Shown here in pieces: positions 1 to 64,000 of a stretch of DNA of 64,000 nucleotides. Both the position numbers and the translations under genes were made by a program. This DNA is from Streptomyces sp. JB150 (GTDB taxonomy: Bacteria > Actinomycetota > Actinomycetes > Streptomycetales > Streptomycetaceae). Under the pieces are notes generated by a model. That model worked only from the letters and a program-made list of their open reading frames with translations, searched no databases and was not told the DNA's origin. Location of the stretch: assembly GCF_011193355.1 (NCBI RefSeq), contig NZ_CP049780.1, positions 1,533,582-1,597,581 on the forward strand, read 5' to 3'. Numbering within the stretch: position 1 is the stretch's first letter; every line of letters begins with the position of its first letter.

Positions 1-435
1 CGGGACGACCGGGGCACCGCTGCGGACGGCGAAGTAGGCGAGCCCGGCGCGCAGCGAGGCGAAGTCGCCCTCGCCCCGGGTGCCCTCCGGGAATATGCCC
101 AGCACTCCGCCGTTGTCCAGCACGCCGAGCGCGCGGGTGATCGCGGTGCGGTCGGTGGAGTCGCGGTCCACCTTCAGCTGGCCGATGCCGGTCAGGAACG
201 GGTCGAGCGGCCCGACGAACGCCTCCTTCTTGATCAGGAAGTGCGTCGGCCGGGGCGCCACGCCCATGACCATCGGGCCGTCGATGTTGTGCGAGTGGTT
301 GATCGCGAGGATCACCGGGCCGGTCGGCGGGACCCGCCAGGCGCCGAGCACCCGGGGCCGCCACAGCCCGTACATCAGACCGACGCCGACGCGCCGCCCG
401 ACCTCGGCGCCCCGCGCCGACGGAGCTTCGCTCAC
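1..435 (-). CDS. 1-acylglycerol-3-phosphate acyltransferase family protein (partial, 3' end outside window)
   Basis: Lysophospholipid acyltransferase (PlsC family), which transfers an acyl chain to lysophosphatidic acid or a similar acceptor at the membrane. The first 145 residues are visible. The catalytic box NHSHNID is at about residues 46-52 (the H-x4-D motif) and the acceptor-phosphate motif FPEGTR is at 115-120. The GTG start at 435 overlaps the cmk stop codon by 4 bases (GTGA), so the two are probably translationally coupled; cmk followed by an acyltransferase is a common pairing. The true substrate cannot be told from sequence. The C-terminal part lies beyond the left edge. Confidence 0.9.
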   Translation of the reverse strand, partial: MSEAPSARGAEVGRRVGVGLMYGLWRPRVLGAWRVPPTGPVILAINHSHNIDGPMVMGVAPRPTHFLIKKEAFVGPLDPFLTGIGQLKVDRDSTDRTAITRALGVLDNGGVLGIFPEGTRGEGDFASLRAGLAYFAVRSGAPVVP

Positions 436-1127
436 TTCGCGGCCCGCTTCTCCTCGACGAGGGTGACCACACACTCGATGACCTGCGCCAGCGTGAGGTC
501 GGTGGTGTCCACCTCGACCGCGTCGTCCGCCTTGGCCAGCGGGGAGGTCTTGCGGCTGGAGTCGGCCGCGTCCCGCTTGAGCAGGGCCTCACGGGTGGCG
601 TTGACGTCGGCGCCGTTCAGCTCGCCGCTGCGGCGGGCGGCGCGGGCCTCCGGGGAGGCGGTGAGGAAGATCTTGAGGTCGGCGTCCGGCAGCACCGTGG
701 TGCCGATGTCGCGGCCCTCGACCACGATGCCGTTCTCGGCCGAGGCCGCGATGGAGCGCTGCAGCTCGGTGATCCGGGACCGCACCTCGGGGACCGCGCT
801 GACCGCGCTGACCTTGGAGGTGACCTCCTGGGTGCGGATCGGGCCGGAGACGTCCACGCCGTCGACCGTGATGGCCGGGGCGGCCGGGTCGGTGCCGGAG
901 ACGATCTCCGGCTTGCCCGCCACGGCGGCGATCGCCGTCGGGTCGTCGAGGTCGATGCCGTTGGTCACCATCCACCAGGTGATCGCCCGGTACTGGGCGC
1001 CGGTGTCCAGGTAGCTCAGGCCGAGCTGGGCGGCCACGGCCTTCGACGTGCTCGACTTGCCCGTGCCGGAGGGGCCGTCGATGGCGACGATCACTGACGG
1101 GACGGTCCGGGCGGCGCCGTTTTCCAC
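432..1127 (-). CDS. cmk: Cytidylate kinase
   Basis: Phosphorylates CMP and dCMP to the diphosphates with ATP. The protein is 231 residues, normal for the family. The P-loop GPSGTGKS is at about residues 18-25, and the CMP-binding sequences YLDTGAQYRA and VEGRDIGTTVLPDA match the family. I chose the GTG at 1127 because GGAAGG lies about 10 bases upstream. A longer open frame extends to 1211, but its leader is arginine/proline-rich and unlike Cmk. A GTG 11 codons further in is the alternative. It lies after tyrA in the same direction with a 153-base gap, and its stop overlaps the next gene's start. Confidence 0.95.
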   Translation of the reverse strand: MENGAARTVPSVIVAIDGPSGTGKSSTSKAVAAQLGLSYLDTGAQYRAITWWMVTNGIDLDDPTAIAAVAGKPEIVSGTDPAAPAITVDGVDVSGPIRTQEVTSKVSAVSAVPEVRSRITELQRSIAASAENGIVVEGRDIGTTVLPDADLKIFLTASPEARAARRSGELNGADVNATREALLKRDAADSSRKTSPLAKADDAVEVDTTDLTLAQVIECVVTLVEEKRAAK

Positions 1128-1280
1128 GGGGGGACACCTTCCTGGTGCTGGGTGGCGGGGTTCGGGGCGGGTAGGCGCCCCCGACAAGGTTACTGGGTGC
1201 ACGTCCCCCATCTGGACGAGCGCCCGCCGCCCGCCACCGGCCAGGCGGGTGCGGGCCCTCGCCGGCGCCGGGCGGCCTCG

Positions 1281-2366
1281 CTACTGCCGGATGGCCCAGC
1301 CCCGCTCCCGCAGCGCCGCCGTCAGGACGGGCGCCGCCTTCGGCTCCACCATGAGCTGGACCAGGCCGGCCTGCTGCCCGGTCGCGTGCTCGATCCGTAC
1401 GTCCTCGATGTTGACCCCGGCCTGCCCGGCGTCCGCGAAGATGCGGGCGAGCTGCCCCGGCTGGTCGTCGATGAGGACGGCCACGATCTCGTAGGCGCGC
1501 GGCGCGGAGCCGTGCTTGCCGGGCACGCGGACCTGCCCGGCGTTGCCGCGCCGCAGCACGTCCTCGATGCCGGCGGCGCCCTCGCGGCGCTTGGCGTCGT
1601 CGAAGGACTGGAGGGCGCGCAGCGCGCGGACCGTCTCGTCGAGGTCGGCGGAGAGGTCCGCGAGGAGGTCGGCGACCGGCCCGGGGTTCGCGGAGAGGAT
1701 GTCGATCCACATCCGGGGGTCGGAGGCGGCGATCCGGGTCACGTCCCGGATGCCCTGCCCGCACAGCCGTACGGCGGACTCCTCGGCGTGCTCCAGGCGC
1801 GCGGCGACCATGCTGGACACCAGGTGCGGCATGTGCGAGACGAGGGCGACGGCGCGGTCGTGGGCGTCGGCGTCCATCACCACCGGGACGGCCCGGCAGT
1901 GCGAGACCAGTTCCAGGGCGAGGTTCAGCACCTCGGTGTCGGTGTCCGGGGTGGGGGTGAGCACCCAGGGGCGGCCCTCGAAGAGGTCGCCGGTCGCGGC
2001 GAGCGGCCCGGACTTCTCGCGGCCGGACATGGGGTGGGTGCCGATGTACGCCGACAGGTCGAGGCCGAGCGCCTCCAGCTCGCGCCGCGGGCCGCCCTTG
2101 ACGCTGGCCACGTCGAGGTAGCCGCGGGCGGCGCCGCGCCGCATGGCGTCGGCGAGCACGGCGGCGACATGGGCGGGCGGGGCGGCGACGACGGCGAGGT
2201 CGACGGGCCCGTCGGGCGCCTCGTCGGTGCCGGCGCCGAGCGCGGCGGCGGTGCGGGCCTGCTCGGGGTCGCGGTCCTCGAGGTGCACGGTGACGCCGCG
2301 CTGGGCCAGGGCCAGGGCGGCGGAGGTGCCGATGAGGCCGGTGCCGATGACGAGTGCGGTCCTCAC
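1281..2366 (-). CDS. tyrA: Prephenate dehydrogenase with C-terminal ACT domain
   Basis: Oxidative decarboxylation of prephenate to 4-hydroxyphenylpyruvate in tyrosine synthesis. The protein is 361 residues. The Rossmann motif GTGLIG is at residues 8-13. The catalytic histidine is in GTHPMSGREKSG (His111). The C-terminal section from about residue 285 has the look of an ACT domain (EIVAVLIDDQPGQLARIF), usually used for amino-acid feedback. The GTG start overlaps the aroH stop by 4 bases, so chorismate mutase and prephenate dehydrogenase are probably made together, giving consecutive steps from chorismate. Confidence 0.95.
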   Translation of the reverse strand: MRTALVIGTGLIGTSAALALAQRGVTVHLEDRDPEQARTAAALGAGTDEAPDGPVDLAVVAAPPAHVAAVLADAMRRGAARGYLDVASVKGGPRRELEALGLDLSAYIGTHPMSGREKSGPLAATGDLFEGRPWVLTPTPDTDTEVLNLALELVSHCRAVPVVMDADAHDRAVALVSHMPHLVSSMVAARLEHAEESAVRLCGQGIRDVTRIAASDPRMWIDILSANPGPVADLLADLSADLDETVRALRALQSFDDAKRREGAAGIEDVLRRGNAGQVRVPGKHGSAPRAYEIVAVLIDDQPGQLARIFADAGQAGVNIEDVRIEHATGQQAGLVQLMVEPKAAPVLTAALRERGWAIRQ

Positions 2367-2725
2367 TGGGCGATGTCCTTGCGCAGAGCGGCGGCGGCGC
2401 CGAGGTAGACGTGGTCGATGTCCGCGCGGGCCCGGTCGGTCTCGACGTGGGCGAGGACGCGGACCACGCGGGGCATGGCGCCGGTGATGTCGAGTTCCTG
2501 GGCACAGATCAGCGGGACGTCGACGATGCCGAGCTTGCGGGCGGCGGCGGCCGGGAAGTCGCTGTGCAGGTCGGGCGTGGCCGTGAACCAGATGCTGATC
2601 AGGTCGTCGGCGGTGAGGCCGTTCCGCTCCAGGACGGCGGTGAGCAGGGCTCCGACCCGTGCGTCCATGTGCTCGGCGTCGTCCCGCTCCAGCTGGACGG
2701 CCCCCCGGACCGCTCGTACCGCCAC
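2363..2725 (-). CDS. aroH: Chorismate mutase, AroH class
   Basis: Rearranges chorismate to prephenate. At 120 residues it has the size of the monofunctional AroH family (Bacillus subtilis type), not the AroQ helical family. Visible family features are the N-terminal VRAVRGAVQL with the active-site Arg and the central FTATPDLHSDFPA stretch. It is first in a coupled pair with tyrA. The upstream gap to rluB holds a long inverted repeat, so transcription of aroH-tyrA probably starts in that gap. Confidence 0.93.
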   Translation of the reverse strand: MAVRAVRGAVQLERDDAEHMDARVGALLTAVLERNGLTADDLISIWFTATPDLHSDFPAAAARKLGIVDVPLICAQELDITGAMPRVVRVLAHVETDRARADIDHVYLGAAAALRKDIAQ

Positions 2726-2869
2726 GGCGCTGCTCCTCGTCGATGTGCGTACTGGCTGTGCGTCCGTCCAGCCTAGTCAGCCCGCCGCCGCCCGGCGCTC
2801 GCCGCCCGCGTCCTGAGACGCCGCGACCGCGTCCGGCCGGTGGACGGCGTCAGGGGTACGACGTCAGGG

Positions 2870-2925
2870 ATCGCCCTCCCCTTTGTCGTCTTTATCGACT
2901 TACTGACCACAAAGGGGAGGGTGAT
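2870..2925 (-). terminator. 17-bp inverted repeat with 22-base loop, rluB to aroH gap
   Basis: The left arm is 2870-2886 and the right arm 2909-2925. They pair over 17 positions with one G-U pair. The position just after the rluB stop suggests transcription termination of the scp-rluB operon. The loop is unusually long and there is no clean U-tract, so a regulatory role is also possible. A second short GC hairpin (2929-2940) follows. Confidence 0.6.
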
Positions 2926-2941
2926 CCACCGGCAAGCCGGT

Positions 2942-3991
2942 CTACAGGTCGACTTCCTTCATCAGCATCCCGACCTCCGTGTTCGACAGCCGCCGCAGCC
3001 AGCCCGACTTCTGGTCGCCGAGGGTGATCGGGCCGAAGGCGGTGCGCACCAGCTTCTCGACCGGGAAGCCGGCTTCGGCGAGCATGCGGCGCACGATGTG
3101 CTTGCGGCCCTCGTGCAGGGTCACCTCGACGAGGTAGTTCTTGCCGGTCTGCTCGACGACCCGGAAGTGGTCCGCGCGGGCGTAGCCGTCCTCCAGCTGG
3201 ATGCCGTCCTTCAGCCGCTTGCCGAGGTCCCGCGGGATGGGCCCGGTGATCGCGGCCAGGTAGGTCTTCTTCACGCCGTACCGGGGGTGCGTCAGCCGGT
3301 GGGCCAGCTCGCCGTGGTTGGTGAGCAGGATGACGCCCTCGGTCTCGGTGTCCAGGCGCCCCACGTGGAACAGCCGGGTCTCCCGGTTGGTGACGTAGTC
3401 GCCGAGGCACTGGCGCCCCTCCGGGTCCTCCATGGTGGAGACGACGCCGGCCGGCTTGTTCAGCGAGAAGAACTGGTACGACTGCGTGGCCACGGTCAGG
3501 CCGTCCACCCGGATCTCGTCCTTCTCCGGGTCGACCCGCTTGCCCTGCTCCAGGACGATCTCGCCGTTCACCTCGACGCGGGCCTGCTCGATCAGCTCCT
3601 CGCAGGCGCGGCGCGAGCCGTAGCCCGCGCGGGCGAGAACCTTCTGCAGCCGCTCGCCCTCCTGCTCGGCGCCGGGGAAGGTCTTGGGCAGCTTGACGTC
3701 CTTCCTGCCCGCGTACCGCTCCCGGTTGCGCTCCTCGATCCGGGCCTCGTACTCCCGCGAGCGCGCCGGGGCCGTACGGCCGCGCTGGGGCTTCTTGGCG
3801 CCCTGCGGGCCGCCCTTGGCCGCGCCGCCGCGCCCGGCCTTCGGGCCGTCCTTCGTCGCGCCCGGGCCCACGTCGTAGCGGCGCTCCTCGGGGCGGGGCT
3901 TGCGGGGGCGGCCCTGCCCCTGCTTCTGGTCCCTGTCGTTGCCGGCTCCGCGGTAGTTACCGCGCCCGCCGCTCTTGCCGCTGCTTCGCAT
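2942..3991 (-). CDS. rluB: 23S rRNA pseudouridine synthase, RluB type
   Basis: Isomerises a uridine of 23S rRNA (position 2605 in E. coli numbering) to pseudouridine. The protein is 349 residues. Residues 1-110 are a basic, glycine/arginine/lysine-rich and probably disordered extension. An S4 RNA-binding domain starts near RLQKVLARAGYGSRRAC (about 114), and the catalytic aspartate is in GRLDTETEG (Asp214). The ATG at 3991 overlaps the scpB TGA by one base (TGATG); a TTG one codon earlier is the alternative. It ends the parA-scpA-scpB cluster, an order conserved in actinobacteria. Confidence 0.93.
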   Translation of the reverse strand: MRSSGKSGGRGNYRGAGNDRDQKQGQGRPRKPRPEERRYDVGPGATKDGPKAGRGGAAKGGPQGAKKPQRGRTAPARSREYEARIEERNRERYAGRKDVKLPKTFPGAEQEGERLQKVLARAGYGSRRACEELIEQARVEVNGEIVLEQGKRVDPEKDEIRVDGLTVATQSYQFFSLNKPAGVVSTMEDPEGRQCLGDYVTNRETRLFHVGRLDTETEGVILLTNHGELAHRLTHPRYGVKKTYLAAITGPIPRDLGKRLKDGIQLEDGYARADHFRVVEQTGKNYLVEVTLHEGRKHIVRRMLAEAGFPVEKLVRTAFGPITLGDQKSGWLRRLSNTEVGMLMKEVDL

Positions 3992-4653
3992 CAAAATTCC
4001 GTCTGGTCGTCTTCGTCGTCGGTGCCCGGGGTGCCCCGGGTGGCACCCGGCGCGTCATGGTCCGGCGCGTCCGGGTCGAACGACGGTACGCCTTCCTGGG
4101 TCTCGGCCTCGATCGCCTCCGCCTCCGGGAGGAAGGGCGCGAGCTCCGGGAGCTCGTCCAGGCCGCGCAGGCCCATTCGTTCCAGGAAGTAGTTCGTCGT
4201 CCTGTACAGGATCGCACCTGTTTCGGGTTCCGTGCCCGCCTCCTCGACCAGACCGCGCTGGAGGAGGGTGCGCATGACGCCGTCGCAGTTGACCCCGCGC
4301 ACGGCGGAGACCCGGCTGCGGCTGACCGGCTGGCGGTACGCCACCACGGCCAGCGTCTCCAGGGCGGCCTGGGTGAGCCGGGCCGTCTGCCCGTCCAGGA
4401 CGAGGCGTTCCACCGCGGCCGCGTACGTGGCGCGGGTGTAGAACCGCCAGCCGCCCGCGACGAACCGCAGGTCGAACCCGCGGCCCTGCGCGGTGTACTC
4501 GTCGGCCAGCTCCCGCAGGGCGTCGGCGACCTCGCGCCGGGGCCGCTCCAGGATCTTCGCCAGGTGCTCCTCGGTCGCGGGCTCGTCCACGACCATCAGG
4601 ACGGCCTCCAGGGCCGGTTTGAGCGGCAGCTGTTCGACGGTGTCCTCGCTCAT
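3991..4653 (-). CDS. scpB: Segregation and condensation protein B
   Basis: Kleisin-associated winged-helix protein of the SMC-ScpAB condensin, needed for chromosome compaction and segregation. The protein is 220 residues. The family core runs from about 10 to 170 (LKPALEAVLMVVDEPATEEHL, then VVAYRQPVSRSRVSAVRG). The C-terminus is acidic (DDEDDQTEF). The start overlaps the scpA stop as ATGA, and the stop overlaps the rluB start, so scpA-scpB-rluB look tightly coupled. Confidence 0.95.
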   Translation of the reverse strand: MSEDTVEQLPLKPALEAVLMVVDEPATEEHLAKILERPRREVADALRELADEYTAQGRGFDLRFVAGGWRFYTRATYAAAVERLVLDGQTARLTQAALETLAVVAYRQPVSRSRVSAVRGVNCDGVMRTLLQRGLVEEAGTEPETGAILYRTTNYFLERMGLRGLDELPELAPFLPEAEAIEAETQEGVPSFDPDAPDHDAPGATRGTPGTDDEDDQTEF

Positions 4654-5711
4654 CGGGCCTTCCTCTCCTTCCCGGGCTTCCCGGGCTCCCGGGGCTCCTC
4701 GGGCGGCCGGTCGAACTCGTCGGTGACGTGCGGGGTCTCGTCCCCGTCGCCGCCGGTCCAGCGCACCAGCAGCTCCCCGAGGGCCGTCTCCTGCTCCAGC
4801 GCGACCGCCTTCTCCCGGTACAGCTCCAGCAGCGCCAGGAAGCGCGCGACGACGGTGAGGGTGTCGTCGGTGTCCGCGACGAGCGCCCGGAAGCTGGCCT
4901 CGCCGGCCTCCCGCAGGCGGGCGACGACGATCCCGGCCTGCTCCTGCACGCTGACGAGCGGCGCGTGGATGTGGTCGACGTACACCTGCGGTCTCGGCTT
5001 CGGCTGCATCGCCTTGACGGCGAGCTTCGCGAACCCTTCCGCGCCGATGCTGATGACCACCTCGGGCAGCAGCTCCGCGTGCTGGGGTTCGAGGCCGACG
5101 GTGCGCGGGTAGCGCCGGGCCTCCTCGTCCAGCCGCTCGCTGAAGATGTCCGCGATCCGCTTGTACGCGCGGTACTGGAGCAGCCGCGCGAACAGCAGGT
5201 CCCGGGCCTCCAGCAGCGCCAGGTCCGCCTCGTCCTCCACCTCGGCGACGGGCAGCAGCCGCGCCGCCTTCAAATCCAGCAGGGTGGCAGCGACGACCAG
5301 GAACTCGGTCGTCCGGTCCAGGTCCCAGTCCGGGCCCATCGCCCGGATGTGCGCCATGAACTCGTCGGTCACCTTGGACAGCGCGACCTCGGTGACGTCC
5401 AGCTTGTGCCGGGAGATCAGCTGGAGCAGCAGATCGAAGGGGCCCTCGAAGTTGGCGAGCCGCACCGTGAAGACACCGTCGGCCGGCTCCGCCTCCCCGG
5501 CGGGGGCCTCGGTGACGGGGGCCTCGGTGACATGGGCCTCGGTGACGTGGGCCGCGGACTCGGCCGGCGGCTCGGCGACCGGCTCAGGCTCAAGCTGCTC
5601 CGGCTGCTCAGGCTCAGGCTCCGGCAGGGCGACCCCCGGCCCCCTCCCCAGCGCACGCCGACGACCGGCACCGCCGGAGGAAGGGGGCCCAGGAGCGTCG
5701 TACGAGGTCAT
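4650..5711 (-). CDS. scpA: Segregation and condensation protein A (kleisin)
   Basis: Kleisin subunit that bridges the SMC heads in the condensin complex. The protein is 353 residues. About 80 N-terminal residues are Pro/Glu/Thr-rich and carry a short repeat (three copies of a HVTEA/PVTEA-like unit), probably disordered. The conserved N-terminal kleisin domain begins at VRLANFEGPFDLLLQLISRH, and the C-terminal winged helix ends near ALLELYREKAVALEQ. A short gap separates it from the small gene upstream, so it probably shares the transcript started at parA. Confidence 0.95.
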   Translation of the reverse strand: MTSYDAPGPPSSGGAGRRRALGRGPGVALPEPEPEQPEQLEPEPVAEPPAESAAHVTEAHVTEAPVTEAPAGEAEPADGVFTVRLANFEGPFDLLLQLISRHKLDVTEVALSKVTDEFMAHIRAMGPDWDLDRTTEFLVVAATLLDLKAARLLPVAEVEDEADLALLEARDLLFARLLQYRAYKRIADIFSERLDEEARRYPRTVGLEPQHAELLPEVVISIGAEGFAKLAVKAMQPKPRPQVYVDHIHAPLVSVQEQAGIVVARLREAGEASFRALVADTDDTLTVVARFLALLELYREKAVALEQETALGELLVRWTGGDGDETPHVTDEFDRPPEEPREPGKPGKERKAR

Positions 5712-5729
5712 AGCCCCCGCAGGCTACCG

Positions 5730-6281
5730 CTACCGTCCGCGCAGCCGGCGTACGAGGATGCTGGCGTCCCCACGGGTCTCCAGATCGGCGAGCACGACGG
5801 CCACGGCCTCGCGCACGATCCGGCCCCGGTCGACGGCGAGCCCGTGCTCGCCGCGGAGCACGAGACGCGCGTGCTCCAGGTCCATCAGCTCCTCGGCGGA
5901 GACATAGACGGTGATCTTCTCGTCGTGCCGCTCGCGTCCGCTCGGCCGCCGCGTGGCCGTCCGCCCCCGCTTGCGGGGCGTGGCCGCGGCAGAACCTTCC
6001 TGCGCCGCCTGGCGCCGGGGGGCACGGTCCGCGCCGGCGGCCCGGCTGCGGGACTCCCCCGCCTCGGCCGGGTCCGGCTCCGCGGGCATGTGCTCGGCGC
6101 CGTCCCCGTCGCCGCCCTGAGCGGGCACGGCCTGCGGGGCGTCGTCCGCGACGGCCGCGTCGCCCTCCCCGGCCGGCGCCGGCACCCGGGGCTCGCCGCC
6201 CGCCGGGCGCCGGGGAGTGGACGGCTGGAGTGCCATTCCCCCTGTCGTACGGAACAGTTCGTCGGCCCCCGGCAGACTCAC
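5730..6281 (-). CDS. Hypothetical protein with C-terminal ribbon-helix-helix-like segment
   Basis: About 183 residues from the GTG at 6281. The first 110 residues are Pro/Ala/Glu/Arg-rich and low in complexity. The last 65 residues (KITVYVSAEELMDLEHARLV...DRGRIVREAVAVVLADLE) have the strand-helix-helix pattern of ribbon-helix-helix DNA-binding proteins. Its place directly after a ParA-like ATPase, with a 4-base overlap, fits a DNA-binding partner in chromosome segregation, but that is inference. Other possible starts are GTG 6293 and ATG 6236. Confidence 0.75.
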   Translation of the reverse strand: MSLPGADELFRTTGGMALQPSTPRRPAGGEPRVPAPAGEGDAAVADDAPQAVPAQGGDGDGAEHMPAEPDPAEAGESRSRAAGADRAPRRQAAQEGSAAATPRKRGRTATRRPSGRERHDEKITVYVSAEELMDLEHARLVLRGEHGLAVDRGRIVREAVAVVLADLETRGDASILVRRLRGR

Positions 6282-7456
6282 TCGGCGTGACACCGGGCGA
6301 GCACCTCCCTGGCGAGCTGGCGGTAGGCGGCGGCACCGACGGAGTTGGAGGCGTACGTGGTGATCGGCTCACCGGCGACCGTGGTCTCCGGGAAGCGGAC
6401 CGTGCGCCCGATGACCGTGTGGTAGACGTGGTCGTCGAACGCCTCGACGACCCGCGCGAGCACCTCCCGGCTGTGCACGGTGCGCGAGTCGTACATCGTG
6501 GCGAGGATCCCGTCGAGCTCCAGCTCCGGGTTGAGCCGCTCCTGGACCTTCTCGATGGTCTCGGTCAGCAGCGCCACACCGCGCAGGGCGAAGAACTCGC
6601 ACTCCAGCGGCACGATCACCTTGTGGGCGGCGGTCAGCGCGTTGACCGTGAGCAGGCCGAGCGAGGGCTGACAGTCGATGACGATGTAGTCGTAGTCGGG
6701 CAGCAGGGGCTTCAGCGCCCGCTGCAGCGACGACTCGCGGGCGACCTCGGAGACCAGCTGGACCTCGGCCGCGGACAGGTCGATGTTGCTGGGCAGCAGG
6801 TCCATGTTGGGGACCGCCGTCTTCAGCAGCACCTCGTCGGCCGACATGCCCCGCTCCATGAGCAGGTTGTAGACCGTGAGGTCGAGCTCCATCGGGTTGA
6901 CACCGAGTCCGACCGACAGCGCGCCCTGCGGGTCGAAGTCCACGAGCAGCACGCGACGGCCGTACTCCGCGAGCGCGGCGCCCAGGTTGATGGCGGACGT
7001 GGTCTTGCCGACGCCGCCCTTCTGGTTGCACATCGCGATGATCTTCGCGGGGCCGTGGTCGGTGAGCGGGCCCGGGATCGGGAAGTACGGCAGCGGACGC
7101 CCGGTCGGGCCGATGCGCTCGCGGCGCTGGCGGGCCGCGTCGGGCGCGAGCGTGGCCGCGTACTCGGGGTCGGGCTCGTACTCGGCGTCGGGGTCGTAGA
7201 AGTGCCCCTCGGGCAGTTCCTCGTAGTCGGCGAAGTGGTTGTGGGGCGCGCCACTTCCGTCGCCGGCAATGGCGTTCACGTGATGGCCATCCATGCTCTG
7301 GGGTGCTGTCTGAGCCATGTGGGGGCTGGCTTGGCTCTGGTGGGCTGCGAAGGTTCGGACAGCGACGGAGCCGACAGCCTCGAGCCCCGTGGGGCCCTGA
7401 CCCCGCGTAGGCATTCCTGGTTGACCACCCCCGGGAGAAAATGTCGACTCATTCAC
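6278..7456 (-). CDS. ParA-family chromosome-partitioning ATPase
   Basis: Deviant Walker-type ATPase of the ParA/Soj family. The protein is 392 residues, with a 130-residue acidic, low-complexity N-terminal extension. The Walker A sequence CNQKGGVGKTT is at about 143-153, followed by VDFDPQGAL and VIDCQPSLG. It heads the scpA-scpB cluster and is the chromosomal paralogue found there in actinobacteria, not the parAB pair beside oriC. The start is the GTG at 7456, preceded at 11 bases by a strong AAGGAGGT (7468-7475). Longer frames upstream contain Cys-rich nonsense. Confidence 0.93.
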   Translation of the reverse strand: MNESTFSPGGGQPGMPTRGQGPTGLEAVGSVAVRTFAAHQSQASPHMAQTAPQSMDGHHVNAIAGDGSGAPHNHFADYEELPEGHFYDPDAEYEPDPEYAATLAPDAARQRRERIGPTGRPLPYFPIPGPLTDHGPAKIIAMCNQKGGVGKTTSAINLGAALAEYGRRVLLVDFDPQGALSVGLGVNPMELDLTVYNLLMERGMSADEVLLKTAVPNMDLLPSNIDLSAAEVQLVSEVARESSLQRALKPLLPDYDYIVIDCQPSLGLLTVNALTAAHKVIVPLECEFFALRGVALLTETIEKVQERLNPELELDGILATMYDSRTVHSREVLARVVEAFDDHVYHTVIGRTVRFPETTVAGEPITTYASNSVGAAAYRQLAREVLARCHAE

Positions 7457-7816
7457 AAGTCGTCTTACCTCCTTGGTGACCAGGAAACTTCTAGACAAGG
7501 TCAGCGTGGCACCATGCCGACGGTTGGCGACTCTATGGCGTGTCGGGCGTCCGCAGCAACACAATCCGCCGGACCCGGCCCGATGTGTCGGCAATGAAAC
7601 ATCCCGCTGTCAAGGGCGTACGGGCGTCGCACAGCAGGTTTTGCGGGTGTGCGAATCGGTTAAAGGGATACGTTCGAGGCGAGTTGACCGAGCCTCGCAA
7701 AGTGACCATACACACATGCGGCCGGACCTTGTCGGGCAAGGTCCGGCCGTGTGCTCGCGGTTGACGACACCTGTTGACGTATCGCCTTTTACCTGGGGAT
7801 GACTTGAACCCGACGG
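7457..7816. other. Intergenic region between parA and ald
   Basis: A 360-base gap without a credible gene. It holds the parA ribosome binding site (7468-7475), presumably the parA promoter, and the ald terminator (7719-7749). A short imperfect dyad (CGAGGC...GCCTCG) lies near 7675-7698. Nothing else is recognised. Confidence 0.6.
7719..7749 (-). terminator. Intrinsic terminator after ald
   Basis: Perfect 12-bp stem (7719-7730 with 7738-7749) with a 7-base loop, about 70 bases past the ald stop codon. Confidence 0.8.
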
Positions 7817-8932
7817 TCAGCCGAGCAGCGACTCGAGCTCGACGTGCTCCAGGCCGTGCGCCTCGGCGACCTCCTTGTAAACGACCTTGCCGTCATGGGT
7901 GTTGAGACCCTTGGCGAGCGCGGGGTCACGGCGCAGCGCCTCGACCCAGCCGTTGTTGGCCAGCGACACGATGTACGGCAGCGTGGCGTTGGTGAGGGCG
8001 TTGGTGGAGGTGTTCGGGACGGCGCCGGGCATGTTGGCGACGCAGTAGAAGATCGAGTTGTGAACCTGGAAGGTCGGCTCGGCGTGCGTGGTCGGCCGGG
8101 AGTCCTCGAAGCAGCCGCCCTGGTCGATCGCGATGTCGACAAGGACACTTCCGGGCTTCATCCGGGAGACCAGCTCGTTGGTGACGAGCTTCGGGGCCTT
8201 GGCGCCCGGGATGAGGACGGCGCCGATGACGAGGTCGGCGTCGAGGACGGCCTTCTCCAGCTCGAAGGAGTTGGACATGACGGCCTTGACCTTCGTGCCG
8301 AAGATCTTGTCGGCCTCGCGCAGCTTGTTGATGTCGCGGTCCAGCAGGGTCACGTCGAAGCCCATGCCGACGGCGATCTGGGTGGCGTTCCAGCCGGAGA
8401 CGCCGCCGCCGATGACCACGGCCTTGGCCGGGGTGACGCCGGGGACGCCGCCGGGCAGGACACCGCGGCCGCCGTTGGCGCGCATCAGGTGGTAGGCGCC
8501 GACCTGCGGGGCAAGGCGGCCCGCGACCTCGGACATCGGGGCGAGCAGCGGCAGGGCGCGGCTCGGCAGCTCGACCGTCTCGTAGGCGATGGCGGTGGTG
8601 CCGGACGCGATCAGGGCGTCCGTGCACTCCTTGGACGCGGCCAGGTGCAGGTAGGTGAAGAGGGTCTGGTCCTTGCGGAGGCGGTGGTACTCCTCCGCGA
8701 TCGGCTCCTTGACCTTCAGCAGCAGGTCGGCGGCGGCCCAGACCTCGTCGGCGGTGCCGAGGATCTCGGCACCGGCCGCGACGTACTCCTCGTCCGTGAT
8801 CGAGGAGCCGACGCCGGCGTTGCGCTCGATGACGACCTGGTGGCCGTTGCGCACCAGCTCGTGCACGCCGGCGGGGGTGATGGCCACCCGGAACTCGTTG
8901 TTCTTGACCTCGCGGGGGATGCCGACCTTCAC
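7817..8932 (-). CDS. ald: L-alanine dehydrogenase
   Basis: NAD-dependent reversible deamination of alanine to pyruvate and ammonia. At 371 residues it is exactly the family length when the GTG at 8932 is used; AAGGA lies 11 bases upstream. A GTG three codons earlier (8941) is possible. Family features are KVGIPREVKNNEFRVAITP at the N-terminus, LLLKVKEP, the catalytic His in LFTYLHLAA, the nucleotide-binding VVIGGGVSGWNATQIA and DIAIDQGGCFEDSRPTTH. It is a single-gene unit closed by its own hairpin. Confidence 0.96.
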   Translation of the reverse strand: MKVGIPREVKNNEFRVAITPAGVHELVRNGHQVVIERNAGVGSSITDEEYVAAGAEILGTADEVWAAADLLLKVKEPIAEEYHRLRKDQTLFTYLHLAASKECTDALIASGTTAIAYETVELPSRALPLLAPMSEVAGRLAPQVGAYHLMRANGGRGVLPGGVPGVTPAKAVVIGGGVSGWNATQIAVGMGFDVTLLDRDINKLREADKIFGTKVKAVMSNSFELEKAVLDADLVIGAVLIPGAKAPKLVTNELVSRMKPGSVLVDIAIDQGGCFEDSRPTTHAEPTFQVHNSIFYCVANMPGAVPNTSTNALTNATLPYIVSLANNGWVEALRRDPALAKGLNTHDGKVVYKEVAEAHGLEHVELESLLG

Positions 8933-9074
8933 GTCGATCACGGTCCTTGGCTCAGAGGGGGGTGTGGTACGCGACATACCCGGATGTACAGGGGCACACC
9001 GGGAGACACCGCAGGAGAACGTGCGGCAGAGCCAGTCTAATGAAGGTGTTCCCGCTGTCTAGCCTTTCATTGCA

Positions 9075-11162
9075 TCAATCTTCACCGGATGTACTGCGGA
9101 TTTCGCAGGCGTTAGCCGCAGGTTCCGGCTGTGGATCTTCCGGATCACCCTCCTGCTCGCTCTCCTGGAGCTCCTCCCCCAGCATGCGCTCGGCCGCGCT
9201 GCGGTGCAGTCCGGCCGCCGGCGAGTCGCCGAGACGGTCCAGCGTGTCGGCGATCCGCAGGTGCAGCGCCGCCTGCAGCCGGACGTCCTCCGCGCGGCGC
9301 GCCCACTCCACCGCCTCCTGGCAGGTGCGCAGCGACTCCTCGGGCCGCCCCGCGTACTCCTGCACCCGGGCGAGTTCGCTCAACGCCCGCGCGTGCGCGG
9401 CGAGATCGCCGAGCTTGCGGTAGCCGGCGACGGCCGCCCGCCAGTTGCGCGCCGCCTCGCCGTAGCGGCCCGCGTAGGTGTGGGCGGCGGCGATCCGGCC
9501 GTAGAGGCGGGCGGCGTCGGCGCGCTCGTCGCGGGCGAGGCGCTGGACCAGCGCCCGGCCGTACCAGTCGGTGGCGCGGTCGAAGTCGCCCAGCTCCTCG
9601 TGGGCACCGCCTACGGATTCCATCGCGCGGCCGGTCGCATACGGGTCGTTCGCCTCGCGCCCGGCGTCCAGCGCGGCCCGGTAGCGCACCAGGGCCTCGG
9701 CTGTACGGCCGGTCTGGGCGTCCAGATCGGCCAGGTTCAGCAGGGCCGCCGCGCGCTCCCGCGGCAGGTTCTGCCGCTCGGCCACATCCAGGACCAGCTG
9801 GTGGATGCCGTACAGGTCGGCCGCGGCGGCCTGGGTGCCGAAGTGCGCGACCAGGGCCCGCACCAGCTGGGACAGCAGCCGCCGGGCCAGGGTGTCCAGC
9901 TCCCCGTCGGCGACCGCGAGGCGGGCCGCGGCCAGCAGCGCGGGCCGGCGGATGCGCAGCCAGTCGGCCGCCGCCCGCGGGCTGGGGAAGCGCAGCGAGC
10001 GCGGCATGCCGAGCAGCTTGGCGCGGGCGTGCGGGCTGTCCGTCTCGGTGATGGCCCGGCAGGACTGGAGCAGTCGCACCGTCCGCTCCAGCATCCGGGC
10101 CCGGGCCAGCTGGAGCTCGGCCGGTTTGTCGTGGGCCTCGGTGAGGGCGCGCAGCAGCGGGTGCAGGGCGCCCGGCACGTCGTACTGCGGCAGCGGTGAG
10201 CGCACCGGGTGCAGCAGGCCGCGGACGACGAAGTCGTCCAGGATGGCGCGGGCCGTGCTGACCGAGCAGCCGGCGAGCGCGGAGGCGGTGTGCGGGTCGA
10301 CGTACCCGGCGGGGGCGAGGGCGAGCAGGCGCAGTATCCGGGCGGCGGGCACGGGCAGGGAGACGTAGACGAGCCGGAAGACCCGGCTGAGCGGGGTGCC
10401 CGCGATCTCCTCGCCGTCCTCGGCGCGCAGATGCTTGGCGAGGTCGGCGACGGCCGCCATGGGGCGGGCCGCCAGCCAGCCGCCGGCGAGGACCAGCGCG
10501 GCGGGCTGGGCCTGGCACTCCTCGACCAGGTGCTCGGCGGAGCGCGGGTCGACGGTGATCCGCACCGAGCCGGTGTGCCGGGACAGCAGCTCCACGGCCG
10601 ACTTGGTGTCCAGGCCGCCCAGGGTGCACGGGCGGACGTCGGGGATCCCGGTGAGCGGCCCCTGCGAGACGGCGACGACCAGGCACTCCGGGGTGTCCGG
10701 AATCAGGGCGTCCACCTGCTCGGCGTCGGCCGCGTCGTCCAGCAGCAGGACGGTCCGGCGGTCGGCCAGGGCCTCGCGCAGCGCCGCCGCGAGATCGTCC
10801 TCGGCGGCACCGGCCGGGGCCGGCAGGTCCAGCTCGGCGAGCAGGTCGCGGGCGGCGCGGGCGACCGGGACGGGGGTGCCGTCCGGGTCGCTGAGCCGGG
10901 CGCGCAGCACCCCGTCCGGGTAGCGGTGGGCGACCTGCCGGACCAGTTCCTCGGCGAGCGCGGTCCGGCCGGAGCCGGGCCGGCCGGCGATCAGCAGCAC
11001 CCGGGCGCGGGGCGCCTTGCGGCCGGCCAGGGTGTCCAGTCCGGCGCGCTCGATGTCCGCCAGCAGTTCCTTCAGCTCCCGCGTACGGCCCAGGAACTCG
11101 ATCCCCTGCGACGTGTGTCCCGACAGCTCCACGCCGCCTGTGTCCACCGCCTGATCCGTCAC
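9075..11162 (-). CDS. STAND/NB-ARC-type ATPase with tetratricopeptide repeats
   Basis: A signalling-type ATPase of 695 residues. The Walker A motif GRPGSGRT is at about 60-67 and the Walker B-like VLLLDDAAD near 137. A winged-helix-like segment follows, then degenerate TPR repeats over about 430-660 (for example ALVRYRAALDAGREANDPYA and GDFDRATDWYGRALVQRLA). This is the layout of the C-terminal two thirds of AfsR/SARP regulators, but there is no N-terminal DNA-binding domain. The start is the GTG at 11162, preceded by GGGAG at 9 bases. Function unknown; it probably acts by nucleotide-dependent oligomerisation or protein binding. Confidence 0.85.
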   Translation of the reverse strand: MTDQAVDTGGVELSGHTSQGIEFLGRTRELKELLADIERAGLDTLAGRKAPRARVLLIAGRPGSGRTALAEELVRQVAHRYPDGVLRARLSDPDGTPVPVARAARDLLAELDLPAPAGAAEDDLAAALREALADRRTVLLLDDAADAEQVDALIPDTPECLVVAVSQGPLTGIPDVRPCTLGGLDTKSAVELLSRHTGSVRITVDPRSAEHLVEECQAQPAALVLAGGWLAARPMAAVADLAKHLRAEDGEEIAGTPLSRVFRLVYVSLPVPAARILRLLALAPAGYVDPHTASALAGCSVSTARAILDDFVVRGLLHPVRSPLPQYDVPGALHPLLRALTEAHDKPAELQLARARMLERTVRLLQSCRAITETDSPHARAKLLGMPRSLRFPSPRAAADWLRIRRPALLAAARLAVADGELDTLARRLLSQLVRALVAHFGTQAAAADLYGIHQLVLDVAERQNLPRERAAALLNLADLDAQTGRTAEALVRYRAALDAGREANDPYATGRAMESVGGAHEELGDFDRATDWYGRALVQRLARDERADAARLYGRIAAAHTYAGRYGEAARNWRAAVAGYRKLGDLAAHARALSELARVQEYAGRPEESLRTCQEAVEWARRAEDVRLQAALHLRIADTLDRLGDSPAAGLHRSAAERMLGEELQESEQEGDPEDPQPEPAANACEIRSTSGED

Positions 11163-11505
11163 GGGCCACACTCCCGTCCCACCACACGCGCACGGCCCGC
11201 CGGGACCCCGGTACGGGCCTTCCAACCTGCTCTTTTCCGACTCACCGGCCGTCGGGGCAGGCCCCTTCGGCTCACTCGCGAAGAGCCTAGTTCACGCTCT
11301 GCGACGATCCGGGGAGAGCGCGACGGGGAGGTCCCCCGATCGGATCAGGCGATCGTCACACCGGGGAGGCGGACCGGAGCGGCCCGCGGGACCGGGCGAC
11401 GGGCCGGGGGGCGGTAGCCAGCGGGACGTGGGGTCGGAACGTGCGGCCAGGACGTGAGGTCAGGACGACGTGCGACGTGCGGTGAGGACGACGTGCGACG
11501 TGCGG
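11163..11505. other. Intergenic region upstream of the STAND gene
   Basis: A gap of 343 bases. It should contain the promoter of the STAND/TPR gene (minus strand). The right end is occupied by a tandem 23-bp repeat that abuts the Nudix stop codon. No gene or known RNA is recognised. Confidence 0.5.
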
Positions 11506-11513
11506 TCAGGACG
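11461..11513. repeat. Tandem 23-bp repeat, 2.3 copies
   Basis: Two copies of a 23-base unit (11461-11483 and 11484-11506) differing at one base, plus the start of a third. The array runs to the Nudix gene's stop codon. It looks like local slippage duplication. Confidence 0.75.
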
Positions 11514-12132
11514 CGAACGGCCGCGCCGGCCACGGTGCCTCGGCCGGGCGCAGGGCGTCCAGGCCCTGTCCGGCGCGGGCGGCGACCAGCGAGAGGACGC
11601 CCACGACGAGGCAGTTGTTGTGCAGCTCGCCGGCCAGCACCCCGCGCACCAGGTCGTCGACCGGCACGCGCTCCAGCTCCATGTCGGCCTCTTCGTGCTC
11701 GACCTCGAAGCGCTCGCCCTCGGCCTCGGACAGTTCGCGGGCGAGGAAGATGCGCACGGCCTCGTCGCAGCCGCCGGGCGTGGTGTAGACGTCGGTCAGC
11801 ACCCGCCAGTCCTCGGCCTTGACGTGTGCCTCCTCGTACAGCTCGCGCTGGGCGGCGTGCAGCGGGTTCTCGCCCTCCACGTCCAGCAGTCCGGCCGGGA
11901 TCTCCCAGAGCTTGTGGCGCACCGGGTGCCGGTACTGGCGCAGCACCAGGACGCGGTCGGCGTCGTCGAGGGCGAGGACGGCGACCGAGCCGGGGTGGAC
12001 CTGGTAGTCGCGGCGGACCACCGTGCCGTCGGGCATGACCACGTCGTCGGTGCGGACGGAGGTCTTGTTGCCCACGAAGGGGGTCTCCGTGGCCCGGATC
12101 TCCCACTCCTCGGCGGTGTCCTTGATCGTCAT
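11506..12132 (-). CDS. Nudix hydrolase, ADP-ribose pyrophosphatase-like
   Basis: Hydrolyses a nucleoside diphosphate linked to another group, most likely ADP-ribose. The protein is 208 residues. The Nudix box runs from GLLDVEGENP through AQRELYEEAHV at about residues 91-114 and has all key Gly, Glu, Arg-Glu and Glu-Glu positions. The start is the ATG at 12132 (MTIKDTAEEWEI) with GGAAGG upstream. The pyrG terminator lies between this gene and pyrG, so it is transcribed on its own. A Nudix gene beside pyrG is conserved in actinobacteria. Confidence 0.93.
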   Translation of the reverse strand: MTIKDTAEEWEIRATETPFVGNKTSVRTDDVVMPDGTVVRRDYQVHPGSVAVLALDDADRVLVLRQYRHPVRHKLWEIPAGLLDVEGENPLHAAQRELYEEAHVKAEDWRVLTDVYTTPGGCDEAVRIFLARELSEAEGERFEVEHEEADMELERVPVDDLVRGVLAGELHNNCLVVGVLSLVAARAGQGLDALRPAEAPWPARPFAS

Positions 12133-12169
12133 GCCCTGTCCTTCCAGACGTACGGGAGCAGTCGTACCG

Positions 12170-12211
12170 AAAAAGCCGGGGCGCGTCCCCGTGAGAAGGA
12201 CGCACCCCGGC
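12170..12211 (-). terminator. Intrinsic terminator after pyrG
   Basis: Stem of 14 pairs with one mismatch (12175-12188 with 12198-12211), followed on the minus strand by CTTTTT. It sits 19 bases past the pyrG stop. Confidence 0.85.
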
Positions 12212-12229
12212 CACCGTACAACCGTTGGG

Positions 12230-13888
<1,659 letters not shown>

Positions 13889-14407
13889 GGCCAAAGGGGG
13901 GCTCCCGTGGTCTCGGTCTGGGGGTGCGGTGCGGCTTCCCGGCCCGGTGGTACCGGGGTTTACTGGAGGAGCCGTCGCTGCGGTTCGGGGGTTCTACGCC
14001 CACCGGTCCACGGGCTACCAGGGTATCAGCGCCGCGGCGGGATGGCGCCCGGCGACGCTCTGCGCACGCCCCGCCACGGACGTGAACCGCTCACCCGTTC
14101 CTCACCCACTGCTCACTCGTTCGGCGCAAGCGGGTTGCCGGGAGCGGCACGCAGATCATCTACGTGCGTCGTATCCTGCTCGGACACTCGCTGCCGAGCC
14201 CGCCGGCCGAACGGCACCACCCCCGCCCGTAAGAAACCGGAACAACGAGAGCTCGTCAGATCGTTGAGTGACGACTGTCGTCCGGCGTCAACGGCTCGGC
14301 GACGGTTTTGCTTCACTGATCAACGACGCACTACAACGACCCCTTGACCGCACTAGCGAAAGCCCCCTCTGTTCGGGGCTACGTGGCCGTTCGACTGGAG
14401 TTAGCAC
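13889..14407. other. Divergent intergenic region, pyrG / GH15 gene
   Basis: A gap of 519 bases that must hold the promoters of pyrG (minus) and the GH15 gene (plus). A short hairpin (AGCCCC...GGGGCT, about 14360-14380) sits in the 5' leader of the GH15 gene, and TTGACC occurs just before it. No small gene or known riboswitch is recognised. Confidence 0.5.
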
Positions 14408-16210
14408 GTGGCCGGGCGCATCGAAGACTACGCACTCATCGGAGACATGCAGACCGCTGCCCTGGTCTGCCGGGACGGCACAGTCGACTGGCTGTGCCTG
14501 CCCCGCTTCGACTCGCACGCCATCTTCGCCGGTCTGCTGGGCACCGAGGAACACGGCTTCTGGCGGATCGGCCCCTCGCACCCCGCGGACACCGAGCCGC
14601 CCACCGCGGCCCGGCGCAGCTACCGCGGCGACTCGCTGATCCTCGAGTCCGAGTGGGACACCCTGCGCGGCACGGTCCGGGTGATCGACTTCATGCCGCC
14701 GCGTGACGGCGCGCCCCAGCTGATCCGGATCGTGGAGGGCGTCTCCGGCCGGGTCCCGATGCGGTCGGCGCTGCGCATGCGGTTCTCGTACGGCCGGGTG
14801 GTGCCCTGGGTGCACAAGCACGAGGGCCGCACGGTGGCCGTGGCCGGTCCCGACTCGGTCTGGTACGACACCCCTGCCGAGACCGAGGGCAAGCAGCTGA
14901 CCACCTACTCCGACTTCACGGTCTCCCCCGGCGAGCGCATCGCGTTCACCATCTCCTGGCAGCCCTCCCACAAGGAGGCGCCGCCGCTGCCGGAGCCGGA
15001 GCAGTCGCTGGAGGCGACGGAGGAGTTCTGGCGCGAGTGGGTGGAGCACTGCACGTACCACGGCCCCTACCGGGAGCCGGTGATCCGCTCCCTGATCACG
15101 CTGAAGGCGCTGACGTACGCCCCGACCGGCGGCATCGTCGCCGCCCCGACGACCTCCCTGCCGGAGGACATCGGCGGCGTGCGCAACTGGGACTACCGCT
15201 ACACCTGGCTGCGGGACGCGGCGATCACCCTGTCCTCGCTGCTGCGCACCGGCTACCGCGAGGAGGCCCGCGCCTGGCGCGAGTGGCTGCTGCGGGCGGT
15301 CGCGGGCGACCCGGAGAACCTGCAGATCATGTACGGCATCGCGGGCGAGCGCGAGCTGGGCGAGGCCGAGCTGGACTGGCTGCCCGGCTACGAGAACTCG
15401 GCGCCCGTCCGGGTCGGCAACGGCGCCGCGCACCAGCTCCAGCTGGACGTGTACGGCGAGGTCACCGAGGCCCTGCACCTGGCCCACATGACCGGCCTGT
15501 CCCGCAGCGACTACGCCTCGCTGCTCCAGTTGAAGCTGATCAGCTACCTGGAGAAGCACTGGCAGGAGCCGGACGAGGGCATCTGGGAGGTGCGCGGCCC
15601 GCGCCGCCACTTCGTGCACTCCAAGGTGATGGCGTGGGTCGCCGTCGACCGCACCATCAAGCTGATCGAGTCCGGTGACGCGGACGGCCCGCTGGAGCGC
15701 TGGAAGGAACTGCGCGACGACATCCACCGCGAGGTGTGCGAGAAGGGCTACGACAAGGAGCGCAACACCTTCACGCAGTCGTACGGCTCGAAGGAGCTGG
15801 ACGCGTCGCTGCTGCTGATCCCGCAGGTGGGCTTCCTGCCGCCGGACGACAAGCGGGTGATCGGCACCGTCGAGGCGATCCAGCGCGAGCTGTCCACCCC
15901 GGACGGCTTCATCCTGCGCTACCCGACCCAGGGTGACGACGAGGGCGTCGACGGCCTGCCCGGCGACGAGGGCGCCTTCCTGGCGTGCTCGTTCTGGATG
16001 GCCGACGACCTCGCGATGATCGGCCGGGTCGACGAGGCCCGCAAGCTGTTCGAGAAGCTGCTGTCGCTCCGCAACGACCTGGGCCTGCTCGCCGAGGAGT
16101 GGGACCCGCGCCTGCAGCGCCAGGTCGGCAACTTCCCGCAGGCCTTCAGCCACGTCCCGCTGATCGACACGGCGCTGCGGCTGACGGCCTCGGGCGCCTA
16201 CGGCGGCTGA
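14408..16210 (+). CDS. Glycoside hydrolase family 15 protein (trehalase/glucoamylase-like)
   Basis: A 600-residue GH15 enzyme. It resembles the actinobacterial group that includes the mycobacterial cytoplasmic trehalase, so hydrolysis of trehalose or another alpha-glucoside is likely. There is no signal peptide. The N-terminal domain starts IEDYALIGDMQTAALV. Conserved active-site regions are EDIGGVRNWDYRYTWLRDA (about 253-271) and, near the C-terminus, GLLAEEWDPRLQRQVGNFPQ, which should carry the catalytic base. The GTG start at 14408 has GGAG 7 bases upstream. It is a single gene, divergent from pyrG. Confidence 0.92.
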   Translation: MAGRIEDYALIGDMQTAALVCRDGTVDWLCLPRFDSHAIFAGLLGTEEHGFWRIGPSHPADTEPPTAARRSYRGDSLILESEWDTLRGTVRVIDFMPPRDGAPQLIRIVEGVSGRVPMRSALRMRFSYGRVVPWVHKHEGRTVAVAGPDSVWYDTPAETEGKQLTTYSDFTVSPGERIAFTISWQPSHKEAPPLPEPEQSLEATEEFWREWVEHCTYHGPYREPVIRSLITLKALTYAPTGGIVAAPTTSLPEDIGGVRNWDYRYTWLRDAAITLSSLLRTGYREEARAWREWLLRAVAGDPENLQIMYGIAGERELGEAELDWLPGYENSAPVRVGNGAAHQLQLDVYGEVTEALHLAHMTGLSRSDYASLLQLKLISYLEKHWQEPDEGIWEVRGPRRHFVHSKVMAWVAVDRTIKLIESGDADGPLERWKELRDDIHREVCEKGYDKERNTFTQSYGSKELDASLLLIPQVGFLPPDDKRVIGTVEAIQRELSTPDGFILRYPTQGDDEGVDGLPGDEGAFLACSFWMADDLAMIGRVDEARKLFEKLLSLRNDLGLLAEEWDPRLQRQVGNFPQAFSHVPLIDTALRLTASGAYGG

Positions 16211-16280
16211 GCGGGCCGCCCCGGCCGGGCCCGCCTAGGCTGGAAGCACCCCTTGCCCCTGTTGCCGGAAGGGGGCGGCG

Positions 16281-17663
16281 ATGGCTTCCCGATCGAAGGC
16301 CGGCACGGCGCTGGCCGCGCTGCGCGAGGATCTGGCCGGTGACGTGTTCGCACCGGGGGACGCCGGCTACGACGAGGCCCGGACCGTCTTCAACGCCATG
16401 ATCGACCGCCGCCCGGCGGTGATCGCGCAGTGCGCCCACGCGGACGACGTGGTGCGCGCGGTGCGGTTCGGCCGGGAGCTGGACCTCAACATCGCGGTGC
16501 GCGGCGGCGGGCACAGCGTGGCCGGGATGGGCCTCAACGACAACGGGCTGGTCGTGGATCTGCGCCGGATGCACGGGGTCACGGTCCATCCGGGCGCCGG
16601 CGCGGTCCGGGTGGAGGGCGGGGCCACCATGAGCCACCTCGACCGGGCGACCCAGCCGTTCGGCCTGGCCACCACGGGCGGGCGGGCCTCGACGACCGGT
16701 GTCGGCGGTTTCGTGCTGGGCGGCGGCAGCGGCTGGCTGGACCGCTGCTTCGGGCTCGCGGTGGACAACCTGCTGGGCGTGGAGCTGGTCACCGCCGACG
16801 GCGAGCGGGTCCGGGCCGGCGCCGACGAGAATCCCGACCTGTTCTGGGCGCTGCACGGCGGCGGCGGCAACTTCGGGGTCGCCACCGCGCTCACCCTCAG
16901 GCTGCACGAGCTGCCCGAGTTCGCCATCGCCCTGCTGCTGTACCGCCCGGAGCTGGGCCGCGAGGCGGTGCGGGCCTACCGGGAGGTCATCGAGTCGGGG
17001 CCGCTGGAGGCGGGCGGCGCGGTGCTGTACCTCACCGGCCCGCCGCAGGAGTTCGTCCCGCCGCACCTGGTCGGCACGCTGCTGTGCGCGGTGCTGGTGA
17101 CGTACGCGGGCGCCGAGGAGGACCTGCGCGAGGTGGCCGAGCCGCTGCTGGGCCTGCCGCACGAGGCGGAGGTCGTCGGCGCGATGCCGTACGCCGACGT
17201 GCAGTGCATGATCGACGATCCGCCGGGGATGCGGAACCACTGGTCGGCGGAGTACCTGACGGGCGCCCCGGACGACTTCGTGGACGTGTTCTGCGCGCTC
17301 GCGGACACCATGCCGGTGCCGACCGGCACCCAGCACGTCCTGTTCCCGCTGGGCGGGGCCGTCGCCGACGGCCCCGCCGAGTACCCCGTGCCCTACCGGG
17401 ACTCCCCGTGGGCGGTGCACCCGTTCGGCATCTGGGAGGACCCCGCCGACGACCGGCGGTGCGTCCCGTGGGTCCGCGCCGTGCGCGAGCGGGTCCGTCC
17501 CTGGACGACCGGCGCGGTCTACCTCAACTTCATCGGCGACGAGGGCACCGACCGGGTCCGGGCGGGCCTGGGCGCACAGAACGCCGCCCGGCTCGGCCTG
17601 CTCAAGCGCCGCTGGGACCCGGACAACGTCTTCCGCTTCAACCACAACATCAGGCCCACCTGA
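16281..17663 (+). CDS. FAD-linked oxidoreductase (PCMH fold, berberine-bridge type C-terminus)
   Basis: A 460-residue flavoprotein oxidase. The FAD-binding segment RGGGHSVAGMG (about 73-83) carries the His that is covalently linked to flavin in this family. GVGGFVLGGGSGWLDRCFG and VDNLLGVELVTADGE complete the FAD domain, and the C-terminal RWDPDNVFRFNHNI is the BBE signature. The substrate cannot be predicted; relatives oxidise sugars, alkaloids or polyketides. AGGGGG precedes the ATG. It is convergent with the amine oxidase, with only 13 bases between stops. Confidence 0.9.
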   Translation: MASRSKAGTALAALREDLAGDVFAPGDAGYDEARTVFNAMIDRRPAVIAQCAHADDVVRAVRFGRELDLNIAVRGGGHSVAGMGLNDNGLVVDLRRMHGVTVHPGAGAVRVEGGATMSHLDRATQPFGLATTGGRASTTGVGGFVLGGGSGWLDRCFGLAVDNLLGVELVTADGERVRAGADENPDLFWALHGGGGNFGVATALTLRLHELPEFAIALLLYRPELGREAVRAYREVIESGPLEAGGAVLYLTGPPQEFVPPHLVGTLLCAVLVTYAGAEEDLREVAEPLLGLPHEAEVVGAMPYADVQCMIDDPPGMRNHWSAEYLTGAPDDFVDVFCALADTMPVPTGTQHVLFPLGGAVADGPAEYPVPYRDSPWAVHPFGIWEDPADDRRCVPWVRAVRERVRPWTTGAVYLNFIGDEGTDRVRAGLGAQNAARLGLLKRRWDPDNVFRFNHNIRPT

Positions 17664-17676
17664 CCCGCGCCACGCC

Positions 17677-19290
17677 TTACAGCACCGCGTCGATCACCTC
17701 CCGCGCCGCCCGCTCCCCCTCGGTCGCGCCGCCTTCCATGAACCCCTGGAAGTCGTAGGAGCAGTGCTCGCCGCCGATGTGGATGTTGCCCTGCGGGGTG
17801 CCCTCGTAGCCCGCGTACCGGTGCAGATAGCCCACCGGCCAGTAGGAGTAGGCGCCCTGGGCGTACGGGTTCAGGTGCCAGGCCGACAGCTGGGCCCTGC
17901 CGGTCCAGGCGGCCGAGGTGCCGGGGAAGAAGGTGTCGATCTGCCGGGTGTGGGACGCCGCGAGCCGCGCCACGTACGGGTCGCTCTCGGTGGAGAAGGG
18001 TCCGGCGGGCGCGAGCGCGCGGGCGAGGCGGCCGCCGTGGTACTGGATGAGGATGCCGCCCGTGCCCGGCTGGATCTTGGTGGTGTCCCAGGTCTGCTGC
18101 ACCGGAAGGTCGGTGAAGCAGTCCCCGGCGGACACGCCGGGCCAGGCTCCCCTGCCGCGCCAGGGGCGGGTCGAGGACTGCAGGTTGAGCTTGGTGCAGT
18201 GGCCCATGCGGGCGTCTCTCAGCAGGCTGGTCATCCGGCTGTCGAACCCGGCCCGGCTCAGGTCGAGCTGCTTGAGCACGGGCAGCGGCACGCACAGGAT
18301 CGTGTGGTCGGCGGTGACCGTGCGGGTGGCGCCCGCCTCGGCGAACGTCAGGGTCTGGGTGCCGTCGGCGTTGGCCCGTACGGCCTGCAGCGCCCAGCCG
18401 TGCCGGATGGTGCCGTCGGGCAGGTGGCCGGCGATGGCGCGCGGGAGGCGGTCGTTGCCGCCGGTGATGTGGTAGCGCTCGTTGGACAGGCCCCAGATGT
18501 TGAAGTCGCCGGGATTGGTCTGGTAGCCCATCAGCAGCACCAGGGCGAGCGAGGACTGCTCGGTGGTGTCGGCGCCGTACTCGACGGTGTAGGCGACGTC
18601 GATGAACCGGCCGAGCGGGGAGTCGTGGCCGCCGGGCACCCGGGTCTCGATCCAGTCGTGTATCGACAGGGTGTCCAGGGCGGTCCCCGTCGGGGTCGTC
18701 CGGTTCCACTTCACCTCCCCCGCCTCGATCAGGTCGCGGTGCATGGCCTGGTAGACCGCCTTGAAGTCCTCGTTGGCGTGCTCGCGCGGGTAGTACTCGC
18801 CGTGGAACCACAGCACTTCCTCGGCGCCGTTGGGTCCGCCGCCGAGGAAGTCCTCGACCGGCAGCGAGAAGCGGCGGCACAGTTCCAGCATCTTCTTGTG
18901 GCTGGTGTCGATCAGCTCGCCGCCGATCTCCGAGGTCTGGCCGTACGCCCAGTGGTCGCGCTGGGTGTACACGCGACCGCCGACCCGGCCGGGGTGCGCC
19001 TCGTAGAGGGTGCAGCGCAGTCCGGCGTCGTGGAGGGTGAGCGCCGCGGTGAGTCCGGCGAGGCCGGCGCCGACCACGGCGATCCGGGGCGCGGCGGCGG
19101 TCGCGGCCGCCGCGGGCGCGGCCGTGACGGCGGTGGCGGCGGTGGCGGTGGCGGCGAGGGCCGCGGCGCCCTTCAGGACGGACCGGCGCCGCAGCCGGGC
19201 CGCCTCCTCGACCGGCACGCCCAGCGCGTGCGCGGCGGCGTGGTCGGCGGTGAGGGAACGCAGGACGTGCAGGGCATGCGTACGGGACAT
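17677..19290 (-). CDS. Flavin-dependent amine oxidase with Tat-type leader
   Basis: A 537-residue flavin monoamine oxidase that oxidises a primary or polyamine substrate to aldehyde, ammonia and peroxide. A twin-arginine sequence (RRRSVLKG, about 34-41) and an alanine-rich hydrophobic stretch precede the FAD-binding motif VVGAGLAGLTAALTL, suggesting folded export. GRVGGRVYT follows, and the C-terminal block is GGEHCSYDFQGFMEGG. The ATG at 19290 has GAGGAG 8 bases upstream. It lies 11 bases downstream of the permease in the same direction, so import and oxidation of an amine compound may be linked. Confidence 0.92.
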   Translation of the reverse strand: MSRTHALHVLRSLTADHAAAHALGVPVEEAARLRRRSVLKGAAALAATATAATAVTAAPAAAATAAAPRIAVVGAGLAGLTAALTLHDAGLRCTLYEAHPGRVGGRVYTQRDHWAYGQTSEIGGELIDTSHKKMLELCRRFSLPVEDFLGGGPNGAEEVLWFHGEYYPREHANEDFKAVYQAMHRDLIEAGEVKWNRTTPTGTALDTLSIHDWIETRVPGGHDSPLGRFIDVAYTVEYGADTTEQSSLALVLLMGYQTNPGDFNIWGLSNERYHITGGNDRLPRAIAGHLPDGTIRHGWALQAVRANADGTQTLTFAEAGATRTVTADHTILCVPLPVLKQLDLSRAGFDSRMTSLLRDARMGHCTKLNLQSSTRPWRGRGAWPGVSAGDCFTDLPVQQTWDTTKIQPGTGGILIQYHGGRLARALAPAGPFSTESDPYVARLAASHTRQIDTFFPGTSAAWTGRAQLSAWHLNPYAQGAYSYWPVGYLHRYAGYEGTPQGNIHIGGEHCSYDFQGFMEGGATEGERAAREVIDAVL

Positions 19291-19301
19291 GGTGCGGCTC
19301 C

Positions 19302-20852
19302 TCAGACGGTGGCGGGTGCTTCCTCGGCGGCGTCGGCGTCGTCGCCGGCGCCGCCGTCGTCCGTGCGCTCGGCCGCGTCCTCCAGGACGATCCGGCCGAT
19401 GATCTCGTAGCGTTCCGGCTTGCGGGCCCGCAGATACAGCCCGAGCCCGAGGCCGCCGAAGAAGACCAGCCCGACGATCCACGGGATGGCCCGGAAGAGC
19501 AGGGAGCCGGCCGCCGTCCCGGCCGCGGTGTCCAGGTTGGCCACCAGCAGCCCCACGACGGCGATCATGCCGATGCCGCCGAGCAGCGGGGCGGTGAGGG
19601 TGCGGAACCAGTGCCGGTCCTCGGGGTGGTTGCGGCGGAAGTAGCCGATGACCGCGAACGAGCACAGGGTCTGCACGATGAGGATCGCCATCGTGCCGAG
19701 GATCGCGAGCAGGGTGTACAGGTGGATGTACGGGTCCTGCCCGGTCGCCCAGAACGCGCCGACCAGCGCCACCGCGATGACCGACTGCGCGAAGGAGGCG
19801 ACGTACGGCGAACCGTGGCGGACGTGGGTGCGGCCGAGCGCCGGGTGCAGGAAGCCCTCGCGACCGATGGCGTAGAGGTAGCGGGCCGCGCACTGGTGGA
19901 AGGCCATGCCGCAGGCGAAGGACCCGGTGATCAGCAGCCACTGGAAGGCGTCGACCGCCCAGGCGCCGATGTAGGCGTGCGCCGGGTCGAAGAACAGGTC
20001 GAGCGGGCTCGTGCCGGAGGAGACCTCGACCGAGCCCTTCAGCCCGTTGCCGGCGATGGTCATCCAGGAGACGTAGATGTAGAACAGGCCGACGCCGACC
20101 ACGGAGATCAGGGTGGCGCGGGGGATGACGCGCTTGGGGTCGCGGGACTCCTCGCCGTACATCGCCGTCGACTCGAAGCCGACCCACGACCAGAAGGCGA
20201 AGAACAGGCCGAGTCCGGCGGAGGTCCCGGTGAAGGCGTTCGCCGGGTTGACCGGCTCGACGGGGATGCCGTCGGGGCCGCCGCCCTTGAGGAGGACCGC
20301 GGTGGCGACCGCGAAGAGCACGGCGATCTCGGCGACCAGCATCACGCCGAGCGCCTTCGCCGTCAGGTTGATGTCGAAGTACGACAGCACGGCCGTCACC
20401 AGCAGCATCGCCGCGGCGTACACGATCCACGGCAGGTCGAGGCCGAGCTGGTCCTCGACGGTGGTCTGCGCGAAGTAGGAGAAGACCCCGACGATGGACG
20501 CCTCGAAGACGATGTACGCGAGCACCGCGAGCATCCCGGAAGCCATGCCGGTGATGCGGCCCAGGCCGTGCGAGATGTAGCCGTAGAAGGCGCCCGCGGC
20601 GGTGATCCGGCGGGCCATGGCGACATAGCCGACGGAGAACACCGTCAGGACCAGGGTGGCGAAGAGGTAGCCGGCCGGCGCGCCCGTGCCGTTGCCGAAG
20701 CCGACCGCGATGGGCAGGTTGCCGGTCATCGCGGTGATCGGCGCGGCGGTCGCCACCGCCATGAACACCACGCCCACCAGGCCCACGGAGTTCGCCTTCA
20801 GCCGGTGTACCTCGCGTGTGGGTGTGTGCTCCAGCGTGGGTGTTTCTGCCAT
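19302..20852 (-). CDS. APC-family amino acid/amine permease
   Basis: A 516-residue transporter with about 12 predicted membrane segments of the amino acid-polyamine-organocation family. The first helix reads VGLVGVVFMAVATAAPITAM, and the conserved loop GYGEESRDPKRVIPRA is present in the form MYGEESRDPKRVIPRAT. The C-terminal tail is acidic and alanine-rich. The start is the ATG at 20852 with AGAGGGG upstream. It heads an apparent two-gene unit with the amine oxidase and is divergent from a PucR-type regulator, which probably controls it. Confidence 0.9.
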   Translation of the reverse strand: MAETPTLEHTPTREVHRLKANSVGLVGVVFMAVATAAPITAMTGNLPIAVGFGNGTGAPAGYLFATLVLTVFSVGYVAMARRITAAGAFYGYISHGLGRITGMASGMLAVLAYIVFEASIVGVFSYFAQTTVEDQLGLDLPWIVYAAAMLLVTAVLSYFDINLTAKALGVMLVAEIAVLFAVATAVLLKGGGPDGIPVEPVNPANAFTGTSAGLGLFFAFWSWVGFESTAMYGEESRDPKRVIPRATLISVVGVGLFYIYVSWMTIAGNGLKGSVEVSSGTSPLDLFFDPAHAYIGAWAVDAFQWLLITGSFACGMAFHQCAARYLYAIGREGFLHPALGRTHVRHGSPYVASFAQSVIAVALVGAFWATGQDPYIHLYTLLAILGTMAILIVQTLCSFAVIGYFRRNHPEDRHWFRTLTAPLLGGIGMIAVVGLLVANLDTAAGTAAGSLLFRAIPWIVGLVFFGGLGLGLYLRARKPERYEIIGRIVLEDAAERTDDGGAGDDADAAEEAPATV

Positions 20853-20914
20853 TCCCGCCCCTCTCACAGAACCGTGACAACGAAATCCGTAGTTCGCTCG
20901 GCCGTTCCCCTGCG

Positions 20915-20994
20915 AATGCGTCAGTGTTGCGGCGGAGTGACGCACACCACAACAGACAGGCGGTCTCACAATCCGGCGCCGGGGGCGACGCATT
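20915..20994. promoter_or_regulatory. Candidate PucR-type operator: three TGCGTC half-sites
   Basis: In the divergent permease/regulator gap, TGCGTCA (20917-20923) faces TGACGCA (20938-20944) across 14 bases. A further GACGCATT (20987-20994) is the exact reverse complement of AATGCGTC (20915-20922). Repeated half-sites in a divergent promoter suggest binding by the adjacent regulator. Confidence 0.45.
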
Positions 20995-21075
20995 GTCGTG
21001 CCGCGGCGCCCGGTGATCGTCGCCGTAACCGTCCGGAGATGTCGCCGGAACACGCGCGCCGGTAGCGTCCGCTGC

Positions 21076-22776
21076 ATGGACAGCCGTACGGACCGACGAT
21101 TCGACAGCCAGGACGCCGGCATCACCGTGCAGCGGGCCCTGGAGCTGCCGGGCCTGCGCAGCGGCCTGCCCGAGGTGCTGGCAGGCGGGGACCGGTTGCA
21201 GCGCACCGTGCGCTGGGTGCACGCGGGCGAGGTACCGAACATCGCCTCCCTGCTCAAGGGCGGCGAACTGCTGCTGACCACGGGCTACGGCCTCGGCACC
21301 CGCCCCGCCGAACAGCGCGCCTTCGTCCGCACCCTCGCCGAGCGCGGCATCGCCGCCCTGGTGGTCGAGCTGGGCCCGCGCTTCACCCGGCTGCCCGCCG
21401 CCCTCGTCGACACCGCCCGCGCGGCCGGTCTGCCGCTGGTCCAGCTGCACCGCGAGGTGCCGTTCGTGACGGTCACCGAGGAGATCCACACCGAGATCGT
21501 CAACGGCCACTACGCCCTGCTCCAGCGCGCCGAGGAGGTGCACCGCCGCTGCACCGAGGCGCTGCTCGGCGGGGGCGGGATCCCCCAGGTCCTCGGCATC
21601 CTCGCCGACTTCGGCGCCAATCCGGTGTTCCTGGAGACCTTCGACGGGCAGCTGCTGTACGCGGCGGGCGCCGGGCCCGAGGGCGCCGACCCGCTCCAGG
21701 TGTGGGAGGGCCTGCGCGGCCCGCACAAGGACGCCCCGCCGCCCGCCGGTTCGGTCCTCGTGGACGTGCCGGGCGGCGGCCCCGGCGCGGGCTCGGTCCG
21801 CGCCCGCCTGGTGCTGCTGCCGGTGCGGGGCCCGCTCGCGCCCGTGCACCGGATCGCCGCCGAGCGGGCCGCGGGCATCCTCGCCGTCGTGCTGATGCAG
21901 GCCCGCCAGGAGGAGGAGCTGGCCGCGCGCGGACGCGGCGACTTCCTCACCGACCTCGCCGAGGGCCGGATCACTCCGGAGGACGCCCCGGCCCAGGCCC
22001 GCGTCCTCGGCTTCAAGCCGGGCGACAGCCCGCTGCTGCCGGTGGTGATGCGGCTCGGCGACACGCTCGCGCCGGCCGGGGGCACCGCCCGCGCGAGCGT
22101 GGCCGAGAGCGGGGGAGGCTGGGCGGTCCTCGCCCGCGCGGTCGCCGAGGAGCTGGCGGCGGTGGGCGTACCGGTGCTGCTGGGCGTCCGGCCGGTCGAG
22201 GGCCGGGTGCCCCTGCTGCTGGGACTGCGCTCGGAGTCGGAGCGCGCGGCCGTCGCCGACCGGGTCGCCGCGGCGCTGCGCGCGGGCGTGGAACGGGCCG
22301 GGATCCAGCGGCCGGGCGCGCCGCCGCCCGTGGTGGTGGTCGGGGTCGCGGGCGGCTGGGCCGCGGCCTCCGCCGGGCTGCGGCACGCGGCGGAGACCGC
22401 CACCGCGGCACAGGGCCTGAGCGACCGCCCCTGGTACGACGCCCGGCGCCTCGACATCGACCTGCTGCTGTGGCGGCTGCGCGACCACCCCGACCTGGCC
22501 GCCTTCGTGGACCGGGCCATCGGGCCCGTCCGCGACCACGACCGCCGCTCCCGTCCTCCGCTGCTGCCCACCCTGGAGACCTACCTGGCCCATGCCGGCC
22601 GCAAGGCGGAGACGGCCCGCGAACTGCACCTGAACCGTCAGACCCTCTACAACCGCCTGGCCCGCATCGGCGAACTCCTGGGCACCGACCTGGACGACCC
22701 CCAGGCGGTCCTGGCCCTCTCCCTGGCCCTGCGCGCCCGCCGGCACGTGGGCCGGGCGTCACCGCGGGCCGGCTGA
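21076..22776 (+). CDS. PucR-family transcriptional regulator
   Basis: A 566-residue regulator. The N-terminal PucR purine-catabolism-like domain spans about 15-130 (ALELPGLRSGLPEVLAGGDRL), with a middle GGDEF-like region. The C-terminal helix-turn-helix of the PucR/CdaR type is at about 495-555 (AETARELHLNRQTLYNRLARI). Members activate catabolic genes in response to the pathway substrate. It is divergent from the permease-amine oxidase pair, its most likely target. The ATG at 21076 is chosen over upstream in-frame starts, which give a leader of arginine-rich nonsense. Confidence 0.9.
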   Translation: MDSRTDRRFDSQDAGITVQRALELPGLRSGLPEVLAGGDRLQRTVRWVHAGEVPNIASLLKGGELLLTTGYGLGTRPAEQRAFVRTLAERGIAALVVELGPRFTRLPAALVDTARAAGLPLVQLHREVPFVTVTEEIHTEIVNGHYALLQRAEEVHRRCTEALLGGGGIPQVLGILADFGANPVFLETFDGQLLYAAGAGPEGADPLQVWEGLRGPHKDAPPPAGSVLVDVPGGGPGAGSVRARLVLLPVRGPLAPVHRIAAERAAGILAVVLMQARQEEELAARGRGDFLTDLAEGRITPEDAPAQARVLGFKPGDSPLLPVVMRLGDTLAPAGGTARASVAESGGGWAVLARAVAEELAAVGVPVLLGVRPVEGRVPLLLGLRSESERAAVADRVAAALRAGVERAGIQRPGAPPPVVVVGVAGGWAAASAGLRHAAETATAAQGLSDRPWYDARRLDIDLLLWRLRDHPDLAAFVDRAIGPVRDHDRRSRPPLLPTLETYLAHAGRKAETARELHLNRQTLYNRLARIGELLGTDLDDPQAVLALSLALRARRHVGRASPRAG

Positions 22777-22922
22777 GCGGCCCCGCTCCGACGGGCCGCC
22801 GCCCGTGCTCGGCGGCCTCGGCCCGCCAACGGCCCCGGCGCGCGAGCGGCACCGGCACCCCGCCACCGGGTCACCGTGACGCCGGCCGACTCAGCCCCGC
22901 CCGTCCCGCCCCGTCCGCCCCC

Positions 22923-24059
22923 TCAGAGCAACGGCTGAGGCTGCGTCAACTCGTCGTACACGCTCAGCACCTGGGCGACCGTCTCGTCCTCCGTCGGCCA
23001 GGTCGCCGCCTGGCGTACGCCCCGCTCGCGCAGCACCGCGCGGCGTTCCGGGTCGGCGAGGAGGCGTACGACGGCCGCGGCGAAGGCCTCGGCCTCGCCG
23101 GGCGGGACCAGTTCGGCCGCGTCGCCGACCAGTTCGGGGACGCCGGCGACGGCGGTCGCCACCAGGGGCACGCGCGCGTAGAGGGCCTCCTGGGCGAGCA
23201 GGGACCGCGACTCCCGGCAGCCCGGCAGCAGGGCCAGGTCGGCCGCCCCGAGCAGCGCGCCGACGTCGTTCCGCCGTCCCACGAGCCGCACGGGCAGCCG
23301 CTCGCTGTCGATCCGGCTCTGCAGGCGTGCCCGCAGCGGCCCCTCCCCCGCGACCACGACGACCGGTGCGGGATCCAGCTCCCGCCACGACCGCGCGGCG
23401 TCCAGCAGCAGGTCGTACCCGCGCTGCTGGTCCAGTGCGCCGACGGCGAGCAGCAACGGCCGCCCGATGGCGCCGAGTTCGGCCCGCACCTTGGACCGCT
23501 GCCGGTCCGGGTCGCCGCGCTCGGCGGGCGTCCGCGGGCCCGGCAGGGCGACGGCGGCGAGCCGCGCGTCGCGCGCGCCCGTGCGGCGCGCCCGGTCCAC
23601 GAGGTCCGAGCTGGTGCCGAGCACGACGGCGGCGGCCTTCGCCACCCGCCGCTCCAGGATCCGCAGCAGATGCCCGCGCGCGCCCTCGGCGTGGGCCCGG
23701 TTGTGCCAGGTGACGACCAGGGGGATGCGTTTGCCGCTGAGCGCGAGCGCCGCGCGGAAGGAGGCGTGCAGTCCGTGCGCGTGCACCAGGTCCGCGTCGG
23801 CGCAGGCGGCCCGCAGCGCGGCCACGGAGACGGGGTCGCTGCTGCGCGGCACGTGGACGTGCTCGGCGCCGGCCCCGGTGAAGTCGTAGGCGTGATCGGC
23901 CTCCTCGGGGGCGCACACGGTGACCCGCACGCCCCGCGCGACGAGCCCCGCGGCCAGCGACCGCACATGGGCGCTGCTGCCGGCGTTGCCGCCGCCCAGC
24001 ACCTGCACGGTGCGCAGCGACGACTGGCCGTGCGGTGAGTGGCTGCTCACGGGGGTCAC
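22923..24059 (-). CDS. Glycosyltransferase family 4 protein
   Basis: A 378-residue GT-B fold retaining glycosyltransferase. The N-terminal Rossmann domain begins VQVLGGGNAGSSAHVRSLAAG. The C-terminal donor-binding half carries PLLLAVGALDQQRGYDLLL and an E-x7-E-like segment near ESRSLLAQEALYARVPLVAT. Sugar donor and acceptor are unknown. The start is the GTG at 24059 with AGGAG 9 bases upstream; GTG 24050 is an alternative. A MraY-like enzyme gene is next upstream on the same strand, so the two may act in sequence on a lipid-linked sugar. Confidence 0.87.
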   Translation of the reverse strand: MTPVSSHSPHGQSSLRTVQVLGGGNAGSSAHVRSLAAGLVARGVRVTVCAPEEADHAYDFTGAGAEHVHVPRSSDPVSVAALRAACADADLVHAHGLHASFRAALALSGKRIPLVVTWHNRAHAEGARGHLLRILERRVAKAAAVVLGTSSDLVDRARRTGARDARLAAVALPGPRTPAERGDPDRQRSKVRAELGAIGRPLLLAVGALDQQRGYDLLLDAARSWRELDPAPVVVVAGEGPLRARLQSRIDSERLPVRLVGRRNDVGALLGAADLALLPGCRESRSLLAQEALYARVPLVATAVAGVPELVGDAAELVPPGEAEAFAAAVVRLLADPERRAVLRERGVRQAATWPTEDETVAQVLSVYDELTQPQPLL

Positions 24060-24356
24060 GTGGCCCGGCTCCTGCTTCGGCGTCGATCGGTCACGACGGT
24101 CACGGAGAAACGTACAGAAAGGTCGTGCGGAGGGGGTGTACCGCACGGCGACCTCCCCGTACTCCGCCAAGGATGCCAGTCCGTACGCCCGTTCCGGGAA
24201 CGCCGCACACCCTTGCGCCGCCCGCGCGCAGGGCAACACGACGCCTGACACCCCCCACACGAGTGAACCGGCGAGCCGCGGGAGTGACCTGACGCCCCTC
24301 ACCCGTGACCCGGTCCCCACCGAGCAACCGGCGCCCCGCACATCGGGCCCGGCGGC
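24060..24356. other. Gap between GT4 and MraY-like genes
   Basis: About 297 bases with no credible gene. It probably contains the promoter of the GT4 gene, because the distance argues against simple co-transcription with the upstream gene. No strong hairpin is seen. Confidence 0.45.
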
Positions 24357-25097
24357 TCACCCCCGCGCGCCCGCGAGCGCGCTCACCCGCTCCCCGCACA
24401 CGGCGGCGGCCACCACCGCGCCGGCGTGCGCGGCCAGCCCCACGCGTCCGGTGCCCGCGACCACGGCCGCCCCGAGCGCCGCGCCCAGGGCGTGCGCCCC
24501 GGCGTCGCCGATCATCGCCCGCCGGCCGAGGTCGTCCGGCAGTACGGCGCCCGCGGCCCCCACCGCGGCGGCGGCCAGCTCCGCCGCCGGCCCCTCGCGC
24601 AGCAGCCCCGGCGCCCCGAGGGCGAGTACGGCGCCGGCGGCCCGCCCCGGCCGCACGTCGACGAGGTTCACGGCGTGCGCGGCCCCGGCGATCACCACCC
24701 CCGCCAGCACCTTGTCCACCGGCCGCTCCCTCATCCGCGCCCCCGCGAGCAGCCCGGCGGCACAGATCCCGAACAGCTTGACGGCGCCGCTGGTCACCTC
24801 GCCGTCCCGCAGGGCGGCCAGGTGCGCGCGGAACCCGCGCCGCGGGTCGCCGGGCCCGGCGAAGTCGTCGTACGCCCCGCAGGCCCCCGCGACCGCCACG
24901 GCGACCCCGGCGGCGGGGCGCACCCGCCCGGCCGCGACCGCGGTGGCCAGGGCGGCCGCCGGACCGGCGTACAGCTCGACGGTGCGGCCGGCGAAGTTCT
25001 CGCGCTGCCAGCGGCCGTGGCCGCCGGGGGCGAGGGCGCGCAGGGCGGCGGTGGCGGCGCGGGTGAGGAGACCGGAGATTCCCATCGAGACGATCAT
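24357..25097 (-). CDS. Short MraY/WecA-like polyprenyl-phosphate sugar-1-phosphate transferase
   Basis: A 246-residue, very alanine-rich membrane protein. It keeps three blocks typical of the MraY/WecA superfamily: ACGAYDDFAGPGDPRRG (aspartate pair, about 72-88), AVNLVDVRPGRAAG (about 142-155) and MIGDAGAHALGAALG (about 193-207). It is much shorter than MraY (about 350 residues), so some membrane helices are missing or merged. Relatives occur beside recN in other Gram-positive bacteria. It probably loads a sugar phosphate on a polyprenyl carrier, but substrate and activity are inferred only from the motifs. Confidence 0.75.
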   Translation of the reverse strand: MIVSMGISGLLTRAATAALRALAPGGHGRWQRENFAGRTVELYAGPAAALATAVAAGRVRPAAGVAVAVAGACGAYDDFAGPGDPRRGFRAHLAALRDGEVTSGAVKLFGICAAGLLAGARMRERPVDKVLAGVVIAGAAHAVNLVDVRPGRAAGAVLALGAPGLLREGPAAELAAAAVGAAGAVLPDDLGRRAMIGDAGAHALGAALGAAVVAGTGRVGLAAHAGAVVAAAVCGERVSALAGARG

Positions 25098-25206
25098 CCG
25101 GTCACCCTAAGGGTGTGTCCTCGCCGGTCATGACGGGCTCCCGGCACTGATCCGTAACCGGCCCGATCGACGGGACACCCCGTGGAGGCGGCGAGCGGCC
25201 GGGGGG

Positions 25207-26955
25207 CTACCCGGCGGCGTCCGCGCGGGCCGCCGCCAGCAGCTCCTCCGCGTGCGCCCGGGCGGTCTCGGAGTCCTCCTGCCCGGCCAGCATCCGGGAC
25301 AGCTCCCGGATCCGCTCCTCGCCCTCCAGCACCTTCACCCCGGACCGCGTCACCGACCCGTCGTTCGTCTTCTCCACCAGCAGCTGCCGGTCGGCGAACG
25401 CCGCGACCTGCGGCAGATGCGTCACGACGACCACCTGCGCGGTCTTCGCCAGCCGCGCGAGGCGCCGCCCGATCTCCACCGCGGCCTTGCCGCCGACCCC
25501 GGCGTCCACCTCGTCGAAGAGATAGGTCGGCACCGGATCGGTGCCCGCGAACACGACCTCCACGGCGAGCATCACCCGGGACAGCTCACCTCCGGAGGCG
25601 CCCTTGGCGATGGGCCGCGGCGGCGCCCCCGGATGGGGCGCGAGCAGCAGCTCGACCTCGTCGACACCGCTCGGCCCGTACGCGACGGTCCGCCCGCCGA
25701 CCTCGACGCCCTCGGGGTCCTCGGTCTGCCGGATGGCGAACGACACCCGCGCGTGCGGCATGGCGAGCGAGGCCAGTTCGGCGGTGACCGCCGCGGCGAA
25801 CCGCTCGGCGGCCTCGGTGCGCGCGTCCGTGAGCGCCTGCGCGAGGTCGCCGAGTTCGGCGCGCAGCGCGTCCCGCTCGGCGGTCAGCTCCTCGATGCGC
25901 GTGTCGTCGCCGTCCAGCTCGGTCAGCCGGGCGGCGGCCCGCTCGGCCCAGGCGAGCACGGCGGCGACGTCCTCGCCGTACTTGCGGGTCAGCGCGCCCA
26001 GCGCGGCCCGCCGCTCCTCGACGGCCGCGAGCCGCAGCGGATCGGCGTCCAGGTCGTCGGCGTACCCGGCCAGCTCCCCGGCCACGTCGCCCAGCAGGAT
26101 GCCGATCTCCCCGATCCGCTCGGCGAGCGCCGCCAGCGCCGGGTCGTGCGACCGTACGGCCTCCAGGGCCCGGTGGGCGCCCGCGACCAGCGTCGAGGCG
26201 TCGACCCCCTCGGGGTCCTCCGGATTGCCCGCCAGGGCGGCGTGGGCGGCCGCGGCGGCGGACGCCAGCGCCTCGGCGTGCCCCAGCCGCTCGGCCTCCT
26301 CGGCCAGCTCGGCGTCCTCCCCGGCGCGCGGCTCCACGGCGGCGATCTCGTCGAGGCCGTAGCGCAGCATGTCGGCCTCCTGGGCCCGCTCACGCGCGCG
26401 CGTGGTGATCTCCTCCAGCTCGGCGGAGACGGCCCGCAGCCGCTTGTAGGCCTCGCCGTACTTGGCGAGCGGCACGGCGACCGCGTCCCCGGCGTACCGG
26501 TCGAGCGCCTGGCGCTGCCGGGACTGCTTCAGCAGCCCCTGCTGGTCGGTCTGCCCGTGCACGGCCACCAGCTCGTCGGCCAGCTCCGCCAGCAGCCCCA
26601 CCGGCACGGACCGCCCGCCCAGATGCGCCCGGGACCGTCCTTCGGCGGAGACGGTACGGCTGACCAGCAGCGCCCCGTCGTCGAGCTCGGCCCCGGCCTC
26701 CTCGGCGCGCAGCGCCACGGAGGCGTCGCCGGGCAGCGCGATCCGCCCCTCGACGACCGCTTTCTCGGCCCCGATCCGCACCAACGCCGGGTCCGCCCGT
26801 CCACCGAGCAGCAGGCCCAGGCTGGTGACCACCATGGTCTTGCCCGCGCCCGTCTCACCCGTGACAGCGGTGAACCCGGGCGACAGCTCGACCACGGCGT
26901 CGTCGATGACTCCGAGCGACCGTATCCGCATCTCCTCCAACACGGACAAGACCAT
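25207..26955 (-). CDS. recN: DNA repair protein RecN
   Basis: SMC-like ATPase acting early in double-strand break repair. The protein is 582 residues. The Walker A sequence TGETGAGKT is near residue 34. A central coiled coil rich in Glu/Ala/Arg spans about 150-370. The signature SGGELSRVMLAVEVV and Walker B YLFDEVDAGVGGKAA come before VVVVTHLPQVAAFAD. The ATG at 26955 is used; the next in-frame start, at MRIRSLGV, has GGAGGAG too close. It continues the conserved tlyA-nadK-recN order. Confidence 0.95.
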   Translation of the reverse strand: MVLSVLEEMRIRSLGVIDDAVVELSPGFTAVTGETGAGKTMVVTSLGLLLGGRADPALVRIGAEKAVVEGRIALPGDASVALRAEEAGAELDDGALLVSRTVSAEGRSRAHLGGRSVPVGLLAELADELVAVHGQTDQQGLLKQSRQRQALDRYAGDAVAVPLAKYGEAYKRLRAVSAELEEITTRARERAQEADMLRYGLDEIAAVEPRAGEDAELAEEAERLGHAEALASAAAAAHAALAGNPEDPEGVDASTLVAGAHRALEAVRSHDPALAALAERIGEIGILLGDVAGELAGYADDLDADPLRLAAVEERRAALGALTRKYGEDVAAVLAWAERAAARLTELDGDDTRIEELTAERDALRAELGDLAQALTDARTEAAERFAAAVTAELASLAMPHARVSFAIRQTEDPEGVEVGGRTVAYGPSGVDEVELLLAPHPGAPPRPIAKGASGGELSRVMLAVEVVFAGTDPVPTYLFDEVDAGVGGKAAVEIGRRLARLAKTAQVVVVTHLPQVAAFADRQLLVEKTNDGSVTRSGVKVLEGEERIRELSRMLAGQEDSETARAHAEELLAAARADAAG

Positions 26956-27020
26956 ACGAGGTCTGTGTCCGCGCGTGCGACCGCCCCACCCTTGTCACCC
27001 TCGTGAGCGGCCCCGCCTCG

Positions 27021-27051
27021 GGGGCGCGGGGAGCTGCGCGACCAGCCACGA
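27021..27051 (-). repeat. Dispersed Streptomyces intergenic repeat, copy 1
   Basis: A 31-base sequence containing GCGCGACCAGCCACGA. It is matched in inverted orientation at 40566-40596 with a single difference. This unit is common in Streptomyces intergenic regions. It lies upstream of recN and downstream of nadK. Confidence 0.7.
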
Positions 27052-27107
27052 ACGACCCGCGCCCGCCGGCGGCGAAGAACCACCCTCCCGGATGGCGCCC
27101 GTCGACC

Positions 27108-27169
27108 GGTGCGAAGCCCCGCCAGTGAGGAGCCCCACTGGTGCGAAGCCCCCGCTAGTGAGGAGCCCC
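27108..27169. repeat. 32-bp direct repeat at the nadK 3' end
   Basis: Two near-identical units, starting at about 27108 and 27140, contain GGTGCGAAGCCCC and AGTGAGGAGCCCC. The second supplies the last codons and stop of nadK. Confidence 0.65.
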
Positions 27170-28060
27170 CCGCCACCCCGACACCGGCAACGCGAACTTC
27201 GCGACCAGCCGGTCGGTGAACGAAGCGTGGTGCAGCCGGGCCAGCCGCACCGGCACGGCCCCCCGCCGCACCTCCACCCGTGCGCCCGGCGGCAGCTGGA
27301 CCGTCCGCCGCCCGTCGCACCACAGCACGCCCGGCGTGATGTGCGGCAGCACCTCCACCGCCAGCACCGAGTCCGGCGAGGTCACCAGCGGCTTCGCGAA
27401 CAGCGCGTGCGCGGAGATCGGCACCATCAGCAGCGCCTCCACCTCGGGCCACACCACCGGCCCGCCCGCGGAGAACGCGTACGCCGTGGACCCGGTGGGC
27501 GTGGACAGCACGATCCCGTCGCAGCCGAACCCGGTCACCGGCCGCCCGTCGATCTCGAGCACGACCTCCAGCAGCTTCTCCGCGCCGGCCTTCTGCACGG
27601 CCGCCTCGTTCAGCGCCCAGTCGGTGTGCACGATGTCGCCGTTGCTGTGCACGACGACATCGACGGTCATGCGCTCCTCGACCTCGTACGCCCGCGTCAC
27701 GACCCGGTCGACGACCTTGTCCAGGTCGTCGCGCTCGGCCTCGGCGAGGAACCCGACCCGGCCCAGGTTGACGCCGAGCATCGGCACTCCGGACGCCCGC
27801 GCGAACTCCGCGCCGCGCAGCAGGGTGCCGTCCCCGCCGAGCACGATCAACAGCTCGCACCCGTCGAGGCACTGCGGGGTCGCCTCCTTGACCAGCTGCA
27901 CCTCGTCCGGCAGCGGCAGGTCCCGGGCCTCGTCCTCCAGGACCCGCACCCGGATCCCGGACCGGAGCAGCCCCTTGACCACGAGCTCGGCGCTGCGGAT
28001 GGCCGCCGGCCGCCCGGTGTGGGCCAGCAGGAAAACAGTACGAGCTCGGTTCGATGTCAA
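27155..28060 (-). CDS. nadK: NAD kinase
   Basis: Phosphorylates NAD to NADP. The protein is 301 residues. The signature GGDGTLLRGAEFA is at about 75-87, NLGRVGFLAE follows, and PTGSTAYAFSAGGPVV forms the nucleotide site. The start is a TTG at 28060 that overlaps the tlyA stop (TTGA), with GGAGGGG 5 bases upstream. The last residues are encoded by one copy of a duplicated 32-base unit, so the C-terminus may vary between strains. Confidence 0.95.
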   Translation of the reverse strand: MTSNRARTVFLLAHTGRPAAIRSAELVVKGLLRSGIRVRVLEDEARDLPLPDEVQLVKEATPQCLDGCELLIVLGGDGTLLRGAEFARASGVPMLGVNLGRVGFLAEAERDDLDKVVDRVVTRAYEVEERMTVDVVVHSNGDIVHTDWALNEAAVQKAGAEKLLEVVLEIDGRPVTGFGCDGIVLSTPTGSTAYAFSAGGPVVWPEVEALLMVPISAHALFAKPLVTSPDSVLAVEVLPHITPGVLWCDGRRTVQLPPGARVEVRRGAVPVRLARLHHASFTDRLVAKFALPVSGWRGAPH

Positions 28061-28872
28061 CGCGGCCCCTCCGCCACTGCACGGTCAACGTCGGCCGGGT
28101 CCAGCTCGGGAGCACCGGCCCGCAGCCACAGAAAGTATTCGACATTCCCGGAAGGGCCGGGCAGCGGGCTGGCGGTGACGCCCTGCACCCCGAGTCCCAG
28201 CTCCCACGCCTTCCCGGCCACACCGCGCACGGCCTCCGCCCGCAGCTGCGGACTCCGCACGACACCCCCGCTGCCCAGCCGCTCCTTCCCCACCTCGAAC
28301 TGCGGCTTGACCATCAGCACCAGGTCGGCATCTGCCCGCACGCACCGCACCAGCGCGGGCAGCACCAGTCCGAGCGGAATGAAGGACAGATCCCCCACGA
28401 CCAGATCCACAGGCTCTCCGTCGATCGCCTCCAGCGTCAACTCCCGTACATTTGTACGGTCCTTGACGGTGACGCGTTCATCGCTCCGCAGACTCCACGC
28501 CAGCTGGCCGTAACCGACGTCGACGGCGACGACGTGCGCGGCGCCCGCGCGCAGCAGCACATCGGTGAAGCCGCCGGTGGACGCGCCGGCGTCCAGCGCC
28601 CGCCGCCCCTTGACGACCAGGCCCTGCGGCACGAAGACCTTCAGCGCGCCGGCGAGCTTGTGCCCGCCGCGCGAGACGTACTCGGGATCGCTGTCGTCGG
28701 CGGTGACGACGATGGCCGCCGCGGTCTCCACCTGCGTGGCGGGCTTGGTCGCGACGGTCTTGCCGACGGTGACCCGCCCGGCGGCGATCAGCTGGCTGGC
28801 GTGCTCACGCGAGCGCGCGAGCTTCCGGCGGACCAGCTCCGCGTCGAGACGGTTGCGTGCGACTCCTGCCAC
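28057..28872 (-). CDS. tlyA: TlyA-family rRNA 2'-O-methyltransferase
   Basis: A 271-residue S4 plus FtsJ-type methyltransferase. In mycobacteria TlyA methylates cytidines of 16S and 23S rRNA and determines capreomycin susceptibility. The S4 domain is at about 7-65 (LDAELVRRKLARSREHASQL). The SAM-binding motif LDAGASTGGFTD is near 90, and VVGDLSFIPL and VLMVKPQFEVGKE carry the catalytic Asp and Lys. The GTG at 28872 has GGAG 11 bases upstream; the longer open frame is out of family. It overlaps nadK by 4 bases. Confidence 0.94.
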   Translation of the reverse strand: MAGVARNRLDAELVRRKLARSREHASQLIAAGRVTVGKTVATKPATQVETAAAIVVTADDSDPEYVSRGGHKLAGALKVFVPQGLVVKGRRALDAGASTGGFTDVLLRAGAAHVVAVDVGYGQLAWSLRSDERVTVKDRTNVRELTLEAIDGEPVDLVVGDLSFIPLGLVLPALVRCVRADADLVLMVKPQFEVGKERLGSGGVVRSPQLRAEAVRGVAGKAWELGLGVQGVTASPLPGPSGNVEYFLWLRAGAPELDPADVDRAVAEGPR

Positions 28873-28886
28873 GTTCGGTTCAGCTC

Positions 28887-29270
28887 CTATGGACGGTACG
28901 GCGAAGGGGGCGCCGGAGGTCCCGGGCGGGCGTCGAGCGCGGTGAGCGCGTCGCGCAGCCCCCGGTGTACATCCTCGTACACCTCCACGTGTCCGTCCGT
29001 GGCGAGGTGGTCGGCGTCGGCCAGCCGGTGCAGGGCGGCGTCGACGTCGGCGTTGCCGGTGGGGGTGCGGGGCACGCCGAGGGGGGCGGGGGCGGCGGGG
29101 TCGTCCGCGGGCTCCTCCGGCGGCTGGTCCCTCGCCTCCGGCGGCTGCTCGGGCGCCCGTGCCTCGGGCTGCTCGGGCATCCCCGCCACGGACGGCCCCG
29201 GCGTCTCGGGCTGCTGCGCCTGCCGCTCGGGCCGCTCCGGTTCCCCCGCCACGGGTACTTCGTCGTTCAT
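28887..29270 (-). CDS. Conserved hypothetical protein upstream of tlyA
   Basis: A 127-residue soluble protein. The first 80 residues are Pro/Glu/Ala-rich and probably disordered. The conserved part is the C-terminal helix pair NADVDAALHRLADADHLATD and HVEVYEDVHRGLRDAL. Short proteins of this type precede tlyA in other actinobacteria. Its gene ends 14 bases before tlyA, so it is probably in the tlyA-nadK-recN operon. Function unknown. Confidence 0.85.
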   Translation of the reverse strand: MNDEVPVAGEPERPERQAQQPETPGPSVAGMPEQPEARAPEQPPEARDQPPEEPADDPAAPAPLGVPRTPTGNADVDAALHRLADADHLATDGHVEVYEDVHRGLRDALTALDARPGPPAPPSPYRP

Positions 29271-29312
29271 GCCCCGACGCTACCCCGTAGCCCTGGGGTA
29301 GCGTCGATCCCG

Positions 29313-29660
29313 ATGGCCACGATCGAGGAGTGCCGCAGCGCACTCGACAAGCTCTCGGAGAACATGGGGCACTCCGAAGGGGACGTCCGCGCGGCGGCGG
29401 CCCTGGACCGCTCGGTGAGCTGCCACATCACGGACCTGGACGTCACCTTCACCGGCCGGATGACCGGCGGCCGGATCGAGGTGCGCGACACCGTCCAGGG
29501 CCCGCCCGCCGACAAGGCGCAGATCCGGCTCGCGATGACCGGGGACGACCTGGTCGCGCTGGTCGACGGCGAGCTGCACTTCGCCAAGGCCTGGGGCTCG
29601 GGCCGGGTGAGGCTGGAGGCGGGTTTGATGGATCTGTTCCGGCTCAGGAAGCTGCTGTAG
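29313..29660 (+). CDS. SCP2 sterol-binding-domain protein
   Basis: A 115-residue protein of the SCP2 (sterol carrier) fold, which binds lipophilic ligands or acts as a small accessory domain. Typical sequence includes VSCHITDLDVTFTGRMTGGR and ALVDGELHFAKAWGSGRV. The ATG at 29313 is chosen; the upstream open frame is only the antisense of the neighbouring gene. It is divergent from the tlyA operon, and its 3' end overlaps the ABC ATPase gene by 17 bases tail to tail. Ligand unknown. Confidence 0.85.
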   Translation: MATIEECRSALDKLSENMGHSEGDVRAAAALDRSVSCHITDLDVTFTGRMTGGRIEVRDTVQGPPADKAQIRLAMTGDDLVALVDGELHFAKAWGSGRVRLEAGLMDLFRLRKLL

Positions 29661-30459
29661 CGGCCTGCCGGGCGCGCGCCGTGCGCGCGGCGGGCACCAC
29701 CAGCGGCGTACCGGTCTCCGGGTCGTCGATGACCTGGCAGCGCAGGTTGAAGACCTCCTCGACCAGCTCCGCCGTGACGATGTCGTTCGGGGCGCCCTGG
29801 GCGATCACCTTGCCGCCGCGCAGGGCGATCAGGTGGGTGGCGTAGCGGGCGGCGTGGTTGAGGTCGTGCAGCACGGCGACGAGCGTGCGGCCCTGCTCCT
29901 CGTGCAGTTCGGCGCACAGGTCGAGCACGTCGATCTGGTGCTGGATGTCGAGGTAGGTGGTCGGCTCGTCGAGCAGCAGCAGCGGCGTCTGCTGGGCGAG
30001 CGCCATCGCGATCCACACCCGCTGGCGCTGCCCGCCGGACAGCTCGTCGACGTACCGGTCGGCCAGCTCGGCGACCCCGGTCTGCGCCATGGACTCCTGC
30101 ACGACCCGCTCGTCCTCGGCCGACCACTGGCGCAGCAGGCCCTGGTGCGGGTACCGGCCGCGGCCCACCAGGTCGGCGACCGTGATGCCGTCCGGCGCGA
30201 TCGACGACTGCGGCAGCAGGCCGAGGGTGCGGGCGACCTTCTTGGCGGGCATCGACTGGATGACCTGCCCGTCGAGAAGCACCCGGCCCTCGCTCGGCTT
30301 CAGCATCCGCGACAGCGCCCGCAGCAGGGTCGACTTGCCGCACGCGTTCGGGCCGACGATCACGGTGAAGGAGTTGTCGGGGATCTCCACCGAGAGCTGT
30401 TCGGCGATGACGCGCTGGTCGTAGGCGAGGGTGACGTTCTCGGCGGACAGACGGTTCAC
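29644..30459 (-). CDS. Iron-siderophore ABC transporter, ATP-binding protein (FecE/FepC type)
   Basis: A 271-residue ATPase of the ferric-siderophore/cobalamin import family. Walker A GPNACGKST, signature LSGGQRQRVWIAMALAQ and Walker B LLLLDEPTTYLDI are all intact. The start is the GTG at 30459 with AAGGAG 4 bases upstream. It follows two FecCD-type permease genes in the same direction and is the last gene of the unit. Expression should follow the iron box upstream of the first permease. Confidence 0.94.
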   Translation of the reverse strand: MNRLSAENVTLAYDQRVIAEQLSVEIPDNSFTVIVGPNACGKSTLLRALSRMLKPSEGRVLLDGQVIQSMPAKKVARTLGLLPQSSIAPDGITVADLVGRGRYPHQGLLRQWSAEDERVVQESMAQTGVAELADRYVDELSGGQRQRVWIAMALAQQTPLLLLDEPTTYLDIQHQIDVLDLCAELHEEQGRTLVAVLHDLNHAARYATHLIALRGGKVIAQGAPNDIVTAELVEEVFNLRCQVIDDPETGTPLVVPAARTARARQAATAAS

Positions 30460-30491
30460 GGTGCTCCTTCGATCGTTCAGGGGGTGCGCGC

Positions 30492-31571
30492 TCATATCCG
30501 GCCGGCCCGGCGCTCGGAAACCAGCAGCCACAGCAGGTAGACGCCGCCGACGACGCCGGTGACCACGCCCACGGGCAGCTGGTCGGCGCCGAAGACCCGC
30601 TGCGAGACCCAGTCGGCGGTGACCAGCAGGGCGGCGCCCATGCACAGCGACGGCAGCAGGTTCGGCCCGGGCGAGCGGGTCAGCCGGCGGGCGAGCTGCG
30701 GCGCGGTCAGCGCGACGAAGCTGACCGGGCCGGCGGCGGCGGTCGCGGCCGCGGTGAGCAGCACGGCGGTCACCATCAGCAGCATCCGTACGCGCTCCAC
30801 GCGCACCCCGAGCGCGTGGGAGATGTCGTCACCCATCTCCATCATCCGCAGCCCGCGCGCGTTGGCGAGGACCAGCGGCAGGAGCACGGCGCACAGCGCG
30901 AGCAGCGGCCACACCTGGGCCCAGTCCCGCCCGCTGAGCGAGCCGGTCATCCAGACCAGCGCCCGCGAGGCGTCGACCAGGTCGGCCTTGGTCATGAGGT
31001 AGCCGTTGACGGCCGTGACGATCGCGGAGACACCGATACCGACCAGCACCAGCCGATAGCCGTGCACGCCTCGCTTCCAGGCGAACACATAGATGCAGAT
31101 GCCGGTCACCAGGCCGCCCACCAGGGCTCCCATGGTGACCTCGGACGCGCTGCCGGAGAACAGCACGATCACCACGAGCGCCCCGGCCGTCGCCCCCTGC
31201 CCGAGGCCGAGGATGTCCGGACTGCCCAGCGGATTGCGGGAGATGGCCTGGAACAGCGCGCCGCCGAGCCCGAGCGAGGCACCCACCAGAAGGCCGACCA
31301 GGACCCGCGGCAGCCGCAGCTCGTTGACGATGAACTCCTGTCCGGGGTTGCCGTCGCCCAGCAGCGTCCGCACCACGTCGGCGGCCGGGATCGGGAAGTC
31401 GCCGGTCCCGATCAGCACGACGCCCGCGGCGAGCGCGGCGGCCAGCAGCAGCACGACGACGGTGAGGGCCCGCACGTCCAGCCGCACGGACAGCCCGCCT
31501 GGGGTGCGCAGGGCACGGGTGGACCTCGCCGCCGTGCCCGCCGCTGCTGCGTTCTTCGGTGCGGTCTTCAC
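30492..31571 (-). CDS. Iron-siderophore ABC transporter, permease (FecD/FepG type)
   Basis: A 359-residue FecCD-family inner-membrane protein with about 9-10 hydrophobic helices. Family sequence includes LRLPRVLVGLLVGASLGLGG and the coupling-loop ALGVRVERVRMLL. The GTG start overlaps the stop of the preceding permease gene by 4 bases, implying coupled synthesis of the two different permease subunits. A basic N-terminal tail of about 35 residues precedes the first helix. Confidence 0.93.
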   Translation of the reverse strand: MKTAPKNAAAAGTAARSTRALRTPGGLSVRLDVRALTVVVLLLAAALAAGVVLIGTGDFPIPAADVVRTLLGDGNPGQEFIVNELRLPRVLVGLLVGASLGLGGALFQAISRNPLGSPDILGLGQGATAGALVVIVLFSGSASEVTMGALVGGLVTGICIYVFAWKRGVHGYRLVLVGIGVSAIVTAVNGYLMTKADLVDASRALVWMTGSLSGRDWAQVWPLLALCAVLLPLVLANARGLRMMEMGDDISHALGVRVERVRMLLMVTAVLLTAAATAAAGPVSFVALTAPQLARRLTRSPGPNLLPSLCMGAALLVTADWVSQRVFGADQLPVGVVTGVVGGVYLLWLLVSERRAGRI

Positions 31572-32611
31572 AGCTGGGCCGTCCTCCGCCGTCGTACGAG
31601 AAAGATGAAGACCGGGCCGCCCAGGATCGCGGTGACGATCCCGACCTGGAGCTCGGCGGGCCGGGCCACGACCCGGCCGATGACGTCCGCGCCGAGCAGC
31701 AGCACCGGCGACAGAACGGTCGCGTACGGCAGGATCCAGCGCAGATCCGGGCCGGTGAAGGAGCGCACCACGTGCGGCACCATCAGCCCGACGAACACGA
31801 TCGGCCCGCAGGCGGCGGTCGCCGCCCCGCACAGCACGGTGGCGGCGAGCATGGCCAGCGCCCGGGTGCGGTTGAGGTGGGCGCCGAGGGCCTTGGCGGT
31901 GTCGTCGCCCATGGCCATGGCGTTCAGCGGCCGGGCCAGGCACAGCGCGAGCACCATGCCGGCCCCAAGGAACGGGAGCACCTGAAGGATGGTGTCGTTG
32001 GTCGCGGAGGTCAGCGAGCCGACCGTCCAGAACCGCATGCGGCCCAGCGCCGCCTCGTCCAGGATCATCACGGCCTGGAGATAGCCGTACAGGGCGGCGC
32101 TGAGGGCGGTCCCGGCGAGCGCGAGCCGCACCGGCGTCGCGCCCCGGCTGCCCCCGAGGAACCAGACCAGCGCGCCGACCGCCGCGGCCCCGCAGAACGC
32201 GAACCACACATAGCCGTTGAAGCTGGTGACGCCGAGGAAGGTGATGGCGGTGACGACCGCCGCGGAGGCACCGGCGTTGATGCCGAGCAGTCCCGGATCG
32301 GCGAGCGGATTGCGGGTCAGCGCCTGGAGCACGGCACCCGCCAGACCGAGCGCGGCTCCGGCCAGCAGACCGAGCAGGGTCCGCGACAGCCGATCGGCCA
32401 CGACCGTGTCGCCGTACGTCCCCGACTCCTCGAACAGGCCGTGCCAGACCTGCTCCAGGGACAGCCCCCGGGCGCCGATCGCGATGCTCGCCAGCGCGAC
32501 GAGCGCCAGGATCGCCACGGAGACGAGCAGCCCGACGGCGCGTATCGCCCGGCGGTTCGGGGGCGCGGGAGCGGTCACCGCGCGCTGTTCGGGAGGACTC
32601 TCAACCAACAC
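31568..32611 (-). CDS. Iron-siderophore ABC transporter, permease (FecC/FepD type)
   Basis: A 347-residue FecCD-family permease. Typical sequence includes LSRTLLGLLAGAALGLAGA, RNPLADPGLLGINAGASA and GPIVFVGLMVPHVVRSFTG. It is the first gene of a permease-permease-ATPase unit. The GTG start at 32611 is only four bases from an iron box, leaving no room for a normal ribosome binding site, so the message may be leaderless or the real start may be downstream. No substrate-binding protein gene is nearby. Confidence 0.93.
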   Translation of the reverse strand: MLVESPPEQRAVTAPAPPNRRAIRAVGLLVSVAILALVALASIAIGARGLSLEQVWHGLFEESGTYGDTVVADRLSRTLLGLLAGAALGLAGAVLQALTRNPLADPGLLGINAGASAAVVTAITFLGVTSFNGYVWFAFCGAAAVGALVWFLGGSRGATPVRLALAGTALSAALYGYLQAVMILDEAALGRMRFWTVGSLTSATNDTILQVLPFLGAGMVLALCLARPLNAMAMGDDTAKALGAHLNRTRALAMLAATVLCGAATAACGPIVFVGLMVPHVVRSFTGPDLRWILPYATVLSPVLLLGADVIGRVVARPAELQVGIVTAILGGPVFIFLVRRRRTAQL

Positions 32612-32615
32612 GAGG

Positions 32616-32634
32616 TTAGGTTAGCCTACCCTCC
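32616..32634. promoter_or_regulatory. Iron box (DmdR/DtxR-type operator)
   Basis: TTAGGTTAGCCTACCCTCC matches the actinobacterial DmdR/DtxR iron-box consensus at about 16 of 19 positions; the left half is perfect. It lies directly upstream of the siderophore transporter's first gene, so repression under iron-replete conditions is expected. Confidence 0.85.
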
Positions 32635-32760
32635 CATTTGATCAAGATCCGCGTCGATCATGATCCGCGCGACACCCGTGCGGGCACCGCGCGACACCCG
32701 CGCCACCACTCACGCCGCCGGCCCGAAGTCCCAGGCTCCGCCGCCAGATCAGCTCCCGAC

Positions 32761-33789
32761 TCACCACCCCAGTCGCGCCAGCGCCTTCTCCCCGTCCAGC
32801 TCGCACACGCCCTCCCCGGCCGCCGTCCAGGCCGCCGCGCACAACGCCCGCAACCCGTCCAGCGCGGCCCCGTCCCCCTCCAGCTCCAGCCGGGTCCTGC
32901 CGGCCGTGGCGGTCCACCCGCCGCACCGGAACCCCGCCCCGGCCTCGACCACTTCGGGCTGCCCGGCCAGCAACCCCCGCAGATCCGCGTCCACATACGT
33001 CGGCCGGTGCTCCGGCGCCGCGGCCAGCAGCTGCGCCCCGTCGGTCACCCCGGTCAGCACCAGCAGCGAGTCGACACCGCCGTTGAACGCCCCCTCGATA
33101 TCCGTGTCGAGCCGGTCGCCCACCACCAACGGCCGCTCCGCCCCGGTCCGCAGGATCGTCTCCCGGTGCATCGGCGGCAACGGCTTGCCCGCCACCCGCG
33201 GCTCCGCACCGGTCGCGATCCGCACCACCTGCACCGCCGCCCCGTTCCCCGGCGCGATGCCCCGCGCCCCCGGAATCGTCAAATCGGTGTTCGACGCGAA
33301 CCACGGCACGCCCCGCGCGATGGCGTAGCACGCCTCGGCGAACCGGCCCCACGGCAGCTCCGGCCCGCCGTACCCCTGCACCACCGCCGCGGGACCGTCG
33401 TCCGCGGACTCCACCGGCACCAGCCCGTGCTCGCGCAGCGCCACCCGCAGCCCGTCACCGCCGACCACCAGCACCCGCGCGCCCGCCGGCACCTCCTCGG
33501 CGACCAACCGCGCCACGGCCTGCGCGGAGGTGATCACATCGGACGCCTCCGCCGGTATCCCCAGCTCGGTCAGGTGCGCAGCCACCGCGTCCGGCGTGCG
33601 CAGCGCGTTGTTCGTGACGTACGCCAGGTGCATCCCGCCCTCGCGGGCCGCCGCCAGCGACTCCACCGCGTGCGCGATCGCGTTCCCCCCGGCGTACACC
33701 ACCCCGTCCAGGTCGAGCAGCGCCGTGTCGTACGCCTCGCTCAGCACCCGCTCACTGCCCGCCGGCCGCGTCCTGACGCCCTGGCTCAT
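32761..33789 (-). CDS. HAD superfamily IIA hydrolase (phosphoglycolate/4-nitrophenyl phosphatase-like)
   Basis: A 342-residue HAD phosphatase of the IIA (NagD-like) type. The nucleophile motif is YDTALLDLDGVVYAG (about 20-34), the Thr motif is YVTNNALRTPDAV, Lys is in VAGKPLPPMH, and the acidic motif is VVGDRLDTDIEGA. A C-terminal extension of about 80 residues is less conserved. The ATG at 33789 has GAGGAG 7 bases upstream. Substrate uncertain; relatives act on sugar phosphates or phosphoglycolate. Confidence 0.9.
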   Translation of the reverse strand: MSQGVRTRPAGSERVLSEAYDTALLDLDGVVYAGGNAIAHAVESLAAAREGGMHLAYVTNNALRTPDAVAAHLTELGIPAEASDVITSAQAVARLVAEEVPAGARVLVVGGDGLRVALREHGLVPVESADDGPAAVVQGYGGPELPWGRFAEACYAIARGVPWFASNTDLTIPGARGIAPGNGAAVQVVRIATGAEPRVAGKPLPPMHRETILRTGAERPLVVGDRLDTDIEGAFNGGVDSLLVLTGVTDGAQLLAAAPEHRPTYVDADLRGLLAGQPEVVEAGAGFRCGGWTATAGRTRLELEGDGAALDGLRALCAAAWTAAGEGVCELDGEKALARLGW

Positions 33790-33864
33790 CACACCGCTCC
33801 TCGTCCGCCTGCGCTCGTTTCCCCCGATCATCCCCCATGCCACCGACACACGTACGATGCCGGG

Positions 33865-35154
33865 ATGAACACTGCAGGTCACTCGGAAGCAACGACGCGC
33901 CGAGGCCTGGAACTCACCCCGTTCCGAGGCCTGCGCTACGACCCCGACCGGGTCGGCAGTCTGGCAGCCGTGACATCCCCGCCGTACGACGTCGTCGTCC
34001 GCCCCGACGGCCTGCTCCACCTCCAGTCCGCGGACCCGCACAACATCGTCCGCCTCATCCTGCCCCAGGCGGCCACCCCCACCGAACGCAACCGGCAGGC
34101 CGCCGACACCCTGCGCGACTGGCTCGCCGCCGGCGTCCTCACCGCCGACCCCGCCCCGGGCTTCTACGTCTACGAGCAGCGCGACGGCGCCGGCCTCCTG
34201 CAGCGCGGCGTCATCGGCGCCCTGCGCGTCTCCGAGCCGTCGGAGTGCGTGGTCCTGCCGCACGAGGACGTCATGCCGCACGTCGTCGCCGACCGGGCCG
34301 CCCTGATGCGCGCCACCGAGGCCAACCTCGAGCCCCTCCTGCTCACCTACCGCGGCGACGGCTCCGCCACGGACACCACCGCCGTCATCGAACGCACCGC
34401 CGCCCTGCCGCCGCTCCTGGCCACCACCACAGAGGACGGCTTCCACCACCGCCTGTGGGCCGTCACCGACCCCGCCGAAGTGGCCCGCATCCAGTCCGAC
34501 TTGTCCCGCCACCAGGCCCTGATCGCCGACGGCCACCACCGCTGGGCCACCTACCGCCGGCTCCGCGCGGAGCACCCCTCCCCCAGCCCCTGGGACTACG
34601 GCCTGGTCCTCCTCGTGGACACCGCCCGCTACCCCCTGCGCGTCCGCGCCATCCACCGCCTCCTGCACGGCCTGCCGGTCACCGACGCCCTCGCCGCCCT
34701 CGACGGCCTGTTCCGCGTACGCCGCCTGGACGCGCCCCTGCCCGAGGCCCTGGCCGCCCTCGGCGACGCGGCCCGCGAGGGCAACGCCTACCTCCTCGCC
34801 GGCGACGGCGCCTTCCACCTGGTCGACCGCCCGGACCCGGCCCTGCTCGCCCGCACGGTCCCCGCCGACCGCCCCGAGGCCTGGCGCTCCCTGGACGCCA
34901 CCGTCCTGCACGCCACCCTGCTCGACCACGTCTGGCGCATCGAGGACTCCCCGGCCCACATCGCCTACATCCACGACGCGGCCGCCACCGTCGCCAAGGC
35001 GGAGCACGACGGCGGTACGGCCGTCGTCCTGCACCCGGTCCGCGAGGAAGTCGTCCGCGACCTGGCCCGCCAGGGCGTCACGATGCCCCGCAAGTCCACG
35101 TCCTTCGGACCCAAGCCGGCCTCGGGATTGGTCCTGCGCGCCCTCCACGTCTGA
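33865..35154 (+). CDS. DUF1015 family protein
   Basis: A 429-residue protein of the DUF1015 family. Conserved features are LTPFRGLRYDPDRVGSLAAV and VTSPPYDVV at the N-terminus, PHNIVRLILPQ, and the most characteristic IADGHHRWATYRRLR near residue 222. The C-terminal SFGPKPASGLVLRAL is also typical. Function is not established; in other bacteria it is linked to amino-acid metabolism genes. It is divergent from the HAD gene and ends at a shared terminator. Confidence 0.9.
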   Translation: MNTAGHSEATTRRGLELTPFRGLRYDPDRVGSLAAVTSPPYDVVVRPDGLLHLQSADPHNIVRLILPQAATPTERNRQAADTLRDWLAAGVLTADPAPGFYVYEQRDGAGLLQRGVIGALRVSEPSECVVLPHEDVMPHVVADRAALMRATEANLEPLLLTYRGDGSATDTTAVIERTAALPPLLATTTEDGFHHRLWAVTDPAEVARIQSDLSRHQALIADGHHRWATYRRLRAEHPSPSPWDYGLVLLVDTARYPLRVRAIHRLLHGLPVTDALAALDGLFRVRRLDAPLPEALAALGDAAREGNAYLLAGDGAFHLVDRPDPALLARTVPADRPEAWRSLDATVLHATLLDHVWRIEDSPAHIAYIHDAAATVAKAEHDGGTAVVLHPVREEVVRDLARQGVTMPRKSTSFGPKPASGLVLRALHV

Positions 35155-35184
35155 CCCCGGGCAGTACGAGTCCGGACATACGAA

Positions 35185-35215
35185 AGGGGCGGGACTCCAC
35201 CGGGATCCCGCCCCT
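35185..35215. terminator. Bidirectional intrinsic terminator
   Basis: A 10-bp GC stem (35185-35194 with 35206-35215) in the 75-base gap between the convergent DUF1015 and RDG-TPR genes. Confidence 0.8.
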
Positions 35216-35229
35216 CTCATTCACCGACG

Positions 35230-36918
35230 TCAGTCGTCCCGACCGCCGCCGTCGCCGCCCTCGCCCGGCTCGGCGGCCGCCGCGTCCTCGTCCAGCGCGT
35301 CGACGAACTCCACCCCGTCCAGCTCGGCGAGCCGGTCGGACGCGTCCGTGCTGCCGTCCCGGTCGGCCTCGACGGCCTTCGCGAACCACTCCCGCGCCTC
35401 ACGCTCCCGCCCGGCCGCCAGCAGCGCGTCGGCGTAGGCGTACCGCAGCCGCGCGGTCCACGGCTGTACGGCGTTGGAGGCCAGCTCGGGGCTCTGCAGC
35501 GTCACGATGGCCGCGTCCAGCTGCCCCATGTCACGCCGGGCACCCGCCGCGACGAGCCGCATCTCGACCTGGCCGGCCCGGTCCAGCTTCTGCACCTCGG
35601 GCGCACCCGCCATGTCCAGCGCCTTCTCCGGCCGTCCGAGACCCCGCTCGCAGTCGGCCATCAGCGGCCACAGCTCCACGGTCCCGGTCATCCGCCGCGC
35701 CGCCCGGAACTCGGCCAGCGCCTCGCTGTACTTCTGGTTGGCGTACGCCGCGAATCCGGCCGCCTCGCGCACCGCCGCGACCCGCGACGCCAGCCGCAGC
35801 GCCACCTTGGAGTACCCGTACGCCGCCTCCGGGTCCTCGTCGATGAGCCGCGCGACCATCACGAGGTTCTTGGCGACATCCTCGGCGAGCGTCTTCGGCA
35901 GGCTCTGCAGCTCCTGCCGTACGTCCTTGTCGATCTCGTCGCCGGTGACGTCCTCGGGGATCGGCAGCCGCTTGATCGGCTCGCGGTCGCGGTCCCGGTC
36001 CCGCTCGTCACGGAACCGCCCACCACCACGCCGGTCGTCGCCACCGCGGCCACGGAAGCCGCCGCCCGGACGAGCGCCCCGGTCGTCGCGACGCGGCCCA
36101 CGGCCACCCCGGTCGTCCCGGCCACGGAACCCACCGCGCTCACCGCGGCTGTCCTCACGCCGGAACCCACCACGCTCACCGTCCCGCCGGTCGTCCCGCC
36201 GGTCGTCGCGCCGGTCATCCCTGCGGTCGTCACGGCGGAAGGCCGGACGGTCCCCCCGGTCGTCGCGCCGGAACCCACGATCGCGATCGTCACCACGCCG
36301 CTCGTCACGCCGGTCATCGCGCCGGCCGTAGCCCCCACCGCGGTGGTCATCGCGCCGGAACCCACCACGATCACCACGGTCGTCACCCCGACGCCCATAG
36401 CCACCGCCACGGTTGTCGTCCCGACGGTCGTCACGGCGGTCATCGCGACGGTCGTCACGGCGGTCGTCACGCCGAAAGGCCGGACGGTCGTCACGGCGGA
36501 AAGCCGGCCGGTCACCCCGGTCGTCACGCCGGAACCCACGATCGCGGTCCCGATCGTCTCGACGCGGCCCACGGTCCCGGTCCCGGTCGTCGCGCTGGTA
36601 CGGGGACGACCGGAACCCACGGTCACGGTCATCACCGCGCCGCTCGTCACGCCGGTCATCGCGCCGGCCGTAGCCTCCACCGCGGTGGTCATCGCGCCGG
36701 AACCCACCACGGTCCCCGCCACGCTCGCCACGGTCACCCCGGTCGCCTCGGTCGTCCCGGCGGTAACCGCCACGGTCGCCGTCGCGACGGCCGTAGCCGC
36801 CACGGTCACGGTCGTTACGATCGCCGCCGCGACGGAAGCCGCCGCGGTCGCCGCGATCTCCACCATCCCGTCGCCGCTGGTCGCGCTCCGGTCGATCGTC
36901 GGGAGAGTTGGTGGACAT
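35230..36918 (-). CDS. Tetratricopeptide-like protein with long Arg/Asp/Gly repeat region
   Basis: A 562-residue protein. Residues about 15-330 are almost only Arg, Asp and Gly with Phe/Tyr at intervals ([23 protein letters not shown] units), a composition like RNA-binding, phase-separating RGG proteins. From about 335 it becomes a regular alpha-helical TPR-like domain ([20 protein letters not shown], then [20 protein letters not shown]), with an acidic tail. The ATG at 36918 has AGGAG upstream. Exact 71-base DNA repeats occur inside the gene. It lies just downstream of the 5S rRNA terminator in the same direction. Function unknown; a role in RNA or ribosome handling is speculation. Confidence 0.85.
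36298..36710. repeat. 71-bp direct repeat pair inside the RDG-TPR gene
   Basis: Copies at 36298-36368 and 36640-36710 are 342 bases apart, an exact multiple of 3, and differ at one base. They encode the same block (about residues 70-93 and 184-207). Many shorter imperfect repeats surround them. Confidence 0.8.
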
Positions 36919-36962
36919 CGGTGACTCCTGTCTTCGGTACCGCAAGCATTCTAAAAAACGAA

Positions 36963-37004
36963 AGGACCCCTGGTCCCAGCTGAACGCTGGTGACCAGGGG
37001 TCCT
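36963..37004 (-). terminator. rRNA operon terminator
   Basis: A long near-perfect stem (36963-36980 with 36986-37004), followed on the minus strand by CTTTCGTTTTTT. It directly follows the 5S gene and separates it from the RDG-TPR gene. Confidence 0.9.
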
Positions 37005-37014
37005 CCAAAGATTG

Positions 37015-37132
37015 TTCGGCGGCGTCCTACTCTCCCACAGGGTCCCCCCTGCAGTACCATCGGCGCTGTGAGGCTTAGCTTCCGGGTTCGGAATGTAACC
37101 GGGCGTTTCCCTCACGCTATGACCACCGAAAC
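37015..37132 (-). rRNA. rrf: 5S ribosomal RNA
   Basis: Complete 5S rRNA. Read on the minus strand it begins GTTTCGGTGGTCATAGCG, contains ATTCCGAACCCGGAAGCTAA, and ends GAGTAGGACGCCGCCGAA. Ends are good to about 3 bases. It is followed by a strong terminator and preceded by a normal 23S-5S spacer, but the 23S and 16S genes that should lie upstream are almost entirely missing. Confidence 0.97.
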
Positions 37133-37232
37133 CCTAATGGTTTCGAGCGAACAAGCACACTTTTCTGTTATGCGTTCTGCTCAAAGCCGGCAACGGTCGT
37201 TGCCTCAGAACTAACACAGTGGACGCGAGCAA

Positions 37233-37290
37233 CTGAGGACAAGCCCTCGGCCTATTAGTACCGGTCAACTCCACACGTTACCGTGCTTCG
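37233..37290 (-). pseudogene. 23S rRNA 3'-terminal remnant (about 58 nt)
   Basis: On the minus strand this reads from AAGCACGGTAACGTGTGG through GACCGGTACTAATAGGCCG to CTTGTCCTCA, the last few dozen bases of a Streptomyces 23S rRNA. The rest of the 23S gene is absent. The base before it belongs to the 16S leader. The truncation point is about 37290. Confidence 0.85.
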
Positions 37291-37620
37291 GAACAGTCAG
37301 GCGGAATAGGCCCGACCGTTCACAGCGTCCTCGCTGTGTTTTTTCAAAGGAACCTCGTCCCAGCTGGCGCTGGAGACGGGGTATCAACATATCTGGCGTT
37401 GACTTTTGGCACGCTGTTGAGTTCTCAAGGAACGGACGCTTTCTTTGTACTCACCCTCTCGGGCTTTCCTCCGGGCGCTTCCCTTCGGTCTTGCGTTTCC
37501 GACTCTATCAGATCCTTTTCTCGATCCGATTCCCGGCCGGCGGGATCGTCTTGGGCGTCCGGGCTTTGCCCGGCGGCCTTTCGACATTCACTACGTTAGC
37601 CGATTCCCTCGCCGACTCAT
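37291..37620 (-). promoter_or_regulatory. rRNA operon promoter region and 16S leader
   Basis: Minus-strand sequence typical of Streptomyces rRNA promoters and leader. There is a -10-like TAACGTAG (37591-37598) and another in TGATAGAGT (37502-37510). The leader element TTGAGAACTCAACAGCGTG is at 37410-37428, the hairpin CACAGCG-AGGA-CGCTGTG at 37321-37338, and a processing-type stem at 37292-37320. In intact operons this leads into the 16S gene; here it runs straight into the 23S stub. Confidence 0.85.
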
Positions 37621-37778
37621 AATCGAGTCCGCGGTTCTGAATTCGGACATGCGGACACGTCGAATCCGTCCCCGCTGAGGGGATCTTCTGAGGTAGTGGG
37701 TTGGCCGCTTCCGGCTGCTGTCGATGGCAGTACCCGTTCCAGCGGCTCGGGCCACATTACGTACCTCCGCGAGGAGAG

Positions 37779-38420
37779 TCAAGTGCGGCGGCGGCGTGGG
37801 ACATGGGCCCGGTAGGGGCTCACCGTCGGGTCGTCGGCGACCCAGTAGCGCCAGGGGTGGACCGCGCCCTCTCCGGAGACTCCGGTGCGCGGGCCGTTGC
37901 GCACCTGGTCGGAGGGGACGGGGGTGCCGGCCAGGATGCGGAGCGGGGTCTCGCCGGAGGCGCAGGCGTCCACGCCGTCCTGGGCGCGGTCCACGTCGAG
38001 GGCGGTGGCCAGGCGGGCCGGGCCTTTGGCCAGTTCCTTGTCGTTGCGGGCCGAGAGGCGGCGGGTGCGGGCCAGCTCGGCGCCCTCGATGATCTCGCCC
38101 GCGCGGAGCAGGACGGCACTGGCCCGGCCCTCGGGGCCGCACACCAGGTTCATGCAGTGCCACATGCCGTAGGTGAAGTAGACGTACACATGGCCGGGCG
38201 GGCCGAACATCACGGCGTTGCGGGGGGTGCGGCCGCGGTAGGCGTGGGAACCCGGGTCGTTCTGGCCGTCGTAGGCCTCGACCTCGGTCAGGCGGAGGGC
38301 GATCGGACCGTCCGGGGTGGTGCGTACGAGGATGCGGCCGAGGAGATCGGGGGCCACGTCGAGGACGGGCCGGTCGAAGAAGTCCCGGGGCAGGGGCGTA
38401 CGGTCGGGGGTCGCGATCAT
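37779..38420 (-). CDS. 3-methyladenine DNA glycosylase (AAG/MPG family)
   Basis: Removes alkylated purines from DNA to start base excision repair. The protein is 213 residues. Conserved family segments are [39 protein letters not shown] (with the catalytic Glu) and [16 protein letters not shown]. The start is the ATG at 38420; a longer frame upstream overlaps the divergent promoter. It lies upstream of the rRNA promoter region on the same strand. Confidence 0.93.
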
Positions 38421-38514
38421 GCCGTCCGAGGGTAGTGCAGCGGGAGGGCGCGGAACCGGGCGTCGCCGGATCGCGTTGGTAGGGATCGAGGGTCCAGTCG
38501 CTAGAGGGAGAGTC

Positions 38515-39297
38515 ATGCCGTTCAAGAAGCTGCTCGCGAGCCTGGGTGCCGGTGGGGCGTCCGTGGAGACGGTGCTGACCGAGGTCAACGTGGTGCCGGG
38601 CGGGGTCGTCCAGGGCGAGGTGCGGATTCAGGGCGGGTCCGTGAACCAGCAGATCGAGGCGCTGTCGGTGGGGCTCCAGGCGCGCGTCGAGGTCGAGGGC
38701 CAGGACACCGAGTACAAGCAGGACGTCGAGTTCGCGAAGATGCGGCTCGGCGGTGCCTTCGAGCTGCAGGCGAGCGCGGTGCACGCGGTGCCGTTCACGC
38801 TGGACATCCCGTGGGAGACGCCGATCACGATGATCGACGGCCAGGCGCTGCGCGGCATGGACATCGGGGTGACGACGGAGCTGGAGATCGCGCGTGCGGT
38901 GGACTCCGGTGACCTCGACCCGATCAACGTGCACCCGCTGCCGGCGCAGAAGGCGATCCTGGACGCCTTCATCCAGCTGGGCTTCCGCTTCAAGAACGCG
39001 GACATGGAGCGCGGCCACATCCGGGGCACCCGGCAGAAGCTGCCGTTCTACCAGGAGATCGAGTTCCTGCCGCCGCAGCAGTACCGCGGACTGAACCAGG
39101 TGGAGCTGAGCTTCGTCGCCGACCAGAACGCGATGGACGTCGTGCTGGAGATGGACAAGAAGCCGGGGATGTTCAGCGAGGGCAGCGACACGTTCCGCTC
39201 GTTCCAGGTGGGGCTGAACGACTACCAGACGACCGACTGGGCGGCGTACCTCAACCAGTGGCTGTCCGAGGTCGGGTCCAAGCGGAACTGGTTCTAG
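38515..39297 (+). CDS. Sporulation-control protein Spo0M homologue
   Basis: A 260-residue member of the Spo0M (SpoOM) family, which has an arrestin-like beta-sandwich fold and affects sporulation in Bacillus. Characteristic sequence includes [20 protein letters not shown] near the N-terminus and [13 protein letters not shown] in the middle. The ATG at 38515 follows AGAGGGAG. It is soluble, with no signal peptide. The PEBP gene follows after 39 bases, so the two are probably co-transcribed. Role in Streptomyces development is likely but unproven. Confidence 0.92.
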
Positions 39298-39336
39298 GCT
39301 CGGTACCACGGAACGCAACGATCAGGAGGTACCGAG

Positions 39337-39876
39337 GTGACCGAGCTGAAGCGGCGGCCTCTCCCCCACGACTTCCATCCGCCCGTGCCGTCCTTCACGG
39401 TGACGAGCGAGGACGTCCAGGAGGGCGCCACGCTGAAGGACGCCCAGGTCTACGCGGCCGGCAACACCTCGCCGCAGCTGCGGTGGGAGGGCTTCCCCGC
39501 CGAGACCAAGAGCTTCGCCGTGACCTGCTACGACCCGGACGCGCCGACGGGCAGTGGGTTCTGGCACTGGGTCGTGTTCGACATCCCGGCCTCCGTCACC
39601 GAGTTGCCGGCGGGTGCGGGCAGCGGCTCGTTCGAGGGGCTGCCGCAGGGCGCGGTCCAGGTGCGCAACGACTACGGCACCAAGGACTTCGGCGGTGCCG
39701 CGCCGCCGCCCGGGGACGGGCCGCACCGGTACGTGTTCACGGTGTACGCGGTGGACCAGGAGAAGCTCGGTCCCGACGCGGACGCGACGCCCGCGGTCGT
39801 GGGCTTCAACCTGCGGTTCCACACGATCGCGCGGGCCCAGCTGATCGGTGAGTACGAGGTGCCCGCCGAATCCTGA
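39337..39876 (+). CDS. YbhB/YbcL-type Raf kinase inhibitor-like (PEBP) protein
   Basis: A 179-residue phosphatidylethanolamine-binding-like protein. Ligand-site motifs are [17 protein letters not shown] (about 67-83) and [13 protein letters not shown] (about 128-140). The GTG at 39337 is preceded by AGGAGGT. It has no signal peptide, so it should be cytoplasmic. Bacterial members have no settled function. It is second after the Spo0M gene and is followed by a classic terminator. Confidence 0.92.
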
Positions 39877-39891
39877 GATTCACCTCGCGTT

Positions 39892-39936
39892 TGCCCGCCC
39901 CTTGTCATGGAAGTGATCGGGGGCGGGCATTTTTAT
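39892..39936 (+). terminator. Intrinsic terminator after the PEBP gene
   Basis: Stem TGCCCGCCCC (39892-39901) with GGGGCGGGCA (39920-39929), followed by TTTTTATT. It is the clearest terminator in the window. Confidence 0.92.
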
Positions 39937-40020
39937 TGCGTTGTCCATCTCGGCGGGCCCGGCCAGAGTTGATCCAGCCCGCCGAGGGGGTGGGCCGGTG
40001 CACACGGGAGGTGGGCTGGT

Positions 40021-40527
40021 ATGCGGGACACGCTGGTGCTGAACGCGAGCTTCGAGCCGTTGTCTACGGTGACGCTGAACCGAGCCGTCGTTCTGGTGCT
40101 GCAGGACAAGGCCGTCGTCGAGCAGGCCCACCCCGAACTGCGGATGCGGGGAGCCGCGGTGGACATACCGGCGCCTCGGGTGATCAGGCTGTGCAGGTAC
40201 GTACGGGTGCCGTTCCGAAGACAAGCGCCGTGGTCGCGGCGGGGGGTGCTGGTGCGGGACCGGCACCGGTGCGCGTACTGCGGCCGGCGGGCGACGACCG
40301 TGGACCACGTGGTGCCGCGGTCGCAGGGGGGCGGGGACACGTGGCTGAACACGGTGGCCTCGTGCGCGGAGGACAACCACCGCAAGGCGAACCGGACTCC
40401 GCAGGAGGCGGGGATGCCGTTGCTCTTCGAGCCGTTCGAGCCGACTCCCGCGGACGCGATGCTGCTGGCGCTGGCGCGGGAGGAGTTCGAGGCGCTGCCG
40501 GAGTGGCTCTCCGTGGATGCCGCGTAG
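40021..40527 (+). CDS. HNH endonuclease
   Basis: A 168-residue HNH nuclease of the widespread actinobacterial type. A zinc-binding CAYCGRRATTVDHVVPRS (about 84-101) starts the HNH domain, and ASCAEDNHRKANRTP supplies the second Cys and the N and H residues. The N-terminal 60 residues (LVLNASFEPLSTVTLNRAV) are conserved in this subfamily. GGGAGGTGG precedes the ATG. There is no adjacent methylase, toxin or intron, so it is not obviously part of a defence system. Natural function unknown. Confidence 0.92.
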   Translation: MRDTLVLNASFEPLSTVTLNRAVVLVLQDKAVVEQAHPELRMRGAAVDIPAPRVIRLCRYVRVPFRRQAPWSRRGVLVRDRHRCAYCGRRATTVDHVVPRSQGGGDTWLNTVASCAEDNHRKANRTPQEAGMPLLFEPFEPTPADAMLLALAREEFEALPEWLSVDAA

Positions 40528-40565
40528 ACCGTAGGGGTACAGGTCGTCTGCGGTCTGCGGGTAGG

Positions 40566-40596
40566 TCGTGGCTGGTCGCGCAGTTCCCCGCGCCCC
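40566..40596 (+). repeat. Dispersed Streptomyces intergenic repeat, copy 2
   Basis: Inverted copy of the 31-base unit found at 27021-27051. Its right part forms the left arm of the neighbouring terminator hairpin. Confidence 0.7.
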
Positions 40597-40617
40597 TTGG
40601 GTGGGTGCGGGGAACTG
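40581..40617. terminator. Terminator between HNH and SPFH genes
   Basis: Perfect 11-bp stem (40581-40591 with 40607-40617) between the convergent genes. The dispersed repeat supplies one arm. Confidence 0.75.
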
Positions 40618-40634
40618 GTGGTTCTGAGTGGCTG

Positions 40635-41594
40635 TCAGTCGAGGGTCGGCTTCTCGCGGCGTTCCGCCGGCGGGTTGCCGGGGGTGCCGTTGGCTCCGCC
40701 GTTGCCTGAGCCGCCGCCCATGCCGCCGAAGTTGCCCATGGCGCCGGAGAGGCCCTTGAGGGCGTCGCCGATCTCGCTGGGGACGATCCAGAGCTTGTTG
40801 GCGTCGCCCTCGGCGATCTTCGGGAGCATCTGGAGGTACTGGTAGGAGAGCAGCTTCTGGTCCGGGTCGCCGGCGTGGATGGCCTCGAAGACCGTACGCA
40901 CGGCCTGGGCCTCGCCCTCGGCGCGCAGGGCGGCGGCCTTGGCCTCACCCTCGGCGCGCAGGATCTGGGACTGCTTCTCGCCCTCGGCGCGCAGGATCTC
41001 GGACTGACGGACACCCTCGGCCTGGAGGATCGCGGCGCGCTTGTCGCGGTCGGCGCGCATCTGCTTCTCCATCGAGTCCTGGATGGAGGTGGGCGGCTCG
41101 ATGGCCTTCAGTTCCACGCGGTTGACGCGGATGCCCCACTTGCCGGTGGCCTCGTCGAGGACGCCGCGCAGTGCGGCGTTGATCTCCTCGCGAGAGGTGA
41201 GGGTCCGCTCCAGGTCCATGCCGCCGATGATGTTGCGCAGCGTGGTGACCGTCAGCTGCTCGATCGCCTGGATGTAGCTGGCGACCTCGTAGGTCGCGGC
41301 GCGGGCGTCGGTGACCTGGTAGTAGATGACGGTGTCGATGTTGACGACCAGGTTGTCCTGGGTGATCACCGGCTGCGGCGGGAACGGCACGACCTGTTCG
41401 CGCAGGTCGATGCGGTTGCGGATGGTGTCGATGAACGGCACGACGATGTTCAGGCCCGCGTTGAGGGTCCGTGTGTAGCGGCCGAAGCGCTCGACGATGG
41501 CGGCGCTGGCCTGTGGGATGACTTGGATCGTCTTGATCAGGGCGATGAAGACCAGCACCACCAGAATGATCAAGACGATGATGATCGGTTCCAT
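40635..41594 (-). CDS. SPFH/band 7 (stomatin-like) membrane protein
   Basis: A 319-residue protein with one N-terminal membrane anchor (IIIVLIILVVLVFIALI), then a band 7 domain (IPQASAAIVERFGRYTRTL). A long coiled coil with near-repeats (RQSEILRAEGEKQSQILRAEG) is at about 185-235, and the tail is glycine-rich. Such proteins form oligomeric rings in membrane microdomains and act with NfeD-like partners. The NfeD gene lies 131 bases upstream on the same strand. Confidence 0.94.
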   Translation of the reverse strand: MEPIIIVLIILVVLVFIALIKTIQVIPQASAAIVERFGRYTRTLNAGLNIVVPFIDTIRNRIDLREQVVPFPPQPVITQDNLVVNIDTVIYYQVTDARAATYEVASYIQAIEQLTVTTLRNIIGGMDLERTLTSREEINAALRGVLDEATGKWGIRVNRVELKAIEPPTSIQDSMEKQMRADRDKRAAILQAEGVRQSEILRAEGEKQSQILRAEGEAKAAALRAEGEAQAVRTVFEAIHAGDPDQKLLSYQYLQMLPKIAEGDANKLWIVPSEIGDALKGLSGAMGNFGGMGGGSGNGGANGTPGNPPAERREKPTLD

Positions 41595-41725
41595 CGTCGC
41601 TTCCCCGTACCCTTCTCGGCCTCGGCGCTTTTGGAAGATCTTATGGTTGAGAAGATCTTGCTGGTCGAGTCTCGCAGACCGTCACCCAACTCGGGGAGTG
41701 TTCGGCCGACTTGCGTCAGGTGAGG

Positions 41726-42157
41726 TCAGATGACGATCGCCGTGGCGCCCTCGATGTCCACCACGTCGACCTGCTGGCCGACCTCGTAGCTGCGGTCGGT
41801 GTCGAGGGCCCGGGCCGACCAGATCTCACCGGCGAGCTTGACGCGTCCGCCGGAGCCGTCGACGCGTTCCAGGACGAGGGCCTGTCTGCCCTTCAAGGCC
41901 TCGACGCCGGTGACGAGTTGGGGCCGCTGGGAGCGGTGCCGGGTCGCGATGGGCCGTACGACGGCCAGGAGGGCGACGGAGACCGCGACGAAGACGAGGA
42001 CCTGCACCACGACGTCGCCGCCGAGGGCGGCGGCGATCGCGCCGGCGACGGCGCCCACCGCGAGCATCCCGAGTTCCGGCATGGCGGTGACCACGAGCGG
42101 GATTCCGAGCGCGGCCGCGCCGACGAGCCACCACACCCAGGCGTCGATGTCGTTCAC
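41726..42157 (-). CDS. NfeD-like membrane protein
   Basis: A 143-residue short NfeD. Two or three membrane helices lie in the first 75 residues, followed by a C-terminal OB-fold domain (LERVDGSGGRVKLAGEIWSA, VVDIEGATAIVI). It pairs with the downstream SPFH protein, a conserved association thought to control membrane protein quality or fluidity. The GTG start at 42157 has no visible ribosome binding site, so it may be leaderless. Confidence 0.9.
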   Translation of the reverse strand: MNDIDAWVWWLVGAAALGIPLVVTAMPELGMLAVGAVAGAIAAALGGDVVVQVLVFVAVSVALLAVVRPIATRHRSQRPQLVTGVEALKGRQALVLERVDGSGGRVKLAGEIWSARALDTDRSYEVGQQVDVVDIEGATAIVI

Positions 42158-42249
42158 ACGGCCATGGTAGGCCGGGGGTGCCGCCGCGGACAGGGCGCGA
42201 TCGGCGGGAACGCGCCCCGTCCGAGGAGGTGTTGGGCGGCTGTGGGGGC

Positions 42250-43047
42250 TCAGCCGAGCGGCAGGCCCTGGGCGGTCCAGCGGTCGCCGACCTGCTCGAC
42301 GACGAGCGGGAGGCCGAAGCAGAGGGAGAGGTTGCGGGAGGTGAGTTCCAGCTCGAGCGGGCCCGCGGCGAGGACCTTGCCCTGGCGGATCATGAGGACG
42401 TGGGTGAAGCCCGGGGGGATCTCCTCGACGTGGTGGGTGACCATGAGCATCGACGGGGCGATCGGGTCGCGGGCGAGGCGGCCGAGGCGGCGGACGAGGT
42501 CCTCACGGCCGCCGAGGTCCAGGCCGGCGGCGGGCTCGTCGAGCAGGAGCAGTTCGGGGTCGGTCATCAGGGCGCGGGCGATGAGGGTGCGCTTGCGCTC
42601 GCCCTCGGAGAGGGTGCCGAACCTGCGGTCCAGGTAGTCGCTCATGCCGAGGCGGTCGAGGAAGGCGCGGGCGCGCTGCTCGTCGATCTCCTCATAGTCC
42701 TCGTGCCAGGTGGCGGTCATGCCGTAGGCGGCGGTGAGGACCGTCTGCAGGACCGTCTGGCGCTTGGGGAGCTTCTCGGTCATGGCGATGCCGGCCATGC
42801 CGATGCGCGGGCGCAGTTCGAAGACGTCGGTGCCGGGGCGGCCGAGGGTCTCGCCGAGGATGGTGGTGGTGCCCGAGCTGGGGTAGAGGTAGGTGGAAGC
42901 GAGGTTGAGGAGGGTGGTCTTGCCGGCGCCGTTCGGGCCCAGGATGACCCAGCGCTCGCCCTCCTTGACCGACCAGGAGACCTGGTCCACCAGAGCCCGG
43001 CCCTCGCGGACCACGGATACGTCCTGAAGCTCCAGAACATCGCTCAT
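42250..43047 (-). CDS. ABC transporter ATP-binding protein without partner permease
   Basis: A 265-residue ATPase. Walker A GPNGAGKTT, signature LSEGERKRTLIARAL and Walker B LLLLDEPAAGLDL are intact. The sequence resembles the ModF/YlmA group of stand-alone ATPases. No permease gene is adjacent, so the transport partner or other role is unknown. The ATG at 43047 is clear. Confidence 0.9.
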   Translation of the reverse strand: MSDVLELQDVSVVREGRALVDQVSWSVKEGERWVILGPNGAGKTTLLNLASTYLYPSSGTTTILGETLGRPGTDVFELRPRIGMAGIAMTEKLPKRQTVLQTVLTAAYGMTATWHEDYEEIDEQRARAFLDRLGMSDYLDRRFGTLSEGERKRTLIARALMTDPELLLLDEPAAGLDLGGREDLVRRLGRLARDPIAPSMLMVTHHVEEIPPGFTHVLMIRQGKVLAAGPLELELTSRNLSLCFGLPLVVEQVGDRWTAQGLPLG

Positions 43048-43198
43048 GAGCGCGTTGTCTCCCCTTGCAGTGTGGCCGGTCTCGGCAGTCGCGTACGCCT
43101 GTGGCTCGGTCGGTCGCGCCGGTGGGCGCAGCCCTCCATGAAATCTACGCCACCGGTCGGGCCGGACATTCCATCGGTCCGGTCCTTAGGGTGGGGGG

Positions 43199-43987
43199 AT
43201 GCTCACGGAACCGCGCTCTGGACGCCTTGCCGCTTGGGGAAATGCCCTTCTCGCCGGACTTGTCTCGCCGGATGAGGCCGTGCTCGCGATCGTCGGCGAG
43301 GACGCCGTGCACCGGGTGGCAGGGCTGCCGGGTGAGTCGGCGCCGGTGGGGCTGACGCTCGCGCTGGGGCGGCTGCGGGCACTGGGCGCGACCGGGCTGC
43401 GGGTCGCGCTGCCCGCGCCGGGGCATCCGCTGGGGCTGAGCGGGCCGCCGGAGTTCAACGCGCGGGCGCTGGAGGCCGAGGAGGCGGTGATCTGTCACGG
43501 CGCCGCGCTGGGGCTGGTGCCGGAGGTGACGGAGGCGGGGCCCGCGGGTGATGTGCACGTGGAGGTCGTCTGGCACTGCCTGGCGGTGCGGGAGGCTCCG
43601 CCGGCCGACGTGCCCTCGCTCGGGGAGGCGGAGCGGGAGCTGGCGGAGGCGCTGCGGGAGGCGACGGAGGTGCTGACGCGGCTGGACGTGGCCGCGTCCG
43701 GGCCGGTCGCGGCGGCGGCGATCGAGGCGTACCGGGCGCGGGCGGAGCGGGGGCGGGAGGTGCTGGCGCCGGGGTATCCGCCGCGGGCGGTGCGGGTGCT
43801 GGAGCTGGCGCAGCGGGTCGGGGCGCTGGTGTCGCTGGCGTACGAGAACGGGCACGGGGGCGCGGTGAGCGCCGCGGAGATGGCGGCGCGGGCGCAGGCG
43901 CTGCTGCCGGTGGAGCGCACGGCGCGGCGGGCGCAGGTCGCGGCGTACAACGCGATCGTGGAGGAGCGGGAGCGCGGGGTGCGGTGA
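43199..43987 (+). CDS. Conserved actinobacterial hypothetical protein
   Basis: A 262-residue soluble protein rich in Ala, Glu, Leu and Arg. An N-terminal segment (RLAAWGNALLAGLVSPDEAV) and a helical C-terminal half (EYRARAERGREVL-like) look conserved. There is no signal peptide, membrane helix or catalytic motif I recognise. It is divergent from the ABC ATPase gene and ends at a strong hairpin. Function unknown. Confidence 0.85.
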   Translation: MLTEPRSGRLAAWGNALLAGLVSPDEAVLAIVGEDAVHRVAGLPGESAPVGLTLALGRLRALGATGLRVALPAPGHPLGLSGPPEFNARALEAEEAVICHGAALGLVPEVTEAGPAGDVHVEVVWHCLAVREAPPADVPSLGEAERELAEALREATEVLTRLDVAASGPVAAAAIEAYRARAERGREVLAPGYPPRAVRVLELAQRVGALVSLAYENGHGGAVSAAEMAARAQALLPVERTARRAQVAAYNAIVEERERGVR

Positions 43988-44016
43988 GTGCGGGCGGGGC
44001 GCGGCGGGACAGGCCG

Positions 44017-44052
44017 AGGGCCCCGCGGGTCGTCGTCGACTCGCGGGGCCCT
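44017..44052 (+). terminator. Terminator after the conserved hypothetical gene
   Basis: An 11-bp GC stem (44017-44027 with 44042-44052), 30 bases past the stop codon. Confidence 0.75.
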
Positions 44053-44203
44053 GTCGCGGCCCGGGTGGGGACGCCGGCCGCTGGTGCCTTACGGCGCGGG
44101 AGGAGGTGGGGTGCTGCCCGTACGGATCACCGGCGGACGAGGTCTCCGCGGGCCGGAGGGCCTGGCGGTTGCCCGGGTCCGGTGAGGCCGGCGGGGGCGG
44201 AAC

Positions 44204-44449
44204 TCAGCGGTTGACGCCCTCGTTGCCGAAGGCCGGGTTCAGCACGCCGATGACGTTCACGCTGTTGCCCACGGCGTTGACCGGGACGTGCACCGGGGCC
44301 TGGACGAGGTTGCCCGAGACGACACCCGGCGAGTGCTGGGCCTCGCCGGTCGCCAGCGAGCCGTCGGTGGCGTTGGCCATGCCCGCACCGGTGGCCACCA
44401 GGCCACCGGCCACCATCGCCACAGCCGCTGCCTTCTTCAGGTTCTTCAC
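44204..44449 (-). CDS. chpE: Chaplin ChpE
   Basis: An 81-residue short chaplin, a secreted amyloid-forming surfactant that coats aerial hyphae. The signal peptide is MKNLKKAAAVAMVAGGLV... with cleavage near GMANA. The single chaplin domain follows (SPGVVSGNLVQAPVHVPVNA, then NVIGVLNPAFGN). It has no cysteines, which is the hallmark of ChpE; the domain's end closely matches ChpE of S. coelicolor as I remember it. The GTG at 44449 has AGAGGG 9 bases upstream; the longer frame is not a signal peptide. Confidence 0.95.
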   Translation of the reverse strand: MKNLKKAAAVAMVAGGLVATGAGMANATDGSLATGEAQHSPGVVSGNLVQAPVHVPVNAVGNSVNVIGVLNPAFGNEGVNR

Positions 44450-44629
44450 TTCTGAGCCCTCTCTAGCGATCACTGCGGCAGGCGCCGCAGCACGCACTGG
44501 AGAACGGCCATGATCCGCGGAGGATGCGCCATGTGGGGGACATTCCCACGACAGTATGAATCTCAGCTCGGAGCGTGACCTTCCGTATTGCCGTACGGAG
44601 AGCTCGCCCGATGCCATGGGCAGAGCGTG

Positions 44630-45271
44630 TCAGCCGGTCACGCCATGGCGGACGGCCCACAGGGCGGCCTGGGTGCGGTCGGCGAGGTCGAGTTTCATCA
44701 GGATGTTCGACACGTGCGTCTTGACGGTCTTCTCGGACAGCACCAGGGCGCGGGCGATCTCCCGGTTGGAGCGGCCGTCGGCTATCAGGCCCAGCACCTC
44801 GCGCTCGCGCTCGGTGAGCGATCCGGCCCGGCCCTGGCCGGAGCCCGCGTCCTCCTGTGACAGCAGGGCCCCCGCCACCTCCGGCTGGAGCAGGATGTGC
44901 CCGGCGTGCACGGAGCGGATGGCGCCGGCCAGGGCGTCGGGGTCGACGTCCTTGTAGACGTATCCGGCGGCTCCGGCGCGCAGGGCCGGGACCACCGTGC
45001 GCTGTTCGGTGAAGCTGGTGACGACCAGCACGCGCGCGGGGTTGTCCAGCTCGCGCAGGCGGCGCAGCGCCTCGACGCCGTCCATGCCGGGCATCTTCAC
45101 GTCCATGAGGACGACGTCGGGTTTCAGTTCCTCGGCGCGCTCGACGCCCTCGGCTCCGTCGGCGGCCTCGCCCACGACCTCTATGTCGTCCTGCACCTCC
45201 AGGAAGGTGCGCAGGCCCCGGCGGACGACCTGGTGGTCGTCGACGAGCAGCACCTTGATTGAGTCAGCCAC
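44630..45271 (-). CDS. NarL/LuxR-type response regulator
   Basis: A 213-residue response regulator. The receiver domain starts IKVLLVDDHQVVRRGL, the phospho-acceptor Asp is in DVVLMDVKMPGMDG (about residue 55) and the conserved Lys is in VYKDVDPD. The C-terminal LuxR helix-turn-helix is LTEREREVLGLIADGRSNRE. The GTG start has GGAGG 6 bases upstream and lies inside the end of the kinase gene (8-base overlap), so the pair is co-translated. Targets unknown. Confidence 0.95.
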   Translation of the reverse strand: MADSIKVLLVDDHQVVRRGLRTFLEVQDDIEVVGEAADGAEGVERAEELKPDVVLMDVKMPGMDGVEALRRLRELDNPARVLVVTSFTEQRTVVPALRAGAAGYVYKDVDPDALAGAIRSVHAGHILLQPEVAGALLSQEDAGSGQGRAGSLTEREREVLGLIADGRSNREIARALVLSEKTVKTHVSNILMKLDLADRTQAALWAVRHGVTG

Positions 45272-46409
45272 CGGGGACCTCCATCTCGATCGTGGTGCCC
45301 TTTCCGGGCGCCGATTCCACGGTCAGTCTGCCGCCGACGCCGCTCGCCCGGTCCCGCATGGAGACCAGCCCGAGATGGCGTCCGGCGCGGCGCACCCCGC
45401 GCGGGTCGAAGCCGCTGCCGTCGTCCGTCACCCGCAGCACCGCGCCGCTGCCGTGCCTGGTGAGGGAGACGTCGACGTGGTCGGCGCCGGAGTGCCGCAG
45501 CGCGTTGTGCAGGGCTTCCTGGGCGACGCGCAGCAGGGCCTCCTCCTGGGCGGCGGGCAGGGCGCGCACGCCGCGGCTGTCGAAGGTGACGCGCGCGGTG
45601 TGGGCGCGGTCGAGGACCTGTATCTGGGTGCGCAGGGTGGCGACGAGGCCGTCCTCGTCGAGGGCGGCGGGGCGCAGTTCGACCACGGCGGCGCGCAGCT
45701 CGTCGGCGGCCTCGGCGGCGAGCGCGGCCACCTGCTGCAGCTCGCCCTTGGCGCGGGCCGGGTCGCGGTCGACGAGGGCGGCGGCGGCCTGGGCGGTCAG
45801 GCGCAGGGAGAACAGCTTCTGGCTGACGGCGTCGTGCAGCTCGTGGGCGAGGCGGGAGCGCTCCTCGGCGATGGTCAGCTCGCGGCTGCGTTCGTAGAGC
45901 CGCGCGTTGGTGAGGGCGATGGCCGCGTGCTGGGCGAGGATGGCGAGCAGTTCCTCGTCGTCCTCGGTGAAGCCGCAGCCGCCGTCGCGGCGCGGGCAGT
46001 TCTTGTTGGCGAGGAAGAGCGCGCCGATGATCTCGTCGCCGTCGCGGATGGGCAGGCCGAGGAAGTCGGCGAGCTCGGGGTGGGCGGAGGGCCAGCCCTC
46101 GAAGCGGGGGTCCTTGCGGACGTCGGCGAGGCGTTCGACGCGGGCCTCGTGGAGCATCGAGGCGAGGATGCCGTGCTGGCGGGGCAGCGGCCCGATGGCC
46201 TTCCACTGCCGGTCACTGACGCCGTCGACCACGAACTGGGAGAAGCCGCCGTGATCGTCGGGCACGCCGAGGGCGGCGTACTGCGCGTCGAGCAGTTCGC
46301 GGGCCGAGGCGACGATCGTCTTGAGGACGTCGCGCACCTCGAGGTGCCTGCTCATGGCCAGCAGCGCGGAGCTGACCGCGGCGAGGCCGGACCGGGGGCC
46401 TTGACTCAT
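45264..46409 (-). CDS. Sensor histidine kinase with GAF domain
   Basis: A 381-residue cytoplasmic kinase without membrane helices. The GAF domain is at about 20-170. A HisKA_3 dimerisation domain carries the phospho-acceptor His (RSRLAHELHDAVSQKLFSL), and the HATPase domain ends GGRLTVESAPGKGTTIEME. The GAF domain contains a Cys pair in NKNCPRRDGGCGFTEDDE, which could sense redox state or bind a metal. It is paired with the NarL-type regulator. Confidence 0.94.
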   Translation of the reverse strand: MSQGPRSGLAAVSSALLAMSRHLEVRDVLKTIVASARELLDAQYAALGVPDDHGGFSQFVVDGVSDRQWKAIGPLPRQHGILASMLHEARVERLADVRKDPRFEGWPSAHPELADFLGLPIRDGDEIIGALFLANKNCPRRDGGCGFTEDDEELLAILAQHAAIALTNARLYERSRELTIAEERSRLAHELHDAVSQKLFSLRLTAQAAAALVDRDPARAKGELQQVAALAAEAADELRAAVVELRPAALDEDGLVATLRTQIQVLDRAHTARVTFDSRGVRALPAAQEEALLRVAQEALHNALRHSGADHVDVSLTRHGSGAVLRVTDDGSGFDPRGVRRAGRHLGLVSMRDRASGVGGRLTVESAPGKGTTIEMEVPGG

Positions 46410-46942
46410 GTCTCCACGCTAGCGGCGGGGTGTGACACCGGGGATCGGACCGCTGACCGCGACAGGGTGGTTCCGAGGTCCTAGGTCGCAGGTCCCGGGC
46501 GGCTGGGGGCGGGGGCCGGGGCGGTCCGCCCGGAGCTGGGGCCGGGGCGGTCCGCTCGGGTGAGCCCGCGAGGGCGGCCGGGCGCCGAGGGTGCTCACGC
46601 AGAGCGTTGCGGGGGCAACTCGCGGTGAGACCGTCGTGGCGGTGATGTGAGCCCGCACATAGGGCGCAGATCACGTACGAACGGACATAGGAGACAGCCG
46701 GGCTCCGGATGAGCGGGAAAGACAGTCCAGTCTGTCCCGATTTGCCCTCTGGCGATCCACTACCCGGCATCGTACGTCACACCTTTGCCTCCCGATTTTG
46801 CGGCCGCTAAGAATTGCCTCCGTCGCTCAGCGCCGCGGGTTCCGCCCCGCGGCGTTCGTGCGGGAAGAGCCCCCTGTCCCCCGCCGATGTCCCCCGTCGG
46901 ACGCAGAGCGACCTCCGCGCTATTCGAAGAGGTCCACTCCGC
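46410..46942. other. Divergent intergenic region, kinase / transglycosylase
   Basis: A gap of 533 bases without a credible gene. It includes a short direct repeat (GGGGCCGGGGCGGTCCG twice, about 46510-46560) and a dyad GACAG-TCCAGT-CTGTC near 46720. A stable hairpin in the transglycosylase leader pairs 46831-46838 with 46847-46854. A c-di-AMP (ydaO) riboswitch, common before such genes in Streptomyces, was looked for but not recognised. Confidence 0.5.
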
Positions 46943-47710
46943 ATGCCCAAGAACACCCAGAACCCCGGTCACCGTCGCGTGCCGACCAAGGCGCACAAGA
47001 TCGCGCTCTCCGGTGTCGCCGCGCTCGGTGCCGCCGCCCTCGCGTTCTCCGTCGTCCCGGCCGGCGAGAGGACGACGACGGCCGAGGCCGGTTCCGCGGC
47101 TGCGGTGGCGTACGGCTCCGAGCAGGTCAAGGACGTCAAGGGCACGATCACCGACCAGCTCGCGGCCGCCAGCGTGAAGGTCGAGGCGATCGAGGCGCAG
47201 CAGAAGGCCGTCGCCGAGGCCGCCGCGAAGCGGAAGGCCGCGGCCGAGGCCCGGAAGAAGGCCGCCGAGGAAGCCGCCGAGAAGGCCGCGCGGGAGCGTG
47301 CCGCGAAGCAGTCCGCGAGCCGGGCCGCCCAGCGCGTCGCCATGAAGTCGGTCGCCGCCGTCAAGCCGGCCGCCGCGAAGAAGGCGTACGCGAACAACCT
47401 CGACGGCTGGATCCGCGAGGCGCTCGACGTCATGAAGAAGCACGGCATCCCGGGCTCCTACAGCGGCATCCACCGCAACATCATGCGGGAGTCCTCGGGC
47501 AACCCGAACGCCATCAACAACTGGGACATCAACGCCCAGAACGGCATTCCGTCGAAGGGCCTGCTCCAGGTGATCCCGCCGACCTTCCAGGCCTACCACG
47601 TGCCGGGCACGTCGTGGAACATCTACGACCCGGTCGCCAACATCGCCGCCGCGTGCAACTACGCGGCCGACCGCTACGGCTCGATGGACAACGTCAACAG
47701 CGCGTACTGA
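46943..47710 (+). CDS. Secreted lytic transglycosylase (SLT domain)
   Basis: A 255-residue cell-wall enzyme that cleaves peptidoglycan between MurNAc and GlcNAc. The N-terminus is a basic signal region plus a hydrophobic helix (IALSGVAALGAAALAFSVV). A highly charged Ala/Lys/Glu coiled coil follows (about 75-145), then the SLT domain: catalytic Glu in IMRESSGNPNAINNWD, and KGLLQVIPPTFQAYHV. The ATG at 46943 has GAGG 12 bases upstream. It is a single gene closed by a strong terminator. Confidence 0.92.
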   Translation: MPKNTQNPGHRRVPTKAHKIALSGVAALGAAALAFSVVPAGERTTTAEAGSAAAVAYGSEQVKDVKGTITDQLAAASVKVEAIEAQQKAVAEAAAKRKAAAEARKKAAEEAAEKAARERAAKQSASRAAQRVAMKSVAAVKPAAAKKAYANNLDGWIREALDVMKKHGIPGSYSGIHRNIMRESSGNPNAINNWDINAQNGIPSKGLLQVIPPTFQAYHVPGTSWNIYDPVANIAAACNYAADRYGSMDNVNSAY

Positions 47711-47735
47711 GGCCGCGCGGACCTCGGTACACAGC

Positions 47736-47777
47736 GCCGAAGGGCGGCACCCTCCTGACGGGGTGCCGCCCTTCGGC
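47736..47777. terminator. Bidirectional intrinsic terminator
   Basis: Perfect 17-bp stem (47736-47752 with 47761-47777) with an 8-base loop, between the convergent transglycosylase and FHA-ABC genes. Confidence 0.9.
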
Positions 47778-47804
47778 GTCGTACGGCGGTGTGTACGGCC
47801 GTGA

Positions 47805-50456
47805 CTACTTGCGCATGACCTCGGGCTCGTGGCGGCGCAGGAAGCGGGCCACGAAGAAGCCGCAGATCACGCCGAGCGCGATGAGGGCGGCCATGTCCAG
47901 GGTCCAGGTGCCCAGGCTGTGCTCCCACAGCGGGTCGTTGTCGGCGCCCTCCTCGGGCGGGCTGATCTTGTTGAAGTCCAGCGTGGCGCCCGCGGCGGCG
48001 ACCGCCCAGCGCGAGGGCATCAGGTACGAGAACTGGTTGACGCCGACCGTGCCGCTCAGGGCGAAGAGGCAGCCGGTGAAGACGACCTGGATGATCGCGA
48101 ACATGACCAGCAGCGGCATCGTCTTCTCGGCGGTCTTCACCAGCGAGGAGATGATCAGGCCGAACATCATCGAGGTGAAGCCCAGCGCCATGATCGGCAG
48201 GGACAGCTCGATGAGCGTGGCGCCGCCGAGGATCAGGCCCTCCTCGGGGATCTCGCGGGTGGCGAAGCCGATCACGCCGACCATCAGCCCCTGGGCCACG
48301 GTGATCAGGCCGAGCACGAACACCTTGGACATCAGGTACGCCGAGCGGGACAGGCCGGTGGCGCGCTCCCGCTCGTAGATGACCCGTTCCTTGATCAGCT
48401 CGCGGACGGAGTTGGCCGCGCCGGCGAAGCAGGCGCCGACGGCGAGGATCAGCAGGACGGTGGTGGCCGTGCCGTTGGGGATGATCCGGCCGGTCTGCGG
48501 ATGGGCCGGGTTGGGCAGCAGTCCGCGGTCGGGGTCGATGAGGAGGCTCACCGCGCCGAGCACGGCCGGCAGGATCACCATCAGGGCGAGGAAGCCCTTG
48601 TCGGAGGCGATCACGGAGATGTAGCGGCGGACCAGTGTGATCCACTGCGACATCCAGCCCTGCGGCTTCGGCGGCCTGATGGCCTGCATCTGCGGCATCT
48701 GCACGGCCTGCGGGGCGACGGCGTCGATGTCCGCGGCGTACATCTGGTAGTGCTGCGAGCCCTTCCAGCGGCCCGCCCAGTCGTAGTCGCGGTAGTTCTC
48801 GAAGGCGGAGAAGACGTCGGCCCAGGTGTCGTAGCCGAAGAAGTTCAGCGCCTCCTCGGGCGGGCCGAAGTAGGCGACGGAGCCGCCGGGGGCCATCACC
48901 AGGAGCTTGTCGCACAGCGCCAGCTCGGCCACCGAGTGGGTGACGACGAGGACGGTGCGGCCGTCGTCGGCGAGACCGCGCAGCAGCTGCATCACGTCGC
49001 GGTCCATGCCCGGGTCGAGGCCGGAGGTCGGCTCGTCCAGGAAGATCAGTGACGGCTTGGTCAGCAGCTCCAGGGCGACCGAGACGCGCTTGCGCTGGCC
49101 GCCGGAGAGCGAGGTGACCTTCTTGTCCTTGTGGATGTCGAGCTTCAGCTCACGCAGCACCTCGTCGATGCGGGCCTCGCGCTCGGCCGCCGTGGTGTCG
49201 GCGGGGAAGCGCAGCTTGGCCGCGTACTTGAGGGCCTTCTTCACGGTCAGCTCCTTGTGCAGGATGTCGTCCTGCGGGACCAGACCGATGCGCTGGCGCA
49301 GCTCGGCGAACTGCTTGTAGAGGTTCCGGTTGTCGTACAGGACCTCGCCCTGGTTGGCGGGCCGGTAGCCGGTCAGCGCCTTGAGCAGGGTGGACTTGCC
49401 GGAGCCGGACGGGCCGATGACCGCGATCAGCGACTTCTCCGGGACGCCGAACGAGACGTCCTTGAGGATCTGCTTGCCGCCGTCGACCGTGACGGTGAGG
49501 TGGCGGGCGGAGAAGGACACCTCACCGGTGTCGACGAACTCCTCCAGCCGGTCGCCGACGATCCGGAACGTCGAGTGGCCGACGCCGACGATGTCGGTGG
49601 GGCCGAGCAGCGCGGAGCCGCCCTTGGGGATCGGCTGGCCGTTGACGTACGTGCCGTTGTGCGAGCCGAGGTCGCGGATCTCCATGCGGCCGTCGGGCGT
49701 GGCGTGGAACTCCGCGTGGTTGCGGGAGACCTGGAGGTCGGAGACGACCAGGTCGTTCTCCAGGGCGCGGCCGATGCGCATGACGCGGCCGAGCGCGAAC
49801 TGGTGGAACGTGGTGGGGCTGCGGTCGCCGCCGTAGACCGGCGGTGCCCCCGCGGCACCGCCGGGGACCTTCTGCGCGTAGTTCTCCACCGGGCCCTGCT
49901 GCGGCGGGACGTGCGCGGCGTGCGGCTGCTGGGGCGAGCTCTGCGGCTGGTGCCAGCCGGGCTGCGGGGCCGGCTGCTGCGGAGCCTGCCGCGGGGCCGC
50001 CATCTGCTGGTGCGGGGCCTGCGCGTGTGCGGCCTGCTGGTGCGGGGCCGGTGCCTGCGGCTGCTGGGCCCATCCGGCGCCGGCGCCCTGTGCGGCGTAC
50101 GGCTGCTGGGCATGCTGCTGCTGCGGCTGGGCCTGCGGTGTCGCGGCGGCCGCGGCACCGGAGAGGGTGACGAGCGGGCCGTCGGTCGCGTTGCCGAGGT
50201 TCAGCGCCGAGCCGGGACCGATCTCCATCTGATGGATCCGCCGGCCCTGCACGAACGTGCCGTTGGTGCTGCCATGGTCCTCGATGACCCAACTGCGGCC
50301 GTTGAAGCTGACCGTGGCGTGCCGCCAGGAGACCCTGGCGTCGTCGAACACGACGTCACCCTGAGGGTCGCGTCCGAGTGTGTAGGACCGCGACGCGTCC
50401 AGCGTCCAGGTCCGTCCGTTTGATTCCAGTACGAGTTCCGGCACTCCATGCCCCAC
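47805..50456 (-). CDS. ABC transporter with two FHA domains fused to ABCG-type ATPase and permease
   Basis: An 883-residue full half-transporter. The first FHA domain is at about 20-85 (YTLGRDPQGDVVFDDARVSW). A Gln/Pro/Ala-rich linker follows, with a second FHA domain at about 215-290 (IRDLGSHNGTYVNG). The ATPase is at about 325-545 (GPSGSGKST, SGGQRKRVSV, LIFLDEPTSGLDPG), and an ABC2 membrane domain with about 6 helices ends the protein. FHA domains bind phosphothreonine, so activity is probably governed by Ser/Thr kinases. The GTG at 50456 is used; a second GTG four codons later is possible. Confidence 0.94.
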   Translation of the reverse strand: MGHGVPELVLESNGRTWTLDASRSYTLGRDPQGDVVFDDARVSWRHATVSFNGRSWVIEDHGSTNGTFVQGRRIHQMEIGPGSALNLGNATDGPLVTLSGAAAAATPQAQPQQQHAQQPYAAQGAGAGWAQQPQAPAPHQQAAHAQAPHQQMAAPRQAPQQPAPQPGWHQPQSSPQQPHAAHVPPQQGPVENYAQKVPGGAAGAPPVYGGDRSPTTFHQFALGRVMRIGRALENDLVVSDLQVSRNHAEFHATPDGRMEIRDLGSHNGTYVNGQPIPKGGSALLGPTDIVGVGHSTFRIVGDRLEEFVDTGEVSFSARHLTVTVDGGKQILKDVSFGVPEKSLIAVIGPSGSGKSTLLKALTGYRPANQGEVLYDNRNLYKQFAELRQRIGLVPQDDILHKELTVKKALKYAAKLRFPADTTAAEREARIDEVLRELKLDIHKDKKVTSLSGGQRKRVSVALELLTKPSLIFLDEPTSGLDPGMDRDVMQLLRGLADDGRTVLVVTHSVAELALCDKLLVMAPGGSVAYFGPPEEALNFFGYDTWADVFSAFENYRDYDWAGRWKGSQHYQMYAADIDAVAPQAVQMPQMQAIRPPKPQGWMSQWITLVRRYISVIASDKGFLALMVILPAVLGAVSLLIDPDRGLLPNPAHPQTGRIIPNGTATTVLLILAVGACFAGAANSVRELIKERVIYERERATGLSRSAYLMSKVFVLGLITVAQGLMVGVIGFATREIPEEGLILGGATLIELSLPIMALGFTSMMFGLIISSLVKTAEKTMPLLVMFAIIQVVFTGCLFALSGTVGVNQFSYLMPSRWAVAAAGATLDFNKISPPEEGADNDPLWEHSLGTWTLDMAALIALGVICGFFVARFLRRHEPEVMRK

Positions 50457-50686
50457 TGAGTTGTCCCCCGAGTTACCCCCGTCGCGGGGAGTCTAGGGAT
50501 GTCGAACATCGGGGGGAACTATTTCAGGAGCGGCCCCCTGACCGAAAGTCGGGCCTTGTGAAGACCGCGCGCGGGCGCACGGAAGCACTCTCGTTGACGG
50601 GGTGGAAACCTGCCCGGAGAGTGGTAATCCCCCGCGAGGGGGACATGCGCGGCAGTCGCGCCGCGCCGCGGATCGGGGGGTCTGCC

Positions 50687-52777
50687 ATGAGCGTCGGGGA
50701 CGCGCCGTACGGCACGAGGGTGCCCTGGGTGGATGTGCTGCTGTGCGCGATCGCCGCCGTGAGCTGGGCATTGATCGGGATGGCGGGCACGGCCGCGCTC
50801 GGACTGCGGCTACTGGAGGCCGACGCGGCGGGCTCGTCGGGGCCGATGACCGCGGCGGTGGTGGCGCTCGGGGCGGGTGGTTCGGTCACGCCGTCCGGGG
50901 ACGTGTCCGTGTTCGGCCTGGAGGGCGCCGAGGCCACGACCGCCGTCGAGATCACGCCATGGGGCGTGAGCCTGGTCGGTGCGCTCCTTTTGTCCTGGTT
51001 CTTCCTACGGTCCTTGTGCGCGGCCGCAGTTGTCGTCGCGCCCGCCGAACTCCTCGCCCGCGCGGGGGCGGTGATCGTGCTGTTCGTGGCCACGCTGGGC
51101 GGGCTCGCGTGGGCCGGGCGAGACGTCATCACCTTCGACGGCGGGGCGCTGGAGGTGGGCGAGCTGTTCGGAGGGGCTGGGGGCGGGGGTGGAGGCGCGG
51201 GCGGGTCGGATGGGGGCCTTGAGATTCCGGGGCTGGGGGACATCGGGGATGTCGGAGGCATCGGAGGGGCCGGAGAGGACGGAGAGGTCGGCGGCATCGG
51301 TGACATCGGCGGGCTGTTGCCGGACCGGCTCGGCGATCTCGTCGACGCGGAGGCGGCGGTCGGGTTCAGCGTCGACACGGCGCCGACGCTGCTGGGGGGC
51401 GCGGCCTGGGTGACGGGTGTGCTGTTCGTCGCGTTGCTGGCGTCGCGCCGGACTCCGCTGCCGCGCGGCTGGGACGCGGTGCACCGGGTGGTACGGCCGG
51501 CCGTGTCGGCGCTCCTCGCGGTGGTGCTGGTCGCCGTGGCCGCGGGGTGCGCCGCCGCGGCGTACGCGGCGATCGGGGACGACCATCCGAAGCGGATCGC
51601 GGGCGCCGCGTTGCTGGGGGCGCCGAACGGTGTGTGGCTGGGGTTGTCGGTGGGGTTGTTCGTGCCCTGGGACGGCGAGGCGTCGGGGATTCTCGCGCGG
51701 TTCCTGCCCGACCCGCTCGACGACCTGCTCGCGGACACCGACCAGCCGGTCACGCTGGGGCGTCTGGCCGAGCTGGACGGGCGGGTGTGGCTGCTGGCGG
51801 TGGCGGCGGGTTCGGCGATGCTGCTGGCGGGGGTGGTACAGGCGGTCCGGACACCGGTCGGCGGGGCGGTGAGTGGCGGGTGGGGGTGGGGCGGAGCCGT
51901 GTCGAGGGACGGGCGCGATGGGGACGGGGGTGTGTCGAGGGGTGTGCGCCGTGAGGACGGGGGCGGGGTGCGTGGCGGGCGGGGGCGGGGCGCCGTTGGT
52001 TTCGCCGGGCGTTGTGCGTTGCGGCTGGGCGTGGTGACGGCGTGTGCGCTGCCGCTGCTCGGGCTGGCGACGGAGGTGTCGCTCGACGCCTCGCTGTCCG
52101 TGCTGGGGATCGACGCGTTCGGGGCTGGTGTGGAGCTGAGCCCGCACCTGGGCACGGCGCTGCTGCTCGGCGCGGTCTGGGGCACGGCGGCGGGGGCCGG
52201 TGGGGCGCTGCTGGCCTGGTCGTGCGGGGCCGCGGGACGGCGGGTGGCGCCGCTGGCACAGGGTGACGCCGGGCGGCCCCGCGCCGCGTATCCGGAGGGG
52301 CCGGGTCCCTACGCCCCGGGGACTCCGTACCGGCCGCCGAACCCCGCGACCAATCCTTATCTGCGGCTGCCGGGGCGTTCACGGGACCGGGACACGGAGG
52401 TGCTGCGGCGGTCGGATGCGCAGGCAGGTGCGGGCGGGGCGCCCGTCGATCGCTCCGGGGACAGGGCGGCGCCCCCGAAGCGCCCCCCACTCCCGGACGA
52501 GGGGCTGTACGGCGCCCCGACCGTGGCTCGCCGCATGGACCCGCCCCCGCGATCCCCGCAGCGGCCACCGGGGACGGGGGCGGGAGGGCGGTCAGAGGGA
52601 CGGTCGGGTGAGCGTGAGCCGGGCCGGCCCGGCTCGCCGGAGGACGGGGTGCCGCCCCCTCCTCCGCCGCCACCCGCGCCACCGAGGCGGGGTCCCGGCA
52701 GGAGCGAGCCCCCGCGGCGGGGTGAGCCCCGGCCGCCGCGCGAGGGGCCCGGGCAGGCGTCGGGAAGGTCGACGTGA
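50687..52777 (+). CDS. Streptophobe family membrane protein
   Basis: A 696-residue membrane protein of the Streptomyces-specific streptophobe family. Several hydrophobic helices (VDVLLCAIAAVSWALIGMAG, then GAVIVLFVATLGGLAWAG) surround a glycine-rich loop (about 160-210, GGAGGGGGGAGG and GDIGDVGGIGG repeats). The C-terminal 200 residues are Pro/Arg-rich and probably cytoplasmic. Starts at 50687 (GGGGGG 7 bases upstream) and 50645 are both possible. It is divergent from the FHA-ABC gene. Function unknown. Confidence 0.85.
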   Translation: MSVGDAPYGTRVPWVDVLLCAIAAVSWALIGMAGTAALGLRLLEADAAGSSGPMTAAVVALGAGGSVTPSGDVSVFGLEGAEATTAVEITPWGVSLVGALLLSWFFLRSLCAAAVVVAPAELLARAGAVIVLFVATLGGLAWAGRDVITFDGGALEVGELFGGAGGGGGGAGGSDGGLEIPGLGDIGDVGGIGGAGEDGEVGGIGDIGGLLPDRLGDLVDAEAAVGFSVDTAPTLLGGAAWVTGVLFVALLASRRTPLPRGWDAVHRVVRPAVSALLAVVLVAVAAGCAAAAYAAIGDDHPKRIAGAALLGAPNGVWLGLSVGLFVPWDGEASGILARFLPDPLDDLLADTDQPVTLGRLAELDGRVWLLAVAAGSAMLLAGVVQAVRTPVGGAVSGGWGWGGAVSRDGRDGDGGVSRGVRREDGGGVRGGRGRGAVGFAGRCALRLGVVTACALPLLGLATEVSLDASLSVLGIDAFGAGVELSPHLGTALLLGAVWGTAAGAGGALLAWSCGAAGRRVAPLAQGDAGRPRAAYPEGPGPYAPGTPYRPPNPATNPYLRLPGRSRDRDTEVLRRSDAQAGAGGAPVDRSGDRAAPPKRPPLPDEGLYGAPTVARRMDPPPRSPQRPPGTGAGGRSEGRSGEREPGRPGSPEDGVPPPPPPPPAPPRRGPGRSEPPRRGEPRPPREGPGQASGRST

Positions 52778-53259
52778 TGAGGGCCGCCGGCGTGGACGGC
52801 GGTCAGCGCACGTCGGATACAGGCTCGCCAGACGACGGCCCGCCGCCACCTCCTCCACCCCCTCCACCCCCGCACGCGCCGCCCAGACCGGGCCGGGCAG
52901 CAACGTGCCGCTGCGGCGAGACGGGCTCCCCCGTCGCGCCGAGACCGGCAGGTACCCGCAGACCGGCGGGATCGGGCGCGGTGATGGGGACGGCGGTCAG
53001 CGTTCATCGGGGCCGGGCTCGCCAAGAGGGGGCCTCGGCGCCTCCCCGCCCCGCCCCACGGGCCGCACCAGCCGAGACCTGGCTCAGGTGGGGCCTGCCG
53101 GCGATGAGCCTCCGTGGTGGGGAAGTCCAGGGCCTCGTGAGGGAGGTACGCGCGGGACTTGGCCACGTGGGCGTCATGCGGGCGACGCACAGTGTTCCGT
53201 GTCCGCTAGGCGGACCTCGGGCGCGGGCGGCACTGGGTGCCGGTTACCGTGGGAGCACC
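52778..53259. other. Gap between streptophobe and serB with degenerate repeats
   Basis: A 482-base region without a convincing gene, although frames stay open because of base composition. GGACGGCGGTCAGCG followed by a related stretch ending GGCTCGCCA occurs near 52793 and again near 52990. Proline codon runs resemble the streptophobe tail in a different frame. It is probably decayed duplicated tail sequence plus the serB promoter. Confidence 0.5.
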
Positions 53260-54468
53260 ATGAGCGCTTCGCAGACCTCTGACGTCCCCACTCTCCTGGT
53301 CAAGATCTTCGGCAAGGACAGGCCGGGTCTCACCGCCGGACTCTTCGACACCCTGGCCGCCTACTCCGTCGACGTCGTCGACATCGAGCAGGTCGTGACC
53401 CGGGGCCGGATCGTGCTGTGCGCGCTCGTGACCGAGCCGCCCCACGGGCTGGAGGGCGACCTGCGGGCCACCGTCCACAGCTGGGCGGAGTCGATGAAGA
53501 TGCAGGCCGAGATCATCTCCGGCCTCGGCGACAACCGTCCGCGTGGCCACGGCCGCTCCCTGGTGACCGTCCTCGGCCACCCGCTGACCGCGGAGGCCAC
53601 CGCCGCCATCGCCGCCAAGATCACCAAGGCGGGCGGCAACATCGACCGTATCTTCCGGCTCGCCAAGTACCCCGTCACCGCCGTCGAGTTCGCGGTGTCC
53701 GGTGTGGAGACCGAGCCGCTGCGCACCACCTTGGTCACCGACGCGGCGGCGCTCGGTGTGGACGTCGCGGTCGTCGCGGCCGGGCTGCACCGGCGGGCCC
53801 AGCGCCTGGTCGTGATGGACGTGGACTCGACGCTCATCCAGGACGAGGTCATCGAGCTGTTCGCCGCCCACGCGGGCTGCGAGGACAAGGTCGCCGAGGT
53901 GACGGCGGCGGCGATGCGCGGGGAGCTGGACTTCGAGCAGTCGCTGCACGCGCGGGTGGCGCTGCTGAAGGGCCTGGACGCCTCGGTGGTGGACAAGGTG
54001 CGCAGCGAGGTGCGGCTGACGCCGGGTGCCCGCACCCTCATCCGGACGCTGAAGCGGCTCGGCTACCAGGTGGGTGTCGTATCGGGCGGCTTCACCCAGG
54101 TCACGGACGACCTGAAGGAGCGGCTGGGTCTCGACTTCGCCCAGGCCAACACGCTGGAGATCGTCGACGGCAAGCTGACCGGCAAGGTCACCGGCGAGAT
54201 CGTGGACCGCGCGGGCAAGGCGCGGCTGCTGCGCCGGTTCGCCGCGGAGGCGGGCGTACCCCTGTCGCAGACCGTGGCGATCGGCGACGGCGCCAACGAC
54301 CTCGACATGCTGAACGCGGCGGGGCTCGGTGTCGCCTTCAACGCCAAGCCGGTGGTGCGGGAGGCCGCGCACACGGCGGTGAACGTGCCGTTCCTGGACA
54401 CCGTGCTGTACCTGCTCGGCGTGACCCGCGAAGAGGTCGAGGCGGCGGACGCGCACGAGGAGGACTAG
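53260..54468 (+). CDS. serB: Phosphoserine phosphatase with ACT domains
   Basis: Last step of serine synthesis, dephosphorylating O-phosphoserine. The protein is 402 residues. Two ACT-like regulatory domains occupy about 1-180 (LLVKIFGKDRPGLTAGLFDT, then SLVTVLGHPLTAEA). The HAD phosphatase domain has the nucleophile motif VMDVDSTLIQDEVIE, VVSGGFTQVT and AIGDGANDLDML. The ATG at 53260 has GGGAG close upstream; the longer open frame is not conserved sequence. It ends at a hairpin. Confidence 0.96.
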   Translation: MSASQTSDVPTLLVKIFGKDRPGLTAGLFDTLAAYSVDVVDIEQVVTRGRIVLCALVTEPPHGLEGDLRATVHSWAESMKMQAEIISGLGDNRPRGHGRSLVTVLGHPLTAEATAAIAAKITKAGGNIDRIFRLAKYPVTAVEFAVSGVETEPLRTTLVTDAAALGVDVAVVAAGLHRRAQRLVVMDVDSTLIQDEVIELFAAHAGCEDKVAEVTAAAMRGELDFEQSLHARVALLKGLDASVVDKVRSEVRLTPGARTLIRTLKRLGYQVGVVSGGFTQVTDDLKERLGLDFAQANTLEIVDGKLTGKVTGEIVDRAGKARLLRRFAAEAGVPLSQTVAIGDGANDLDMLNAAGLGVAFNAKPVVREAAHTAVNVPFLDTVLYLLGVTREEVEAADAHEED

Positions 54469-54494
54469 TCCGGGCCGCCGCGGCGGACGTTCCG

Positions 54495-54532
54495 AGGGGC
54501 CGGTGCTCACCTGCGGTGACGTGCCGGCCCCT
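54495..54532. terminator. Terminator between serB and the SixA-like gene
   Basis: A 9-bp GC stem (54495-54503 with 54524-54532) with additional internal pairing (CACC/GGTG), between convergent genes. Confidence 0.75.
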
Positions 54533-54551
54533 GTGTCTGTGCGGGGTCGGC

Positions 54552-55070
54552 TCAGTCGCTCGGTGCCCAGTAGTCGAGCAGGGTGGCCACGCCCGGTTCC
54601 AGGGTCTTCCAGGGGCCGGGGAAGGACAGCACGGCGAAGGCGGCGGCCGGGAAGCCCCGGCGGGACATCCGCTGCCTGGCCTCCGCCTCCGAGGAGGCGG
54701 CCAGCACCTCGGCGAGACCGTGCACGCCGGGGTTGTGGCCGATCAGGAGGACGTTCTGGGCGTCGTCGGGGGTTTCGTTGAGCAGGGCGATCAGCTCGCC
54801 GGGCGAGGCCTCGTAGATCCGCTCCTCGTAGACCGTCTTCGGGCGGTGCGAGAACTCGTGGACGGCGAGCTTCCAGGTCTCTCGGGTGCGGGTCGCGGTG
54901 GAGCAGAGGGCCAGGTCGAAGGGGATACCGGTGTCGGCCAGCCTGCGTCCGGCTTCGGCGGCGTCCTTGCGGCCCCGTTCGGCAAGCGGCCGCTCGTGGT
55001 CGTTCACCTGTGGCCAGTCGGCCTTCGCATGCCGGAAGAGGACGATCCTGCGGGGTTCTGCGACGCTCAT
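54552..55070 (-). CDS. SixA-like histidine phosphatase
   Basis: A 172-residue phosphoglycerate-mutase-like phosphatase. The RHG-type motif appears as LFRHAKADWPQVND near residue 12, the second Arg is in STATRTRETW, and the second His is in LLIGHNPGVHGL. This is the short SixA type that dephosphorylates phosphohistidine or small phosphates. The ATG at 55070 has GGGAG just upstream. Substrate unknown. Confidence 0.92.
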   Translation of the reverse strand: MSVAEPRRIVLFRHAKADWPQVNDHERPLAERGRKDAAEAGRRLADTGIPFDLALCSTATRTRETWKLAVHEFSHRPKTVYEERIYEASPGELIALLNETPDDAQNVLLIGHNPGVHGLAEVLAASSEAEARQRMSRRGFPAAAFAVLSFPGPWKTLEPGVATLLDYWAPSD

Positions 55071-55135
55071 GACTCCCAGCTTCGCATGAAACAGGCCACG
55101 TGGCGCAGGGAGTTGACGGGCGGCCGCGGTCGCGC

Positions 55136-55342
55136 TCAGCGGGTGAGCAGCTGCTGGGCGCGCTCCAGGAGCCGGGCTATGGCGGGGTCGCCGGCCGCCG
55201 CGTGGGCGTCGGACGGGTGGAGGATCAGCGTGAGCAGCGCGGCGAAGGCGAGCACCGGCAGGGCGAGGGCCCACCAGGGCAGCCGCGCGTCGGCGCCGCG
55301 CGACGTCACCGGGCGGGGGCGGGGCTGGGTGCGGGCCTGCAT
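55136..55342 (-). CDS. Small single-pass membrane protein
   Basis: 68 residues. A basic, proline-rich N-terminus (QARTQPRPRPVTSRGADARL) precedes one hydrophobic helix (WWALALPVLAFAALLTLIL), then a short helical tail (PAIARLLERAQQLL). The ATG at 55342 has GGAGG 5 bases upstream, which supports it over the longer frame. Function unknown. Confidence 0.75.
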   Translation of the reverse strand: MQARTQPRPRPVTSRGADARLPWWALALPVLAFAALLTLILHPSDAHAAAGDPAIARLLERAQQLLTR

Positions 55343-55502
55343 GGTGCCTCCGTGGATCCGTGCGGACTGGGCGTGGTCCGCCTCCAGCGGCCACACCAAC
55401 GACGCTACGGAATCGTGAGCCGCAGCCCCATCCGGTGATCCACCCACTTCACCCTGAGCCTCACCCCCTAGGGGACAGGGGGGACAGCCCTACCAAGCGG
55501 CG

Positions 55503-55619
55503 TCAGGGCGCGGCGATCGACGCGATGACGGCGATGATCACGAAGATGGCGAAGAACGAGCCGAAGACGAGCAGCATCTTCTTCTGGCCGTTCTGGGGGT
55601 TCGGCTCGAGCACTGGCAT
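55503..55619 (-). CDS. SGM_5486-family transporter-associated small protein
   Basis: A 38-residue membrane peptide. A hydrophilic start (MPVLEPNPQNGQKK) is followed by one helix to the C-terminus (VFGSFFAIFVIIAVIASIAAP). It matches the small Streptomyces family known as SGM_5486 transporter-associated proteins, encoded beside an MFS gene, here the next gene upstream (55748-57175). Its sequence pattern and position make it credible despite the size. It probably interacts with the exporter, but this is inference. Confidence 0.85.
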   Translation of the reverse strand: MPVLEPNPQNGQKKMLLVFGSFFAIFVIIAVIASIAAP

Positions 55620-55747
55620 ACGGCAAGTGTCGCACCCGCCGCGGCGCCCGGCCCGGCCGGGGTCCGTGCCACATCCGCCCGGCCAGGGCAGTCAGACCCG
55701 CCCGGCCGGGGTGCGTGCCACGTGCCGTCCCATGCCGCCGGGTTCGC

Positions 55748-57175
55748 TCAGCGGGCGGCCGCCTCCTCTTCCACCGTGCGGTCCCGGCCGGCCAGCCAGC
55801 CCACGGCCATCTGCGGGATCATCAGGGCGACCATCAGCGCGATGGGCAGCCCCCAGCCGCCGCTGTGCTGGTAGAGCACGCCCACCAGGAGCGGGCCGGG
55901 GATGGAGAGCAGATAGCCGGTGCTCTGCGCGAACGCGGACAGCTGGGCCACCCCCGCACCGGACCGCGCGCGCATCCCGACCATGGTCAGGGCGAGCGGA
56001 AAGGCGCAGTTGGACACACCCAGCAGCAGGGCCCAGGCCCAGGCGCCGGCGGCCGGGGCGAAGTACAGGCCGGCGTATCCGGCCAGGCCGCAGACGCCGA
56101 GCGCGAGCACGATGGGCCCCTGCTGGGGCAGCCGGGTGGCCAGGCGCGGGATGACGAAGGCCAGCGGCACGCCCATCACCATGGTGACGGCGAGCAGCAG
56201 ACCGGCCGTACCGGCGGCGACACCCGCGTCGCGGAAGATCTGGGCCATCCAGCCCATCGTGATGTAGGCGGCGGTCGCCTGGAGTCCGAAGAACACGGCG
56301 AGCGCCCATGCGGTACGGCTGCGGGTGATGCGCAGCGCGGGCACCTGCGCCTGGCCCCGGGCGCTGCCCGCCGCGTCCGTCCGCGCGGCGCCCGGTGAGG
56401 CCTCCCGGTCCCCGCCCGGAGTGGTCCCCCGGTCCCGGAGCACCGGCAGCCACGGCAGTACGGCCGCCGCCGCGAGCGCGGCCCACACGGCGAGCCCGGA
56501 CCGCCAGTCGCCGCCCAGCGCGTCGGTGACCGGAACGGTCACGGCGGCGGCGGTGGAGGTGCCGAGGGCGAGCGCCATCGAGTACGCGCCGGTCATGGAA
56601 CCGACCCGGTCGGGGAACCAGCGCTTGACGATGACCGGCATGAGGACGTTGCTGACCGCTATGCCCATCAGCGCGAGCGCGCTGGCGGCCAGGAAGCCGG
56701 GCGTGCCGCCGGTGTACGGCCGGATGGCCAGACCCGCGGCGATGGCCGCCATGCCGGCGCACACCACCGCGGCGGGGCCGAAGCGGCGGGCCAGGCGGGG
56801 CGCCATGACACCGAAGACGGCGAAGCAGAGCGGCGGCACGGAGGTGAGCAGGCCGGCGACGCTGCCGCTCATGCCGAGGCCGTCGCGGACCTCCTCCAGC
56901 AGCGCGCCGAGGCTGGTGATGGCGGGGCGGAGGTTGAGGGCGGACAGCATGATGCCGAGGACGACCAGGCGTGTGGTCCACGCGCGCGTGGTGCTCCTGC
57001 GCGCCGGCTCCCCCGCACCGCTGGCCGGGCCGCGCGCGTCGGCCGGGCCGGACCCCGCGCCGGTCCCCTCGGCCGCGCCGGCCCCCGCACCGGTCCCGGC
57101 GCCGCGCGGCGCCGGCTCGCGTACATCCGAGTGGTTCCTCGTCTCGATTTCCTCGCTTGCCATGCCGCCCATCAT
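55748..57175 (-). CDS. MFS transporter, CynX/NimT-like
   Basis: A roughly 475-residue major facilitator protein with 12 hydrophobic helices after a disordered, Gly/Ala/Pro-rich N-terminal region of about 60 residues. The first helix is LVVLGIMLSALNLRPAITSL, where LRPAI is characteristic of the CynX/NimT group that exports cyanate, nitroimidazole-like or other small compounds. Possible starts are ATG 57175, 57172 and 57163; none has a strong ribosome binding site. It is divergent from a FadR-type regulator across a palindrome. Confidence 0.9.
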   Translation of the reverse strand: MMGGMASEEIETRNHSDVREPAPRGAGTGAGAGAAEGTGAGSGPADARGPASGAGEPARRSTTRAWTTRLVVLGIMLSALNLRPAITSLGALLEEVRDGLGMSGSVAGLLTSVPPLCFAVFGVMAPRLARRFGPAAVVCAGMAAIAAGLAIRPYTGGTPGFLAASALALMGIAVSNVLMPVIVKRWFPDRVGSMTGAYSMALALGTSTAAAVTVPVTDALGGDWRSGLAVWAALAAAAVLPWLPVLRDRGTTPGGDREASPGAARTDAAGSARGQAQVPALRITRSRTAWALAVFFGLQATAAYITMGWMAQIFRDAGVAAGTAGLLLAVTMVMGVPLAFVIPRLATRLPQQGPIVLALGVCGLAGYAGLYFAPAAGAWAWALLLGVSNCAFPLALTMVGMRARSGAGVAQLSAFAQSTGYLLSIPGPLLVGVLYQHSGGWGLPIALMVALMIPQMAVGWLAGRDRTVEEEAAAR

Positions 57176-57177
57176 AG

Positions 57178-57192
57178 AATCATGGGATGATT
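57178..57192. promoter_or_regulatory. Palindromic operator candidate, MFS / FadR gap
   Basis: Perfect dyad AATCAT-GGG-ATGATT just upstream of the MFS start and 54 bases before the regulator's ATG. The position fits an operator for the GntR/FadR protein controlling both directions. Confidence 0.6.
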
Positions 57193-57245
57193 GGTTGTCT
57201 ATTTGCCGGGCGCCCGCTGCCGCCCGTCCCGTGCGAAGGTGTGCC

Positions 57246-57932
57246 ATGCCCTTGAGCCACCCCCGTCGTTCGGCGCTGTCCGAGCAGGTCATCGCCGAGC
57301 TGCGCCACCAGATCACCTCGGGCGAGTGGCCGGTCGGCTCCCGGATCCCGACCGAGCCGGAGCTGGTGGAACAGCTCGGCGTCGCCCGTAACACGGTCCG
57401 TGAGGCGGTCCGCGCGCTCGCGCACAACGGCCTGCTGGACATCCGCCAGGGCTCCGGCACCTACGTCGTGGCCACCAGCGAGCTGGCCGGCGTGATGCAC
57501 CGCCGTTTCGCGGACGCGGACCCCCGGCACGTGGCGGAGCTGCGGTCCGCGCTGGAGTCGGCCGCCGCGAAGCTGGCCGCCGAGCGGCGCACCGAGAAGG
57601 ACCTGAAGCAGCTGGACGCGCTGCTGGAGCGGCGCGAGGAGGCCTGGGCGGCGGGCGACAAGGAACGGTTCGTGACCGCGGACGCCACCTTCCACCTGGC
57701 GGTGGTGTCCGCCTCCCACAACGACGTCATGACGGCGATGTACGCGGATCTCGGCGAGGTCCTGCGGCACTGGCTGCGCGAGGACGTGGGCGAGACCCTG
57801 TCGCCCGAGACCCACATGGACCACGGGCGGCTGGTGGACGCCATCCGCGCGGGCGACGCGCAGACCGCGGCGGTGGAGGCGGCGGGCTATCCGTTCCAGT
57901 GCCGGTTCAGCTCCCCAGGTTCTGGTGGCTGA
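57246..57932 (+). CDS. GntR/FadR-family transcriptional regulator
   Basis: A 228-residue regulator. The winged helix-turn-helix is at about 10-75 (LSEQVIAELRHQITSGEWPV, then ELVEQLGVARNTVREAVRAL), followed by a helical FCD ligand-binding domain with His residues in ATFHLAVVSASHND. AAGG precedes the ATG by 7 bases. It is divergent from the MFS exporter, which it probably regulates. Its 3' end overlaps the opposite gene by 26 bases. Ligand unknown. Confidence 0.92.
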   Translation: MPLSHPRRSALSEQVIAELRHQITSGEWPVGSRIPTEPELVEQLGVARNTVREAVRALAHNGLLDIRQGSGTYVVATSELAGVMHRRFADADPRHVAELRSALESAAAKLAAERRTEKDLKQLDALLERREEAWAAGDKERFVTADATFHLAVVSASHNDVMTAMYADLGEVLRHWLREDVGETLSPETHMDHGRLVDAIRAGDAQTAAVEAAGYPFQCRFSSPGSGG

Positions 57933-58260
57933 CCCACACCGCGCGGACCTCCTTCCAGCACCGGCCGGTCAGCCGTACGGTCATCGCGGGCCCGGCGTCG
58001 ACCGGGGCGCTGTCGGTGTCCAGGTCCCACCAGCGGTCGCACTCGATGTGCAGCCGCACGCGGTCGGTCTCGACATAGGGGTTGTGGCAGTGGGCGGTCA
58101 CCTCGGAGCCGCGCACGCGGGTGCGGCACTCGGCGCCGAACGGCTTCGGTGCCTGCGGCTCCCGTACCTCCACGCGCGCGTGGGGCATCGCTTCGTACGA
58201 CAGGGACAGCACCAGGGCTACGGCTACGGTCACTGAGGCCAGGCTGCGGAACAGGCGCAC
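57907..58260 (-). CDS. Secreted or membrane-anchored hypothetical protein
   Basis: 117 residues. A signal-like N-terminus (RLFRSLASVTVAVALVLSLS) leads into a mature domain with four cysteines (CRTR, HCHN, ECDRWW, GRCW), which could form two disulphides. The start is the GTG at 58260 with a strong GAGGAGG 7 bases upstream. The stop lies inside the end of the FadR gene. No family recognised. Confidence 0.8.
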   Translation of the reverse strand: MRLFRSLASVTVAVALVLSLSYEAMPHARVEVREPQAPKPFGAECRTRVRGSEVTAHCHNPYVETDRVRLHIECDRWWDLDTDSAPVDAGPAMTVRLTGRCWKEVRAVWVSHQNLGS

Positions 58261-58374
58261 AAGGGGACCTCCTCGGCCGTGCTGGGGAGGGACGCGCGAG
58301 GTGGACGTGTCATCCAGGGTGCCCAGTCGTCCCCCGGCTCCGCCCGGCCGGATAGGCCGAACGGGGGACACGGA

Positions 58375-58405
58375 AAAGGCCCGCACCACACAGGTGCGGG
58401 CCTTT
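58375..58405 (-). terminator. Terminator after fabI
   Basis: Perfect 13-bp stem (58375-58387 with 58393-58405) with a 5-base loop and flanking T/A runs, about 50 bases past the fabI stop. Confidence 0.9.
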
Positions 58406-58455
58406 CGGCCGGTGGACCGGCGACGATCAGGGGCTACGTGCGAGCCCTCGCGGAC

Positions 58456-59223
58456 TCACGCGCCGATCGCGTGCAGGCCGCCGTCGACGTGGATGATCTC
58501 GCCCGTGGTCTTCGGGAACCAGTCGCTCAGCAGGGCGACGACGCCGCGGCCGGCCGGCTCGGGGTCCTTCAGGTCCCACTCGAGCGGGGAGCGGCTGTCC
58601 CACACGGTGGCCAGCTCGCCGAAGCCCGGGATGGACTTGGCGGCCATGGAGCCGAGCGGACCGGCCGAGATCAGGTTGCAGCGGATGTTCTGCTTGCCCA
58701 GGTCACGCGCCATGTAGCGGTTGGTCGCCTCCAGGGCGGCCTTGGCCGGGCCCATCCAGTCGTACTGCGGCCAGGCGAACTGCGCGTCGAAGGTGAGGCC
58801 GACGACCGAGCCGCCGTTCTGCATCAGCGGCAGGCAGGCCATGGTCAGCGACTTCAGGGAGAACGCCGAGACGTGCATGGCCGTGGCGACCGACTCGAAC
58901 GGCGTGTTGAGGAAGTTGCCGCCGAGGGCGTCCTGCGGGGCGAAGCCGATGGAGTGGACGACACCGTCGAGGCCGCCGAGCTCCTCCCCGACGACGTCGG
59001 CCAGCCGCCCCAGGTGCTCGTCGTTGGTGACGTCCAGCTCGATGACCTTGGTGGGCTTCGGGAGCTTCTTGGCGATGCGCTCGGTCAGCGTGGGCCGCGG
59101 GAACGCGGTCAGGATGATCTCGGCGCCCTGCTCCTGGGCCAGCTTGGCGGTGTGGAAGGCGATGGAGGCCTCCGTCAGCACGCCGGTGATCAGGACGCGC
59201 TTGCCCTCGAGAATTCCGCTCAT
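58456..59223 (-). CDS. fabI: Enoyl-[acyl-carrier-protein] reductase (NADH), InhA/FabI type
   Basis: Last reduction step of the fatty-acid elongation cycle. The protein is 255 residues. The nucleotide-binding region is LEGKRVLITGVLTEASIAFH, and the active-site block QYDWMGPAKAALEATNRYMA has the Tyr and Lys spacing of InhA. The start is 5 bases after the fabG stop, so the two are an operon. The InhA-like type suggests isoniazid/triclosan-class inhibitors could bind, but this cannot be judged from sequence. Confidence 0.95.
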   Translation of the reverse strand: MSGILEGKRVLITGVLTEASIAFHTAKLAQEQGAEIILTAFPRPTLTERIAKKLPKPTKVIELDVTNDEHLGRLADVVGEELGGLDGVVHSIGFAPQDALGGNFLNTPFESVATAMHVSAFSLKSLTMACLPLMQNGGSVVGLTFDAQFAWPQYDWMGPAKAALEATNRYMARDLGKQNIRCNLISAGPLGSMAAKSIPGFGELATVWDSRSPLEWDLKDPEPAGRGVVALLSDWFPKTTGEIIHVDGGLHAIGA

Positions 59224-59228
59224 GGTGA

Positions 59229-59933
59229 TCAGTGACCCATTCCCAGTCCGCCGTCAACGGGGATGACGGCTCCAGTGATGTACGAGGCGTCGTCCGAGGC
59301 GAGGAACCGCACCGCTGCGGCGACCTCCTCCGGCTGCGCGTACCGGCCGAGCGGGACCTGCGACACGATGTTCGCGCGCTGCTCGTCGGTGAGCACCTTG
59401 GTCATGTCGGTGTCGACGAAGCCGGGCGCGACGACGTTGAAGGTGATGTTGCGCGAGCCCAGCTCTCGGGCCAGGGAGCGCGCGAAGCCGACGAGGGCGG
59501 CCTTGGAGGCGGCGTAGTTCGCCTGACCCGCGGAACCGAGCAGTCCGACGACCGAGGAGATCAGCACGACGCGGCCCTTCTTGGCGCGCAGCATGCCGCG
59601 GTTGGCGCGCTTGACCACGCGGAAGGTGCCGGTGAGGTTGGTGTCGACGACCGAGGTGAAGTCCTCCTCGGTCATCCGCATCAGCAGCTGGTCCTTGGTG
59701 ACACCGGCGTTGGCGACCAGTACCTCGACCGGGCCGTGCTGGGCCTCGATCTCCTTGTAGGCCTGCTCCACCTGCTCGGGGTCGGTGATGTCGCACTTCA
59801 CGGCGAGGAAACCGGCCGGCGGCTCCCCCGAGCGGTACGTGATCGCGACCTTGTCGCCGGCGTCGGCGAACGCGCGGGCGATGGCGAGGCCGATGCCCCG
59901 GTTGCCTCCGGTGACGAGAACCGAGCGGCTCAA
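59229..59933 (-). CDS. fabG: 3-oxoacyl-[acyl-carrier-protein] reductase
   Basis: NADPH-dependent reduction of 3-ketoacyl-ACP. The protein is 234 residues, of the short-chain dehydrogenase family. Motifs are VTGGNRGIGLAIA at the N-terminus, VANAGVTKD, and the catalytic Ser-Tyr-Lys in LISSVVGLLGSAGQANYAAS followed by K. The start is a TTG at 59933, with AAGGG 7 bases upstream. First gene of the fabG-fabI operon. Confidence 0.95.
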   Translation of the reverse strand: MSRSVLVTGGNRGIGLAIARAFADAGDKVAITYRSGEPPAGFLAVKCDITDPEQVEQAYKEIEAQHGPVEVLVANAGVTKDQLLMRMTEEDFTSVVDTNLTGTFRVVKRANRGMLRAKKGRVVLISSVVGLLGSAGQANYAASKAALVGFARSLARELGSRNITFNVVAPGFVDTDMTKVLTDEQRANIVSQVPLGRYAQPEEVAAAVRFLASDDASYITGAVIPVDGGLGMGH

Positions 59934-60187
59934 CGGATCACCCTTTCGATAGCGGTCAGATTCCCCGCCCGGGCACCTGGACGACAGGCGGCGATGACAG
60001 GCGGCTTCACCGAAAACCTATCGGTCGACTCCACGCGTCGGACATTCGGGCACCGACAGTGGCGCGGGGGGCGGCACTGTCGAATCCCTACAGAAAGCTC
60101 CGGACACCGGACGCAAACCTGTGGTCCGGGCCCCCGCGGGCGCGACATGATCGGAGCCGACAGGCGACGACAGCAGGGAGACCTCGG

Positions 60188-61711
60188 GTGCCTCATACCA
60201 TCGACGAAGCCTTCACGGCGCTTCCGCTACGCGCCCTCGCAGACGCCGCTCTCGCACGTGCGCGGGCGTTGGGGGCGGAGCACGCGGACTTCCGGTTCGA
60301 GCGGGTGCGCAGCGCGTCCTGGCGGCTGCGGGACGGCAAGCCGTCCGGGTCCTCGGACACCACCGACCTGGGCTACGCGGTGCGGGTGGTGCACGGCGGG
60401 ACGTGGGGGTTCGCGTCCGGCGTGGACCTGACCATGGACGCCGCGGCCAAGGTGGCGAGCCAGGCCGTGGCGATGGCGAAGCTCTCGGCGCAGGTGATCA
60501 GGGCCGCCGGCAGCGACGAGCGCGTCGAGCTGGCCGACGAGCCGGTGCACGCGGACAAGACGTGGATCTCGTCGTACGAGATCGACCCCTTCACCGTGCC
60601 CGACGAGGAGAAGGCGGGGCTGCTGGCGGAGTGGAGCCGGCGGCTGCTCGCGGCCGACGGGGTGGACCACGTGGACGCCTCGCTGCTCACCGTGCACGAG
60701 AACAAGTTCTACGCCGACACGGCCGGAACGGTGACGACCCAGCAGCGGGTGCGGCTGCATCCGCAGCTCACCGCGGTGGCGGTGGACGACTCCAGCGGCG
60801 AGTTCGACTCCATGCGCACCCTCGCGCCGCCGGTCGGCCGCGGCTGGGAGTACCTGACCGGCACCGGCTGGGACTGGGACAGGGAGCTGGCCGAGATCCC
60901 GGAGCTGCTCGCGCAGAAGATGCGCGCGCCGAGCGTGGAGCCGGGACTGTACGACCTCGTCGTGGACCCGTCCAACCTGTGGCTGACGATCCACGAGTCC
61001 ATCGGGCACGCCACCGAGCTGGACCGGGCGCTCGGCTACGAGGCGGCGTACGCCGGGACCTCGTTCGCCACGTTCGACCAGCTCGGCACGTTGCGGTACG
61101 GCTCGGAGCTGATGAACGTCACAGGTGACCGCACCGCCGAGCACGGCCTCGCGACCATCGGGTACGACGACGAGGGCGTCGAGGCGCAGTCCTGGGACCT
61201 GGTGAAGGAGGGCACGCTCGTCGGGTACCAGCTGGACCGCAGGATCGCGAGGCTGACCGGGCTCGGGCGGTCCAACGGCTGCGCCTTCGCCGACTCGCCC
61301 TCCCACGTGCCGGTGCAGCGGATGGCCAACGTGTCGCTGCGACCGGATCCCGCGGGGATGTCGACCGAGGACCTGATCGGCGGCGTCGACCGCGGCATCT
61401 ACGTCGTCGGGGACCGCTCCTGGTCCATCGACATGCAGCGCTACAACTTCCAGTTCACCGGCCAGCGCTTCTTCAAGATCGAGAACGGGCGGATCACCGG
61501 GCAGCTGCGGGACGTCGCCTACCAGGCGACGACCACCGACTTCTGGGGGTCGATGGCCGCGGTCGGCGGCCCGCAGACCTATGTCCTGGGCGGCGCCTTC
61601 AACTGCGGCAAGGCCCAGCCGGGCCAGGTCGCCGCCGTCTCCCACGGTTGCCCGTCCGCCCTGTTCCGGGGCGTCAACATTCTGAACACCACCCAGGAGG
61701 CCGGCCGATGA
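60188..61711 (+). CDS. TldD-type metallopeptidase subunit
   Basis: A 507-residue protein of the TldD/PmbA family. The zinc-binding HESIGHATELD motif (HExxxH, near residue 269) marks it as the catalytic TldD partner. TldD-TldE heterodimers cleave unfolded peptides and mature some ribosomally made peptides such as microcin B17. The GTG at 60188 follows AGGGAG. The partner gene overlaps its stop by 4 bases. No precursor peptide gene is adjacent, so a general proteolytic role is likely. Confidence 0.93.
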   Translation: MPHTIDEAFTALPLRALADAALARARALGAEHADFRFERVRSASWRLRDGKPSGSSDTTDLGYAVRVVHGGTWGFASGVDLTMDAAAKVASQAVAMAKLSAQVIRAAGSDERVELADEPVHADKTWISSYEIDPFTVPDEEKAGLLAEWSRRLLAADGVDHVDASLLTVHENKFYADTAGTVTTQQRVRLHPQLTAVAVDDSSGEFDSMRTLAPPVGRGWEYLTGTGWDWDRELAEIPELLAQKMRAPSVEPGLYDLVVDPSNLWLTIHESIGHATELDRALGYEAAYAGTSFATFDQLGTLRYGSELMNVTGDRTAEHGLATIGYDDEGVEAQSWDLVKEGTLVGYQLDRRIARLTGLGRSNGCAFADSPSHVPVQRMANVSLRPDPAGMSTEDLIGGVDRGIYVVGDRSWSIDMQRYNFQFTGQRFFKIENGRITGQLRDVAYQATTTDFWGSMAAVGGPQTYVLGGAFNCGKAQPGQVAAVSHGCPSALFRGVNILNTTQEAGR

Positions 61712-63102
61712 GCGCCCCGGTGAACAAGCCGCACGAGATCGTCGAGCGGGCTCTGGAGCTGTCCCGCGCGGACGGCTGTGTCGTGATCGCGGACGAGCGG
61801 TCCACCGCCAACCTGCGCTGGGCGGGCAACGCGCTGACCACGAACGGTGTCACGCGTGGGCGCACCCTCACGGTGATCGCGACCGTCGACGGCAAGGAGG
61901 GCACGGCCTCCGGCGTGGTGTCCCGGTCCGCGGTGACCGCGGACGAGCTGGAGCCGCTGGTGCGGGCCGCGGAGGCCGCCGCCCGCGGTGCCGCGCCCGC
62001 CGAGGACGCCCGTCCCCTCGTCACGGACGTGCCCGCCTCCCCCGGCTTCACGGACGCCCCCGCGGAGACCTCCTCGGCCGTGTTCGCGGACTTCGCGCCG
62101 GCACTCGGCGAGGCCTTCGCCCGCGCGCGGGCGGGCGGCCGGGAGCTGTACGGCTTCGCCAACCACGAGCTGACCAGCAGCTACCTCGGTACGTCCACGG
62201 GGCTGCGGCTGCGCCACGACCAGCCCAACGGGACGCTGGAGCTGAACGCCAAGTCCCCGGACCGCACCCGCTCCGCGTGGGCCGGGCGCTCCACCCGGGA
62301 CTTCACGGACGTCGACCCGGCGGCGCTCGACGCGGAGCTGGCCGTACGCCTCGGCTGGGCCGAGCGCCGGATCGAGCTGCCCGCGGGCCGCTACGAGACG
62401 CTGCTGCCGCCGACCGCGGTCGCCGACCTGCTGATCTACCAGATGTGGTCGGCGTCGGGCCGGGACGCCGCCGAGGGCCGGACGGTGTTCTCCCAGCCGG
62501 GCGGCGGCACCCGGCTCGGCGAGAAGCTGAGCGAGCTGCCGCTCACCCTGCGCAGCGACCCGCACGAGCCGGGCCTGGAGGCCGCGCCGTTCGTGCTGGC
62601 GCACTCCTCCGGCGGCGATTCCTCGGTGTTCGACAACGGGCTGCCGCTCACCGCCACCGAGTGGATCGCGCGGGGCGAGCTGAAGCACCTGATCACCAGC
62701 CGGCACAGCGCGGAACTGACCGGGCTGCCGGTGTCGCCGGGCATCGACAACCTGATCCTGGACGGCGGCGACGACCGCTCCCTGGACGAGATGGTGGCGA
62801 GCACCGAGCGCGGGCTGCTGCTGACCTGCCTGTGGTACATCCGCGAGGTCGACCCGGCGACGCTGCTGCTCACCGGCCTGACCCGGGACGGGGTGTACCT
62901 GGTGGAGAACGGCGAGGTGACCGGCGAGGTGAACAACTTCCGGTTCAACGAGTCGCCGGTCGGCCTGCTCGGGCGGGCCACGGAGGCCGGGCGTACGGAG
63001 AAGACGCTGCCGAGGGAGTGGAGCGACTGGTTCACCCGGGCCGCCATGCCGCCGCTGCGGGTGCCCGACTTCAACATGAGCTCCGTCAGCCGGGGCGTCT
63101 GA
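61708..63102 (+). CDS. TldE/PmbA-type peptidase subunit
   Basis: A 464-residue non-catalytic partner of TldD, lacking the HExxxH motif. Family segments include ALELSRADGCVVIADERSTA at the N-terminus and GDDRSLDEMVASTERGLLLT, FRFNESPVGLLGRATEAG near the end. The ATG overlaps the tldD stop by 4 bases (ATGA), consistent with stoichiometric production. The gap to tyrS is 78 bases. Confidence 0.93.
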   Translation: MSAPVNKPHEIVERALELSRADGCVVIADERSTANLRWAGNALTTNGVTRGRTLTVIATVDGKEGTASGVVSRSAVTADELEPLVRAAEAAARGAAPAEDARPLVTDVPASPGFTDAPAETSSAVFADFAPALGEAFARARAGGRELYGFANHELTSSYLGTSTGLRLRHDQPNGTLELNAKSPDRTRSAWAGRSTRDFTDVDPAALDAELAVRLGWAERRIELPAGRYETLLPPTAVADLLIYQMWSASGRDAAEGRTVFSQPGGGTRLGEKLSELPLTLRSDPHEPGLEAAPFVLAHSSGGDSSVFDNGLPLTATEWIARGELKHLITSRHSAELTGLPVSPGIDNLILDGGDDRSLDEMVASTERGLLLTCLWYIREVDPATLLLTGLTRDGVYLVENGEVTGEVNNFRFNESPVGLLGRATEAGRTEKTLPREWSDWFTRAAMPPLRVPDFNMSSVSRGV

Positions 63103-63180
63103 GCAGGCGGCCCCCTGGCTGTCGGTGGCCCCCCATAGACTGGGGCGAGCCCTTTTCACCGTTCAAGGAGACATACGACC

Positions 63181-64000
63181 GTGACGGACATCGTCGACGA
63201 GCTGAAGTGGCGCGGGCTGTTCGCCCAGTCCACTGACGAGGACGCTTTGCGCAAGGCGCTCGCGGACGGTCCCGTCACGTTCTATTGCGGTTTCGACCCG
63301 ACCGCGCCGTCCCTGCACGTGGGCCATCTGGTGCAGGTGCTCACCGTGCGCCGGCTCCAGCAGGCCGGGCACCGGCCGCTGGCGCTGGTGGGCGGCGCGA
63401 CGGGTCTGATCGGCGACCCGCGCCCGACCGCCGAGCGCACCCTGAACGACCCGGAGACGGTCGCCGGCTGGGTCGGCAAGCTCCGCGCCCAGATCGAGCC
63501 GTTCCTGTCCTTCGAGGGCGAGAACGCGGCCGTGATGGTCAACAACCTCGACTGGACCGCGGGCCTGTCCGCGATCGAGTTCCTGCGCGACATCGGCAAG
63601 CACTTCCGCGTCAACAAGATGCTGACGAAGGACTCGGTCGCCCGGCGGCTGGAGTCCTCCGAGGGCATCAGCTACACGGAGTTCAGCTACCAGATCCTCC
63701 AGGGCATGGACTTCCTCCAGCTCTACCGGCGCTACGGCTGCACGCTCCAGCAGGGCGGCAGCGACCAGTGGGGCAACCTCACGGCCGGTCTGGACCTGAT
63801 CCACAAGCTGGAGCCGGGCGCCGAGGTGCACGCGCTGGCGACCCCTCTGATGACGAAGGCGGACGGCACCAAGTTCGGCAAGACCGAGGGCGGCGCCGTC
63901 TGGCTCGACCCGGAGATGACCACGCCGTACGCGTTCTACCAGTTCTGGCTGAACGTGGACGACCGCGACATCTCCCGGTACATGCGGATCCTCTCCTTCA
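63181..64000 (+). CDS. tyrS: Tyrosyl-tRNA synthetase (partial, 3' end outside window)
   Basis: Charges tRNA-Tyr. The first 273 residues are visible. The class I HIGH motif appears as HVGHL within [20 protein letters not shown] (about 39-58). Tyrosine-site residues are in [15 protein letters not shown] and [14 protein letters not shown], and the KMSKS equivalent is KFGKT. The GTG at 63181 has a good AGGAG upstream. The C-terminal S4 domain lies beyond the window. Confidence 0.96.

Follow-up and report, generated by a model that had tools for sequence, protein, structure and literature searches.

Can a Streptomyces strain carry a ribosomal RNA operon that has been reduced to its promoter, its leader and a 5S gene? 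The stretch of DNA analysed here (the window: 64,000 nucleotides, positions 1,533,582-1,597,581 of the genome's only contig, which has 7,318,937 bases) reads as though it did. On the minus strand, a DNA-3-methyladenine glycosylase gene (38588-37779; NF002003, 259.5 bits against a cut-off of 182) is followed by an rRNA promoter/leader region (37640-37290), a short piece of 23S rRNA, a spacer, a 5S rRNA gene (37130-37014; RF00001, model positions 1-120, 106.7 bits), a terminator-like hairpin (36977-36963) and a gene for an Arg/Asp/Gly-repeat protein (36918-35230). The two protein genes were used as synteny anchors upstream and downstream, respectively, the latter on the grounds that its DNA is conserved 3' of the 5S gene in relatives. 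The hairpin comes from a consensus scan and is weak evidence, with 3 terminators found in the region against 1.4 expected. Across the whole 64 kb, the 5S gene was the sole match to reach the Rfam gathering threshold, and no complete rRNA operon was found in the window. The product of the downstream gene, which the original prediction called an RDG-TPR gene, contains a long Arg/Asp/Gly-rich repeat region; it has no NCBIfam match, and its DNA adjoins the operon across relatives.

The original prediction offered two interpretations of this arrangement: either a real internal deletion that left a dedicated 5S transcription unit under rRNA promoters, or a short-read assembler that bridged a multi-copy operon. 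The arrangement itself was read correctly. The leader does run without N characters into the 3' end of the 23S gene and on through the spacer and 5S, the join lying between positions 37290 and 37289 (one shared base allows the leader to end at either); the whole window, the join included, is free of N. Thus, the letters divide into a left-hand piece that ends with the leader and a right-hand piece that carries the 5S gene. The 23S stub is present, with a length of 56 nt (37289-37234) and not about 58 as first given, and matches positions 3066-3121 of the 23S in the relatives' locus L095 at 100% identity. The leader had been named from recall, and its identity proved right: it aligns over 342-356 nt, with 86-92% identity, to the stretch 5' of the 16S gene in seven relatives' loci (L021, L024, L050, L055, L095, L071 and L083). 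It is this similarity to relatives' upstream regions that suggests a "complete promoter"; the sigma-70 consensus scan of 36900-37780, itself uninformative, returned no site.

If the two pieces were contig ends that had been joined, three traces would be expected: (i) a fixed k-mer length common to both sides of the join, (ii) breakage of the other repeat copies in the same assembly and (iii) a full repeat at the same place in well-assembled relatives. A genuine 5S unit, in turn, should be kept in relatives or in a soundly assembled genome.

The join sits between two 77-nt blocks that are shared with other rRNA loci of this genome. The left block (37366-37290, minus strand) matches the rRNA locus at 4.27 Mb exactly, from G000:C1:4272694. 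The bases preceding it differ (CAGCGC in the window versus CAGCAT at 4.27 Mb), marking a locus-specific base; at its other end the maximal match extends to 78 nt, because base 37289 of the next piece agrees by chance. The right block (37289-37213, minus strand) is identical at 77 of 77 positions (L003) to the loci at 1.09 and 4.27 Mb. Past it, the 4.27 Mb copy differs from the window, and at 1.09 Mb the copy gives way to N.

The same length recurs throughout the assembly. Among 30 exact maximal matches of at least 40 nt between the six rRNA loci, which are pairwise and hence not independent events, 14 measured 77 nt and 3 measured 78, and none was longer. Blocks of 77 nt flank the joins without N at 3.04 and 3.54 Mb on both sides each, as well as both sides of a 100-N gap at 5.60 Mb; they are also found on the right side of the 4.27 Mb join and at the 23S end and the 5S start at 1.09 Mb. 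No other assembled copy extends to the left edge at 4.27 Mb, which therefore falls outside this comparison. The single exception is the leader at 1.09 Mb, which has 54 nt in common with the 1.57 Mb locus (that of the window) and 53 nt with the 4.27 Mb locus before it enters a run of 2600 N.

Two well-assembled relatives that served as controls, with six operons each, yielded no match of 77 nt (0 of 110 in G009 and 0 of 305 in G027), and their longest matches were 3,472 and 1,529 nt, respectively. Within the interval of 70-85 nt, for which match counts are given for both controls, G009 had 6 matches at 75 nt and 4 at 78, and G027 had 2 at 71, 4 at 75, 2 at 80 and 2 at 82. Because the left match in the window is itself 78 nt and four matches of that length occur in G009, a single match of a given length is not telling by itself, and the argument rests on the recurrence at most edges. 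These recurring edges are the signature of de Bruijn contig ends with k of about 77.

The other rRNA copies of the assembly are broken as well. A search of the genome with the region returned ten matches at six rRNA places, all of which were read, and none of the six is intact. At 1.57 Mb and at 4.27 Mb (G000:C1:4272300-4273100, L013), the leader passes into a 23S stub and then 5S through the same kind of join; the 23S start is identical at the two places, and the leader ends 23 nt further on at 4.27 Mb. The leader enters the middle of a 5S gene directly at 3.54 Mb and the last part of one at 3.04 Mb, and at 5.60 Mb it is followed by 100 N and part of a 5S. The locus at 1.09 Mb (G000:C1:1092800-1101200, L012) consists of a leader, 2600 N, a 23S with 100-N gaps and duplicated pieces, and part of a 5S. 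One 77-nt block of this 23S appears twice head to tail at a spacing of 77, which indicates that contigs were placed end to end with their overlap untrimmed. Another 77-nt block appears three times, and the repeated blocks each adjoin a 100-N run.

Model searches of the whole genome gave no match to 16S (RF00177; 26 of 154 candidates scored), one match to 23S (RF02541; 12 of 63 candidates scored), and two 5S matches above the cut-off with one below it. The only 23S found, that at 1.09 Mb, is a patchwork and unsuitable as a reference. The 2600-N run at that locus may be an assembly gap or a masked stretch, and a 16S masked there would escape the 16S search; the matching interval spans 2,637-2,731 nt in 12 relatives' loci. 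A living bacterium requires intact rRNA genes, and no intact rRNA locus was found in this genome; therefore, the assembly is at fault. The 16S gene and most of the 23S, which had been described as absent, are so in the assembly and not in the organism.

Comparison with related strains at the same locus had been proposed as a check, and it revealed full operons. The comparison covered 21 loci that share the flank: 14 were fetched from the same genus and chosen for long contigs from 60 relatives, and 7 were named loci that continue for more than 1 kb past the glycosylase match, taken from the best 80 of 396 confirmed relatives. Full 16S, 23S and 5S genes were found in 12 of the 21 (L133, L134, L135, L136, L138, L139, L141, L143, L021, L050, L095 and L071). 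Eight others are broken by a contig end or N: L024 and L055 have N gaps within the rRNA, L142 has the 16S start and then N, L083 reaches a contig end within 23S, and L137, L144, L145 and L146 reach one within the leader. The last, L140, has a leader and no rRNA, and is taken up below.

The two 77-nt blocks are separated by about 4,890-4,981 nt in the 12 full loci; for these figures, the end of any partially aligned block was extrapolated. The order and orientation of the flanks (glycosylase, leader, 5S, repeat gene) are those of the window in 11 of the 12, the L071 contig stopping at 5S. Assemblies break after the glycosylase gene: among the best 80 of the 396 relatives, 73 named records end within 1 kb, 232-911 nt past the glycosylase match. 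The highest protein identity among these best 80 belongs to Streptomyces glaucescens NRRL B-2706 (L076; 94% in the best segment), and its record ends within the leader.

We also searched the genus for the passage from leader to stub, using a pattern of the leader hairpin, 26-56 bases and the 23S stub; it was exact, so that divergent leaders would be missed. Only 1 of 392 same-genus genomes contained the pattern, namely the present one, at 1.57 and 4.27 Mb. Among the 80 named loci, 13 contain the hairpin of the pattern (most contigs in this set stop short of it), as do 8 of the 14 fetched loci. Since the hairpin was present in 15 of the 17 loci whose sequence continues well beyond this point (7 named and 10 fetched), the search is fairly sensitive at this locus, except for divergent leaders. 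Together with the 21 syntenic loci, none of which has the leader-stub-5S arrangement, the search gave no instance of a 5S unit kept in relatives or in a soundly assembled genome. A conserved mini-operon elsewhere in the genus was rejected on the same grounds, the exact pattern being confined to this genome among the 392.

The locus L140 might appear to be a counter-example, as its leader has no rRNA behind it. It comes from G012, a single-contig genome with eight long leader matches, L140 included. Seven of these leaders (L140 and L149-L154) enter differing stretches at nearly the same leader base, and no 16S match lies behind them within the sequence examined; only the eighth, L155, has 16S behind its leader. 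One 23S was reported for G012, with 12 of 65 candidates scored. The stretches in L150, L151 and L152 resemble a degenerate form of what we take to be transposase-adapter sequence. Because seven of the eight leaders lack 16S and adapter-like remnants follow some of them, we consider G012, too, to be an assembly whose rRNA contigs were misjoined, and L140 was set aside.

How much room do these results leave for a real event? Deletion of the 16S and nearly all of the 23S, with a dedicated 5S unit left behind under rRNA promoters, would agree with a join that bears no N and with flanking genes that are syntenic with those of relatives, but the breakpoint would then have to fall between two 77-nt shared blocks, and so would the joins at 3.04 and 3.54 Mb. 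The similar structure at 4.27 Mb, which could be taken as a second instance of the same loss, has the identical 23S breakpoint, and damage would be needed at all six operons found, in a genome in which no intact 16S was seen. Full operons at 12 of 21 relatives' loci and leader-stub-5S at none of them also tell against it. We therefore regard such a deletion as very improbable, and it is scarcely credible that the strain truly lost the inside of this operon (perhaps also that of the 4.27 Mb one) and kept a 5S-only unit; that part of the original prediction is unsupported.

More improbable still is a locus that was partly damaged in reality, for example by recombination between operons, and then misassembled in addition. 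Multi-copy operons can recombine, and the missing inside is invisible in this assembly; however, the order and orientation of the flanks match 11 of the 12 full relatives' loci, and nothing demands more than the joining of contigs. Thus, the 77-nt edges, the damage at all six rRNA loci found and the full operons in relatives lead us to conclude, with a probability of roughly 0.985, that the mini rRNA operon is an assembly artefact and that an ordinary 16S-23S-5S operon stands here, with its inner ~4.9 kb missing from the assembly. The interpretation in which a short-read assembler bridged the multi-copy operon is strongly supported by the same three lines of evidence. Set against the Streptomyces operon that lies between the glycosylase and Arg/Asp/Gly-repeat genes, the window matches relatives in leader, 23S end, spacer, 5S and flanks, and differs from the 12 full loci in the inner 4,890-4,981 nt or so that this assembly lacks.

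A contig built from unique sequence in a de Bruijn graph continues for k bases after entering a repeat and then stops, and SPAdes commonly finishes at k = 77. We infer that an assembler of this type, its last k being close to 77, was unable to traverse the multi-copy operon, and that its unique contigs stopped 77 nt inside the shared sequence. They would afterwards have been ordered and butted against each other, with no N at this join and with 100 N elsewhere. PMC11528492 describes a SPAdes run with k values of 21, 33, 55 and 77. The riboSeed study (PMC6009695) treats rDNA as difficult for short-read assembly, and its authors suspect collapsed rDNA repeats even in several reference genomes. 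The present locus is like the cases described in that study in that multi-copy rRNA operons are impassable to short reads. It differs from them in that contig ends butted without N imitate a clean deletion, which the 77-nt edges betray.

The outcome is the removal of a false positive, and no new biology is gained. The analysis also provides a practical test: when an apparently clean deletion within a multi-copy repeat is flanked on either side by exact shared blocks of one fixed length (77 nt here), joined contigs are indicated. Such joins can be concealed in single-contig genomes without any N, and G012 was a second case encountered by chance; a gene loss at an rRNA locus that is taken from such a genome is therefore untrustworthy without reads.

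A minor observation concerns the 5S gene itself. It carries a locus-specific variant at position 37070 of the window, GCCTC-ACAGC, where GCCTT-ACAGC is found in the pieces from 1.09, 3.54, 4.27 and 5.60 Mb.
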